Source: Acorus gramineus (taxonomy: Eukaryota; Streptophyta; Magnoliopsida; Acorales; Acoraceae). From it: a stretch of DNA of 64,000 bases. Location of the stretch: contig CM060855.1 in assembly GCA_030737835.1 (NCBI GenBank), forward strand, positions 19,428,162-19,492,161. Direction: 5' to 3'. Of the stretch, positions 1 to 64,000 are shown piece by piece. The translations under genes and the position numbers were made by a program. The notes below the pieces were generated by a model, which saw only the letters and a list, made by a program, of their open reading frames with translations, did not search any database and was not told where the DNA came from. The first letter of the stretch is position 1. Each line of letters starts with the position of its first letter.

Positions 1-75
1 GTTTCAATTACAGTGGGGACTAAAATAAATTTTGTTTAATGAGATAGAGACTTTAAGAAATTTATCGGTTTTATA

Positions 76-447
76 GTGACTTTTTTCAATTTTCATAAGT
101 TTCAGGGAGATGCATCAATTTTTCGAATAAAATGAGTGAGGGCATTCTAGTAACTTTTAGTGTGTAGTTAGAGTTAATCATGTACCTGGTTAGTTGAGGT
201 GATGGAAACAATATTTTTCTAATATGATTTTTCAATTTTATAAGGGCTAAAACTGATTTAGCTGACTTTCTAGAGAGTTACATTGATTTTTCCTAAAAAA
301 TTTACCGATTTTATAAAGAATTTTTTTTATTTTCATAAGTTTCTAGGGAGCTGTATCAATTTTTCGAATAAAATGAGTGAGGGCATTCTAGTAACTTTTA
401 GTGTGTAGTTAGAGTTAACCATGTACCTGATTAGTTAAGGTGATGGT
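76..447. repeat. Tandem duplication, two copies about 241 bp apart
   Basis: A block of roughly 130 bp, containing AATGAGTGAGGGCATTCTAG and a following GTGTGTAGTTAGAGTTAA, occurs at about 76-205 and again at about 317-447. The copies differ by a few substitutions. The anchor word sits at 131 and 372, a period of 241 bp. No coding potential was seen in either copy. The sequence before position 76 resembles the spacer between the copies, so a further copy may start upstream of the window. Confidence 0.8.
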
Positions 448-2560
448 AGGTATTAGAATGATATTTTTTTAATAACACAGACCTTTTGATGATTTTTAAA
501 TTTTATAAAATTTAAAACTGATTTAGTTAATTTTTTTTAAAGAGTTATATCATTTTTTAAAAATAATAATAGTACTATGAAAAGAATAGACGTGAACGTA
601 ACAAATCATGTACAATAGATAAATGACAAGAGATTCACATTATATGACTGGCATACATTAAAACCACTCCACATTAATTCCATCATGTCTCTGTAATGCA
701 ACATGGTAGGTGTTTTTAGTGAAAGCAACTGACAAAAGAAAAAAAATCATTCTTAATTTCTTCCCCCTTTTTGGCTTTGCTAGTAAAAATCAGAGTGATT
801 AATGCAATGACAACTTGCCCTCTTAATGGACTTTGTCCACCTCATAAATCAATTTAAGAAAATTTTTAGTAGATCTTCCAAGTTGAAGTGTTGAACTTTC
901 TCTATTTTTATGCAAATGGGAAATTCAAACAAAAAAGAAGTCATTATCAAATAAAGGAGAATTACAGGTTAAAAATGATCTGAGAGATCTCATCACAAGA
1001 GAAGGATAGGAAAGGAAAAAAAGAATCCATTTGATGTAATGAATTGGAATAAAGGGTTGGATCATCAAGAATAAAGTGATTGTGGATCTAAAGAACCAAT
1101 GGAAGAAAAAATTTCATATTAAAAAGGATGCCAAAAGGGATAAAATAAAATTTGTAGCATTATATTGGCATTTTGAAATACATAGCTAACAATCAGGTAA
1201 TTTTTGTTTAGTTGCATTTTGCTTATCTATCTAGATCATCATTATTTTTATCTTTAGTTATAAATGAAGGTGTATAAGATATGGATGAGATAATCCAACC
1301 CTCTTGGAATTGCTATTTCGGCTAACACTAGCTTATTTAGATTATTATTAAGGTTTATCTACATTATTCCACTATTTTGGCTAAGGCCAAGGTTTTTATA
1401 GAGTTCAATCTTATTGTTCCATAGTTTCACAAGTATATACTTTGTCTTAAACTTGGATAATCACATAATTGCCAACAAAAGTGGAAAGATTTAGAAGTGT
1501 TTCAATTTGGTGAAGAAGATACTAATGCCCTTCAATATATACATCTACTCAAACATGATAAGTCCAAAGACAATTGTTTCAAGCTAAAGAAGAATGGAAT
1601 CCACCATCAACTGCATGCCACCCCTTTATAATCTTGTGCATGTTGTGTAATCACCCACCAAAGAACAATAATCTAAACCACTAATCATAAGTTGGTTGAA
1701 ATTCAATCAACTTCCTTCCAATGCCCATTCATAGAAAATGCTTGTCTAGTAGAGTTTGTTTCTTGGATTTACAATGGAAAGGAAACCTAAACCTTACAAA
1801 GTTCAGAAATTAAGGCTCACTACAAACCTTAATTCCAATCATTGATAAAGGTAAGGTAGATTGTATTTTTTATCAATTGAGGATTTTGGAAGACAAGCTA
1901 TGTTTAGTTAAGTGAACAAACCATTCATGTTTATTATGAAAGGACCAGTGATACAAACAAACTCGAAACTTCTCGTATTAGTCGAATTATCGCCCTCTTC
2001 ATGGTTCATCTCAATGAGGGGAAATTACTAATCTTGAGCTGTCATTAGCACTTTGGAGTGACTTTGTCGAGTTTGATTCATAGAATGATCAAGTAAACTC
2101 AAGAGGTTAGAAGTTGGGGGTGTTTTAACACAGTCAATTCAACCACGAAAGCCATTCAAGATTAAATATGTGATGAATACAAATAGTCAAATATATATAC
2201 ACTAATACATTCGACACAGCTACAAATGTCACATTATCTAACACAATATAAAATGAATTCCCTAATAAAATATATCTATTGTATCGACCTATATACTCTA
2301 TTACAATAAAAATTAAAAATATATGCATTCAATTCTTTTAATAATCGAGTATTTTATTAGATAATTTATATATTTCAAAAGAATTTCAATTTTTTTTTAA
2401 TTTTGCAAATAATTAAGTGTAATACATTTTCAAGTTAAAGTAGGGGTATTTCAAACTAATATTTTTATATATCTCTATTAAAAGATTTCTCGATGTTCTC
2501 ATCACACAAAATATCTGGATGGAGCAATACTATAGTAGTAGTTTTGGACCATTTTAGTTT
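448..2560. other. AT-rich intergenic spacer
   Basis: There is no credible coding region: the only open frame (2134-2328, - strand) is AT-driven and resembles no family. No tRNA, inverted repeat or transposon terminus was recognised. The right-hand part probably includes distal promoter sequence of the ZHD gene. Confidence 0.5.
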
Positions 2561-2579
2561 AAAATTTCCTGTGGGGTCC

Positions 2580-3154
2580 CCTCTCTCTCTCTCTCTCTCT
2601 CATCCTTCTCTGACACACTGCCCTTCACACTCTCTCTAAGGCGTAAGCTTGATGTCTGATAGTGCAAGCAAAGCAACCCACCCTCTTCACACTTTATTTG
2701 GTTTTCTCTCCTCTGTGTCTCATTATCTCTCTCACCTTTGTATGAAAAAATAAAACCTTCTTTTTCTACAATTATAAGCCTCCTCTTAAGCACTTCACTT
2801 CCCACAACCCACGAACACCCTTTGTTTCAAGTTCCCATCTTCATAAAAGACTTTCTCCTTGCCATGGAAGACAATATTGGAGTATCAGCTCAGGTTTAGC
2901 TTTCCTTGGGCCATCACCAGATAGAATAGAATTGCATTTTTTTTCTCTCACACACACTTGTTTACCTCACCTACACAAACCCTTCACAGGAGTTCTAATG
3001 GTTATTTTGGAACTTCTAACCCCTCTCAATTGACCCTTTTTTTTTTCTTCCTTTACCTTGTCCTTTTGAAGGGAAAAAAAGGGATGGGTATTTGAAGTCC
3101 TTGAGGAAAAAAGAAGTCTTGAATTTGTCTGTTGTCTTCTGCTCTAGCAGACCC

Positions 3155-3190
<36 letters not shown>
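2580..3190 (+). promoter_or_regulatory. CT-rich leader/promoter region of the ZHD gene
   Basis: Two pyrimidine tracts stand out: a (CT)n run near 2581-2602, and a C14 run followed by (CT)n near 3153-3188. Such CT-rich tracts are common around plant transcription starts and in 5' leaders. The transcription start cannot be placed from sequence. A 12-codon upstream open frame (2864-2899, ATGGAAGAC to TAG) has a good start context (GCCATGG). It ends in CAGGTTTAG, so the same spot could be a splice donor of a leader intron. Confidence 0.45.
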
Positions 3191-3645
3191 AAGAACTACC
3201 CCAAAACAGCTGAAGTGTCTGGTTGAGGTTCTTGTCCTCCTCTTGTAGCCTCAAAAACAAAACAACAGAGCAGTGACCATATGAGGGGAAGAAGAGAAGA
3301 CATTGGTCTATAGATAAGGCTAATGAGACAATGTTCAGGACCCCAAAAACCTCTCTATTAGTTTTTCTTCTTTCCCTCAAAGGTTTGGTGTTTTGGCTTT
3401 AAAGCAAGTTCCTTTTTTTATTTTTATTTTTGCCCCCAGCAACCTCAGACCCAAAGTCATTGCTAATTTAATCCAAAGATTGTGAGAGATCCCAAGAATC
3501 TGTGTTTTTTGTTTTTTTTTTCAATATTTTATTGTTTCTTTCTCTCACTCTTTTTTCGTCTTTGAGAAGCTCTAATTCTTCACTTGTCTTTCCACCCAAA
3601 AAGCTCCTTTTTTTTTCCTTTACCATTAATTGTCCCCTCTTCTCT

Positions 3646-4563
3646 ATGGACCTTCATGAACCAGACATCCCAATGCCAATATCAAGCAGTTATGGTGGTG
3701 GTGGAGGTGGTATTGGAAGCCATTTCATTCATCACTCCTCAACCCCTTCAAATGGCCCTCTTCCACCACCACCTCCTCCTCATCACCCACTCCCTTCACC
3801 ATCAACTCTACTAGACATTGACACCTTCACCACCCCCACCAACATCACCACCACCAACAACAAGAAGAAGAAGAATGTGATAGTGAAGTACAAGGAGTGC
3901 TTGAAGAACCATGCAGCAGCAAGGGGAGGGAATGCCACAGATGGTTGTGGTGAGTTCATGCCCAGTGGGGAGGAAGGCACACTTGAGGCACTCAAGTGCT
4001 CTGCCTGCAACTGCCACAGGAACTTCCACAGGAAGGACATTGAAGGCTGTGCCTCCAATTGTGATTGCTATCTCCACCCCACCCCTCTTAAAGCCACCCC
4101 CTCCTCCACCACCACCACCACTAAGAAGGTTGTGGGTCAGAAGGGTGTCCTCATCTCAGGTGGCCACCACAACCACCAGCACCACCACCATGAACCATTT
4201 GGATATGGGCACCACCATCAATTCACAACAAGGCCACCAACACCACCACATCCACCACCACCACACATGATCATGCCATACAACATGGTTGGGTCAGAGT
4301 CAGATGAGCAGGACTTCCACACAAGGCCTTCTGTGATGATCAAGAAGAGGTTCAGGACCAAGTTCACACAGGACCAGAAGGAGAAGATGTTGGGTTTTGC
4401 TGAGAAAGTTGGGTGGAAGATCCAGAAACAGGAGGAGAGTGTTGTTCAGCAGTTCTGTCAGGAGGTTGGTGTGAAGAGGAGGGTTCTCAAGGTGTGGATG
4501 CACAACAACAAGCACAACTTTGCCAAGAAGTCTCCCACCTCCCCCAACAACTTGAATGAATGA
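3646..4563 (+). CDS. Zinc finger-homeodomain (ZF-HD) transcription factor, ZHD3/ZHD4-like
   Basis: Encodes a 305-aa plant-specific DNA-binding protein expected to act in the nucleus as homo- or heterodimers. Residues 81-134 form the ZF-HD dimerisation domain: KYKECLKNHAAARGGNATDG begins it, followed by CGEFMPSGEEGT, the Cys pairs of LKCSACNCHRNFHRK, and a further Cys-rich tail. Residues 233-296 form the homeodomain (KKRFRTKFT, then VKRRVLKVWMHNNKHNFAKK), with the W-x-H-N-N variant of helix 3 typical of this family. The linker has Gly, Pro and His runs (H rich at 174-191). Having no intron is usual for ZF-HD genes. ATG 3646 is the first in-frame ATG: the open frame runs upstream to 3502, but that codon is GTG. 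The N-terminus (MDLHEPDIPMP) resembles ZHD3/ZHD4 (AtHB21/AtHB22) more than ZHD1. The exact orthologue is not certain. Confidence 0.95.
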   Translation: MDLHEPDIPMPISSSYGGGGGGIGSHFIHHSSTPSNGPLPPPPPPHHPLPSPSTLLDIDTFTTPTNITTTNNKKKKNVIVKYKECLKNHAAARGGNATDGCGEFMPSGEEGTLEALKCSACNCHRNFHRKDIEGCASNCDCYLHPTPLKATPSSTTTTTKKVVGQKGVLISGGHHNHQHHHHEPFGYGHHHQFTTRPPTPPHPPPPHMIMPYNMVGSESDEQDFHTRPSVMIKKRFRTKFTQDQKEKMLGFAEKVGWKIQKQEESVVQQFCQEVGVKRRVLKVWMHNNKHNFAKKSPTSPNNLNE

Positions 4564-5156
4564 ATTTCAATTTCAAAAGTAATGAGTTTGATTAGTCCTT
4601 CTCTCTTTTGTCATTGATATGTTGATGTAGTTAAGGAAGAGTTTGGTATGTTGGTTTTCATCTTTATTGTTTTTTTTATTTCCAATGGATGCTGATCCAA
4701 TGTAGGGACTGATTTTCAGATGATTATAATATGAGATGGTGGCCTTTTCAGCTTGATTTTCAGTAAAGCATTATAAGAAACTCAACCCTCACATTTCCCA
4801 CACATTAATCTCACTTTGAATTTGCTTATGATATTTGTCTCTGACTTAAATGCTTGCTTTTAGTCCAATTAGGATTTGGTCATTTTTGAAGCACAAGTAC
4901 CAAAAGTGTTTTATAATAGTCAGATATTCAACTTTTCTTTTGGAATGTATCTTATATTGAAGGCCAAATGAAATTAGAGCAACAAAATCCCTTGCACACT
5001 GAATTGAATGTATCAAATTTCTATGATCTCATGCACTGATCAAGAAAAAGAAGCAGCACTAACCCTTCTAGCCCGTCTTTCTTATTCTGTCATCACTCTT
5101 TGGTTACATTTTTCTTGTTCCATTATCATTAGTGATTTTGTGTGTATGGAAGACTA
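4564..5156 (+). other. 3' UTR and downstream spacer of the ZHD gene
   Basis: AT-rich sequence follows the TGA stop, with T-rich and TTGTA-type stretches typical of plant 3' ends around 4600-4760. No unique polyadenylation point can be fixed and no further gene is seen. Confidence 0.4.
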
Positions 5157-5285
5157 TTCAAGTTTCCTAGAACTATTATCATGATTTATGCTAGGATTGT
5201 TCAAGTTTCCTATAACTATTATTATGATTTATGCTAGGACTGTTCAAGTTTCCTATAACTATTATCAAAATATGTTAGCTCATCT
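5157..5285. repeat. 43-bp tandem repeat, nearly three copies
   Basis: TTCAAGTTTCCTAGAACTAT and its continuation ATGATTTATGCTAGGA recur at 5157, 5200 and 5243, exactly 43 bp apart, with one to three changes per copy. The third copy fades after about 30 bp. Confidence 0.85.
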
Positions 5286-6514
5286 AGACATAGTTATCAG
5301 ATGTTATCCTTTTATATAAACATGTTTTTTTTGTTTATATAAATAAAACTTAATGGCACAAAAAAAAAGCTTGTGTGTGCGTGTGTGTGTGTGTGAAACA
5401 AAGGGAGAAAAATTTTCCTCATTTTGTTTTGTTTTTTGTCTTATTAGAAGAGCAGCTAAATTGTTTTCATCTATCCGTGGTAATAAACACAGACAACAAA
5501 AAACCAGTAAAAAATAAACAAATCAAGGTTGTACATAAATGCATCCTTAATAATACCCTTAATCATGTATATTCTATATAACAATGTTAATGTTAAGGAC
5601 AATCCTGCGTATATTTTGATTTTTTTAAAATAATAAATTTTATCTAACAAAATATATGTTTTAATCATCAAAGTGTAAATCGCTTCATTATGAGGAGGTA
5701 TATATGAACTATCTATGGATTGTGTGTAATAAGACTCTATGATGTAATACATGGATGTATGGATGACATGACATATGCATGTGCATGAATGGATTTCACT
5801 TTCCTGGAAGGTCAACCTGCCCTTAACTTTTTTCCTAAAAAGGGGCTGAATGCATTTCACGCGGGGAAATAAATAATTACTGAGGATCCACTTGCAATTT
5901 CACCATTAATGGGACAACTCTTCTTCCATTTGAAATATCTCCCTATTTGAAGATGGCTTTTCACACTTTCATAGCAGATATCAGAAAACAGTATTGTCAT
6001 TATTTCAAGGTTTGACAAAACAGTACGTTGCACTTTCACGTGCAATATCATTTCACTAACAAAGTATATATTTTTGTTAAATAAAATCATATATTTTTTT
6101 ATTACGTAAATTGATATATATAATTCATTATAATACATATTTTAATTTTCAAATCTCTCTCGAGGAGATAATTATTAAATATTTCATTAAAAAAAATCAA
6201 AATATATATATATATGAGTATTTTTCAAAAAATATACACACATAACAACAATTTAGAGGTATGCATGCAAACTTCCCTACTTTATGTGGACATTGAAAAT
6301 GTGTCCTTGTTAATTGTTATGTTCAACAAAAAAAAAAAATTTATACAAGGGTGATTTTTATAAACGCTCTTACATACAACGATCCATGCATCACACCATA
6401 GAGACTATCAAATGTTTTAACTGTACATAGATTGATAGGACGATTGCAAATGTTTTCAAAAATACTCGATAAAAAGTCCATCGAATGGATTGGTGGGATT
6501 AATGTTTTTCAAAG

Positions 6515-6566
<52 letters not shown>

Positions 6567-7882
6567 GTGGCTTCAACCATATGCATGGTGGAGATAGATA
6601 CCCTAAAATGATACCCTAAAATATTTACAGGCAAAAAGTAGTTGCTGCAGTTAATATGCTACATTTCTTTTGCTATACATTTCATCTGACCCATATACAC
6701 TGTTCTAAGGTAAGACCTCCAGGTGGGCTGCAGGAAATATCAGAGACCAAATATGACACCTTTTAAGTCAAAAAGTCCTTGAAATTATTTCACATGCACT
6801 GAGTTGAGTAATCAAACAGAAACCCTAAAAAATAAAAAAATAAACTTTACCCCCATAACTAGCTTTAGCTGTTTTGCATCAGATTCTGATGAATATGAAT
6901 GGGAATGTTTCTGGGGTAGCATTTGAATGGGAAAGGGGCCCTAAATTGTCTATTGCAACTCTCAAATATAAGATTAAATGAATATGAATGTAGTATAAGG
7001 TATTACACTCAGGATTCTCATAAAATGTGTAGAATAGAATCCATTTTTTCCCTTTAAGGTCCTGAAAGGATCCAGGGGTAGATGCATCACAAGATCCTTA
7101 TGAATCTGATCACTAAATCATCATTAAAGCCCTTGAGTAAACCAAATGTTTCACATTACATAGAAGCTATAAAAGGTAGATACTTATTTCACCGGTAAAA
7201 ACAAACATTTGCAAAGTCTAAACATAGATCTATAAATAAACATTGAAATATGGATGGAAAAGAAGATGAAATATAATAAACATATCCAACTGTAGCTTTG
7301 AATCAAATGCTATAGTAGGATAGCTGATACATACAAGATATATATATATATATATATATACACGACAAACATGATACGTTAGCACGTTCAGGCAAAGTTT
7401 CTGCCAATACATTCATATCTCCAAAGCTCCTCAGCTCTCTCCTCCTTAAACATGCAGTGTCTCACAACGAACAGCCACACGTTGAGAATAAATAAAGAAC
7501 CTCTTTTCTATTCTGACAAAATTGCTCTACCATGATCATTTAAAAAGTAAAACCCTCATAGACGACCTCTTATGCTTGCAAAGTGCAGCAGATTAATGGA
7601 AAACTCTAGATCAACATTCTATATGAACGCATAATGGTCGCCTCCAAATCAATAGTGGTCTTGTGATCGTGTCCCCTCTATATGAATAAAACAACATGAA
7701 GTAGCAGATTAGATGTACCAATCTCCATTGGTATGGCAGGAACAGATATCCAAGCATCCAGAAGTATTGTCAGAAGAGAATTAAATTAGTACCACTTGCT
7801 GTTTCATCTCTGAACAAGCTGTGGATGGTCAAATAATGGCTTTGCCAGGACAGTGCATGAGAAAAGAACCAATCCTTCAACA
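5286..7882. other. AT-rich spacer with microsatellites, upstream part near the RUS6 3' end
   Basis: Holds a (TG)n tract near 5371-5396, a long (TA)n run at 6518-6561, a shorter (TA)n at about 7339-7361, and scattered homopolymers. Open frames here are short, AT-driven and resemble nothing. The last few hundred bases before 7883 are likely the 3' UTR of the minus-strand RUS6 gene. No transposon ends were recognised. Confidence 0.45.
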
Positions 7883-10800
7883 CTACTGGGGACTACATAA
7901 CCGGGCTCGCCCAGGGTTGAGCAGCGATTCCGACATCCTCCATCCCTGCTAGAGATAAAGTTGAGGTTGAATACAGTTCTTCAAACAGTAAAAACACAGA
8001 AGGGCAATAAATAAAAGTAGGTACAAAAAAATAATGGTAGCACAACATGTATATTGCTAAGAAATTTAGATAATGGATAAGGTTGCATGGATATGTTAAA
8101 GAGTGTAAACTTCAAATTTTTGAGATAATCTTTCCCATTTTTAGGTGGCTTCTTCTTGTTGACAAGATTTATGTTCTTGATGAAAATCAGGACAAGCCAC
8201 ATGTAACTAAATAGAAAGGAACGTAAACCTGTACTTCAAATGGTTGTGTACAGTTTTTTATTCAACATCCCATGGAAACTCAACTCGATCTCCCTCGTAT
8301 GTAATTCGTGTCCTTCCTACCCAGGTTAGGAAGGGTTTTGAGAGAATAGAGATACTGTGTTTTGTATTAAACTTTGGGTGTCAAAGGTCTTTCCACATTC
8401 TCATTTGGATGTTAGGCCATCAAAAACTGATCCAAAATTCGCCAAGGATTCTTAGGTTGCATCTTTCAATCAGAAAATTTTACACATTACACAGATCATG
8501 CATCAGGAAGTCAGCAATGAGAATGTACCTGCTCGGCAGCCTTCCGTTTGAACATGCCATATGAATTTGCAACAGTCTTGCAAGACTCAGCTATATGAGC
8601 TTGAAAATCAAGAGTTGTAGGCAAGAGATGGGTTGATAAGGATCCGTCTGAAGCTGAGTGATCAAAGCGACCAGGATTTTTTAAAGTCCGGCTTCCATTT
8701 GAAGAGCGGATGAAATGCAGCAGTACATGAGCCTGTAATGATGGATTTATTTATATACCAATATATCAAGACAAAAAATGATTCTATCTATATATTTTAT
8801 CTAACAAAAGAATATAACAACTCACATGGAAAGCTGCCTTCAGAATGTCATCAGCCTTTGCTTGATCCTTGAGTAATGCATACACGTTACCCTTTAAAGG
8901 GTTATACGTGACAATATATCGTTCTTTCTGTCATGATGTAACAGAATTGTGAGGACTCTACAAATTTATTATGATTAGTATTATAATTTTGTTATATACA
9001 TAGTGGAAAAAGAAAATAACAACTGAGGGAAAAGGTAGACTAGCTGCCACAATTCATTAAATCGGAAACAAGTCACTTATTACAAAGAAAAGATGGTAAA
9101 AAAACAAAAGTCAGGTAGTAATCGAGACTACTACCACCCAAGCTTGGAAATACAACAGCCAATTCACTCCTCAATAACCAAGACGCCATCCACAAACTCA
9201 GTTTTCGGCACCTCCAGTATAAATATTCCCCACTCGGAGATGAAATTCTGAATACTCTCCCATATACCCTCCAAAAGCATGACAGTTGTGGATCTTCAAA
9301 ATTGTTTATCCAATATAATACTAAATTGTTTATTATTCTAAAAAGGAAAAAATGTTTATCCAATATTATACTAAAATCTTTGAAATTGGTTTCTTTTTCC
9401 ACATTTACTAGATCTACCCATGGGTTAATCGAAGCCAAAGATGCTCCTCAGAAGTTCTAGCATTTATTTTAAGGCAGTTTTTTTTTGGTTAAAAATACTA
9501 ATGTATCAACAGTGGGAGAAATATCTGCTTGGTGAATACTTTCATATGCTCTTTCAAAAGAAAAAAATTCATATGGAAACACAGACATAATTTGGTTATC
9601 TGTTGGCAAACATGGAAACCAAGCATTTAAGTTGATGACATTGATCTGTGAGCACTCAATGCTACAGATGTAAGAATGGAGGCTTGTATATTTTTTCAAA
9701 CGCACATGTGTTCAAGGTTAAGATCATACCTCAAACAAAGGCTGCAGAGCAAGAAATGATGTGGGCTCCTGAAACGCATCTTTGAATCTTGATCCTATCA
9801 CGAAATTCAAAGGGTTTCAAGTTGAGTACAGGTTAGCATACACATTGAAGCCAGTCAGTGATTAGTGAGGATACAATTTACCCACCAAGAACAATCGGTG
9901 TATGTTTTGACCAAGGAAGACTGAATATGTTTTCCTGTGAATTCCCTTCCTTCAACGAGGGAACATATCCTACAAAGCAGATACAATAAAGAAATCAACC
10001 ATCAGCAAAAAGGATAAGTTAAATAAGTAACCACATGTGCAATACATGCCATGCAGACATATATTTTCTTGAGATCTTTTTGTAAATTTTACAAGGACCT
10101 ATTTTAAAGGTTTCTTCTTGTAGTAGAGATGTTTTATAATTTATTTTGGGATTCTAAATTTTAAAGGTTTCTTCTTGTAGTGGAGATATTTTATAAATTT
10201 TACAAGAACTAATTTTATAGGGGAATTCTTGTAAAGTTGTATTTGGGATTGTAATTGCCCGTATTTTGGGAGTTAAATTGCACATATGCACATTTGGGGC
10301 GCAGCGCCTGAGATGAGCAAACAAACTCACATGCGCAAACTTGTATTAATGTAGACAATTGAAAAACTGAAATTTAAGAACAGGCAAAAGTGAATGATTT
10401 TATACATGATCATATGAGATGTCATACTAAAACACAACAATCTGAGATTCCAATATCTGCATAATTCTAGCTATGTTGGAAGATAACATGACATGAATCT
10501 GTGACAAGTGAACCAGTCAAAAGAGTCTGCATCATAGACAACAGTGGGCAATAGAGCCATCATTGTGCATTTATCGTGTAGATGAGAGCATGAATAAAAG
10601 GATTTCCATAATTTGATCTGCATTGAAGATTTGACTACTAAAGCCAAAAACCAATGATGAAGCATTTAGGAACAACACCGCATATCCATAAGTTAATGTA
10701 CAAGGATTCCTTCATATTTGCATTACCATGGGTTGAAGACAGATTGGCTTGGAAGAGGATAAATGGTGAGGAAAAAATATTTAAACTTTTCCAGTAGAAC

Positions 10801-13800
10801 ACAACCATGTCAGAATTAATACTTAATAGTGTTTACAAGACCATATGTCTTTAATCTTATGGAAAGCATGTGGAAGGGAATCAACAAACTCCAACTGACA
10901 GCATATTTCTAATTCTTTAAGTTAGCTCAGATAAAATTTTCAAAAGTTTGGTTTTTTTAATGAGGTTTACTTTTTATTGTAGCATGAAATGGCTAACAAT
11001 TTTCTCCAACAACAAATGGTCATCTGATGGAATAACATATGCTTCCAGACCCTCCAAAATCTCAGGTTCAGGAGAAAGATAAATGTCCAGATTTGCAGAA
11101 AGTACAAATAAACATTGGATCACACAACTGTCTGCACCTACCAGTCTGAAGAAATGACTCAACTGCCACGGTAAATCTTGCTCTGTTCAAAGTATGCAAT
11201 ACTACGGACTTCACCTGCAAAAAGCACATTCCACCAAATAAGCAAGTTTTGATTTGTCAAGAGATGGATTAAAAACCAAAAATAAATTGTAGCCAAACCT
11301 CTTTGTATGAGCTGAAAACATATCCACATGACAGAAGTGCAAAAGATGCCACCAATGATGGGTTTCTTTTTGAAATCATGATACTTAAACCGGTCCCCAG
11401 CTTTGGATCACAGGAATTTTAAAACAAATCAGCATTATAGTTTGCTGATGAATGTCATTAACAGAAAATGAAGCTACTGCCATTTTGGCAGGTAGTCGCA
11501 TGAAAAGAGGAATTAAAAAGGAAATCCAAGAAAGAATACCAGGTCTGCAATATTTCCAACACACTCCCCCTTAGCTGTAACGTCACCAATATTTTCTCCT
11601 CTAGCAAATGCTTTATAAATCGGCGTACGGGTTGACGTTGATGTAACAGCTGCAACATTCTACGCAAATAAAAAAGAGCTAAAGAAACACATTCAAAGAA
11701 TACTTCACCAAAGGAACCATATAGCTATGAAAGAATTCCTCATCCAACCTTGACTACATTGGCTGCACATGCTAAAGGTAGAAAAAGGTGTGGTGCTGCA
11801 GCAGTAGCTAACTCTACACCAGCACCTAACTCCATCAAGAGATCACCAGCAATTCGAAGCTGAATGTTCGAAAAAAAATATTGAGATACAGATTTGGCAC
11901 CATCACAACGATTTAAGCAGAGCAACATATCTAACCTGTTTTAGATCATAGTCGAATTTCTTTCCTTGCCGTGCAAAAATCATTTTTCCTACCCGGCCTG
12001 CTCCATCCTAAAAGAAAATATAAAACATAAACTAAATGAGTCCCCAAAAAATTGAGAAGTTAACGTCATGTTATTTAAAAAACATTGTATAATAATAAAA
12101 AAGGAAAAAAGAAAATGTGATAATAAAAGAACATGAAATCCACAACATTTGATCTAGACTGCAAACATAAAGAACCAGTGAACAGTAGCACAAGAAGTTT
12201 TTGGACTTTTCTTTTTTTTTGGATCAAACGAGATTTCCACTAATTTTATTAAAATTGATAGACTATTAGACTACATGGTACAAAAGTGGAAAAAGAAAAG
12301 GATGGAATAAAAGAGTCAAGTATCACTCCAGCCCAGCACAGGTGTGCTTTTACTCCACAAGAAGTTTTCCTTGACATCTTCGTTTTTAATGCAGAAATGC
12401 ATTAGAGAAGTAAGATGAGGTAGTAACAGTACATACAATCAAGATCAGCCATATATAAGAAAAGCTATATTCTAATTGAACGAAGATTTGGGTCCTAACC
12501 CCCTCTCTGGGGGGCTTTTCCATTTTATTTTGCGTCATTTGTTTATGTAATTTCCAATTGGGCTTTTGCCTTTTATTAAAACAAAGGTGATCGCCTACAA
12601 TTTCCACCAAAAAAAAAAAAAATTGAACAAAAATTACCAACAATGTAATATGCAAAAAATTCTATGGAGTGAAGGGGTTTCTTTGGTTCATGCGTTGCAA
12701 GGGTTCCAGGGCCCACTTCATGCTTGGAGTTTGGAATTGGGAGAGATCCCTTATGATGTCTCTCTCTGGTTCTTTTGTTGCTCAATTTACTCCTTTTGTA
12801 ATACTGTTATCCAGTTTAATGAAATTTAATGACAACCATCCTTCCCCAAATAATAAAAAAAAAATGTGGTGTTACATAGGAACTAAGTGTTCTTTTATGC
12901 TATACATTGATGAGAGACCCCAAAGCCCATTGGAAGATGTAAATTTACAAACTAGGCGAACAATAAAATCAAAGTCACTCCCAGCCTTGACTGAAACCTG
13001 ACAAAAGAGAGGGTGGATTTTTGGTGGATTTTTCTGTAGTGAGTTTAGAAAAAGAAAAAAAGAAAACTAAACAAAAGAGAGGGTTGATTTGAAGAATAAT
13101 CTTGGAAATTTGTGTGACTGCGCACCACAGCTAACCAATATTTTGAGTAACAATCCAATTAAATTCTGGGAAATGATCAATTATGATCACAAGATATATT
13201 GGATATTGATAACTTAGATACTGTGTGATTTCATTAATCACAAGCAATCAAGATGCTAAGCATCCAGTTACCATCCGGAACAGATTTGAACAAAACCAAA
13301 CAAAAGAGAGGGTGGATTTGTAGAAAATCTTGGAAATTTGTGTGACTCCACACCTCAGCTAACCAATATTTCAAATAACCATCCAATCAAATTCTGGGAA
13401 AGGATCAATTAGGATCACAAGATATATTGGATATTGATAACTTAGATACTGTGTGATTTCATTAATCGCAAGCAATCAAGATGCTAAGCATCCAGTTACT
13501 ATCCGGGAAAAGATTTATTGGAGAATCAAAACCATATTTTTTGAATCAAGGTCTTGACTCCTAGTTGACTGATTTCGCATGCAAGGATAACAATATAATT
13601 ATGCCTATCTATGTCTCTATCATAAAACTACCAAAACTAATTAATCAAAGGTAAAGCAGAGATAGAAAAGGAAGATAATGCTTCAATCCTCCCCTTTCAT
13701 ATTTGGCTCCTTAGGATTACAAACTTTTGCCCAACTGTACTTCAGAAAAATTTCACCTATCTACATCAATTTCTCCCTCCTCTAAATTAACCTTTAAGAA

Positions 13801-16800
13801 CTCATCTACACGGAAAAGCCACTTGAATATGTTTTGAAGAGAAAAAAGGAAGAATCAGAAACACATGGACAAAAATTAGAGTGCAAGTCCCTATTATATG
13901 CAAAATCACTATTCATAAGAAGTTCTATTATCCTAACTCGCAATATATGTCCAAAGAAGGGAGATCCAAGAGATGCATATTAAAAAAGGAGTGGACGAGT
14001 ATCACCAGGTTAGAAGAAGTGGAATGGAGGCAATGATCGATGGAACCTTGGCTCAAAGAAGGGGATAATAGCACAAAATTCTTTCACAGGGTTGCGAATC
14101 AGAGAAGGAGAATCAATAAAATCATTCAACTACATACAATGGTGGGCCTGGTGGAGGTACCGAGAGAAATCAGGATGGCACGCTAGAGGGTCTCAGACAA
14201 CCCGTGGAGGACTCTAGAAGGCCCCTTCTCCGTTGAAGAGGTGAAGAAAGCTATCTTTGGCACGGAGGCAGATAAAGCCCCAAGGTCGGATGGCTTTGGC
14301 GTCCGTTTCTACCGGGAGTTATGGCATGTTGTTCAAGAGGATATCATGAAGATTTTCATGGAATTTTTCTCGAGAGGGGATTGGTGGACTGAATGCGACC
14401 TTTTTTATGCTAATCCCAAAGAAGGAAGGTGTGAAGGAGGTAGGGGACTTCAAACCTATAAGCCTTGTCAACGGCTCCCACAAAATGATCGCGAAGGCCC
14501 TAGCAAAGAGAGTCAAATTGGCCATTGGGGGTATGGTGGAAGAGAATGGATCTGCCTTCATCCCCAAAAGGCTTCTTGAAGATGGTTTCATGGCTATCCA
14601 AGAATGGATAGCAACGGTTCACAAAGACAAAAGAAAAAGGGTGATCATTAACCTTGTTTTCTCCAAAGCATTTTACAATGTGCAATAGAAGTTTCTCCTC
14701 CCTCCTCCATCTTCTCCAATGCCAGGTTTCAAGCCAAATTGGATCAGGATGATCAATGATTGCATATCCACGGCAAAGGCAACGGTGTTGGTTAATGGCA
14801 AGCCTATGGAATTTTTCACATGAATAAAAGGTCTCCATCAAGGAGATCCACTTTCCCCTTTGCTCACGGTGGTGATCAATGCTTTTAGTAAAATGATGAA
14901 AATGGCTGAAGGGGAGGGTTGGATCAGAGGCCTTGACATTTCTAGGAGAGGTCCAGCCTTATCTCACATCCAGTACGCAGATGATACGGTCATCCTCTGT
15001 CCGATGGAATCTGTTTCGATCTGGGCTGTAACATTTGTATGTAAACTTTTCAAACTTCTCTCGAGGCTTCAGATTAACTTCCAAAAGAGTGCTATGATGG
15101 GGATAAATATCGAAGACATGGAGCCCCAGCGGTCTGCGGGTATATTTGATTCTCAGACACTCCTCTTTCCTTCCGTCACTTAGGTCTACCCATGCATCTG
15201 GGTAAATTCTCGAAAACGGAATGGCAACCACTAATTGATAAATTTGAAAGCGCTCAGTTTCAGTGGTTGCTTGACTCTCCTTCAATCAGTCTTGACCAAC
15301 TTTCCCATTTTCTATCTTTCCATTTTTAAAATCCTCAAAAGGAATCTTGCAATAGCCGGACAACATCAAGAGGCGCTTTCTTTGGAAATGGGCTGGAGGT
15401 GAAGGGAGGAAAGTCCATTTGGTGAAATAGGAGTGGGTTTGTAGCAGGAAAATAGAGGGTGGTGTAAAGGTCCTTAATCTTGAAGATTTAAACATTGATT
15501 TGCTTAACAAATGGAGGTAGCGCTGGCTGGAAAACAGGTCACTACCATGGCAGCCACTGCTGGGGAATGTTGATTGATTTCTGAGAATGTCCGCAAAAAC
15601 TTCTAAACTATGGCGAGATATTTTAATCTCAATAGATCACCTGGCTGAGGCCATTCATTGCAGAGTCGGAGATGGAAGATCACTGTTGTTTTGGCATGAT
15701 ACTTGGCTCGGGAAAGCCTGGCTCAAACAACGGGTTGCCCACATTTTTTATCTGTTTGTAAATAAAGATGGCCGAGTGCATGAGTTCTGGGTTCAGTGGC
15801 CCCCGGGTGCGGTTTGGGATTTCCAGATGCGGAGGCTCTTGTGCGACGGAGAGGTGGACGAGTTCTCAACTCTCTTGGGTGAGCTTCTTCAGGATACTCT
15901 ACAACAAGATGAGACAGATTTAGTGATTTGGAGCCCACAACCCTGCCAAGGCTTCTATGACCGGTATTTTTACCATTGGTGGAGGAAGCACGACCCCCAT
16001 TTAGAGGTGGTGCCTTGAAAGCAAGCAAGATTTGGAGGCCCAAAATCCCTCTAAAAATCAAGGTTTTCACATCGTTCATACATCTTGATACTCCTCACAA
16101 AGTGCTATACAGCAAAGTGAGCCGTGCAAGAAGATATCATCTGCCAGATTTGCAGGGAGGCAGAAGAAACTACTACACACCTAATGGTAACATGTTCGAT
16201 GCCAAGGCAGGTCTAGTAGCATCTTAAGGAGGCAGCAGGTTTGGAGGACGGTTTCCATACATTCTGCTCTATTGTTAAACATTTCATGCACTGCCTCCTA
16301 ATCGACACTCTGCTCTATCGTTAAACATTCCATACATTGCCCCCATTGAATTTAAAATGTTCATTAATTAGTGACATTTAAAATGTGACCAAAGCTTTGG
16401 CAAATTCAGAGGATTCTGTCAAAATGGGCCAACCACCTAAGAATCTAAACTCAACACACTAACAAATAAGTCTGCTCGCTCTCACTTGCCCTGTTCCATT
16501 AACCATCGGACTGGACCTATTAGTGCACATATCACCCCATCATCAATCATCTCTCCTAATTTATTATCTGAATAAAATTCCAACTAAAACATAACAGTGA
16601 GGTGTACTGCCCTATTGTTACACATTTCATACATTGCCTCCTAATTGACACATCCAACGAAAAGGCTGCAAACATAATTAATACTTCCAAACATTGCATC
16701 AGAAAAAGCCATTCGTGAAAGAGTAGTGCACATGAAACATGTGATGTCCCATGCATAGAATAATCCTATCAGTTAAGTATACAATTTCAAGATCTTTATG

Positions 16801-18859
16801 TATCTGTAAGTTAAACAATGTGTAGAAAATATGATTGCATCTATAAAGTCATACAAATCAGACTTAAAAAATAGTACACCAGATATTTCTGAGAGTGAAA
16901 TATTATGCTTTTAAACTTGCAAAGAAATCACAATATTGTGTAAAAAAATCATCCTTTATAACACAAACAGCAAACCATGGATATGTGAGATGGTAATATA
17001 AGCATAACAATGGTAAATAGAGAAAAGAATGATTCCACAGATTGAATGGATAACTTGAGAGTTTTCCTAAAAAACTATGGTGTTTACCTTGATAATCCAA
17101 TTGATGGCGACGGCACCTGGAGTAGCCCTATTCCTAGAGACACCAACCGAATTTAACAATGTCTGTGTTGTAAAAACACCCATCGCTCCACCAAAGAAGT
17201 GCTGAAGGAAAATAACAATTAGTAAAGTCATGGAAATATTGCAAAGGAAAGAAATCTAACATTATGTGCAAAATTACTATTCAGTGAAGTAGAAAAGCAT
17301 TATTTAAAAGGAAAGCCATGTCACCTTCAAAGCTCTCCATGTCATATATGGAACATAAGAAGGGCTCACACTATCTGGGAATCCTTCAGGGACCACATAA
17401 GATCTTATAAAAGACATTAGGTCCTGCACAACAACACCAAAGATACGGTGCATTGATAAACTTATAAAGACCACAAAATTTCTCATTGCATATCTCATAA
17501 TATGCCATTCTTCAGTAACAAATAAAAAGAGTTGATAAAATTAGTCTAAACCACTTTTGCAAACAGTCCAAGAAATGCAAAGATCGACAAATCGCTATAG
17601 CACCCAGAAAGGTTATAACTTTTCATGGCACCACCATTAATATATATGTGACCATATCAATTAGAAACTCTAGTGAGTACATGTGGGCATACTCACCACC
17701 ACAATAATTGAATCAACAAAGGAGATGACCGGGTAGGCCAAAAAAACCAGTTACTCTTTCACAAAAATCTAAATTAAAAGCAAACAGGTGTACATCAATT
17801 GGTAAATGGATCCACCTTAGCTGATGAGGAGAATCACAACTCTGCCTTTAATTGTTGTCATGCCATTGCCCAATAGCAGCGGCATTTTGGCCCTTTAAAA
17901 CTACAAAATACCACAAATATAGGGGTCCCTTTCATCTCCTTCATATTTTCAATGCATCACTCTTATAAGGAAAATGTTAGAGGCAGTCATTCCTGCAGTC
18001 CCTATTGCAGTCCTTACCATGTTTTGAATATTTCAAAGTTACATATTTGTGCAAAGTACGTACCTTCAACAGAAAAATGTAGTATATTACAAATTGAATG
18101 CATCCCTTATTGCATTTGCCTAACCTAGTTATACTAGACTAGGGAAAGGTGGGGGATCCAAAAAGGATTGCAGGAATGACTATGAGTATATGTGCCCCTC
18201 ATTTAATGTTTTGATTCCATATAAAAACCACAGAAGCACTCAAAGACGGCCATCACACAAAATAAATTATAAAAGGGCAACCAACCAACCAACCAAATAG
18301 ATCACAAAGAACATGTCTCACCAAAAACTACTTCCCCCAAATATCCAAAACCGAAACCACATAAGTCTCCCTCCGCCCACATCTCTAAACATTATTTATG
18401 CAAGCACAGATTAAGACAAAAACCTAATACCACACCCTAAATCCCCAATTCACGCAAAACCAATACTTTCCATTCACAAATAACCTCACTTCATCAAAAC
18501 AACAATCCAATTCCATCAATCAACAAAAACAATCAAACTTCCATCAAGAAAGAAGAACTCACATCCATGGGAACCTCCGGGCGCCTCTCCAACCCAACAA
18601 CCCTCACCGCCGCCCCCTTCCGCAACCTCCCCGACCCATCGGCCTCCGCCACGTACCTCCACCTCCTCCCGTCCACCTCCTCGCTACACAAAACCCTCAC
18701 CCCCTCCACCGCCGTCGTCGTCATCTCCACCGCCGCCTCGGTCTCCGCCGGAGGAGGCGAGGATGCGAGGGTCGCCCGCATCGCCTCCCGGACGATGATC
18801 CTGGCGTCCTGACTCGCCGTCGCCGCCGGCGGGGACTGCTTGAGCTGGATCCGGGACAT
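7883..18859 (-). CDS. RUS6: ROOT UVB SENSITIVE 6 (RUS6), DUF647 family, 13 exons
   Basis: The 501-aa product matches my memory of Arabidopsis RUS6 (about 497 aa) along its whole length. Coding exons, in transcript order: 18859-18563, 17423-17325, 17201-17088, 12007-11936, 11859-11749, 11659-11540, 11400-11299, 11214-11142, 9969-9886, 9794-9730, 8927-8826, 8732-8529, 7945-7883. All introns are GT-AG and every join keeps frame. Recognisable stretches are IQLKQSP at the N-terminus, EEVDGRRWRYVAEADGSG, SFIRSYVVPEGFPDSV, YVPYMTWRALK, HFFGGAMGVFTTQTLLNSVG, GDLLMELGAGVELATAA, LPLACAANVVKNVAAVTSTS, and GWRMSESLLNPGRARLC near the end. DUF647 spans roughly residues 105-345. RUS1 and RUS2 act in early seedling development and UV-B response; the biochemical role of RUS6 is not settled. 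The protein ends in SPQ, unlike the Arabidopsis tail. Intron 3 (12008-17087, 5.1 kb) is swollen by retroelement debris. Confidence 0.96.
9008..9470 (-). mobile_element. Probable LINE-derived fragment in RUS6 intron 10
   Basis: Read on the - strand, the segment ends in a stretch around 9030-9070 like the 3' tails of plant LINEs (CCGATTTAATGAATTGTGGC). Just upstream is a short, interrupted coding-like stretch (about 9120-9300). It cannot be assigned to a definite domain. It lies wholly within intron 10 (8928-9729), in the gene's own orientation. Confidence 0.4.
10100..10215. repeat. Short local duplication in RUS6 intron 8
   Basis: AAAGGTTTCTTCTTGTAGT followed by GAGAT and TTTTATAA occurs twice, about 57 bp apart, within intron 8 (9970-11141). 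The rest of this 1.2-kb intron is AT-rich and shows nothing recognisable. Confidence 0.6.
12189..12368 (-). mobile_element. Short 5'-truncated retroposon with 13-bp target-site duplication
   Basis: CACAAGAAGTTTT occurs at 12189-12201 and again at 12356-12368, bracketing a 154-bp insert. Read on the - strand, the insert ends in an A-rich tail (GATCCAAAAAAAAAG), as expected for target-primed retroposition. The perfect 13-bp duplication points to a fairly recent insertion. It is too short to tell a truncated LINE from a SINE. Confidence 0.75.
12472..12630 (+). mobile_element. LINE 3'-end fragment with polyA tail
   Basis: The segment ends in GATCGCCTACAATTTCCACC plus a run of about 14 A. This is the same 3' terminus, in degenerate form, as the antisense LINE in CLPX intron 7 (there TTGCCTACCGTTTCCATC plus polyA). 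ATTGAAC flanks it on both sides (about 12476 and 12622), consistent with a target-site duplication. Only the 3' untranslated end is present, so it was truncated at insertion. Confidence 0.65.
12655..12870 (+). mobile_element. PolyA-tailed retroposed fragment
   Basis: About 200 bp ending in AATAATAAAAAAAAAA at 12851-12864. The segment before the tail has the TTTGTAATACTG, TCCAGTTTAATGAAA style of plant LINE 3' UTRs. A target-site duplication could not be settled. It follows directly after the previous tailed fragment, so this part of RUS6 intron 3 took at least two independent insertions. Confidence 0.5.
13071..13506. repeat. Tandem duplication of about 228 bp in RUS6 intron 3
   Basis: A block starting ACAAAAGAGAGGGT and ending near GCATCCAGTTAC occurs at about 13071-13280 and 13299-13506. 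The inner word CTTGGAAATTTGTGTGACT lies at 13101 and 13329, a period of 228 bp. The copies differ by under about 10 %. There is no coding signal. Confidence 0.85.
13930..16270 (+). mobile_element. Degenerate LINE (L1-like) ORF2 relic in RUS6 intron 3
   Basis: Broken pieces of a plant non-LTR retrotransposon ORF2 run in order on the + strand, antisense to RUS6. They are WLKEGDNSTKFFHRVANQRR (about 14045), the RT fingers region with KAPRSDGFGVRFYRELW (about 14270), LIPKKEGVKEVGDFKPISLV (about 14410), GLHQGDPLSPL (about 14835), and the RT active-site box QYADDTVIL (about 14970). The C-terminal zinc-knuckle zf-RVT domain follows, with VGDGRSLLFWHDTWLG (about 15665) and ICQICREAEETTTHLM (about 16140). 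Several in-frame stops and frame changes separate the pieces (for example, a stop just before IKGLHQGD). It is dead and fairly old. No endonuclease domain or clear polyA tail was found, so both ends are approximate. Confidence 0.9.
16271..17087. other. Remaining 3'-ward part of the RUS6 intron 3 insert region
   Basis: AT-rich sequence with a degenerate short repeat: CTCTATTGTTAAACATTTCATGCA-like words near 16268, 16312 and 16612. It looks like old duplicated non-coding sequence. No open frame of interest was seen. Confidence 0.4.
17985..18181. mobile_element. Small MITE-like inverted-repeat element in RUS6 intron 1
   Basis: AGTCATTCCTGCAGTCC at 17985 is mirrored by GGATTGCAGGAATGACT ending at 18181. 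The 17-bp terminal inverted repeat has one mismatch and bounds about 197 bp of non-coding sequence. It lies in intron 1 (17424-18562). The family is not named, and no clear target-site duplication was seen. Confidence 0.65.
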
Positions 18860-18918
18860 CGTTGAAAACAAGCCCGCGAAAGGTGCAAATTTTTGGGGGA
18901 ATGTTTGAGAGGGTTTGG

Positions 18919-18926
18919 TATTTATA
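18919..18926 (-). promoter_or_regulatory. TATA box of RUS6
   Basis: On the - strand, CTCTATAAATACC places a canonical TATAAATA 60 bp before the RUS6 ATG (18859). This leaves room for only a short leader of about 30 nt. CT-rich tracts (18935-18950 and 18970-18988) and an (AT)n run (19028-19053) lie just upstream, as is common in plant core promoters. Confidence 0.7.
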
Positions 18927-19152
18927 GAGGGAGAGAGAGAGAGGAGGAGCTTTGGTTTCTTCGCCGCATTGAGAGAGAGAGAGAGAGAAGCAGAGGTGGC
19001 CACGAATAATGAGAGATGCAATAAATAAATATATATATATATATATATATATAATTTGTACGGAGAATAAGAGAGGAGCTTCACTGCTGGCGGGAGGCTG
19101 TGTGGCACGCGGGGGTCACGTTTTATCACTTAAAGATGATTTTGGGATTGTT

Positions 19153-19351
19153 GCATCGTTTGATTGCACGATTTTAAAAACTGAATTTACAAGAAGTTGG
19201 ACCATCAGTTTTTGAAAAACACAGGTTTTGAGTATTATTTATCTAAAATCTTTTTGCAAGAAGATGTCTCAATTTTTATGTTTGGTTGTACGATTATAAA
19301 ACGCAACTTCTACAAACGTAAAAGCTGCCTAATCGTGCAACTAAATGCTGC
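19153..19351. mobile_element. MITE with GTTTGATTGCACGAT termini
   Basis: CGTTTGATTGCACGAT at the left is mirrored by ATCGTGCAACTAAATGC at the right, bounding about 200 bp about 300 bp upstream of the RUS6 ATG. GTTGCAT and GCTGCAT outside the ends may be a decayed target-site duplication. The same terminal words appear at 53924-54146 in CLPX intron 8, so they belong to one family. A hAT-type origin is plausible but not shown. Confidence 0.6.
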
Positions 19352-20449
19352 ATGAGATGTAATCAATGCGAGATTTTACTAGTTTCTTCTTTTTTAGGGT
19401 GTGTTTGGCATCTCATTTTGGCAATATTTTTATTTGCGGCTGGGCAAATAGATGGAAACGGATTACCAAACGAGATAGCTTAATTGAAAATCAAAGCATT
19501 GATTGATGTCAATTCATGCCTCGAAATCCAATTTTTTCAAAGCACTCATTGTATGCTTTTGTGGAAGCTACGAATGCAAATATGTTTTTGTCTCTTCTAA
19601 AATGATCATCTTGCCCTTCATAATAACACTTGTTTAGTGACTCCCCAACCATTCATCACTCTCGCCCCCTTCATTTTTTTTTCTCCTTCAAATGTCGATG
19701 GTATGTGAAAAAACCATTCCATTCATATGATTGATCAACAAAGGCTATATACTATCTCTATTTATGAACCCAAATAAAGCATTCCACTACCAACTCGTGT
19801 ACATAGGGGGAAACAGGACTTTGTTCGTACTCAAAGGAACGCACATTCAAAAATGGGCATCCCCCTTTGAATGATATGTTTGTGAGCATGTATTACGTGC
19901 AGGGTTAATAGTGTTCTCTGGTTAATAGTGTTCTCCCCATGAATCAATCTCAAAAAATAAAGATAAAAACAAGAAAATGAAGGCTACTAACAGGTAGGAT
20001 GACTTGGTAGTGGGAATCCTTGAAGGCACACTGACGAATGGTTTGGAAATCCTCATATCAACGACCTTTTTGACTTATCGTGGTGTGGAATTCGGCCCGG
20101 GGGGGGGGGGGGGGGGGGGGAAGGTTTGAGAAGGTGGGAACCTAACAAACCCATTTTTTCCCTATTGAAAACCCGAGACACCCCTTCTGTTTGTGAAGAT
20201 AAAATTGTAAAGTGTCATATGAGCTATATTAACACACATTGATTTGCAACCAAACATCTTATGATTTGAAATGTCAAACAGTTGCTTCTGTTATGAACAA
20301 CAAATATAATTCGTGGATTAAAAGAAAAGTAGACCACATAAGTGCATGATCAAAAAGCATGTTAAAAAGCAGCTTTATACTAAAAGCTAAAAATCAATCT
20401 GTATTTCTAAACGAGCCCTTAGTCGCTCTAAAAACAGCTTTGGGTTTTA
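19352..20449. other. Intergenic spacer with a 22-bp G run
   Basis: No genes were seen. A pure run of 22 G lies at 20099-20120. TTTGG(C/T)-type words (about 19400 and 20230) suggest debris of MITEs similar to those on either side. Open frames are short and unconvincing. Confidence 0.45.
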
Positions 20450-20810
20450 GGGTGCATTTGGGTTTAGGGGCGGTAGAGAAGTACTATTTCTAAATAGTTT
20501 CAAACGCGAGGAAATGACTTTAAACTCTGGTTTTAGGGTGGAAACGCAGATGTCAGTTTTTAGTTTGGATCCGCAATGACGTTATGAGGAGTTCCCCATC
20601 GCAGAATCTGCCCTACTACGGATCCAAACGGAGCATTAGCTTCTCCTCAAAACTGAGTTTACAATAAGCTCCCTCTCCATCGATTATAGAAAAACTAACT
20701 TTTAATCACTTTTTAAGAAAAAATGTGTCTCTAACTTTTAATTAAGCTATATTTTTTCTGTTTTAAAACGGGTTTGGAGAATCGGCTTCTTGCAAACTCA
20801 AAAGCACCCA
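20450..20810. mobile_element. MITE-like element with GGGTGCATTTGGGTTT termini
   Basis: GGGTGCATTTGGGTTT at 20450 is matched in inverted form by CAAAAGCACCCAAATC near 20797-20813. The roughly 360-bp interior is non-coding and contains further partial inverted repeats (TTTTAATCACTTTTT words). This type of end is common in plant MITEs. Confidence 0.5.
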
Positions 20811-21971
20811 AATCTATTTCTGAATAGGTTCTTAGTATGAACTGATGAGCATTGGATTGTTATCTTGATTTGGATGTTTTTGTGAATAGGTTATATATAT
20901 ATATCGATACTTTATTGGAGACTAACGAGAACTAATGAAATCTAACACTGACTGAATCTCCATCTCAGATAGCTTTTTGGAAATATAATTGTTATCTTGA
21001 TTTAATAACATTAAAATCGAAGTTACATAAGAGCATGAATGAGGTGAGTGAAAAGGAGAAATTTGGTTCGAAGGAGACGCGCGCGCGCTCACACACACAC
21101 ATATATGGGTTTTTTAGGGTTTTTGGATCAGTGACAAATAATTTTAACCATTTCATGATCAATTATAAAAGAACACGTGATACCATCATTTTCTTATGAA
21201 TTTTTATATTAGTCGAATTACCTTAGGTCACTAACAAAGATCCTTTTCTATTTTAATTGAGCATGCATATGATGCATACAGTATGTAGATACAGTGTTAC
21301 TTGCAATCTCATATTTACAAACAAGATATAAGTTTCATTAACATGAAGCAAATACTTTATATTTTTTGAATAAGTTGATACATACAATTCAATTAAATAT
21401 ATATTTTTTATTTTTTTATGAAGGTATATGATTTGTTAAAACCGATTTGCAATTCAGAAAACAAATAAAAATATGGAGTGATGAACATATTCGAGTCCCA
21501 GCATTTACTTACCAAAACAATTATCCTTTTTTTTATATTAGTTTTAAAATTTTCTTCTTCATAATTTAAGCACATGTAATTTGTTTTTAATAAAGAGATA
21601 TAATGATGGTTAATGTGATCAATTATGTGATCTAGATGAAGTGTCATATGCTATCATGTTATTCGTATTAAATGTGAAATTTGGAGGGCAAGACCTAACC
21701 CTAGAAGTTCTAGGAAATTGTTTAGGACTTCCACCTAAGAGGACCCCAAATCTTATATTTTAGAGCATCTCCAATCATGCTCTTTATTTCTTTTCCCATA
21801 ACTGAGAAAAAAAACATTCTTTTTATTTCTTTCCTCATTTTGAATGACTTCTCCAATCCTCTTCCCTAAATTATCTATCATCAAAATAAAATGGCACCAA
21901 TACCTATATCCAAACTTTCAATAAAATTACATTTAAGGGGAAAAAAGGAAATATCCTCTTGAAAATTAGCT
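20811..21971. other. AT-rich spacer
   Basis: Holds a short (GC)n/(CA)n/(TA)n compound microsatellite at about 21078-21105. The open frame at 21408-21647 (- strand) is AT-driven and resembles no family. Nothing else was recognised. Confidence 0.45.
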
Positions 21972-22755
21972 AATATCCATATCTCCCAATGTGTTTTTTT
22001 TTAAATCCATATAAACCCCTGAAAGTTTTCTTGGTTAAGCAAAAAAAAAAAAACTGAGTTAAGTTACTATTAATTTATGAAGAATATTTTTGGAATATTT
22101 CGTTACATAGTGTCACCGTGAAAATATATATTCATATAAATTCCTTATTTTTCTTAATATCCATATAACCCCTTGAAATCACGCGCTCAATTCATATCAC
22201 CCCCTACCATTATCCAATTAAAATTTGTGTGTGGTTAACCTAACAATATACAGTAATTTATTCTTAACACATTGAAGAAGAAAAATAGTGGAATATTTTT
22301 TTGATGGAGGGTATTTTGGTCATTTAGAGGGATCATATTGAATTTTCTTAAATCGCATGAGGTTATTTAGATAAATATATTTGCATCACTTAGATAAATA
22401 TATTTTCATCACCTTTAGATGGATAGAATATACTAAAAAAACTAACTCAGGGGCCTAAACCTTTATCCATGAGAACATATATGGGTCATATGGATATTTA
22501 GAAAAATGAGGGATCAATATGGATATTTGCAAACTTTTGGATGATTATATGCATTGTTCCTTTAGGTGTGGTGAAAGTGATGAGGGTAAAAATGTACTTT
22601 AACCATGTGTGGTTAAGTTAACCACACCACATTATAAGGTGTTAATGGCAGGGGGTATTTTAATATAACCCAAACAACGAGGGGTTATATGGATTTTGAA
22701 GAAAAAAAAGGGGTCGATATAGATATAAGCAAACTTTCATGTGGCTATATACATT
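21972..22755. mobile_element. Nested pair of MITEs with AATATCCATATAACCCC-type termini
   Basis: Outer ends are AATATCCATATCTCCC at 21972 and the inverted match near 22700-22755 (GGGGTTATATGGATTTTG). Inner ends are AATATCCATATAACCCC at 22156 and the inverted ATATGGATATT words near 22490-22530. The arrangement suggests one family member inserted inside another. A better-preserved member sits directly upstream of CLPX (42199-42698). Confidence 0.6.
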
Positions 22756-23829
22756 ATTTTCTTATTTTGTTTGGCTTCATCGAGTGAAGGGATGAACGAG
22801 AACGGAGAATTGGTTTTTGTTTTTGTTTTATGTTCTTGGGGTTTGGGCGAGAGGTTGAAGATGAGGGTGTATTTGGTAATAAAATGTGTTTAATGAGTTA
22901 GTGGAATGGGCCATCTCTATTTTAAATGGGTTTATGTAATCGGATGCACAACTTAAGGCCCTTTTTCCATATTATAAGGACTGATTCATGATTAGCTAGG
23001 GACCTGTATGAAACTCTTTAGGGACCTATATAAAAATTATTTAGGGACTTATTTGAATAAGTTTTATCATTTTATACAATAATTATGTTGTTTCAAAATC
23101 TATGTGAATGCTTAAATAGATTTTGATGATCATATTATTTCATGAATTTATTATGTTTGAATTTATGAAATCATAGTTTTGTATATATATGCTTTTTACA
23201 TGTATATGTATTTGAAAGTATTATATAACTTATGTCTTGTATTGATTGGACTATAGTTGACTAATTGGAAGATGGACATGAAAATTTATGTTTACATTGT
23301 TAATAGATTGTTTAATGTCTTTTGAACATTTATGTTTAAATAGATATATATATCTAATTTATTAATAAAAATAACAGAAACCGCATATACTCCTGCATAC
23401 CGCATATACTCTGTGCGGTACCCTAGCCGCACGCAAATTGCATCGGCTTTCCTGAGGAAAATATTCTACCCTCCACGGTATTTAACAATAAAATAATAAA
23501 TGTGTGTGTATGAGGGAATCATTTTAAAAATTCTTCTAGGAATTTGATCTATATGACTTAAACTCAAGAGAGACTATGGTCAAATCATAGAAATGTAGTC
23601 TCACCATATCAACACTTATTTTTTTCTCAAAAAACAATTTGTTCAAAAACCAATCAAATAGGAATCTCTTCTTGAATATAACATATATATCAAAACTTGA
23701 ATTTGTGAGGTTATCATAAGAAAACAGTGGTCAATGTCATTTGATCATATTTTTTTATCGTCATTACACGCAGTCAATATAAAAGTTCACGTGCAGTGTC
23801 ATTTTACCAAAAAAGTATATGAGGGTACC
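22756..23829. other. AT-rich spacer with a short shared repeat
   Basis: No coding region was seen. The words ACCGCATATACT and CTAGCCGCA near 23380-23432 recur in altered form at about 38875-38912 (AACCGCATATACT, CTAACCGCA), so an unclassified repeat is shared by the two spacers. Confidence 0.4.
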
Positions 23830-24039
23830 CAACGGCTTGGACCGTGTGGTTAGCGACACCCACCCCTTTCAAGGAAATTATCCGATTTCAATCCTTGTTG
23901 ATGACGAGGAGAAAGAAATGGTTTAAGCCCTTGTTGGCTGGTTATTATGGGCTTGACCTACAATTTGTAGATGATAGATTTACAATTTTCTATAAATTAA
24001 TATTTTGCATACCTCAAAAGAAAGAATTGGTTCCCTAAT

Positions 24040-25760
24040 TATAGTGTTGACCGTAAGCCCCCATGGATTGATGTTTGGATCTCCCTCTGATTCCATCGGA
24101 TGAGGAGAAATCCAGTGATCCATAGGATTCTGGAAGATTTTGGGGATTTGTGTTGATCTCCCCAAATCTGATTTATTTGGGGATCTGGTCCACATTTGAT
24201 TTGAAATTAACCTCGTCGTCAGATGCATGTGGGCTAGATGGATGTAAGTGTGGATCGTAGATCAATCGGATGGTGAGAAGGTAGGACATGTGGTGCACTG
24301 TTCTTGGGCCCAAAAAATAGCCCCTAGAGATGCCCCATTTTTTTTTATTGATAGGGAGATCTTTCTATCGAATGGGAAAAACATCCCTACGGTGCAACAT
24401 GTCTTTTGGTTTGAGTCCCGTCGCTATCAATGCTTGACATTTTTTGTGCGCCACCCACCTGTTTGAGTTTCAATGGCCCATAGCATCTGAGAGCAATCAA
24501 TGCCCGATTGATGTTGATGGACATGTGAAACAACGGGATGGAACCCAGAAGTTGAAATGAAGAGGCAAGGGTTTATAAATTGGTTCGTATGTTGTAAACC
24601 TTTGTCATCTTCCTCAAGTCGTTCTAGGGTGTCTGGCAAATATGATGTTTCGGAATAGAGAGGGGCTTCGGGAAGGGGAAGCGTTCTTCTCTAACTAGCA
24701 CTTGACGGTGGTCCGGTTCACGCTACACCCCCTCATCCCCAAATTCCTTGCCTTTTACAGATTGGCACCGATGCAGGTGCATTCCAACGTCCTCTGCATC
24801 TTCGGAGCCGTTCTATTCTTTAACATGATGCAAGGGCTTGACCTCGGGCTCAGTGAGGTATTGTACTGCTACACTCTTCACCGGTTGCCCAAGAATGAGA
24901 GATTATTTCTACATGACCCCGAGGGACAATCGGTACATGGTGCATGGGTTGCCCAACAAGAACCAAGGATGGAAGGAGGAGGTCATTGTTGTAAGTAGGC
25001 ATTGGCAATGCCCCATAGCAGGAGTGCCTCGTGTGCCGACAAGCTTGGGAGCCGTCAATAAGCTTTCAACCACATCTCTTCTTTTTTCTCCTCTTTTTTT
25101 TTTTTTTGTACGTGACTTGCATGTTACTATTGCAAGCAAGACTTGTGCCTTTCCCAAGACCGCATCTAGTTCCTGTGTAGGGAGGTACTAAAAGCGAAGT
25201 TCTTGATCTAGGGAATAGTTGATCTTCAATGGGTGAATGTCATGACCCCAATGTCTGATGCCATATGGTCTCTGGAGAGATACGTCTCCCGTCGGGTAAT
25301 GCCACATGCAATGATCAATGTAGATGCAGGAGGAGCGAGCATGAATTCCCAAGGTGGCAATTTTATCCGTCGTCAGAGGCCCCTTTCCCACACTACATCA
25401 TCGAGGAGGGGGAAGTGGGTGGTGGTTGAGGAGGCTGACCACAACGCGTGGTCCATGAGCTTGGAGGATGAGGACTAGGAGGTTTCCCTCGCTAGCCCAC
25501 TAGCTGGACCAAGCGTTATCCCTCTGGATGCTATTACATGAGCCGAGAGGGCGGAGGAGGATCCGAAAAGAGTCATCCTCCAACTGTCCACGGATGAGGC
25601 AAAAAAGAACAATCTTCTGAGGACCGTAGACAAGCTGCGTTTAAGAGAAGACGAAAATTAGGAGGAGGTGAACGATGGATGAAGAGTGGCGGACAAACGA
25701 AGAGAGGTGATCCGATGGGAAGTTGTGTTCCACAAATGAGGGCAGTGCTCTCATATGCGG
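24040..25760 (+). mobile_element. Fossil of a gypsy-type retroelement region (Transposase_28-like protein)
   Basis: Broken coding pieces on the + strand resemble the plant protein family annotated as putative gypsy-type transposon (Transposase_28). They include a stretch with LHPLIPKFLAFYRLAPMQ near 24720 and a following one with YMVHGLPNKNQGWKEEV near 24930. The element is clearly broken, with several interruptions. No long terminal repeats, reverse transcriptase or integrase were found, so it is a partial remnant with approximate ends. It is probably old. Confidence 0.55.
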
Positions 25761-26114
25761 TGTATGCGGCCACATGTATGGTTCGGTTAATTGACCGAAC
25801 CGCATTTAATTAAGCGACCCACTTTGCGGGCCAGACCCACATATGTGGGCCACTTCTGAATATTCACCCGATTGTGCGGGCACACAATATTTGAAAAATA
25901 AAATGGTTAGGCAAGCCCATTTACCCACCTGACCTATTTCATAAAAAAAATAGCAAAAACAAATAAACAACTGGCTCTAAAAAAACATCTTCATCAGTGG
26001 TTCATCTTCATCATCATCAGGTCATCTTCTTCATCATCGTTGATTCATCTTCCTCGGCTAGTCGGCTTCACCTCCATCTTCCCTAGCCTCAAATTTCGGC
26101 CCTTTTATCAAATT

Positions 26115-28262
26115 AAATATCATAAATCACTTAATTATCAAAATAATCACGGTTTTAAAAAAATTATTGTAACACCCTAGGCTTATACAATAAGAAATTG
26201 TTCGCTTTGCCCCTAAATGGGCTCACGGCTTTAAAACTCGTCTTGGTGTGTAAGAGCAGTGCTCACATATAAGCACAGACTATCTCCTCCCATTAGGCGA
26301 TGTGGGACTAAACACCAAACCCTCACCCACACCCAATCCATGGGCCTCTTAGGACTGTTGGGCCTCCCCCTCAATGGGTTGGGCATCACAATCATCCCAC
26401 TAATGGGCCACACGTCCTCGTGTGGGGCCGCACCCACCATCGCGAAATGGACAGGCTCTGATACCAATTGTAACGCCCTAGGCTTACACAGCAAGAAATT
26501 GTCTGCTTATCCCCTAAATGGGCTCACGGCTTTAAAACGCGTCTTGGTGTATAAGAGATGTGCTCACATATAAGCATAGACTATCTCCTCCCATTAGGCG
26601 ATGTGGGACTAAACACCAAACCCTCACCCTCACCCAATCCATGGGCCTCTTGGGACTATTGGGTCTCCCCCTCAACGGGCTAGGCGTCACAATTACTGAA
26701 CTAGTTATATGATCTAGTCAAACAGGCTACGTCACTATTTTTTTCTACTCACTTAAAATACAAACGGAGGTGGAGTTTTACTCTAAAAAAAATCGTATTA
26801 CTTTAATACTCTAGTAGTATTGGCATTTTTAAAAAATATCAACATGAAACGTCACTAGGGTTAGCGTATTGACACTTGTTTTTTTTAACATTCAAAACGC
26901 CACTGGAGTTAGCGTTTTACTCGGATCTAGACGGGTCCGTATCCAACCCACTTTTTCACTTAAAACTCTTCTTCCCCCAAACCTAAGAAAAACCTTGCCG
27001 TCCCTCTCCCCCCCACTCGAAAACCCACCCAAAATCTCCCAAATCAGTAATCACATCTAACCCCGAATCCATCTTAGCCACCCACCACAATCCCTTCTCG
27101 GCCTCTTTCACACTAAAGGACAAGTATTTATTTTTTTTGTTCTACATCATAGAATATAATATATTGGGTTTGTTAATGATTTACTCAATCCAATGGTATG
27201 TGTCTTTTAGTTTTTGGTTTTGTACTTCAATCCAATGATGTTAATGGAAGAATTTTTAACAATACTTGTTTTTATGAAAGGAGAGAAGTCATAAAACATG
27301 GATTCTCAAGTTCCAATCATTTCTTATTGTGATGGACGGTTAGTGAACAATGGTGGAAAGCCTTATTATGTGGGTGGACATCAACAAATTATTATGATAG
27401 ATAAAACAACCACTATGAGGAGTTGGTCAATTTGATTCATGAATTAACTAATACTGATAAAAATCGGTACAAATGATTTGTAGATATCTGACGTTTGCGA
27501 ATGAATGCATGAGGGTATACAATGACACAAGTATAAAAATGATGCTAAATTTATACCCTACTCATGTCACTGGTGTGGAGCTTTATTTGAAGAAAGAGGA
27601 GATCATCCAACGAGGGAGATTCTTCACATGAATGGTCAATGATGAACAAGAACCGATTAGTTGTTTTCCATTTAACCATAGTAGAACAGACATGCATACA
27701 GAGTGGGAAATATGGTAAGAAACGTGTATCCATACTTATTCAATAATGTTCATGTTTATATTTGTTACACACTAAATATGATTTATATCAACCCCCACAT
27801 GGAATCTCGTCGCATATAACATCATCATCACACATAGCTTTCATGTCAATTTGAGTCCACCTCCATCACCATTGAATGTCGATCACCCTGAATCTCCTCA
27901 TGAGAGTGCTAGAGATATGGGAGTTGAGACCAACTATGAAGAGGTGGAAGTTGACAGAGGCTCTGAACACTTGGAGTCATTGGCATATGTTAGCAATGAT
28001 TATGTTGGTTCGGATATTGATGTTGAATAGAATGCGGAAGATGAACCTCCCATTAAGCATTTCCAATCTAGGGAAGGGTTTGAATAGCGTCCTCCAAGTA
28101 TGTATGAAAAAGTTAAGACCATCACCTCCGTTGGCGATTTAACAAGCAGTTAAAAACAAATAATAAATGCTGGCGTGGCATGTTTGACCAGGTCATATGA
28201 CTAGTTCAGTATTTTTTAAAAACCGTGATTAGTTTGTTAATTAAGTGATTAATTAGTCATTT
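26115..28262 (+). mobile_element. Mutator-like (MULE) DNA transposon remnant
   Basis: Terminal inverted repeats of about 100 bp: AATCACTTAATTATCAAAAT, then CACGGTTTTAAAA, at the left (from about 26125, split by a TRIM insertion, resuming with CTGAACTAGTTATATGA at 26696). The mirrored version lies at about 28165-28255. Inside, from ATG 27298, the sequence MDSQVPIISYCDGRLVNNGG then KPYYVGGHQ is typical of the N-terminus of plant mudrA-type transposases. It shifts frame after about 38 codons. A second acidic coding-like stretch follows at about 27855-28150, with ESPHESARDMGVETNYEEVE and two stops. The catalytic domain is missing, so it is a dead internal-deletion derivative. Confidence 0.7.
26168..26691 (-). 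mobile_element. TRIM (terminal-repeat retrotransposon in miniature) inserted in the MULE terminal repeat
   Basis: Two direct repeats of 223 bp each (26168-26390 and 26469-26691) begin TGTAAC and end TCACA on the + strand, and flank only 78 bp. Read on the - strand, TGGTATCAGAGCC (26466-26454) follows the first repeat by 2 bp. This is the usual primer-binding site for initiator tRNA-Met, and a purine-rich tract (AGTGGGATGA) precedes the second repeat. ATTAT/ATTAC flanks the whole as a 5-bp target-site duplication with one difference. By my count the two repeats differ at about 21 positions (roughly 90 % identity), suggesting an age of a few million years. It carries no genes, as is normal for TRIMs. 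It split the left terminal repeat of the surrounding MULE, so it is younger than that element. Confidence 0.88.
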
Positions 28263-28263
28263 C

Positions 28264-29046
28264 AGGTCGACCGAACTTGGTCGCCATTTTAGGTTTTGGA
28301 TGACCAAACTTAGTCATCATTTCAGGTTTTGGGCGACTGAAATTGGTTGCCATTTCAGATTTTATGCGACCAAAATTAGTCGAACAGGGTCCAGAATAAT
28401 ATTTACATGTTCTTTGTAAACAAATAAATTTTTTGTGTTTATCCATCATATGCTACATTTATTCTTTTATCCAAATAACAGCTAAGGGACTGAAAAAAAT
28501 GTAAGTAGGTATACTTTTAGTTAATTGAAATTTTAATAGAAAAATATCTTATTAGACAAATATATATCATTTTTAAGCTTCGTTTGAATTCGTAGTTAAG
28601 CGGATTCTTTGTTTAAAAACAAAAAAACCTACCAGTTGATCCAAACACATTTTATATTTAGTTTTTAAAAATTTATTCGTCACTTATGTAAAAAATTATT
28701 CTTATATTCTACATTTAAGAATAATAATTAATTCTCCCTACATTACAACTCAGATTTGAAGTGGTATGAACAATCTAAGGAGGATACACGTCATGGATTA
28801 AGTTTGCAAGAAAAAAAATTAAAAACTTTATTACAAATTCTGTTCAACTAAGTTCGGTCGCCTGAAACTTGAAATGTGAACCAAGTTAGGTCGTCCAAAA
28901 TATGAAATAACGACCAAGTTCGGTCACCAAAAACTTAAAATAACAACCAAGTTTGATGGACCTGGCCAGATAGGTAGGAATAGAAAAAACACCGTTTTTT
29001 TTTATTGGTGGGGTAAGAAAAAGACTTGGTGGGGATAGACGCGTCC
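28264..29046 (+). mobile_element. Foldback-like inverted-repeat element, copy 1 (left end lost)
   Basis: Copy 1 is a direct repeat of 37624-38412, with about 93 % identity by eye. Its left arm carries three to four degenerate units of about 35 bp built on GACC.AACTT.GTC..CATTTCAGGTTTT. The right arm (about 28845-28960) carries the same units inverted. It ends GGTGGGGATAGACGCGTCC at 29046. The outermost ~78 bp of the left arm present in copy 2 are absent here, and the sequence runs straight into the MULE end. It has no coding capacity. Confidence 0.75.
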
Positions 29047-29110
29047 TATTCTATTCCATTGCCAAATACTGGGATAGAAATTCAATAACAAATAAAGCTT
29101 CATGAAATCC

Positions 29111-29511
29111 ATTGCAATCAAACCGAACCTCGTTGAACTTAAACCCTATCAAATCGATCTATTCATTATTGGAACTTTTCAGATAACACATAAACATAGA
29201 ATGTTATTCAACCACTTTTAATTAGATAATTATCATGTACACACCATTGCAATCAAACCGAACCTCATTGAATTTAAACCCTATCAAATTGATCTATTCC
29301 TGATTGGAACTTTTCAGATAACACGTAAATATGGAATATTATTCAACCACTTTTAATTATATAATAATATCATGTACCATTGCAATCAAACCGAACCTCG
29401 TTGAACTTAAACCCTATGAAATTGATCTATTCATGATTGAAACTTTTTAGATAACACATAAATATGGAATGTTATTCAACCACTTTTAATTAGATAATAA
29501 CATCATGTACA
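29111..29511. repeat. 134-bp tandem repeat, three copies
   Basis: ATTGCAATCAAACCGAACCT starts units at 29111, 29246 and 29379 (periods 135 and 133 bp). Each unit continues through TTGATCTATTCATGATTG-like and TGTTATTCAACCACTTTTAA words. The block lies between foldback copy 1 and the large array and shares no obvious sequence with either. Confidence 0.85.
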
Positions 29512-29544
29512 TATAAACAAAAAGACTTAATGGGCCTGTTGAAC

Positions 29545-32500
29545 GGGAATAAGAGATAAAGTATGTGAGAATCTCACGAAACCCATTCACAGATTCATTA
29601 AAACAACAAAAAAAAAAACGTTGACAAAGAACCAAAGAGAATCAATGGAGTATGTGAGAGTGCAGAGAACAACGTCAACCCATCAAGAAACATTGAATTC
29701 AAAACAAACAAGAGAGAGAAAGATCTGAGAGAATGAAAGAGAAAACGTGTCAACATGAAAGTCGGTCGATTGGATAGATGAAGTGACGAAACCCATGAAA
29801 CCCCATTGAAACAAAAAGAAACCAGAGACAGTGAGAGAGGGATATCCAAACCTTTCACTGAGAGACGTGAGAGTCAATCCACAGAGAGAACCTGATTGAG
29901 TAGAGATTGAAATAAAATTTAGAAACCCATTTTATTTTAAGAAATCAGAGAGGGAGAAGGTCTAAACCAGTGAGTCGGTGTAGAGACCAAACAAGCCGAG
30001 AACATGAGCAGACCAAGATGAAAGAGCAGATCAAGATATATGAACTATAAACCCACCTCGACTATTTGAAGAAAAACTAAAAAAACGGGAATGAGAGATA
30101 AAGTACGTGAGAATCTCACGAAACCCATTCAATAAATTCATTAAAACAACCAAAAAAACCAGATAGAGTAGGATCCGATTCAAACCTTGACAAAGAACCA
30201 AAGAGAATCAATGGAGTATGTGAGAGTGCAGAGAACAATGTCAACCCATTCAAACATTGAATCAAAACAAACAATAGAGAGAAAGATATGAGAGAATGAA
30301 AGAGAAAACGTGTCTACATGAAAGTCGGTCGATCAGATAGATGAAGTAACGAAACCCATGAAACCCCATTGAAACAAAAAGAAACTAGAGAGAGTGAGAG
30401 AGGGATATCCAAACCTTTCACTGAGAGACGTGATAGTCCGCTGAGCGTGAGAGTCGATCCACAGAGAGAATCTGATTGAGTAGAGATTGAAATAAAATTC
30501 AGAAACCCATTTTAAAAACCCCATTATAAGAAATCAGAGAGGGAGAAGGTCTAAACCAGTGAGTCGGTGTAGAGACCAAACAAGCCGAGAACATGAGCAG
30601 ACCAAGATGAAAGAGCAGATCAAGATATATGAACTATAAACCCACCTCGACTATTTGAAGAAAAACTAAAAAAACGGGAATGAGAGATAAAGTACGTGAG
30701 AATCTCACGAAACCCATTCAATAAATTCATTAAAACAACCAAAAAAACCAGATAGAGTAGGATCTGATTCAAACCTTGACAAAGAACCAAAGAGAATCAA
30801 TGGAGTATGTGAGAGTGCAGAGAACAACGTCAACCCATTCAAACACTGAATCAAAACAAACAATAGAGAGAAAGATATGAGAGAATGAAAGAGAAAACGT
30901 GTCTACATGAAAGTCGGTCGATCAGATAGATGAAGTAACGAAACCCATGAAACCCCATTGAAACAAAAAGAAACCAGAGACAGTGAGAGAGGGATATCCA
31001 AACCTTTCACTGAGAGACGTGAGAGTCAATCCACAGAGAGAACCTGATTGAGTAGAGATTGAAATAAAATTCAGAAACCCATTTTATTTTAAGAAATTAG
31101 AGAGGGAGAAGGTCTAAACCAGTGAGTCGATCGGCGTAGAGACCAAGCAAGCTGAAAACATGAGCAGACCAAGATGAAACAACAGATCAAGATATATGAA
31201 CTATAAACCCACCTCGACTATTTGAAGAAAAACTAAAAAAACGGGAATGAGAGATAAAGTACGTGAGAATCTCACGAAACCCATTCAATAAATTCATTAA
31301 AACAACAAAAAAAACCAGATAGAGTAGGATCTGATCCAAACCTTGACAAAGAACCAAAGAGAATCAATGGAGTATGTGAGAGTGCAGAGAACAATGTCAA
31401 CCCATTCAAACATTGAATTCAAAACAAACAATAGAGAGAAAGATATGAGAGAATGAAAGAGAAAACGTGTCTACATGAAAGTCGGTCGATCAGATAGATG
31501 AAGTAACGAAACCCATGAAACCCCATTGAAACAAAAAGAAACTAGAGAGAGTGAGAGAGGGATATCCAAACCTTTCACTGAGAGACGTGATAGTCCGCTG
31601 AGCGTGAGAGTCGATCCACAGAGAGAATCTGATTGAGTAGAGATTGAAATAAAATTCAGAAACCCATTTTAAAAACCCCATTATAAGAAACCAGAGAGGG
31701 AGAAGGTCTAAACCAGTGAGTCGGTGTAGAGACCAAACAAGCCGAGAACATGAGCAGACCAAGATGAAAGAGCAGATCAAGATATATGAACTATAAACCC
31801 ACCTCGACTATTTGAGGAAAAACTAAAAAAACAGGAATGAGAGATAAAGTACGTGAGAATCTCACGAAACCCATTCAATAAATTCATTAAAACAACCAAA
31901 AAAATAGATAGAGTAGGATCTGATCCAAACCTTGACAAAGAACCAAAGAGAATCAATGGAGTATGTGAGAGTGCAGAGAACAATGTCAACCCATTCAAAC
32001 ATTGAATCAAAACAAACAATAGAGAGAAAGATATGAGAGAATGAAAGAGAAAACGTGTCTACATGAAAGTCGATCGATCGGATAGATGAAGTGATGAAAC
32101 CCATGAAACCCCATTGAAACAAAAAGAAACCAGAGAGAGTGAGAGAGGGATATCCAAACCTTTCACTGAGAGACATGAGAGTCAATCCACAGAGAGAACC
32201 TGATTGAGTAGAGATTGAAATAAAATTCAGAAACCCATTTTATTTTAAGAAATTAGAGAGGGAGAAGGTCTAAACCAGTGAGTCGATCGGCGTAGAGACC
32301 AAGCAAGCTGAAAACATGAGCAGACAAAGATGAAACAGCAGATCAAGATATATGAACTATAAACCCACCTCGACTATTTGAAGAAAAACTAAAAAAACGG
32401 GAATGAGAGATAAAGTACGTGAGAATCTCACGAAACCCATTCAATAAATTCATTAAAACAACAAAAAAAACAGATAGAGTAGGATCTGATCCAAACCTTG

Positions 32501-35500
32501 ACAAAGAACCAAAGAGAATCAATGGAGTATGTGAGAGTGCAGAGAACAATGTCAACCCATTCAAACATTGAATCAAAACAAACAATAGAGAGAAAGATCT
32601 GAGAGAATGAAAGAGAAAACGTGTTAACATGAAAGTCGGTCGATTGGATAGATGAAGTGACGAAACCCATGAAACCCCATTGAAACAAAAAGAAACTAGA
32701 GAGAGTGAGAGAGGGATATCCAAACCTTTCACTGAGAGACGTGATAGTCCGCTGAGCGTGAGAGTCGATCCACAGAGAGAACCTGATTGAGTAGAGATTG
32801 AAAAAAAAATTCAGAAACCCATTTTAAAACCCCATTATAAGAAATCAGAGAGGGAGAAGGTCTAAACCAGTGAGTCGGTGTAGAGACCAAACAAGCCGAG
32901 AACATGAGCAGACCAAGATGAAAGAGCAGATCAAGATATATGAACTATAAACCCACCTCGACTATTTGAAGAAAAACTAAAAAAAAAGGAATGAGAGATA
33001 AAGTACGTGAGAATCTCACGAAACCCATTCAATAAATTCATTAAAACAACAAAATAAACCAGATAGAGTAGGATCTGATCCAAACCTTGACAAAGAACCA
33101 AAGAGAATCAATGGAGTATGTGAGAGTGCAGAGAACAATGTCAACCCATTCAAACATTGAATCAAAACAAACAATAGAGAGAAAAATATGAGAGAATGAA
33201 AGAGAAAACGTGTCTACATGAAAGTCGGTCGATCAGATAGATGAAGTAACGAAACCCATGAAACCCCATTGAAACAAAAAGAAACCAGAGAGAGTGAGAG
33301 AGGGATATCCAAACCTTTCACTGAGAGACGTGAGAGTCAATCCACAGAGAGAACCTGATTGAGTAGAGATTGAAATAAAATTCAGAAACCCATTTTATTT
33401 TAAGAAATTAGAGAGGGAGAAGGTCTAAACCAGTGAGTCGGCGTAGAGACCAAGCAAGCTGAAAACATGAGCAGACCAAGATGAAAGAGCAGATCAAGAT
33501 ATATGAACTATAAACCCACCTCAACTATTTGAAGAAAAACTAAAAAAATGGGAATGAGAGATAAAGTACGTGAGAATCTCACGAAACCCATTCAATAAAT
33601 TCATTAAAACAATAAAAAAAATCAGATAGAGTAGGATCTGATCCAAACCTTGACAAAGAACCAAAGAGAATCAATGGAGTATGTGAGAGTGCAGTGAACA
33701 ATGTCAACCCATTCAAACATTGAATCAAAACAAACAATAGAGAGAAAGATATGAGAGAATGAAAGAGAAAACGTGTCTACATGAAAGTCGGTCGATCAGA
33801 TAGATGAAGTAACGAAACCCATGAAACCCCATTGAAACAAAAAGAAACTAGAGAGAGTGAGAGAGGGATATCCAAACCTTTCACTGAGAGACGTGAGAGT
33901 CAATCCACAGAGAGAACCTGATTGAGTAGAGATTGAAATAAAATTTAGAAACCCATTTTATTATAAGAAATTAGAGAGGAGAAGGTCTAAACCAGTGAGT
34001 CGGCGTAGAGACCAAGCAAGCTGAAAACATGAGCAGACCAAGATGAAAGAGCAGATCAAGATATATGAACTATAAACCCACCTCGACTATTTGAAGAAAA
34101 ACTAAAAAAACGGGAATGAGAGATAAAGTACGTGAGAATCTCACGAAACCCATTCAATAAATTCATTAAAACAACCAAAAAAACCAGATAGAGTAGGATC
34201 CGATTCAAACCTTGACAAAGAACCAAAGAGAATCAATGGAGTATGTGAGAGTGCAGAGAACAATGTCAACCCATTCAAACATTGAATCAAAACAAACAAT
34301 AGAGAGAAAGATATGAGAGAATGAAAGAGAAAACGTGTCTACATGAAAGTCGATCGATCGGATAGATGAAGTGATGAAACCCATGAAACCCCATTGAAAC
34401 AAAAAGAAACTAGAGAGAGTGAGAGAGGGATATCCAAACCTTTCACTGAGAGACGTGATAGTCCGCTGAGCGTGAGAGTCAATCCACAGAGAGAACCTGA
34501 TTGAGTAGAGATTGAAATAAAATTTAGAAACCCATTTTAAAAACCCCATTATAAGAAATCAGAGAGGGAGAAGGTCTAAACCAGTGAGTCGGTGTAGAGA
34601 CCAAGCAAGCTGAAAACATGAGCAGACCAAGATGAAAGAGCACATCAAGATATATGAACTATAAACCCACCTCGACTATTTGAAGAAAAACTAAAAAAAC
34701 GGGAATGAGAGATAAAGTACGTGAGAATCTCACGAAACCCATTCAATAAATTCATTAAAACAACAAAAAAAACCAGATAGAGTAGGATCCGATTCAAACC
34801 TTGACAAAGAACCAAAGAGAATCAATGGAGTATGTGAGAGTGCAGAGAACAATGTCAACCCATTCAAACATTGAATCAAAACAAACAATAGAGAGAAAGA
34901 TATGAGAGAATGAAAGAGAAAACGTGTCTACATGAAAGTCGATCGATCGGATAGATGAAGTGATGAAACCCATGAAACCCCATTGAAACAAAAAGAAACT
35001 AGAGAGAGTGAGAGAGGGATATCCAAACCTTTCACTGAGAGACGTGATAGTCCGCTGAGCGTGAGAGTCGATCCACAGAGAGAATCTGATTGAGTAGAGA
35101 TTGAAATAAAATTCAGAAACCCATTTTAAAAACCCCATTATAAGAAACCAGAGAGGGAGAAGGTCTAAATCAGTGAGTCGGCATAGAGACCAAGCAAGCT
35201 GAGAACATGAGCAAACCAAGATGAAAGAGCAGATCAAGATATATGAACTATAAACCCACCTCGACTATTTGAGGAAAAACTAAAAAAACAGGAATGAGAG
35301 ATAAAGTACGTGAGAATCTCACAAAAAAAGAAACTAGAGAGAGTGAGAGAGGGATATCCAAACCTTTCACTGAGAGACGTGAGAGTCAATCCACAGAGAG
35401 AACCTGATTGAGTAGAGATTGAAATAAAATTCAGAAACCTATTTTATTTTAAGAAATTAGAGAGGGAGAAGGTCTAAACCAGTGAGTCGTCGTAGAGACC

Positions 35501-37535
35501 AAGCAAGCTGAAAACATAAGCAGGCGAAGATGAAACAGCAGATCAAGATATATGAACTACAAACCCACCTCAACTATTTGATGAAAAACTAAAAAAATGG
35601 GAATGAGAGATAAAGTACGTGAGAATCTCACGAAACCCATTCAATAAATTCATTAAAACAATAAAAAAAATCAGATAGAGTAGGATCTGATCCAAACCTT
35701 GACAAAGAACCAAAGAGAATCAATGGAGTATGTGAGAGTGCAGTGAACAATGTCAACCCATTCGAACATTGAATCGAAACAAACAATAGAGAGAAAGATG
35801 TGAGAGAATGAAAGAGAAAACGTGTCTACATGAAAGTCGGTCGATGAGATAGATGAAGTAACGAAACCCATGAAACCCCATTGAAACAAAAAGAAACTAG
35901 AGAGAGTGAGAGAGGGATATCCAAACCTTTCACTGAGAGATGTGAGAGTCAATCCACAGAGAGAACCTGATTGAGTAGAGAATGAAATAAAATTCAGAAA
36001 CCCATTTTATTTTAAGAAATTAGAGAGGGAGAAGGTCTAAACCAGTGATTCGGCGTAGAGACCAAACAAGCCGAGAACATGAGCAGACCAAGATGAAAGA
36101 GCAGATCAAGATATATGAACTATAAACCCACCTCGACTATTTGAAGAAAAACCCTTTCACTGAGAGACGTGATAGTCCGCTGAGCGTGAGAGTCGATCCA
36201 CAGAGAGAATCTGATTGAGTAGAGATTGAAATAAAATTCAGAAACCCCCAAGCAAGCTGAGAACATGAGCAGACCAAGATGAAAGTGCAGATCAAGATAT
36301 ATGAACTATAAACCCACCTCGACTATTTGAAGAAAAACTAAAAAAACGGGAATGAGAGATAAAGTACGTGAGAATCTCACGAAACACATTCTATAAATTC
36401 ATTAAAACAACCAAAAAAACAGATAGAGTAGGATCTTATCCAAACCTTGACAAAGAACCAAAGAGAATCAATGGAGTATGTGAGAGTGCAGAGAACAATG
36501 TCAACCCATTCAAACATTGAATCAAAACAAACAATAGAGAGAAAGATATGAGAGAATGAAAGAGAAAACGTGTCTACATGAAAGTCGATCGATCGGATAG
36601 ATGAAGTGATGAAACCCATGAAACCCCATTGAAACAAAAAGAAACTAGAGAGAGTGAGAGAGGGATATCCAAACCTTTCACTGAGAGACGTGATAGTCCG
36701 CTGAGCGTGAGAGTCGATCCACAGAGAGAATCTGATTGAGTAGAGATTGAAATAAAATTCAGAAACCCATTTTAAAAACCCCATTATAAGAAACCAGAGA
36801 GGGAGAAGGTCTAAATCAGTGAGTCGGCATAGAGACCAAGCAAGCTGAGAACATGAGCAAACCAAGATGAAAGAGCAGATCAAGATATATGAACTATAAA
36901 CCCACCTCGACTATTTGAGGAAAAACTAAAAAAACAGGAATGAGAGATAAAGTACGTGAGAATCTCACGAAACCCATTCAATAAATTCATTAAAACAACC
37001 AAAAAAATAGATAGAGTAGAATCCGATCCAAACCTTGACAAAGAACCAAAGAGAATCAATGGAGTATGTGAGAGTGCAGAGAACAACGTCAACCCATTCA
37101 AACACTGAATCAAAACAAACAATAGAGAGAAAGATCTGAGAGAATGAAAGAGAAAACGTGTCTACATGAAAGTTGATCGATCGGATAGATGAAGTGACGA
37201 AACCCGTGAAACCCCATTGAAACAAAAAGAAACTAGAGAGAGTGAGAGAGGGATATCCAAACCTTTCACTGAGAGACGTGATAGTCCGCTGAGCGTGAGA
37301 GTCGATCCACAGAGAGAACCTGATTGAGTAGAGATTGAAATAAAATTCAGAAACCCATTTTAAAAACCCCATTATAAGAAATCAGAGAGGGAGAAGGTCT
37401 AAACCAGTAAGTCGGCGTAAAGAGCAAGCAAGGTAAGGTGAGCCGAGAACATGAGCAGATCAAGACGAAAGAGCAGATCAAGATGAATGAACTATAAACC
37501 CACCTTGAAACTATTTGAAGAAAAACTAAAAAAAC
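29545..37535. repeat. 8-kb satellite-like tandem array, about 14 units of 563-590 bp
   Basis: Using the anchor GGAATGAGAGATAAAGTA, units start at 29545, 30087, 30676, 31243, 31833, 32399, 32987, 33550, 34112, 34701, 35290, 35599, 36348 and 36936. Most periods are either 588-590 or 562-567 bp. The long form has an extra GATAGTCCGCTGAGCG segment and AAAACCCCATTATAAG; the short form lacks both. Units are about 93-98 % alike by eye. The first and last units are the most diverged. A 309-bp unit and a 749-bp unit mark a rearranged stretch (35290-36348). Open frames on the - strand recur because the units repeat. They are low-complexity, vary in length and match no family, so no CDS is called. Confidence 0.95.
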
Positions 37536-37545
37536 AAAGAATTAA

Positions 37546-38412
37546 GGGCGCGGCTATCCCCACCAAACATTTCACTTAATCCACCATAAAAAAAAACCGG
37601 TGTTTGGCTGTTCCCACCAATCTAGGTCGACCGAACTTGGTCGCCATTTTAGGTTTTGGATGACCAAACTTAGTCATCATTTTAGGTTTTGGGCGACTAA
37701 AATTAGTTGCCATTTCAGGTTTTAGGCGACCGAAATTAGTCGAACAGGGTCCAGAATTATATTTACATGTTCTTTGTAATCAAATAAATTTTTTGTGTTT
37801 ATCCATCATATTTTACATTTATTCTTTTATCCAAATAACAGCTAAGGGACTGAAAAAAATGTAAGTAGATATACTTTCAATTAATTCAATTTTTTGTAGA
37901 AAAATATCTTATTAGACAAATATATATCATTTTTAAGCTTTGTTTGAATTCGTAGTTAAGCGGATTCTTTGTTTAAAAACAAAAAAAAAACCTATCAGTT
38001 GATCCAAACACATTTTATATTTAGCTTTTAAAAATTTGTCCGTCACTTATGTAAAAAAATTGTTCTTATGTTCTACATTAAAAAATAATAATTGATTCTC
38101 CCTACATTACAACTCAGACTTGGAGTGACATGAAAGATCCAAGGAGGATACATGTCATGAGATTAAGTTTCCAAGAAAAAAATTAAAAACTTTATTACAA
38201 ATTCTGTTCGACTAAGTTCAGTCGCCCGAAACCTGAAATGGCGACCAAGTTAGGTCGCCCAAAATATGAAATGACAATCAAGTTCAGTCACCGAAAACTT
38301 AAAACGATGGCCAAGTTTAGTCAACTTGGCCGGATCGGTGGGAATAGAAAAAACACCATTTTTTTTTTGATTGGTGGGGTAAGAAAAAAACTTGGTGGGG
38401 ATAGACGCGCCC
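37546..38412 (+). mobile_element. Foldback-like inverted-repeat element, copy 2 (both ends present)
   Basis: The left end GGGCGCGGCTATCCCCACC and the right end GGTGGGGATAGACGCGCCC (38412) are inverted repeats. The inverted homology continues inward for about 200 bp per arm, with a modular build of roughly 35-bp subrepeats (GACC.AACTT.GTC). The AT-rich middle is about 450 bp. Long modular arms and no transposase suit a foldback or MULE-derived non-autonomous DNA element. No clean target-site duplication was found (left flank AAGAATTAA, right flank AATCTCAAA). Confidence 0.75.
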
Positions 38413-39865
38413 AATCTCAAAATCTCAGCCGTCCAAGTGTACCATCCATCTTTGGTGGGTTTTTCTTTTCCATGCAAAAATGAAGTCATATTGCCTACAT
38501 CTTTGAGTGTCATCTTTTGATGCAACTTTAGAATTGCAAATGAAATAATATACAAAATTCAGACCATACTTGTATTTATTTTTTTAAATAATAAAAATCA
38601 TTTAACAATATACATGTTTTGTTAAAATGTGTATATTATTTCATTTCGAGTTAAATAAATTTATTTTTAATAAATGTAAGAAAAATTTAATAAAATATAT
38701 ATATCGTTAGAACTGTAATTTGGACTATAAAAAAAAAAGAGTGTAATAGTGCCTAACAAATAAATGGGACATTGTTCTAACTTACTCTCTCCTCTCAATG
38801 TTTAATTGTTTAATTTTTATAGTCTCACAATCACCATAATCATTTTTTTTATTAACAAAACTAAAGAACCGCATATACTATCGCATATACTCTATGCAGT
38901 ACGCTAACCGCAAAGTGGAAACAAATTGGAGGGTGTGCAAATTGGAGGGATGTGCAAACAAATTCGCTTAAATTAGAAAGACTTGCAAATTTGATGGGTG
39001 TGCAAATAGATTTGAAGGGAGCAAAAAGAAACACAATTTATTGAAAGGAACACATTATATACAATTTTTTTTTTGGTCCTCAAATGTTTTGAATTTTAAA
39101 AAAATAGTATACATTAATTTATATGTTTTTATAAAAAATAAATAAAATATATATTTCAATAAATTGTATAGATCTATTTATAAAAACATAAATTTTTTAA
39201 TAAATTAAATATCAATACAATTGAGGCTGTAAATAAAAGTTGCATAACAAAGCTCTTCTGAAAAAAAAAAACAACAAAAAATAGTCATTTATTGATCTAC
39301 GCAAGAGAAAATCCAAAATTCTCAATCACTCACCCTTGACAAAGACAACTAAGGGAGCTTCAAAAAATTTCTTTTCAATAAGAACCTTAAGTGTGAACGG
39401 GAGAGAGAGGAGAACACAAATAAAAGATGAAAATATGAACAAAAGTAAAAAATAAAATAAAATATAATCTCATTGAATGGAAGAACCCATAAATAATATT
39501 TTAACTAATATGAGGAATTCTAATAAATTCAAATAATTCAAAAATCTAAAAATAATTCAGAATTTATTGTAAACCCGGAATTAATTTTCTCAAAAAAGAA
39601 AAACATTTATTATTGATTCATGCCAGAGAAAATCCTCACCCACTCACATGACAAAGACAACAAACAGAGCTCCAAAAAAATTTCTTTTCAACGAGGACCG
39701 ACCAAACGATGAGCCTCTCTTATTGAACGGTCAAGATTTGATGATCGATAAAATAAGGAAACCAAATCTGGACCAACCGTGCCCTTCATTTTTTTGCGCC
39801 AAAGAAACAGAAAGAACATGAGATTACCCACAAATGCAGCTTTACTTTATATTTGGTGGAACACT
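38413..39865. other. AT-rich spacer with a diverged duplication
   Basis: A block of about 120 bp, with the words GAGAAAATCC, GACAAAGACAAC and GAGCT(T/C)CAAAAAA, occurs near 39280-39395 and again near 39600-39705. A small local repeat built on GTGTGCAAA lies at 38930-39015. Nothing coding was seen. Confidence 0.5.
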
Positions 39866-40340
39866 AGCCCCGTTTGGACAGAGGAATTGAGTGTTATACT
39901 GGATGAATAACTATACCAGTATGGATAACAATTCTACAAGAATAAAAGATTTTCTGTTTGGTTGTATTTTTTATTATTCTCATTGAAAAACGTAAGAATA
40001 ATGATTGAGTTGTTTGGTTGAGAAAGAATAAAATATAAATAAAGTGTAAAAAAAATTGATTTGACATATGGGCCCTTTGATGTATAAGAAGTGTTGATAG
40101 GTGATTTGATGTGATAAAGTATAAAAAGTTAATTTGACATGTGGGCCCATGGGAATAGATAAACTGAGTATAGCTTATCCTAGGGGTTACTTAGAATTGT
40201 TATACTCTCTTATACTCGTTTAAACTGGCTTAGTAATACCAAGTTATACTCTGCAAACAAACAGCCGTTTTCCCTATCCATTCTTATACCACCTTTATAC
40301 CACCCTTATCCAAGCTTAACCTGTTACTCAAACGGGGGCT
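39866..40340. mobile_element. MITE-like element with AGCCCCGTTTGG termini
   Basis: AGCCCCGTTTGG at 39866 is mirrored by CAAACGGGGGCT ending at 40340. Weaker inverted matches of TTATAC(C/T) words run inward. The 475-bp interior is non-coding. Similar CCCCGTTTG ends occur at 56725 in CLPX intron 14. Confidence 0.6.
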
Positions 40341-41848
40341 AGGAGTATGTTATGCTCACCTTTGGTGAGATTAATCAAAATTATTCATCCTACAAGAAAT
40401 ACTTCAAAAAAAAAAAAAAAACTATTATTAGTTATAATTAAGAGCTAGGTTGAAGCTCATTCTTGGATATACTAGACAAAAAAAAAAATTCCTATCGTAT
40501 ACAGTGTGAATTCTGCTTAAAATTAATTTTATAACATTAATTCTTATATTATAATTTTAAAAAACTTATATAATTAACACTTATAGATTAGTTTTTAATA
40601 TAAACTCATCAGCCTATGCTCTTAAAATTATATTAAACATGATAAATACATTTTAATGTTTTTCTTAAATTTTAATTAAACAAGTATTCCTAACACTTCA
40701 TAGAATTATTTGTTATTATTTTAATATGTGAGTAGTAAGCATAATGTAATAGCAATAACTTTTGATATGTTTATCTTAAGATGATACGATCCGACGATCA
40801 TGAACGAGTTGGATAATGAAATTGTCGGGTTTGGACCCAGTCAGGCCCGGGTACATCAGTATCTGTTGGAAAAAATTGGGTTTTGACCATTTCTTAGTCA
40901 AAATGAGTTTGGGTTTTATTTTATTTTTTTTAGTGGAAACCCATTAGATTGCATTCCTCTCGTCGAAAAGATAAAAATATTATATTTGTATTCTCAAAAT
41001 CATTTTCGGGTGAATGAGAAAATTGGATCTAAAATTCTCCCAAAAATATGGTTAAAGTGGTTGGTGGCTGGAGAAGAAAAAATTATAGTCCCATATTCGT
41101 TGTTAAGAAAGAGAATTGAGGATTAATAAGATGGGCGTTTTGTACTATAATGAATTGCTTTTGATGGGTACCTTACACCACGCACACGCGTGAGCGTATT
41201 AGAGGCGCATTTGGCACCATTGCTAGGAGCTGGAGCTTTTTTCTTTTTGAACTTTTTGTCAAATCAAATGGTGGAAATCATTTTGATTAGATGCAATCTG
41301 AACCATCCATAAGAAGAAACCTCATATACGATATGGGCCACCGGATCAACAGTTACGATCTGACCATTGGTTGTTTGAATGAGGGGTGCCTTAGACTCTG
41401 TTTCCGTGAAAACTGAATAGAGGAATGAACTCCTCCAAGAGCCTCTTCAATTAACTTTTTCTTCTATAAATTTTACCTAGTCTCTACATTTTGAAACATC
41501 CAATCATTCATTCCCGTAGGCGTTCCAATCCCTAGAGTTTGCATTAAATCTCCATAGCATTCCACTCATTAACAGAGACAGTGTAAACAAGTTGGTTCAT
41601 TGTCCCTTCGGTTCAAAGTGCTGCCACTGTAGAGAGTTGATCGTTTTATCCTGGGAGACTATCGCTAGAACCGTCAGCAGCGGTATGGGGGCGAATATTG
41701 TTTTAAGAACATAGAGTCCAACTCTAGCTTTGGCTTTTCTCTTTTCAGAACAGAACAGACTCACCAATCCAGTAAGCTTGGTTGTTCTTCTTCACTTTGT
41801 TATCACTACTATTGTTCTGTAGGCATAATTCTAAATTGCTTTGATTTA
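40341..41848. other. Intergenic spacer
   Basis: AT-rich to about 41150, then more mixed in composition. The 41560-41830 stretch has exon-like composition, but no sustained open frame or recognisable protein was found on either strand. Confidence 0.4.
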
Positions 41849-42010
41849 CAGTACTATCAATATCGAATTGCACAGTCTATGAATCAAACTATATAGCCTA
41901 TGAATCAAACTACACGGTCAATTGTTGAGTCCAATGTCACTCCATGTGTAGTTTGATTCACAGCCCGTGTAGTTCAATTTAGACTGTATAGTTCAATGTT
42001 GATGATACTG
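41849..42010. mobile_element. Palindromic MITE, copy A
   Basis: CAGTACTATCAATATCGAAT at 41849 is mirrored by ATGTTGATGATACTG ending at 42010, with further inverted matches through TGAATCAAACTA. The element can fold into one long hairpin. It is homologous to 58232-58441, and the sequence just outside the right end (GATGATA, then AACT, then GATCC) is also shared with that copy. Confidence 0.75.
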
Positions 42011-42198
42011 ATGATACCTAACTTGACATGATCCAGACTCCAAATTATTCAACTAGCATTGGATTGGACGTAACATGTTCCCAATTTGAATATCTGAAAT
42101 CCGTCCAACCTGTTTTTAAAAGCACACATTAAAGACGGAGCACCACATCCCCCTTCCGAAACAAAAGACAAATAACAATCAACAATAACAATTAGGGA

Positions 42199-42698
42199 AA
42201 TATCCATATAATCCCCTGTAAACAGCCTGAAATCCATATAACCCCCTAATTGTTCCTAAAGTCCATTTAACCCCTTGAAAACACATATATAAATTCAAAT
42301 AACCCTCTGCATTAAATTTTCGTTGACAATTAAGATTATTCTGCGAATATTCCGTCTGATTAACCCTGGTTGAAAATATAATATACCAAAACCACCTACA
42401 ATGTTTTAAAAATATAAAAAATCATCTGTAAATGACGATTTTAACCCTTCAGATAGCGTTTTATAATCTATTCAAAATGGTAAAATCATCGTTTATAGAA
42501 GATTTTTTGTATTTTTAACAAACTATAGAGATTTTTTAGTACATTACATGATCAGTCAGGGTTAATCAAATGTAATATTCTTAAAATATTCTTTATCTTT
42601 CAACGGAACTTCAACTCAGGGGTTATTTTGATCTACATAAATGTTTTCATGGGGTATAGGGGGGTATATGGATTTCAGGCAGTTTACAGGGGGTTATT
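42199..42698. mobile_element. MITE in the CLPX promoter
   Basis: AATATCCATATAATCCCCTG at 42199, continuing CAGCCTGAAATCCATATA, is mirrored almost exactly by the right end finishing at 42698. The inverted repeat is about 50 bp with few mismatches, and weaker pairing runs further in. It ends 123 bp before the CLPX start codon, so it probably contributes to, or displaced, the native upstream promoter. The same family is nested at 21972-22755. Confidence 0.8.
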
Positions 42699-42821
42699 AA
42701 CAAATAACAAAAAAAAAAAACAGCTCCCACTCAGTTCGCAAATCCAACAAAACTCTTCCCACGCACGTTATCTCGCGCTCTATCACTCTGCAATCACAAA
42801 AAAAAAAACCCAATCAAAACA

Positions 42822-45800
42822 ATGTCTTCGCGAATCCTCCGAACCCGAAAATCCCTAATCGCCTCCGCCTCTCACATCATCCGAACCACCTCTTCCGCCG
42901 CCGAAACCCACCACCATCACCGTCGCTTCTTCTCCATCTACACCCGCTTCAACCCCCACCACCACCACCGCCTCCCCCAACTAACCTTCCAGGAGCGCCT
43001 CAAGTGGGATGGCGGCGGCGGCGGCGGAGGCGGAGGCGGAGGAGGCACCGTCGACGACGAGACGCGCCGGATCCTCGCGGAGGCGAACTGTCCCCGGTGC
43101 TCGAAGAGGATCGACGTCTCCTCCGTCGAGAACCGCAGCTCGAACCGCCACCACCACCACCACCACCACCACCAGTCGCTGAGCCTCTGCAGGAGCTGCG
43201 GCACGGCGTACTACTTCAGGCCACACCGGGTGGATCCGTTGCAGGGGAGTTTTGTTGAGATCGGACGGTTGAAAGGGAGGGATGGGATCGGTGCAGGTGA
43301 TGGGATCAGGGTTTCGTTTCTCGAGACGTTGAAGACCGGGGGTGGGGATCCGCCATCGCCGGTGGGGGAGAATTGGCCGCCGCTGCCGGGGAATGGGATC
43401 GCGGTGCAGGGGCCACCTCCGGGGCCACCGTTTGCTCCGGGAGTTAATGTTGTGAGGTTGGGTGGTGGTGGTGGTGGTGGGAAGAATGGAGGGAATGGTG
43501 GCGATGGTGGGTGGGGAGGGTCGAATTTGGGGAAGGATTTGCCAACGCCGAAAGAGATCTGCAAGGGGCTTGACAAGTTTGTGATCGGGCAGGAGAAGGC
43601 GAAAAAGGTGATCCATTTCTTTCAATTGGGATACTTTGATTTGGTGGTGTCAGATTTCATTTGGAATTGAAAGGTTGTGCTTTTTTGTGCACTTAATGTG
43701 GGAGAATTGGGGCGAATGAGCTTATCAAAATGGTTTTTTTTTATGAATCTTGGATTTCTTTAGCCTTTTTTTGAGATTGGGCAGGAAGAGGGGTAAAAGG
43801 TGATCCATATGTTTCACTTGAGCGCTTTTAATCTGGTCGCGTTATGCTTGTTAAATTTCATCTGGAATTGGAAAATTATGTTTTTTTTGTTGCATTTTAT
43901 GTGGGAGAATTGGGTGAATGAGATTATCAAAATGATATTCATTTAGATCATATTGGATTGGTTTTTACCCTTTTTAAGGGGAAAAAGCTGTCCATTTCTT
44001 TCACTTGAGCACTTTTAATCTGGTGGTGTTGTGCTTGTTAGATTTCATTGGGAATAGAAAATTATGATTTTTTGTTGTGTATGTGGGAGAATTGGGTGAA
44101 TGAGATTGGGCAGGAGAAGGGTAAAAAGGTGTCCATTTCTTTCACTTTGGTACCTTTAATCTGGTGGTGTCATGCTTGTTAGATTTAATTTGGAAATGAA
44201 TTTTGTTTGGTTTACTTTATGTGGGAGAATTGGGTGAAGGAGCTTATCAAAATGGGGTTCTTTTAGTGAATCTTTGATTGCTTTTAGCCTTTTTTGGGAT
44301 TGGAGAAATGGAAAAAGATGATCCATTTCTTTGGCTTGGGTATTTTTAATGTGGTGGTTCTATGTTTTCGAGATTGAATTTTTTTTTTTTTTGTTCATTA
44401 GGTGGGATGATTGGTTAATGGGGCTTATCAAAATGAGATTTTTATTGCACCTGGTATTGATACGGCATTTTCAAGATATTCCCATGATCCCATCTACTCA
44501 CCTGCTGAGCTTAAACAGGAGCTTGCACCAAATTGTTGGTATTGACATTAGTTAGTAATTAAACATTGCTAGGATCCCTTGGGTCCTTGTCTGGATCCAT
44601 CGGGTAATTTCAGATTGAGTGAATAAGGCTTATAGTCATGATTTATGGTGTGTTATTGCTTGCTCACTGTTTTGGGGTACCTTAGGCTATTTGGTCATAG
44701 GGCTTTTCATCTGGGTGATACAAGAAATTTCAAAGTTGTTTTTTAGGAGCAGGAGCAGATGGAACTGTTCATGATATCATTGATTAAAGATTTTTTTGTT
44801 TGTTCTAACTTTTGAGTTGAAATTTAAGAGGACTGTGCATGCCTATGCCAATTTATTTTTGGGCTGTTAAAGGTGACATGGGCAAGGAGATATTTTCAGA
44901 TTTTGTTGATTGATAACTTGAAAAAAACGGATGATTGTGTGTGGCTCTTCTAAAATTTAATTCAATGACTTTAGATGAAGTCGTGGTGTAACAAGGATAA
45001 TTTATTCAAAGCAATCTTATTTTTATTTTTCGTATGGACACTCTATGATAATTGTTCATAAGTTTGTTCCTTACCTGTTTTGAGGCCGTTATGTTCTGAA
45101 TTGCGTGCCTTTTTTATTTGAATATTTGTCTTCTGTGATAATCATGTTATTTATCGCAGGTGCTTTCAGTGGCTGTGTACAACCACTATAAAAGGATCTA
45201 CCATTCCACCTTGCAGAAAGGGTTAGTTTTGGCTTCTCTGTTTCAGAATATTTTAATCTGTGTAACATTGATAGTGCATCTTTTCTTGATTTGAGTTCCA
45301 AACTGTAAGTGGTAGATAGAAGGACAAAAGAGGATGGTTGCATTAGATTGTAGAATTTTTGTCCATCTCTCTTTTTCTGGCTGGATCACAGTTGGGGGAG
45401 GGCCAATTTTTTACAATCATTCTAGTTATATAGATAAGTAAATTTGGTGGGCTGCCTTGCTTTCAGTTCTGAAGAGCCAGTGAATGCAGAGGTGGAAGAT
45501 GATGATGATGAAAATGTGGAACTAGATAAAAGCAATGTGCTTTTGATGGGTCCAACGGGATCAGGTACTTAGTTTTGTGCATCTCTTAATTGAAAGATAA
45601 AATACTCTTGGTCTGTTTATTTCATGATACTTAAGATGACATGAATTGTGATTCATTCAATTACGGTTACATGCAGTGTTTATGGGCTGCCCTGTTTATA
45701 GTCTGTTTATTCTAATCAGATATACACTTCGTTTGATGAAGAATATGATTTTTTTTGTTTTCCCCTATAAAGGACTATATTCAATTTATTGAAGTATATA

Positions 45801-48800
45801 TTTCATTTTTCTGTAAGATGTATGGTTTGTCAGATGAGTATATACTTAAAAATAAACAAATAAATAAACATGCACAGATTGTAAGACTGCAATAAAACTA
45901 CCTCTGATTTTATCCTTATTATTATTTTTCAATCTCTCTTGTTAGGCAATCCTTTTAATTTTCGGGCCTATTTGGAAACACGTATGAAAAATAAGATTTT
46001 GAATAAAGTGGCTTAAATAGACTTTATTCCTGGAAAGTGGATTTTTTTCGTTTTTTAAAAATCAACCTTTTTGCACTAAAAGTTAAAAGTAACTTTTTAA
46101 TTAAGCCATTTTTTTGAATGCGTTTGGTAGCACTTTTTAGCTTTTTGCTTAATTAAAAGCGGAATCGCTTTAATTAAGCGATACCAAATGGGTTCATCTT
46201 TTGCAGCAATATAAATATGAAATCTAATTAAAGACATGGGAGCAAAACTTATACCTTGACATATTTCCATCATCATGTGGGGTCAATTGTTTTTTCTACA
46301 TCTCATTAGTAACTTTTTTCCATTGGAGATAGTGAACTTTATGGTCACACTGACATAATGTAATATTGGCTGTAAGGACAGGGAAGACATTACTTGCAAA
46401 AACATTGGCTCGGTTTGTAAATGTGCCTTTTGTCATTGCAGATGCAACAACATTGACACAGGCAAGTTTTTTCTGTTGTAATTTACTTCTTTTCCCCTAT
46501 TGTTTAGATATTCATACTGTGGTTCACAAACTAATGTCCAACATCCTCATACTTAAGAAGTGGCCTATAATTTCATGAGTTGCTTCTTATTGGTAAACCT
46601 GGAGATATCTGTGTCAGGTTGTGTGAGTGATGCCTTTCCTTGCATAGATCTCTGGATGCAAGCTCTTTGGATAATGAATAATATGAAGCACGGACACGGA
46701 CACGGCGACACGGCAATTTTTGAAAAAATAGGACACGGATACGGCTAGGACACGGCAATAAATAAATTAATATAATAAATATATAATGTGCATCCATATG
46801 AAGTCAAATGTTTTCCATACACCACCATTCTTTCAAAATGTTGCAAAATACAAAATATCATACTTCATACATAAAAAGTTTTACAAGTATGAAAGCAAGC
46901 ATCAATTTTTGTTTTTTTAAACTTTTTAAGTGAGGTCTTATGTTTAAGTGGATATCTTTGGAACCTTGTGAGCTGTTTAAATGGGTTTGGGCCTGTTTTT
47001 TTCCTTTTTTTTTTAACTTTTGGGCTGGGCTGGGCTGGGCCGTGTCCCAGGTGTGTCCTGGGCCGTGTCCAGACCCAAAATTGCAGCCCATCTCAGTGGA
47101 CACGGCTGGAGGCGTGTCCGACACGTGTCCATGCCGTGTTGAATAACCCAACTGGTGCTTGTCCTTCCGGGCTTGATTATTTGTTGCTTGCTGATCAGAG
47201 AACTCACAAAGTATTCAGTTGTTTTAAAAAATGGATTGTTTAATATGATGGGCTTAGTAAAGCAATTTTCATTGTGATAATTATGTTTGGTTTATTTTTA
47301 TGGGAAAGCTGGTATTGTTTACACAATTTCTACAGAAATTTAGTTCTTTGGTAATTTAACTTGAATTTTTCTTTTTCCATAAAAAAGCCTGAATTTTGTT
47401 GAAATTCTGCATCCATGCCATCTTTATGTGATTTTAGAATAACATTTAGTCTTTCATTATGAGTAGAACAGTCTAGCTATTTCATGGATATATCTACTTA
47501 TGTTAAGTATATGTGTAAATGGACACACATGTATCTGTCTGGGCATGTACCTGTGTGTTTTGTTGGCTAAATATTGAAATGCTCAATGATGTTGCAGGCA
47601 GGATATGTTGGAGAAGATGTGGAATCAATATTGTACAAGCTTCTTACGGTATGATTCATGATCATGACGTCTTCTTACAGTTGAGCCATTTTCTTCTCAT
47701 TGTTGTTTCATATAATATCTCCTAGAACTTTATTCAAATCACACTTTACAACATGTCCAATGTTATATACATGCTGGTCGGTGGATGTCGATGAGCATGT
47801 AGGAAACTTTAGTATGTCTTATCAATTCTTTGTATAATGTGGGGGGACCTGTGGAAATTCAGGACATATCTTCTGCTTTAGTTGGTGGATGAATTCTCAG
47901 TGACTGAGCTTCCTCAAGCTTTTTTCAGTAGCTAACAAGAAAAGATCTTTCAAGGATGCTCTTAAAATTTGGCTATTCTTATATATAGAAGTATCCATAT
48001 GCACATGTTCCACAGTGCTATATTAACCCTGTATAAATATAATAGCGATTGCCATGGTTTCCAAAATTTCAATGACACGGTAATGACGAAATATACCCTG
48101 GAATATCACCCCTGAAACCAAAGATTGTTCATGATAGTGGAAGGAGCATCCACTTCTAATATCATCTTAACCTAATCCCTTAGATTAGATGATACCACCG
48201 CCCATATGTTTTCAGAATAATACCTCTTTTGTTGGAAGATGCAGCAAAAGATTGCCACCTTGGATTGTTTACAGTATGGATCTTGATTTTTTTTCCTTCT
48301 AAAATTGCATTGGTTTCTTATCTACTGGACTTGCTCCTCTTCTTTGTCCATGCATAAATTTCAATTACAGTGTCCTGTTTCTGACATTGGAATTATTATA
48401 GGTAGCTGATTTCAATGTCACAGCAGCTCAACAAGGAATTGTTTACATTGACGAAGTTGATAAAATAACAAAGAAGGTACTTTGAATGTTCAGGAAAGTA
48501 GTTGAAAATTAAGTGCATTTCTATATGTTGCTTTATCATCATTACTTAATGTGCAGGCTGAAAGCTTAAACATTAGTAGGGATGTGTCTGGTGAGGGTGT
48601 GCAGCAGGCATTGTTAAAAATGCTTGAAGGAACGGTGAGTCATTCATCATGAACTTGGGAAAATGTTCATTTCATTGGAGACTTGGAATTTGTTGACTGT
48701 GTAAGGGATAATGAAATATAGGACTCCAATTTTGTGTCCTTGTTTGGTACCACTACTATCTATTATTAGTGTGTCCAATTCATGATTTTGCTAAAAAGTT

Positions 48801-51800
48801 TTATCTCATTGCATCCACTTGTAAAACTGATAGTGTAAAAAAGAAACTTTTCATGTCCTATGTAAACAGGAACAAGACATGAAAATTGAAGGATACTTGT
48901 TGGGGCACTTGGCTAATACCAGATAAAATATTAAGGGGCCCCATACATAATTCTGCTACATCTGTGGCTACCTTTGTCACAATATTAGAGAACTCATGAG
49001 TAACTTGACAAGGGCAATAATTTGCAATTTGATATAATTCTAGTAAGATACGGGAAAAGTTCATGAAAATTTTTGAAAAATTTGAAAAATATAAAAATAT
49101 AAAAAATAATATGACATGTAAAATCACCAATATTAAATCAAATTTATACTCTCCCAATGATGTAATCACATCAAAACTTTACAAGGAATATGTGAGTTCA
49201 AGTTAACATTTGAATTCATGTAAAAACATCAATAATTGACATTAAAATCTAGATGAGCATTATTTTAGTTTTATTACTGTTGCATGAGTAAAATACATAT
49301 TATGAGTTCAATACATGTTTGATTCATTTAATGCATGATTCATTAAACATGTATTGCATTGTTTAATGATACACGTTTTAAATGTGTATGCATTTGTTAC
49401 ATGAATTAATCAATAATTCGACGCATTAGGTAAATAGGTAACAAGGATTTATAAAATACCTAGACTCGGACATTATTGAGAGCTAGAATGATACTTGGTG
49501 GAGAAATGAGCAACACATGCATTCTACTATTGAACTGCAATTCTGCAGGTATGTGTGCACTTGTGAAATACCCAACAGCGTGAAGTGGCCCTCATGAATC
49601 TATTGTAGAAATTTCTAGGTCACTTAAATTTGATCATTAAGATCTGTATTGTCATCTAATGGCAGGTTCACTAAGAATTGGGGTTTGTATTGTGTTGGGG
49701 AAGTAGGGTTCTTGAGTGAGAATAAGCTGATTGTGGGGTGAGTCATGTAGCTTTCTTTTTTTCTTCGTTGCTATCTTGGTCTCCAATGGTCTTTCTGGCA
49801 GATCCCTCATCTGCAGCCTATTTATTATATGGAGTACAACCCTGATGGTATAATTAGGTGGTAATCTTCACATTTTCTCAGAAAAAAGATCTAGATTGTT
49901 ATCAGTGGTTTAAAATTCCAATTGTTTTGTAATTTGATTTTTATTTGAAGATCTGTAAGGAATTTGATCTGTAAGGAATTTTGATCTTATTGAGCTATAT
50001 TGATTATGTGAGAGTATCCTTTTTGAGTGATGGGAAATCATGAAAGCTGCTCTTGAAAAAATGGATTTTCTAGCCACACGTTTTTTTTTCCTATGTTTGT
50101 GTGTTGGGGGGATTGGGGGGTTGGGGGGTGGGGTTGTTGAGTGTTCAATTTTGGAAGTTTTAGGTTGACCTCTTGCTTCTTAGCCACCAAACAGCAAAAG
50201 GGAGGAACTGTTGGGAGTTTCTCCTATGCCTACTTTTACAGCAAAATGGGAGATCCTAAGTTAAATGATAAAGATATAAAACGTAGAGAGTTTTTTCAGG
50301 CTTATATAAATGAGTTTGCATTCAATTATATGATGGAAGCAAAAAAAATAGTTTTTAAGGTTGGAGTGGCCTGTCTTTTGATAGATGGTAGGCACGCTAC
50401 TACAATTCCATTAAAAACTGAGGCATGCATCCGAAGCATATAAGGCACAAAATAATTACAAAATAGGATGGAAGAAGTAGAATAGTTGTCGACCAATTCC
50501 CTATGCTTCACATCCCCCTACTTTTTTTTCTTTTTTTTTTTTGATGGAAACGGTAGGCAATTGCTCTCAATTTTTATAAATTAGAGAGAAGGAGGTCTCT
50601 TCGTAGAACGACCGATCCGAAGACCAAAATCGTAAAGGATTACACCCGAATCGTAATGCCCCCACCCTCCAAACGCAGACTGTGCTCCCTCACAGAAGCG
50701 ACCCCAATCCTCAACACATTGCACCGCATCCCCCCCCCATCCCCGTACTCCTTAATGATTAATTTGTCCCTCACATACGACACTTTACTGGTCCCTACAC
50801 AAAAATGATCCAATCCTGAATGGATCTAATGACCATCTCACACAATCTTTACACAAATCGGTGAGCTACGAGGCAAGGTGTGGTTCTAGGAGTTCCACAA
50901 AGCCCAAGCCACGACTGGAACGAAGAGTTGAGAAGTTTTTTTTCCTTCGTGCTTCTATCATTCTTCCTTTTGAGCTTCCTCTTGGCTTCTCTCATACCCT
51001 CCAGTGTGTCGAAATAATCCTCCATCCCCGTGGCCAACCTGACAGTGATCGGACATCGAACTAGAAGATGAATTGTGTTCTCCACATCCCCATTGCATAT
51101 CGGACAATTAAGATCATCTTGAGGTGCCCATTTTGGTCTGTATAGTCTTGTGAGAAGTCTGTCTTGGTAAGTCAACCATAAGGAAGCTTTTACGTTAAGT
51201 GGAGCACGCGTCCTACACACCTCTTTGGATTTTGACGTCGTCACCTCCCTTCTCTCCGTGTCCCTCCAACTATATTTGCGTACTGTGACCCCTCTCTCGG
51301 TCGTGGTCTCCACGTCACCTCGTCTGGCGTGCTTCTCGTTGAGGACACCTCCTGCAACTCCCATAGGGGATTTGCGGTAATCTCAACCCCCTTCTCCCTC
51401 AAATTCCTTCTTATTTGCAAATTCCACCCACCTCCCTGCTCATCAATGGACATAAACTGATCAATTGTGCCATTTTTCAGTAGTGAAATGTCGACCAGTT
51501 TGGGAACCTCACTTGATTGAGCTGTCTCCAAGCCAGATTGCATGCCTAAATGAGACCTCTTTCCCATTCCCAACCTTCCATCTAGTTGCCTCCATAAAAT
51601 CCTCAGCTAGACCCATAATGCCTTTCCAGGTTTTTGGTATCCTCTGAGTGATCCGCGGGAAATGATGTCCATGTGTACAGCTGCCTTCGTACCTGTCTAC
51701 GACCATCTAGCACCAGATCAATGATCTCCCCTCAAGTTATTTTCATAACCATTTACAAAAGTGCCTTGTTCATGTCCTCCAGATTAAGGATGCTTGCACC

Positions 51801-54800
51801 CCCCCCATCTCTCTTCCTACTGTGTGCCACATGCCATTTAACCATGTGCGGGATGATTCCCGTCCCTATCTATACCATTCCATAGGAACTTCTTCCCATC
51901 TCTTCCAGCCGATTCCCCTTAGGGTTCCTGAAAATGGATAGAAATAAGATAGAGAGATTTGAGAGCACGGTATGCAACAAAACCAGATGTCCACCCATGC
52001 TTAGTTGCTCTTCCAACCCTCTAGTCTTTTTCGAACTTGCTCACTAGGGGTTTCCACTTGATCTTTGTAAACTTTCCTAGATGAAGCGGAAGGCTCAGGT
52101 GTCTAATCGGAAAAGATTGCGTTCTGCACTGGAAAATCCCTGCCAAGGCCGATAATTCTGAATCACTCAGATTATTCCCAGCATCATGCTCGTCCAAATT
52201 TATCTGCAAGCCTGATATGAGCTTGAAGCAACAACATTCAAACTGCACTCCCACCACCACCGACTCCTCCGCCTCGCAGGGGATCAATTATCGTCTGCGT
52301 ACTGGACATGTGATAAGATAAGGCTCGGCCCTAGCAACACTACTCAACCCCCTGATCCATCCTCTCTCCTCCGCCATAGCCAACATTCTACTGAGAGCAT
52401 TTGTCACCACCATGAAAAGCAATGTGAGAGAGGACTTGGTAAGAGTGGTGTGGCCTTGGGGTAAGGTTGGTGTGGCCTTGGGGTCAAATTGCTCTTTTAG
52501 AGATATTGAAGACATGTGGAAATGGTCCAGCAAGTGGCGCAAAAAAAAAGTGACTGAAATAAGCTAGCCAAATTTCAATGGCTTGTTCCCCATGTTGTTG
52601 GTTGGGTTATTTGGTTATCTCACACCGAATGTTTAGTCTAACACAAAAGGGTCTAATGTCTGTAGGGAATACATGAGTGATGATTTGTTCTTCTCTTCCT
52701 AAGTCACGGGCCAAGTGAATCCTTGAGTGGGGCCTTCTTCCACTATCATGGGTGACACATGAATTTATTAGTTCTTTTGGAGGTTCTATATATTTTGGTT
52801 ATTCTGAATTTGTTGTAGTATCAATTTGTTGAATTTCTTTATTTTCTCTTTTCAATTTGAATGATGATCCCTCATCTCCTTTTGTTCAGTGGCTTTCTGT
52901 GAATAAGATGGCACCTACCTTTTCTTTCCAAAAAAAAAAAAAGTTTGTGATTCTTTGATGTCTCCCGTGGAAAATATTATTTAGTCATGAAAATACATCT
53001 TTTTCTGCAAATAATAAACAGATGAATAATATGGATATCTATGTGGTATATTACTCTTTGTGACATGATCAGAGATGGCATAGGTATATACTATTTGATT
53101 TTGAAGAACTGCACCAGCATTGTAGGGTAATTGTCGCTCTCATAATAAAAATATATACATATCATTTTTTATAATTAAAAAGACTTAGGTTTATTTTTTT
53201 ATTTGCTGATAAAATACTTGATATGTGCAGAATATATGTGTAAATTTTCTTTTGGATTGTTATTTGAGGATTTCTTAAATATATTTGTTCAGATTGTGAA
53301 TGTTCCCGAGAAGGGGGCCCGTAAGCATCCTCGTGGCGATAACATACAGGTAAATACACTTATTCTCTGTTTTTGGCATTCTTTTGAATAGCTGAGGTCA
53401 GAAAAAATTACTAACATAGTAACATACATGAAAAGTGTACATGATGGATTTCTTTTGGTATATATCCGTAGGCTAATGAAAAGTGTATCTCAATGATTCT
53501 GTGCTGGAGCAAAGCCCATCTTATTTCAGGAGGTTGCCTAATTGTTGAGTGGTTTTATTGTTGGGCTATGTACTGTTCTCCTGTAGATCCGTCATCTATA
53601 GGGGGTTTCTGCATTGTCCTTCGTTGCTGTGGTTTTATATATGTACTTACCCTTTTTGGGCACTTTCCCTATTTCTATAATATGGGCGACTGCCTACTAT
53701 TTCTCTCAAAAAAAAAAAAAAAAATGATTGCCTTGTATATGTATAATTTTCCATGCCTTTTTTTGTGTCGATTCCCAATTATTTGTAGTCATCATCATGG
53801 TGTTGGTACTCCACCTGATTCCACTATGTGCAAACTTGTTTGTGCATCTACATGCATGCATTAGTGGGGGGTATGAGTGCATGGGGGTGACCTTCTCCCA
53901 TGTTTCTTAGTGTTTCTTAGCTAGCGTTTGATTGCATGATTGAGTAGTGTTTGCGTTTACAGAATGTTGCTTCTACAATCGTGCAACCAAACAGTTTTAT
54001 TGTAGCAGTTTGTTGGAGACAAATTTCAGGCAAATAGTGTCCAAAAGTTGTGATTTCCAAAAGCTAGAGGAGGTGAGCTTTTTGTAGAATCAATTTTAAA
54101 ACCCAGAGTTCTGCAGAATGAGTTTTGCAATTGCACAACCAAATCCCTCAGTCCTTTGGGGCAGGCAATCATGCACACACTAGCCCAAATCCAGGCTGAT
54201 CGTCATGACGTCATCCGTTGAAAGAGTGAGCTGGAATGCAACTTGCTGAAATGACCTCGTCTCTTTTAATAATATTTAGGCTCAGAAGGTACTTAGGAAC
54301 AGTTGAGTTGAACCAATACTTGATCTTGGATACAGCAAGTGCCAGACAATTTAAGTTTGGTTTCATCAATTAGGTTCTTATGGGTTTTATAAATTGGATT
54401 GTTATGGATGAACAACATTTCATTTGGTACTGTAGAGGGTACTAGGTTTGTAAACCCTGCATAGTCTATTCAGTGAAAACGTATACCAAGCCTTAAGCCT
54501 CCTCTTTGTTGGTCGTAGTGATGCTGAATTAATTTTTCATTTATAATTGGTCAGAAGCTGTCTTTATTCTATGCGAATAGCCCCTCGTTGATTGATTCCG
54601 TGAAAGATGACACTAGAATTCCAATCTTCAGTCCAGGAGTAGGTCATCCCCAGTTTCATCCCGCTTTGGTTTCCTCTGTAAATTGATTCCATCTTATACA
54701 TTTGGGTGGGTCCATCCAAAGTGTTCCTTTGTCGCTGCACTCATTCCTCAACCCTTCACATGGTTTTTTATAGATCAAATATGCAAGCTATCATTTGATT

Positions 54801-57133
54801 TTCTGAAGGTAGCCCGCACATGGTTCGGTGTTTGCTATTTCAGAATTATGTCTGGATTAGGAGCTGACTGAAACAGAACCTTCGTCTTGTTGGGACTGCA
54901 AATATTAGTAGTGATATTGATCTCCACCATGCACACTGCATGTTACGTTTTTAAAATGATTTAAAATAGCACCTCCTGTTTGGTTTACCAAAGTTACAAA
55001 GTGACTAACCAATGTCATCCCTATTCTACAAGCACCCTTATAGTCCTTTAGTTTAACAAATTTAGTTTTCACTTGATTTAGTTTTTACCATTATTTATCA
55101 TTGCGTGGTTATTTCTCATCATCTTAATGGCCATTTGTTTGTTTTGATTTGCAGATAGATACGAAAGACATTCTATTTATATGTGGGGGTGCTTTTGTTG
55201 ATTTAGAAAAAACTATATCAGAAAGGTAGTCCAGATTGATATCCTGCAAGGTTTAGCAAATTCTAAGCTGTCTTTTTTGGATATAGAGACCTTACTTCTG
55301 GTAGCATTTTAGGCGACAAGACTCCTCCATAGGTTTTGGAGCACCAGTGCGAGCAAACATGAGAACTGGTGGGTTGACAAATGCTGTTGTGACATCATCA
55401 TTATTGGAATCCGTAAGAACCCATAAACAAATTGCTATGAATCCAGATTGAATACGTGTTCTATACTTCTATCTTCCTTCGAGCTTCCGCAAGCAGTTAT
55501 TAATTTCCTTTACTATATGAACCATAACTGTGAAGTGCATGCTTTCATAATCTATAGGTTGAAAGTGGAGACCTTATTGCATATGGCCTCATACCAGAAT
55601 TTATCGGACGCTTCCCGATATTAGTTAGTTTGTCTGCACTTAATGAAGACCAACTTGTACAGGTATATCTAGTTTGGGGTTTTTTTCCAAGATTTATTCA
55701 GATTTTTTTTTATATATTTCGTCCTGAGTGAAAGTTTTGAGGAATATTCTTTATCTTGATGTTGCAACTTTTGATTTTTAATGTTTTGAAGACCTAATGG
55801 ATTTGAAAATCATTCAGTTCTATCTGTTTTATGTGGATATCAGAAATCAGAAGACCTTGTTCTGATCAGTTTTTAGTTATCCATTATGTTAATGATTTAT
55901 ATAATAATGTGTTATTTCTATAACAGGTACTCACAGAGCCGAAAAATGCTTTGGGTAAACAATACAAGAAATTATTTAGCATGAATAATGTGAGTGCAAT
56001 TTTCTTAATGATTTAGTTGAAAGATGTACATCTAGTTTTATACTCTCTCCTTATCTTTCAGACTAGGAATCAAAATTTCTCTGCATAATAATCAGCTGCA
56101 ACATGATGATTTACAGGTAAAACTACATTATACAGATACTGCTCTTAGGTTGATTGCAAAAAAAGCAATGGCTAAAAATACCGGTGCACGGGGCTTGAGA
56201 GCTTTATTGGAAAGTATATTGACTGAAGCCATGTATGAGGTATGTTTGTCTTCTGGTTATTGCTTTTTATACATTATTTCTTCAAATTACTGATTTTTTT
56301 TGTTACTTGCCAGATTCCTGATGCGAAAACAGGAAATGATAGAGTGGATGCTGTCATTGTTGATGAAGAGGCTATTGGCTCCATTGATAAACCTGGAGTT
56401 GGAGCCAAAATTCTTCGCGGAGATGGTGCACTAGAGCGCTATCTTTCAGTAACCAAGTCAAAAGACTCATTGGTATGATATCTTTACTTTTATTTTGCTG
56501 TAAAATATTCACTTACCAAAACAAGAAGACTACTTGCCTGAATGTCTGCTTGAGCTGAGTATACATTTATAGAAATCTTTTCTGAATATAAGAAGCTACC
56601 AAAGATCTTTATTCTTTTTTTCCCTTGAATTTTTTAGAGACCAGATACCCTTTTCATGTTTTCCATTTTCATACATCGCCAAAGCATTAATGTTTCTTGA
56701 CTTTTAAAACCTCTTTTCGACTACGGCCCCGTTTGAGCAAATATCAGTTTTCAAATAATTAGTTCCAAAATGGGTGTCTTAGAATTTAAGCTTTTGGTTT
56801 TGGATTTTGATTTTCTTGTTGATAGTCAACAAAATAGCTTATATGAAAAAGCTGGTTGAGAGTAACTTCTATGAAAAAAATGTTTTTGAAAGCTAGTTCT
56901 AAATTCTAATGGGGGCATTCGAAAATGATAGGCCTGGCCTATGCAATGTTGATATTGTCAATTTATTGAACATTCTCCACATGATTATACAGATCTATAG
57001 TTTGCTTGGTGTTTTGTGAGGGGTTTATATTCATTACTTGCATTCCATTCATCGTGTACAGGCCAATGTTGATGGGTCTGAAACTGAATTGGAGGGAGAC
57101 CAGGAGCTGTCTTCCAGAGCCATGATTATGTAA
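42822..57133 (+). CDS. CLPX: ATP-dependent Clp protease ATP-binding subunit CLPX, mitochondrial type, 15 exons
   Basis: 659-aa AAA+ unfoldase that feeds substrates to ClpP, probably in mitochondria given the Arg/Ser-rich N-terminus. Exons: 42822-43607, 45160-45221, 45467-45564, 46382-46461, 47598-47648, 48402-48476, 48557-48634, 53293-53349, 55155-55225, 55313-55412, 55558-55662, 55927-55989, 56117-56239, 56314-56472, 57062-57133; all joins keep frame. Motifs: zinc-binding pairs C90-x2-C93 and C123-x2-C126, Walker A GPTGSGKT (311-318), pore loop GYVG (344-347), Walker B IVYIDE (372-377), RKH loop, ClpP-docking IGF (459-461), arginine finger in FIGRFP (R504), sensor-2 GAR (565-567). All key residues are intact. 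Exon 1 also encodes Gly12 (64-75) and His8 (110-117). Intron 4 appears to be GC-AG, and intron 7 (4.7 kb) holds an antisense LINE. Plant CLPX is a small gene family; which paralogue this is was not determined. Confidence 0.96.
43587..44440 (+). repeat. Tandem array of about 190 bp copying the exon 1/intron 1 boundary of CLPX
   Basis: The exon 1 end (GGGCAGGAGAAGG, AAAAAG, then donor GTGATCC at 43608) and about 150 bp of following intron recur with changes. Boundary-like points lie at about 43800, 43988, 44129 and 44319. The companion word GTGGGAGAATTGGG recurs near 43699, 43901, 44081 and 44221. Periods are about 190 bp, except one of about 141 bp where a piece is missing. Copies at 43800 and 44129 keep a GT after AAAAG. 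The array fills the first half of intron 1. Confidence 0.85.
45964..46195. mobile_element. MITE-like element in CLPX intron 3
   Basis: GGGCCTATTTGGAAACA at the left is matched loosely in inverted form by ATACCAAATGGGTTC at the right. The 230-bp AT-rich interior has internal inverted TTAATTAA(G)C words. It lies wholly in intron 3 (45565-46381). The ends resemble the other TTTGG-type MITEs in the window. Confidence 0.45.
46462..46463 (+). other. Non-canonical GC splice donor of CLPX intron 4
   Basis: Exon 4 reads ACACAG followed by GCAAGT, and exon 5 starts after GTTGCAG. Joining at CAG|GC...AG|GCA gives TQAGYVGED, the conserved pore-loop sequence. The nearest GT alternative (GCAA|GT, with acceptor GCAG before GATATG) would change the invariant Gly before Tyr to Arg. 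CAG|GCAAGT fits the consensus of GC-AG introns. Confidence 0.8.
46683..47145. mobile_element. GACACGG-rich repeat element in CLPX intron 4
   Basis: Starts near ATGAAGCACGGACACGG with reiterated GGACACGG/GACACGGC words (46688-46757), runs through an AT-rich middle, and ends in CCGTGTCC/GTGTCCG words (47038-47140). The same start, in inverted orientation and more decayed, lies at 63755-63835. Its class is unknown; it is probably a non-autonomous DNA element. Confidence 0.6.
48640..50520. other. First part of CLPX intron 7
   Basis: AT-rich intron sequence, with polyG-rich words near 50105-50130 (TTGGGGGGATTGGGGGGTTG). An open frame at 50141-50443 (+) has no recognisable domain and no clear start context. 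It is treated as chance or as an old inserted fragment. Confidence 0.4.
50521..52550 (-). mobile_element. Antisense LINE (L1-like) ORF2 relic in CLPX intron 7
   Basis: On the - strand, in order: an RT region with [19 protein letters not shown] (about 52420), the active-site remnant VQYADDN (about 52300), and then the C-terminal zf-RVT domain. The latter has [20 protein letters not shown] followed by [20 protein letters not shown] (51210-51030). It closes with the family 3' end TTGCCTACCGTTTCCATC plus polyA at 50541-50521. Stops and frame changes break it, and everything before the RT palm is missing, so it is a 5'-truncated dead copy. It looks better preserved than the LINE in RUS6 intron 3. 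Confidence 0.88.
52551..52945 (+). mobile_element. PolyA-tailed fragment, probable LINE 3' end
   Basis: Ends in TTTTCTTTCC plus about 12 A at 52930-52942. The preceding 200 bp have the T-rich 3' UTR style of the other tailed fragments. The start is not defined. Confidence 0.45.
53487..53731 (+). mobile_element. LINE 3'-end fragment with polyA and short target-site duplication
   Basis: Ends in GGGCGACTGCCTACTATTTC, TCTC and about 17 A. This is the same kind of 3' terminus as the intron 7 LINE (TTGCCTACCGTTTC). ATGATT precedes it (about 53490) and follows the A run (about 53725), consistent with a short duplication. It sits in CLPX intron 8, in the sense orientation. Confidence 0.65.
53924..54146. 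mobile_element. MITE in CLPX intron 8, same family as 19153-19351
   Basis: GCGTTTGATTGCATGATTG at the left and CAATTGCACAACCAAATCC at the right are imperfect inverted repeats. An internal ATCGTGCAACCAAAC word at about 53980 suggests a second, nested end. The element is non-coding. Confidence 0.55.
56725..56921. mobile_element. MITE-like element in CLPX intron 14
   Basis: GGCCCCGTTTGAGCA at the left and an inverted AATGGGGGCATTC at the right bound about 195 bp. The interior has inverted AAAAGCT/AGCTT words. The ends are degenerate, so the family assignment is tentative. Confidence 0.4.
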
Positions 57134-57530
57134 TCTTCATTACCTACTGTAAAAAAGAAAAAAAAAAAAGAGTTCCTACCATTGCTCTTGGAATTGATGT
57201 AATTATCCTCTTGTAATGTTTCAAGAAAAAAGAAAATGTAACTTGCTAATTTAATCCCATTTGTATCAGACAATAGTAGACAGTGGTTTCAATTCTCCAA
57301 ATTAGATATTTAATACTTCTATTTTATAGCATATTGAGAAGTGCATTTGTAAGTACAATATGTCATAAAAGCCCATTGTTTGCAGTATTGAATGTTGTGA
57401 TCTTTTCTATGGTGTATAGATATATTTTCAGTGTGAAGACCAACTTGAGGACTTCTTTTGAATGTGTGTATTAGTTTAGTTTTCAAAATATTTGCATTTA
57501 CAAAAGAGAGCGGATATTCCATGCATGACC
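57134..57530 (+). other. 3' UTR of CLPX and following spacer
   Basis: After TAA at 57131-57133 come an A-rich tract (57150-57170) and TGTAA words near 57198, 57214 and 57238 that could serve plant 3'-end formation. Nothing else was recognised. Confidence 0.5.
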
Positions 57531-57539
57531 CCCCAAAGG

Positions 57540-58500
57540 TGTATTTAGGGCACCACCCTCCCCTTCTCACCAACCCAGGTAATTGGCCGGGTCAATCCAC
57601 CACCCAAATCCAAAACAAACATATCCAGCCCGTTGGCCCACACATATCCGACAATTAGAAGATCTCGAGTCAGAGTTGGGGCCAAATCCCCACAACTTAT
57701 ATGTTCTGATTTTGTGTCATCAATCCAAAGATCACATAATCCCCCAAGGGCTTTTTTGTAGATCATCTCCTCCCTGTGTTTTTGATGTTCCAGATGGATC
57801 GCCAGTGACAATCACCATCCAATAGGAGGAGAATGGGAGCGGACAGATCAGACAACCCAAATCCGGTAGGCCGATTTTTGTCCCCTCTAGGGACCTTGAG
57901 ATATAGTATGTCAACTCATCATTCGTTGGATTATGTTGCGGCTGAACCTGTTGAGCATGATTAAAATCTTCTTAGCAGAGATGATTTGTGCATTCCTTGG
58001 CCAATGCAATAATAGCCCGACAGACAATAAGAAGAGGTGTAACATGTTCATGATGAAATATCTAATGCTTTCTAGCTTTCCAAATATGCCAAAGCATAGA
58101 AGCAAAGAGAACTTGTGTTAGAAGCCATTCTCCAATCTTCCAGATTAAACATTTGCCTCCAGGACTCTACAATCCATAAACACAACTCCAACAATCCGCT
58201 GCATAAACACATTATGCAAACAAATGCCTTGTCAGTACCATCAGTATTGAACTGCACAGTCTATGAATCGAACTGCATAGCCAATTGTTGGTACATATGT
58301 TACTCTCTGTACAGTTCGATTCACAGGCTATGCAGTTCGATACTGATGGTACTGTCGAACTGCATAGCCAATTGTTGGTACATATGTTACTCTCTGTACA
58401 GTTCGATTCACAGGCTATGCAGTTCGATACTGATGGTACTGATGATATTCAAGCCTAACTGGATCCGGGCCCAGACATCTTCAGCCATAAGTACAAACTT
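57540..58500 (-). mobile_element. LINE ORF2 C-terminal scraps, interrupted by a palindromic MITE
   Basis: On the - strand, broken frames between about 58200 and 57900 read like the W-x-I-W-K-x-R and following region of plant LINE ORF2 tails (GIFGKLESIRYFIMN, LLLHWPRNAQIISAKKIL). Frame changes and stops are frequent. The adjoining 57540-57850 may belong to the same relic. The MITE at 58232-58441 lies inside it. Confidence 0.45.
58232..58441. mobile_element. Palindromic MITE, copy B, with a duplicated arm
   Basis: CAGTACCATCAGTATTGAAC at the left is mirrored by GATACTGATGGTACTG at the right. The unit from TCGAACTGCATAGCC to GATGGTACTG occurs twice in tandem (58268 and 58355, 87 bp apart, nearly identical). 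Within each unit TGCATAGCC and GGCTATGCA face each other. It is homologous to copy A at 41849-42010. Confidence 0.85.
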
Positions 58501-59507
58501 AGAGTTGTTTTCATGATAACTCATACATCCAATTTCATTTTTAGGAGCACACACTTTTTAGCTTTATTTGAAAGGTATACAGCGACGAAGTGACCTTTAT
58601 ATAAAAAAGTATAGGATTAGAAGTATGGCTTAAGATGAAACGGATTATATCAAAACTATTATGATCATAATAGTTATCTAGGTTGCTAAATTCACGCTTT
58701 CTAAGTGTCAGAGATTAGATTTCTAAAAGGGACTCAACCTCCTAGAAACAAAATGGAGAATAGATGCTCATACACTCAGTCATTTTTGTAGTCATTCATG
58801 CAACCTCCACTTTTTTTTGCTTAGAATATACTAAATTAATAAATACTAAATTAGTAAGGTTAAGAAAATGTAAAAAGATATGCATTTAATTCATTCAAGT
58901 ATTCATTTCTTTTCTTATTTTCTATAAAGAATTAGAAGATATGTGCTTCAACATATATGTATACACTTTCAAAAAAATTCAAAAAATATTGGGAATTACA
59001 AAAGAGACTACGAGAATAACTATTCTGCACGCAGACGAGTCCAATGCGAACCTAGATTTTCTTTAAAATTTTGCATAGTTTTGTCATGAATAATGTTTAG
59101 GGTTAGTCCTCCGTATAGTCCTTACATGGTTTTATTTTGAGCGCTATCACAGTATATATGATTCTATCATATTGTATGGACTAATTTTTATTTTTATTTT
59201 TTTCAAAGTGAAGAAAAATATACTATTGTATTTCAGGATATACTTTATTTCATATAACATCATGTACTTCAATAAGAGTATAATTTGTGTTTTTTTTATA
59301 TAAAAAAAATAGAGTGGACTGCAAACGGGGCTACAATGGGGACTGGACATATCATTTTCCTTTTATTTTTATTAAGGTGTTTATTTCATGCAATGAAACA
59401 TGTAGATACATCATTATATATAGTGGCTTCCGAAACAAAAAAAAAACATAATTTAAATCAACAAAAGTATATACATCGTTATTGAAATTAGACAGTCATG
59501 ATACCCA
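58442..59507. other. AT-rich spacer
   Basis: No coding region, repeat pair or transposon terminus was recognised. Open frames at 59147-59350 (-) and 59285-59485 (+) are AT-driven. Confidence 0.45.
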
Positions 59508-59939
59508 GGCCCCAAAATATAAGCCTCACTCACAAGTCCTATGAGGTGTCATCATCTCATTGGTTGGCTTGTTGACTTTTCAAAAATGGTAAAATGTCAA
59601 AATACAAATCTGCCATTCATTAATCCAAATTCCTTTTTTTTTCTCAAATTAGTTACTAATTTTATGTATTTCAAAATTTAAATTTTGAAATCCTTACATA
59701 GTAACTGAATTTTTTATTTCAGTTATACCCAAAACTTACCTAAATTTTTTTTTTTTGTCAAAATCCAAACGGCTACTTTTTTTTTTTCAAATTACATTCG
59801 TACTGTATATATTTTGTTAAGAATGTTATTAACTAAACATTATAGCATTTGACAAACATCTTTTCAATTTACATAAATAAGATCATCTCTGAAAATACAA
59901 ATACATTTCCTAAATATTTACATCCTTTACAATTATTTG

Positions 59940-60430
59940 TTGTATTTACATAAACACTGTTACATTTACGTAAATGTAACATTACAGCTACATTTACATA
60001 ACTGTTTTACATTCCATGCAATGTTTAAACAATTTTAAACAGATCCTCTCTTCAATAGTTAGTTACATTTTATGAAAAATATCAAACACCTTTTTTGTTA
60101 TGAGTTACATTTAACAAATATTACATGAACTATTTGATTATTTTGATGAAAACTGTTACATACACATAAATGTAACATAACGGTTACATTTGGTCATGTG
60201 TTACATTCTATGCAATATACATGTAATTGACACATTTATGAATGTAACAAATATAAATTAATACATACATGCGGTAGACTGTTACATTTACGAATGTAAC
60301 AAAAACAACATAGATTTGAAAAATGACTATTTACATTGTCAACAATGTAGTAGTAGCATCAAACAAACTACCCCTATATAAAATGTAACAATATCGATCG
60401 TTACATTTAGATATTGAGACAAAAACAAAT
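59940..60430. repeat. Cluster of GTTACATT / AATGTAAC words
   Basis: At least seven GTTACATT and five AATGTAAC occur in about 500 bp, often as face-to-face pairs such as TTACATTTACGTAAATGTAA at 59959. Spacing is irregular, so it is not a simple tandem repeat. Confidence 0.7.
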
Positions 60431-60582
60431 CAAACTGTGAAAAATGACATTCAATACATAAAAAAAATCGTGTTTAAATTTAAAACAATAAGCAAAACAC
60501 AACTTGATTACAAATCTCATAATGTCAAACCTGATTTGAGAGACATTGAGGTGACATCCAAATAAATAAAAAAGGGGTTGTT

Positions 60583-60813
60583 CTAGGCATCGATCTGTGG
60601 TGGAGGCGATGGGAGAGGCGGCGTCGATCTACGACGAAGGCTCGTGTACGCCGACGGCTTCCAGGAGACCATCTCGAAATCCTCCGCAGCCATCGCCACC
60701 GACGACGGCGGGAGCTGGAGCTCCAGGTGGGACAGGAGGGTGTTGCGGCGACAGAGAGTGGGGGGTTTACCTTCGACGTCGGATTTTTCTTCGTCGGTGA
60801 CGATGGAACCCAT
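60583..60813 (-). CDS. Short plant protein of unknown function (76 aa)
   Basis: An ATG-to-TAG frame, GC-rich against very AT-rich surroundings. It begins MGSIVTDEEKSDVEGKPPTL and contains LLSHLELQLPPS, then EDFEMVSWKPSAYTSLRRR and a Pro-rich tail. The acidic (D/E)FEM(V/I)S-x-K/R..YTSL element recalls, from memory, a family of small uncharacterised plant proteins with a D-F-E-L-I-S...Y-T-S-L core; that link is not verified. It has no signal peptide or membrane segment. The - strand upstream is a CT-rich leader (60840-60900) preceded by ATATAAAAAA (about 60930), as for a real 5' UTR and TATA region. The start is the only in-frame ATG, and the next base is G. It could be a gene fragment carried by a transposon. 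Confidence 0.6.
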   Translation of the reverse strand: MGSIVTDEEKSDVEGKPPTLCRRNTLLSHLELQLPPSSVAMAAEDFEMVSWKPSAYTSLRRRSTPPLPSPPPQIDA

Positions 60814-61056
60814 TGAGAGAGAGTTTTGATTTTGTTTTTTATTTTATTTGGAAGGTGTTGAAGAGATAAAAGAGAAAGAGAGAAAGAGAGGGGTTTTTAA
60901 TTTGGATCATTGATTGTTTTTTTTATATTTTTATTTTTAAAGGGTTTTGGTAATTATTGGGAGAGAAGGAGATAAACATTAAGGGTATAATAGACAATGT
61001 ACATTTGACACATCATGAGGCTTGTGAAGTTGAAGCCTGAGAATCATTATTGTTTA

Positions 61057-61560
61057 TATATAAGGTGGCAAAAATGAATTTTTCATTTTACCCTTCTTAT
61101 CTAATTTGAGTAGTTTTTACCATAACAAATCTCTTGAATGACGTGGTTACGATTTTGTTTTTTCCTTCTTATGTTTTTTTAAAAGCAATCAATTAAATTG
61201 GATGCCTCTCCTCCCAATTAATTATTGTTGACACGAATTAAAAATTATCTTGTCACTGTTGATCGTCTGGATTATTGTCTTTCGCCCACCCTACCAAGGA
61301 AGTCTCCCTGACACTGAAAGTCTGGGTCACGAGAAGAGAGAGTTTGAAGAAGGAATGCATGTATCCAAGTCAGAAATAATACAAGATGCTACGAATGGTG
61401 TAAACAAACAAAGTAATAAGACAATCTCTTAGGAAGGAAGAAGTTCTTGATTTGTTTGTGGTGCAATCAATGACGATCCTTTCAGGTTAGGCTATTTCGA
61501 TCTGAATAAAACATATTGATCTGAGCAAGAATGTTTGATCTTTTACATTAATTTTTGAAT
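61057..61560. other. AT-rich spacer
   Basis: Nothing recognisable was found. The open frame at 61250-61432 (+) has no family resemblance or supporting context. Confidence 0.4.
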
Positions 61561-61599
61561 CCTCATATACATTTTTTAGATTGGATTCTTTAATTTAAA

Positions 61600-62190
61600 T
61601 TCAAATACATGACCACTGTATCTGGATTTTATACATGGCCATTGTATCTGGATTTTATATGCACTTTGTGTTTAAGTACGATTTGTATAAACATTTTTAT
61701 TGTTGTGCATATGTATAATTATGCATATTGAGTCGTTCAGCATATTTTAGCCTTGCATAATTATTTTTCAATTCATTTACATCTGTATAATGTAAAGTTA
61801 TTAATTAATAACGATTTCAGATACATGTGTATCTGAATAATTTATCTAGCCCAATTTGTTGTTTGTTATGTTTGTTCCGATGGATTCGATTAATGTGTAT
61901 CTGAATAATATTTAATTATTTTTATCATGTATATTTAAATATTTTTATTTTTATAAATTATCTAAGCAATGTCTCATTAGCATGTAGATCATAATTGTTT
62001 CATATGAATTTTAGATACACAACTGTATCTTAATATTGTATCTGAAATATGTATGAATTTTTTTAGATACATGTGTATCTGAAAAAAACTAATATAGAAC
62101 TGTATATGTATATGAAAAAATTAATATATTCATCTGTTTATGAAATTCTAATACATTCATCTGTATTTGTAGCTGTATCTGAACAAAAAA
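61600..62190. repeat. Cluster of GTATCTGAA / AGATACA words
   Basis: The word GTATCTG(G/A) recurs about ten times between 61619 and 62180. Several copies are face to face, as in AGATACATGTGTATCTGAA at about 61820 and again near 62065. ATGGCCATTGTATCTGGATT is a near-direct repeat of the preceding words. Spacing is irregular. This parallels the cluster at 59940-60430 but uses a different word. Confidence 0.65.
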
Positions 62191-63364
62191 ATAGAGGTAG
62201 AGATCAGAAGAGGTGAAGGTCGGAGGAGGACTCAAAAGATAACCGATTCACCTCTCATATGATAGAGGGCAATGAGAAGAATCCAAGGGTGATGATGCCA
62301 GTCGCCGGAGATGAGGAGGCCGACCGAAATGAATTTTTGAAATGATGGATACATTAGGAGGATAAAAAGAAAATTTTTTAAAGGGAATGCTACAGTTATA
62401 CAGTCCCAATTAAGGTTATATAGTCCCAATTAACAAGGGATTGTTTTATTGAGAGTGAAAAATTCAAATATAAAGAAATGATAGTATTGTCTTTGCCCTT
62501 TTTACCTTTTTAAAGAGTCAAACAAGGAACTAATCAAGTAGTGACACCTATTGGGACTTCTTAATGTGGCTTAAATTTTGAGGCCCATGTAGCAGGACTC
62601 ATATACAAAAGGACATGCACACATAATCAAATCACTCTCAGCTTTTTAAGTACTTTATCATATTAATTTCTTTGATCAGACAAAGAATTCACAAGAAAAC
62701 ATGGATTTTATGAGCCCAGCATTAACAAACATCAAGGATTCAGTCTCTCTCAGGAATCACATTTTCTGTGCAAATGTTAGAATAACATTTATCTCTTTCC
62801 TGTCTTGATTTTGACAAATATAAATAAAGACAAAATCTATAGGCTTTCTATCATCTAAATTTAGGATAGCTTCAAAATCTTACCCTTTTGTCAAACTAAG
62901 CCTTTGGATCCATCGTGGTAGACATTCAATTTCTCCTTGAGACTTTATTGGCATTGAACAACCTCTTGGCATATTGGCAGAGATATCACATCTTCACCTA
63001 GGGTTCCTCCTAGATTAGAATGTTATTTAATTAGAAAAAAATACATACATATAAAAAAAGAAAAAAAAAATCAATGGAAGTGTGTGTCACTGAGAACTTG
63101 GTTGGAGGAAATCCCCACCCATTCACACAGGCAAAACACAAAAGCACAATCTCATAGTAACCCATGATGCACAAGAAAAGGACATGAATGAATAAAATAC
63201 AATGTAGATCAGGAATTAAAAAAAAAAGAGGAAACACTAAATAAAAAAAACACTCTAGTTTGCTTAATAATGTGAGCTAACATTTTCATCAGAGAAAGAG
63301 AAGCTCATAGAATCTTATACTACATGAGACCTAGGCAGTTCTGTTATTGGTTGAGACTGAGAGC
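62191..63364. other. Spacer after the word-repeat cluster
   Basis: 62200-62340 is purine-rich and of higher GC, but has no sustained frame. TATA(C/T)AGTCCCAATTAA occurs twice (about 62397 and 62417). The remainder is AT-rich with homopurine runs near 63045-63075, and no gene was recognised. Confidence 0.4.
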
Positions 63365-63840
63365 TAAGAAGCACAAACACTTCAATGAATATGTTGCATC
63401 TGTGTCCAACCAATACAAGACAGGCGTTGAACACGCGCCAAACACATCCCATACATGTCTCAAATTCAAAAATAATTTTTTTGAATGTTAGACATGCTTT
63501 GGATCCACAATGGACATGACATGGACACAACATTTATGTAGCACGACATTGGAACCTTTTCTTGCTAACTATTTGTAAGGTTTATGCTCACATAAGACCA
63601 GATGATATTAAAAATCATAATGGAGTAAGGTAGTTGACACACCATTGTCATTTGATCAATTTTTTTATATAGAATATGGAGGTTTGCTCCATATTTCCAA
63701 ATAATAATATAAATCAAATGTACTATTTATTTATATATTTATTATTCATTGTCGTGTCTTTGCTGTGTCCTGTCCTTGTTTTCAAGATTTGCCGTGTCAC
63801 CAAGTTTGTGTCTCGTATCCATGTCCATGCACGAAAGGTT
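63365..63840. mobile_element. Decayed second copy of the GACACGG element, inverted
   Basis: CTAAGAAGCACAAACACTTC at the left and TGTCTCGTATCCATGTCCAT near 63810 at the right are degenerate versions of the GAAGCACGGACACGG end seen at 46683. Inner words (TTTGCCGTGTCACC, CTGTGTCCTGTCC) match its interior in inverted orientation. It is more diverged than the intron copy. Confidence 0.5.
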
Positions 63841-64000
63841 GGGATGAATGGTAACCCTCAGAATGGACAAAAAGATAAGGCAATACTTCTGAACAAAGAA
63901 CAATCCCTTGGTTAGCACACTGTATTTAATCAAAATATCATTAACCAATGGCCCCATGGATCAATATAAACTATAACCATTAAGACAAGATTCAACATCA

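Follow-up and report, generated by a model that had tools for sequence, protein, structure and literature searches.

Local tandem array of an intergenic sequence between two probably independent insertions of a common MULE-type element in Acorus gramineus

The DNA analyzed here (64,000 nucleotides, in the following termed the window) covers positions 19428162-19492161 of contig C9 of Acorus gramineus, and the genome searched comprised 398.6 Mb in 137 contigs. The window contains a tandem array on the forward strand (29546..37545) with 14 head-to-tail units, including an internally deleted one of 309 bp (U11) and a chimeric one of 749 bp (U12). The original prediction of approximately 14 units of 563-590 bp in 8 kb was right in number and extent, whereas only ten of the 14 units have a length of 562-590 bp; the array-edge unit U01 has 542 bp, and the last unit, U14, comprises 609 bp up to position 37545 (a cut of 611 bp takes in 2 bp of the adjoining transposon end). 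Pairwise comparison of 13 units, with U11 left out, gave a mean identity of 96.3% (range 94.0-99.0%, 78 pairs, gaps excluded), and repeat length and identity of the array are beyond chance. The unit was rejected as a gene: two minus-strand open frames examined gave no Pfam match, and neither of the commonest unit lengths (563 and 589) is divisible by three. Elsewhere in the window, an 87-bp unit occurs twice with 100% identity (58268-58441), probably as a very recent duplication, and a run of 22 G (20099-20120) is possibly a weak spot of assembly or sequencing.

The array is bracketed by two direct copies of the same inverted-repeat element, referred to as MULE-L (28264..29046, forward strand) and MULE-R (37546..38412, forward strand). 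Identity and common orientation of the two copies were correctly predicted; the right copy, however, begins at 37546 and not at 37624, which adds a 78-bp terminal part. MULE-R is full length with GGGCGCG-type sequence at both ends and is inserted after ...AAGAATTAA, at a distance of 0 bp from the last unit. MULE-L lacks its left 78 bp, and its intact right end abuts the host sequence TATTCTATT approximately 0.5 kb from the array. The predicted bracketing therefore holds with the qualification that the left copy ends at 29046 and is separated from the array by host intergenic sequence (29047..29545, forward strand), which includes three tandem copies of a 133-bp repeat (29109..29510, forward strand) that is distinct from the array unit. 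The left part of this intervening sequence is homologous to C7:19219287-19219436 (92%) and C5:19001648-19001785 (88%), and the 133-bp sequence is present on C5 and, as one copy, on C7.

Full copies of the bracketing family have a length of approximately 867 bp and GGGCGCG-type sequence at both ends. A search of the genome with 37540-38420 yielded 914 first-look candidates, 40 of which were scored; the best matches of the 39 scored places besides the query were 87-93% identical to it. The terminal inverted repeats of MULE-R, with GGGCGCG ends, match in 158 of 222 aligned columns (arms of approximately 210 bp), and 33-bp tandem repeats are present at 3.3-3.5 copies per arm in both MULE-L and MULE-R. 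Both window copies have the long inverted arms of short tandem repeats that characterize foldback elements, and the predicted term 'foldback-like' is fair for the arms, whereas 9-bp target duplications and the GGGCGCG ends point to a non-autonomous element of the MULE type. Perfect duplications of 9-10 bp flank 15 of 29 other loci, six have a duplication with one mismatch and eight have none, in a tally for which flanks were scanned over shifts, without shuffled control, and in which two loci, L020 and L030, are probably non-independent. These two copies (L030, C9:2705975; L020, C9:2811809) lie approximately 106 kb apart with nearly alike left flanks, are sisters with short branches in the MULE tree and are probably part of a segmental duplication. 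The 9-bp (8-11 bp) target duplication of MULEs is thus found in the family and is missing from MULE-R itself. The link between 9-bp target duplications with inverted ends and Mutator-like elements is established knowledge, which we take to extend to the 867-bp family; the latter is probably a non-autonomous, Mutator-like (MULE) element.

Matches to the array unit were found at three places in the genome (three of three first-look candidates scored), namely in the C9 array, at C6:8290337-8290863, where the unit is present once, and at approximately 19.22 Mb on C7, where a fragment of it lies. C9 is the only one of them with the unit in array form, so that one 8-kb array, one single unit and one fragment were found rather than the long arrays or many loci of a satellite family. 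The C6 unit is 83% identical to the query unit by BLAST; compared with the 13 units, and leaving gaps out of account, its identity is 87.6-90.4%. Its position is upstream of an open frame that encodes a DUF7086 domain (PF23324, E 3.1e-44). A relic of such a gene beside the array was considered and rejected, as the window gave no DUF7086 match by tblastn and C9, C7 and C5 gave no PF23324 match; a weak match of 32 residues was obtained on C7 (E 0.005). C6 and C7 have approximately 850 bp left of the unit in common (83% identity), and at both loci a tandem duplication with a period of approximately 0.4 kb is present in the DNA to the left of the unit (L056 3471-4323; L057 3157-4281). The first 100 bp of this duplicated DNA recur at C6:8269556-8269955, near another DUF7086 match. 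No match to MULE-L or MULE-R was present in the 9 kb fetched around each of the C6 and C7 copies, which indicates that MULEs need not cause duplication. In turn, the matches of the unit include no place among the 29 other MULE loci that were fetched. In the original prediction, one option had been a local array grown after transposon capture: the local array is retained, whereas capture conflicts with the C6 unit and with the unit's absence from these 29 loci.

At the left junction, the window reads ...CGCGTCC, the end of MULE-L, followed by TATTCTATTCCATTGCC; C6 reads ...CCAATCCATCA followed by the same TATTCTATTCCATTGCC, and C7 deviates from this at three of 17 bases. Window, C6 and C7 are homologous from 29047 on, and leftward C6 and C7 are homologous to each other where the window has MULE-L. 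At the right junction, GAATTAA is the last sequence common to window and C6; GGGCGCG follows in the window while C6 continues. Homology stops exactly at both inner MULE ends, and judged from these junctions the MULEs landed next to an already existing unit that was not carried by them.

The outer sides gave a different picture. The 9-mers next to MULE-R are unlike each other (AAGAATTAA inner, AATCTCAAA outer), i.e., there is no target duplication. When three outer-flank stretches were compared with C6, C7 and C5, two of the nine comparisons gave matches, all of which had a length of only 40-103 bp (73-85%) and lacked collinearity with the junctions. A counterpart of the C6 left flank was not found on C9 (six of six candidates scored), nor was the C6 right flank found elsewhere in the genome, save for an 86-bp repeat beside itself; the first 138 bp to the right of MULE-R are single-copy. 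As independent insertion alone predicts matching duplications and the outer flanks are foreign, at least one further rearrangement is required. The left outer flank contains part of another dispersed repeat (27700..28105, forward strand), for which 40 of 1263 first-look candidates were scored and the nine best places elsewhere are 80-87% identical. It also contains, on the reverse strand, an inverted counterpart (28211..28253) of 26122-26164, 90.7% identical over 43 bp, which apparently marks where a further inverted-repeat element ends, next to the truncated side of MULE-L. Within one arm of the element delimited by these matching ends, 26166-26693 comprises two 227-bp copies (91% identical) whose starts are 301 bp apart. 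Beyond MULE-R, 38553-38712 belongs to a short dispersed repeat that is very numerous, with 2533 first-look candidates, of which 40 were scored.

MULE-L and MULE-R are 90.8% identical over 790 aligned columns by BLAST, and 91.4% over 782 columns. The 29 other family copies have a mean pairwise identity of 90.8% (range 86.4-97.7%); this is an approximate comparison, as these copies are the best matches to MULE-R and their mutual identity is probably biased upward. The identity of the two window copies is typical of other pairs, and they look like independent insertions. An origin as mutual duplicates was rejected on account of the value of 91.4% versus the family mean and of the tree positions, the two being non-sister in a star-like tree with weak support; MULE-L is also absent from the 40 places scored (of 914 candidates) for MULE-R. 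Two MULEs as tight as these (0 bp and 0.5 kb) are unlikely by chance at any given locus. Many MULEs favor DNA upstream of genes, and given the gene-upstream position of the C6 unit the chance of a close bracketing would rise. Approximately ten same-orientation pairs within 9.4 kb are expected genome-wide if the 914 candidates (40 scored) are real and evenly spread. One other direct pair was present among the 40 scored places (C8:9729077 and C8:9736731, 7.7 kb apart) and served as a control; it encloses no head-to-tail array and has diverged repeated segments 2.2-5.2 kb apart instead.

With regard to the growth of the array, U01 and the C6 unit both lack a stretch of 23-26 bp and both have the CCATCAAGA variant, and among the 13 units U01 resembles C6 most closely in its 5' part (95.1% versus 91.3-93.2%). 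Such traits common to the edge unit and C6 fit inward growth of the array, with its edge lagging behind. Against this argument, C7 has the 23-26 bp stretch, and in overall identity to C6 U02 (90.4%) slightly exceeds U01 (90.0%). At the opposite edge, an insertion in U14 sits where C6 has one, but the 3' part of U14 resembles C6 less than that of any other of the 13 units (83.0% versus 87.4-90.3%). Identity between units is almost flat with distance (0.956-0.968 at lags 1-11, lower only at lags 12-13 with three pairs), so that no clear neighbor effect is apparent. On mixed evidence from edge units and lags, we infer unequal exchange or gene conversion as the process that amplified and homogenized the array. 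U11 and U12 show illegitimate deletion or fusion.

The original prediction had named a composite mobile unit as one of two readings of the locus. In the form considered here, the two outer ends, that of MULE-L on the left and that of MULE-R on the right, would have acted as the ends of one large element and moved the array from a C6-like site to C9, with later loss of the MULE-L end; this we regard as very improbable. C6-like inner flanks next to foreign outer ones would be in line with such a transposition, as would the unlike 9-mers beside MULE-R, which look as if the outer side were the new target site; however, eight of 29 other family copies are likewise devoid of a recognizable duplication, and its absence is nothing special. 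The array occurs at one locus only (three of three first-look candidates scored) and foldback copies are scattered elsewhere (40 of 914 scored), an outcome proposed beforehand as a sign of coincidental bracketing. Conversely, the expected support, other loci with the same bracketed order and target duplications outside the outer ends, did not emerge from the genome search. AATCTCAAA was not found at the left edge, where the outer end of MULE-L is missing, and AATCTCAAAA occurs just once upstream in the window, at 19946 and away from MULE sequence, which leaves the 9-mer with no left counterpart. With AATCTCAAA+GGGCGCG as search pattern and up to two mismatches, 161 places were obtained (75 forward, 86 reverse) versus 24 for the reversed-pattern control; among the matches listed (approximately 100 of 161), 17 had one mismatch and 15 of these read AATCTCAAAGGACGCG. 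The latter places presumably belong to another repeat, and on that account the pattern test is weak. With neither a second array, an outer 9-bp duplication, a MULE-L end upstream in the window nor a partner copy detectable by pattern, the composite transposon is not supported.

A possible, though rather doubtful, addition to the preferred reading of a local array between independent insertions concerns the outer flanks: ectopic recombination or an aberrant MULE insertion may have removed the original ones, so that MULE-R would lie between two different target sites whose intervening DNA was deleted. A citrus MULE, for which dissimilar 9-bp duplications separated by 2 Mb are described at a deletion (PMC4334395), provides a precedent, and the unlike flanks of MULE-R match its pattern. 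Yet the closest relatives of MULE-R revealed no clean switch along the element in windows of 150 columns, no mismatch-free AATCTCAAA+GGGCGCG place occurred among the matches listed, and, apart from the short repeat at its side, the C6-like right flank does not recur in the genome. A further reading, in which the tandem repeat belongs to the interior of the MULE and was lost from most copies of the family, in the way that foldback arms seed satellites, is extremely unlikely. Foldback arms are indeed known as satellite sources from Tetris (PMC4079207), but the unit lies outside the ends of both elements, the internal repeats of the MULE measure 33 bp, and unit matches are confined to C9, C6:8.29 Mb and C7:19.22 Mb, with none at 29 other MULE loci.

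In Tetris, a foldback transposon of Drosophila virilis, the unit of the TIR-220 satellite is part of the transposon arm (PMC4079207); an inverted-repeat transposon associated with kilobase-size tandem arrays is common to that system and the C9 locus, whereas the C9 unit lies outside the element and is also found without a MULE. Tm1 of Meloidogyne (PMC3169594), a Mutator/foldback element whose arms are composite and whose duplications mostly measure 9 bp, resembles the bracketing family in its duplications, its composite inverted repeats with internal tandem repeats and its MITE-like forms; the differences are the plant host and internal repeats of 33 bp here versus 13-15 bp in Tm1. Satellites of Lathyrus derive from tandem repeats inside LTR retrotransposons (PMC7004042) and are likewise plant tandem arrays expanded from shorter precursors, but differ from the single 8-kb locus on C9, in whose unit no part of a retrotransposon was noticed. 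No plant locus with the same layout was found in the literature searched, which does not prove its absence.

Taken together, the locus is best explained, at a probability of roughly 0.8, as a local tandem array of an intergenic sequence between two copies of a common non-autonomous MULE-type element that inserted independently of each other. For the order of events, the amplifying process and the cause of the changed outer flanks we infer the following scenario. An intergenic fragment, of the kind kept singly upstream of the C6 DUF7086 gene, would have been present at the C9 locus, where two members of the high-copy MULE-type family would have inserted to the left and right of the unit in independent events. 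Tandem duplication of the unit and, separately, of its 133-bp neighbor would have followed, and the array may have expanded and become homogenized through unequal exchange or gene conversion, accompanied at times by illegitimate deletions. A later rearrangement would have cut MULE-L short and exchanged the outer flanks for others. No function is required for these steps, as neutral turnover of repeats is enough to account for them. Single-copy paralogues reveal the state before amplification and make it possible to distinguish bracketing by transposons from a causal contribution of transposons to the origin of the array. Direct flanking copies of a family with hundreds of members are poor ground for assuming composite mobility, and the C9 locus belongs to the ordinary repeat landscape and appears to be a local array rather than a new mobile unit.
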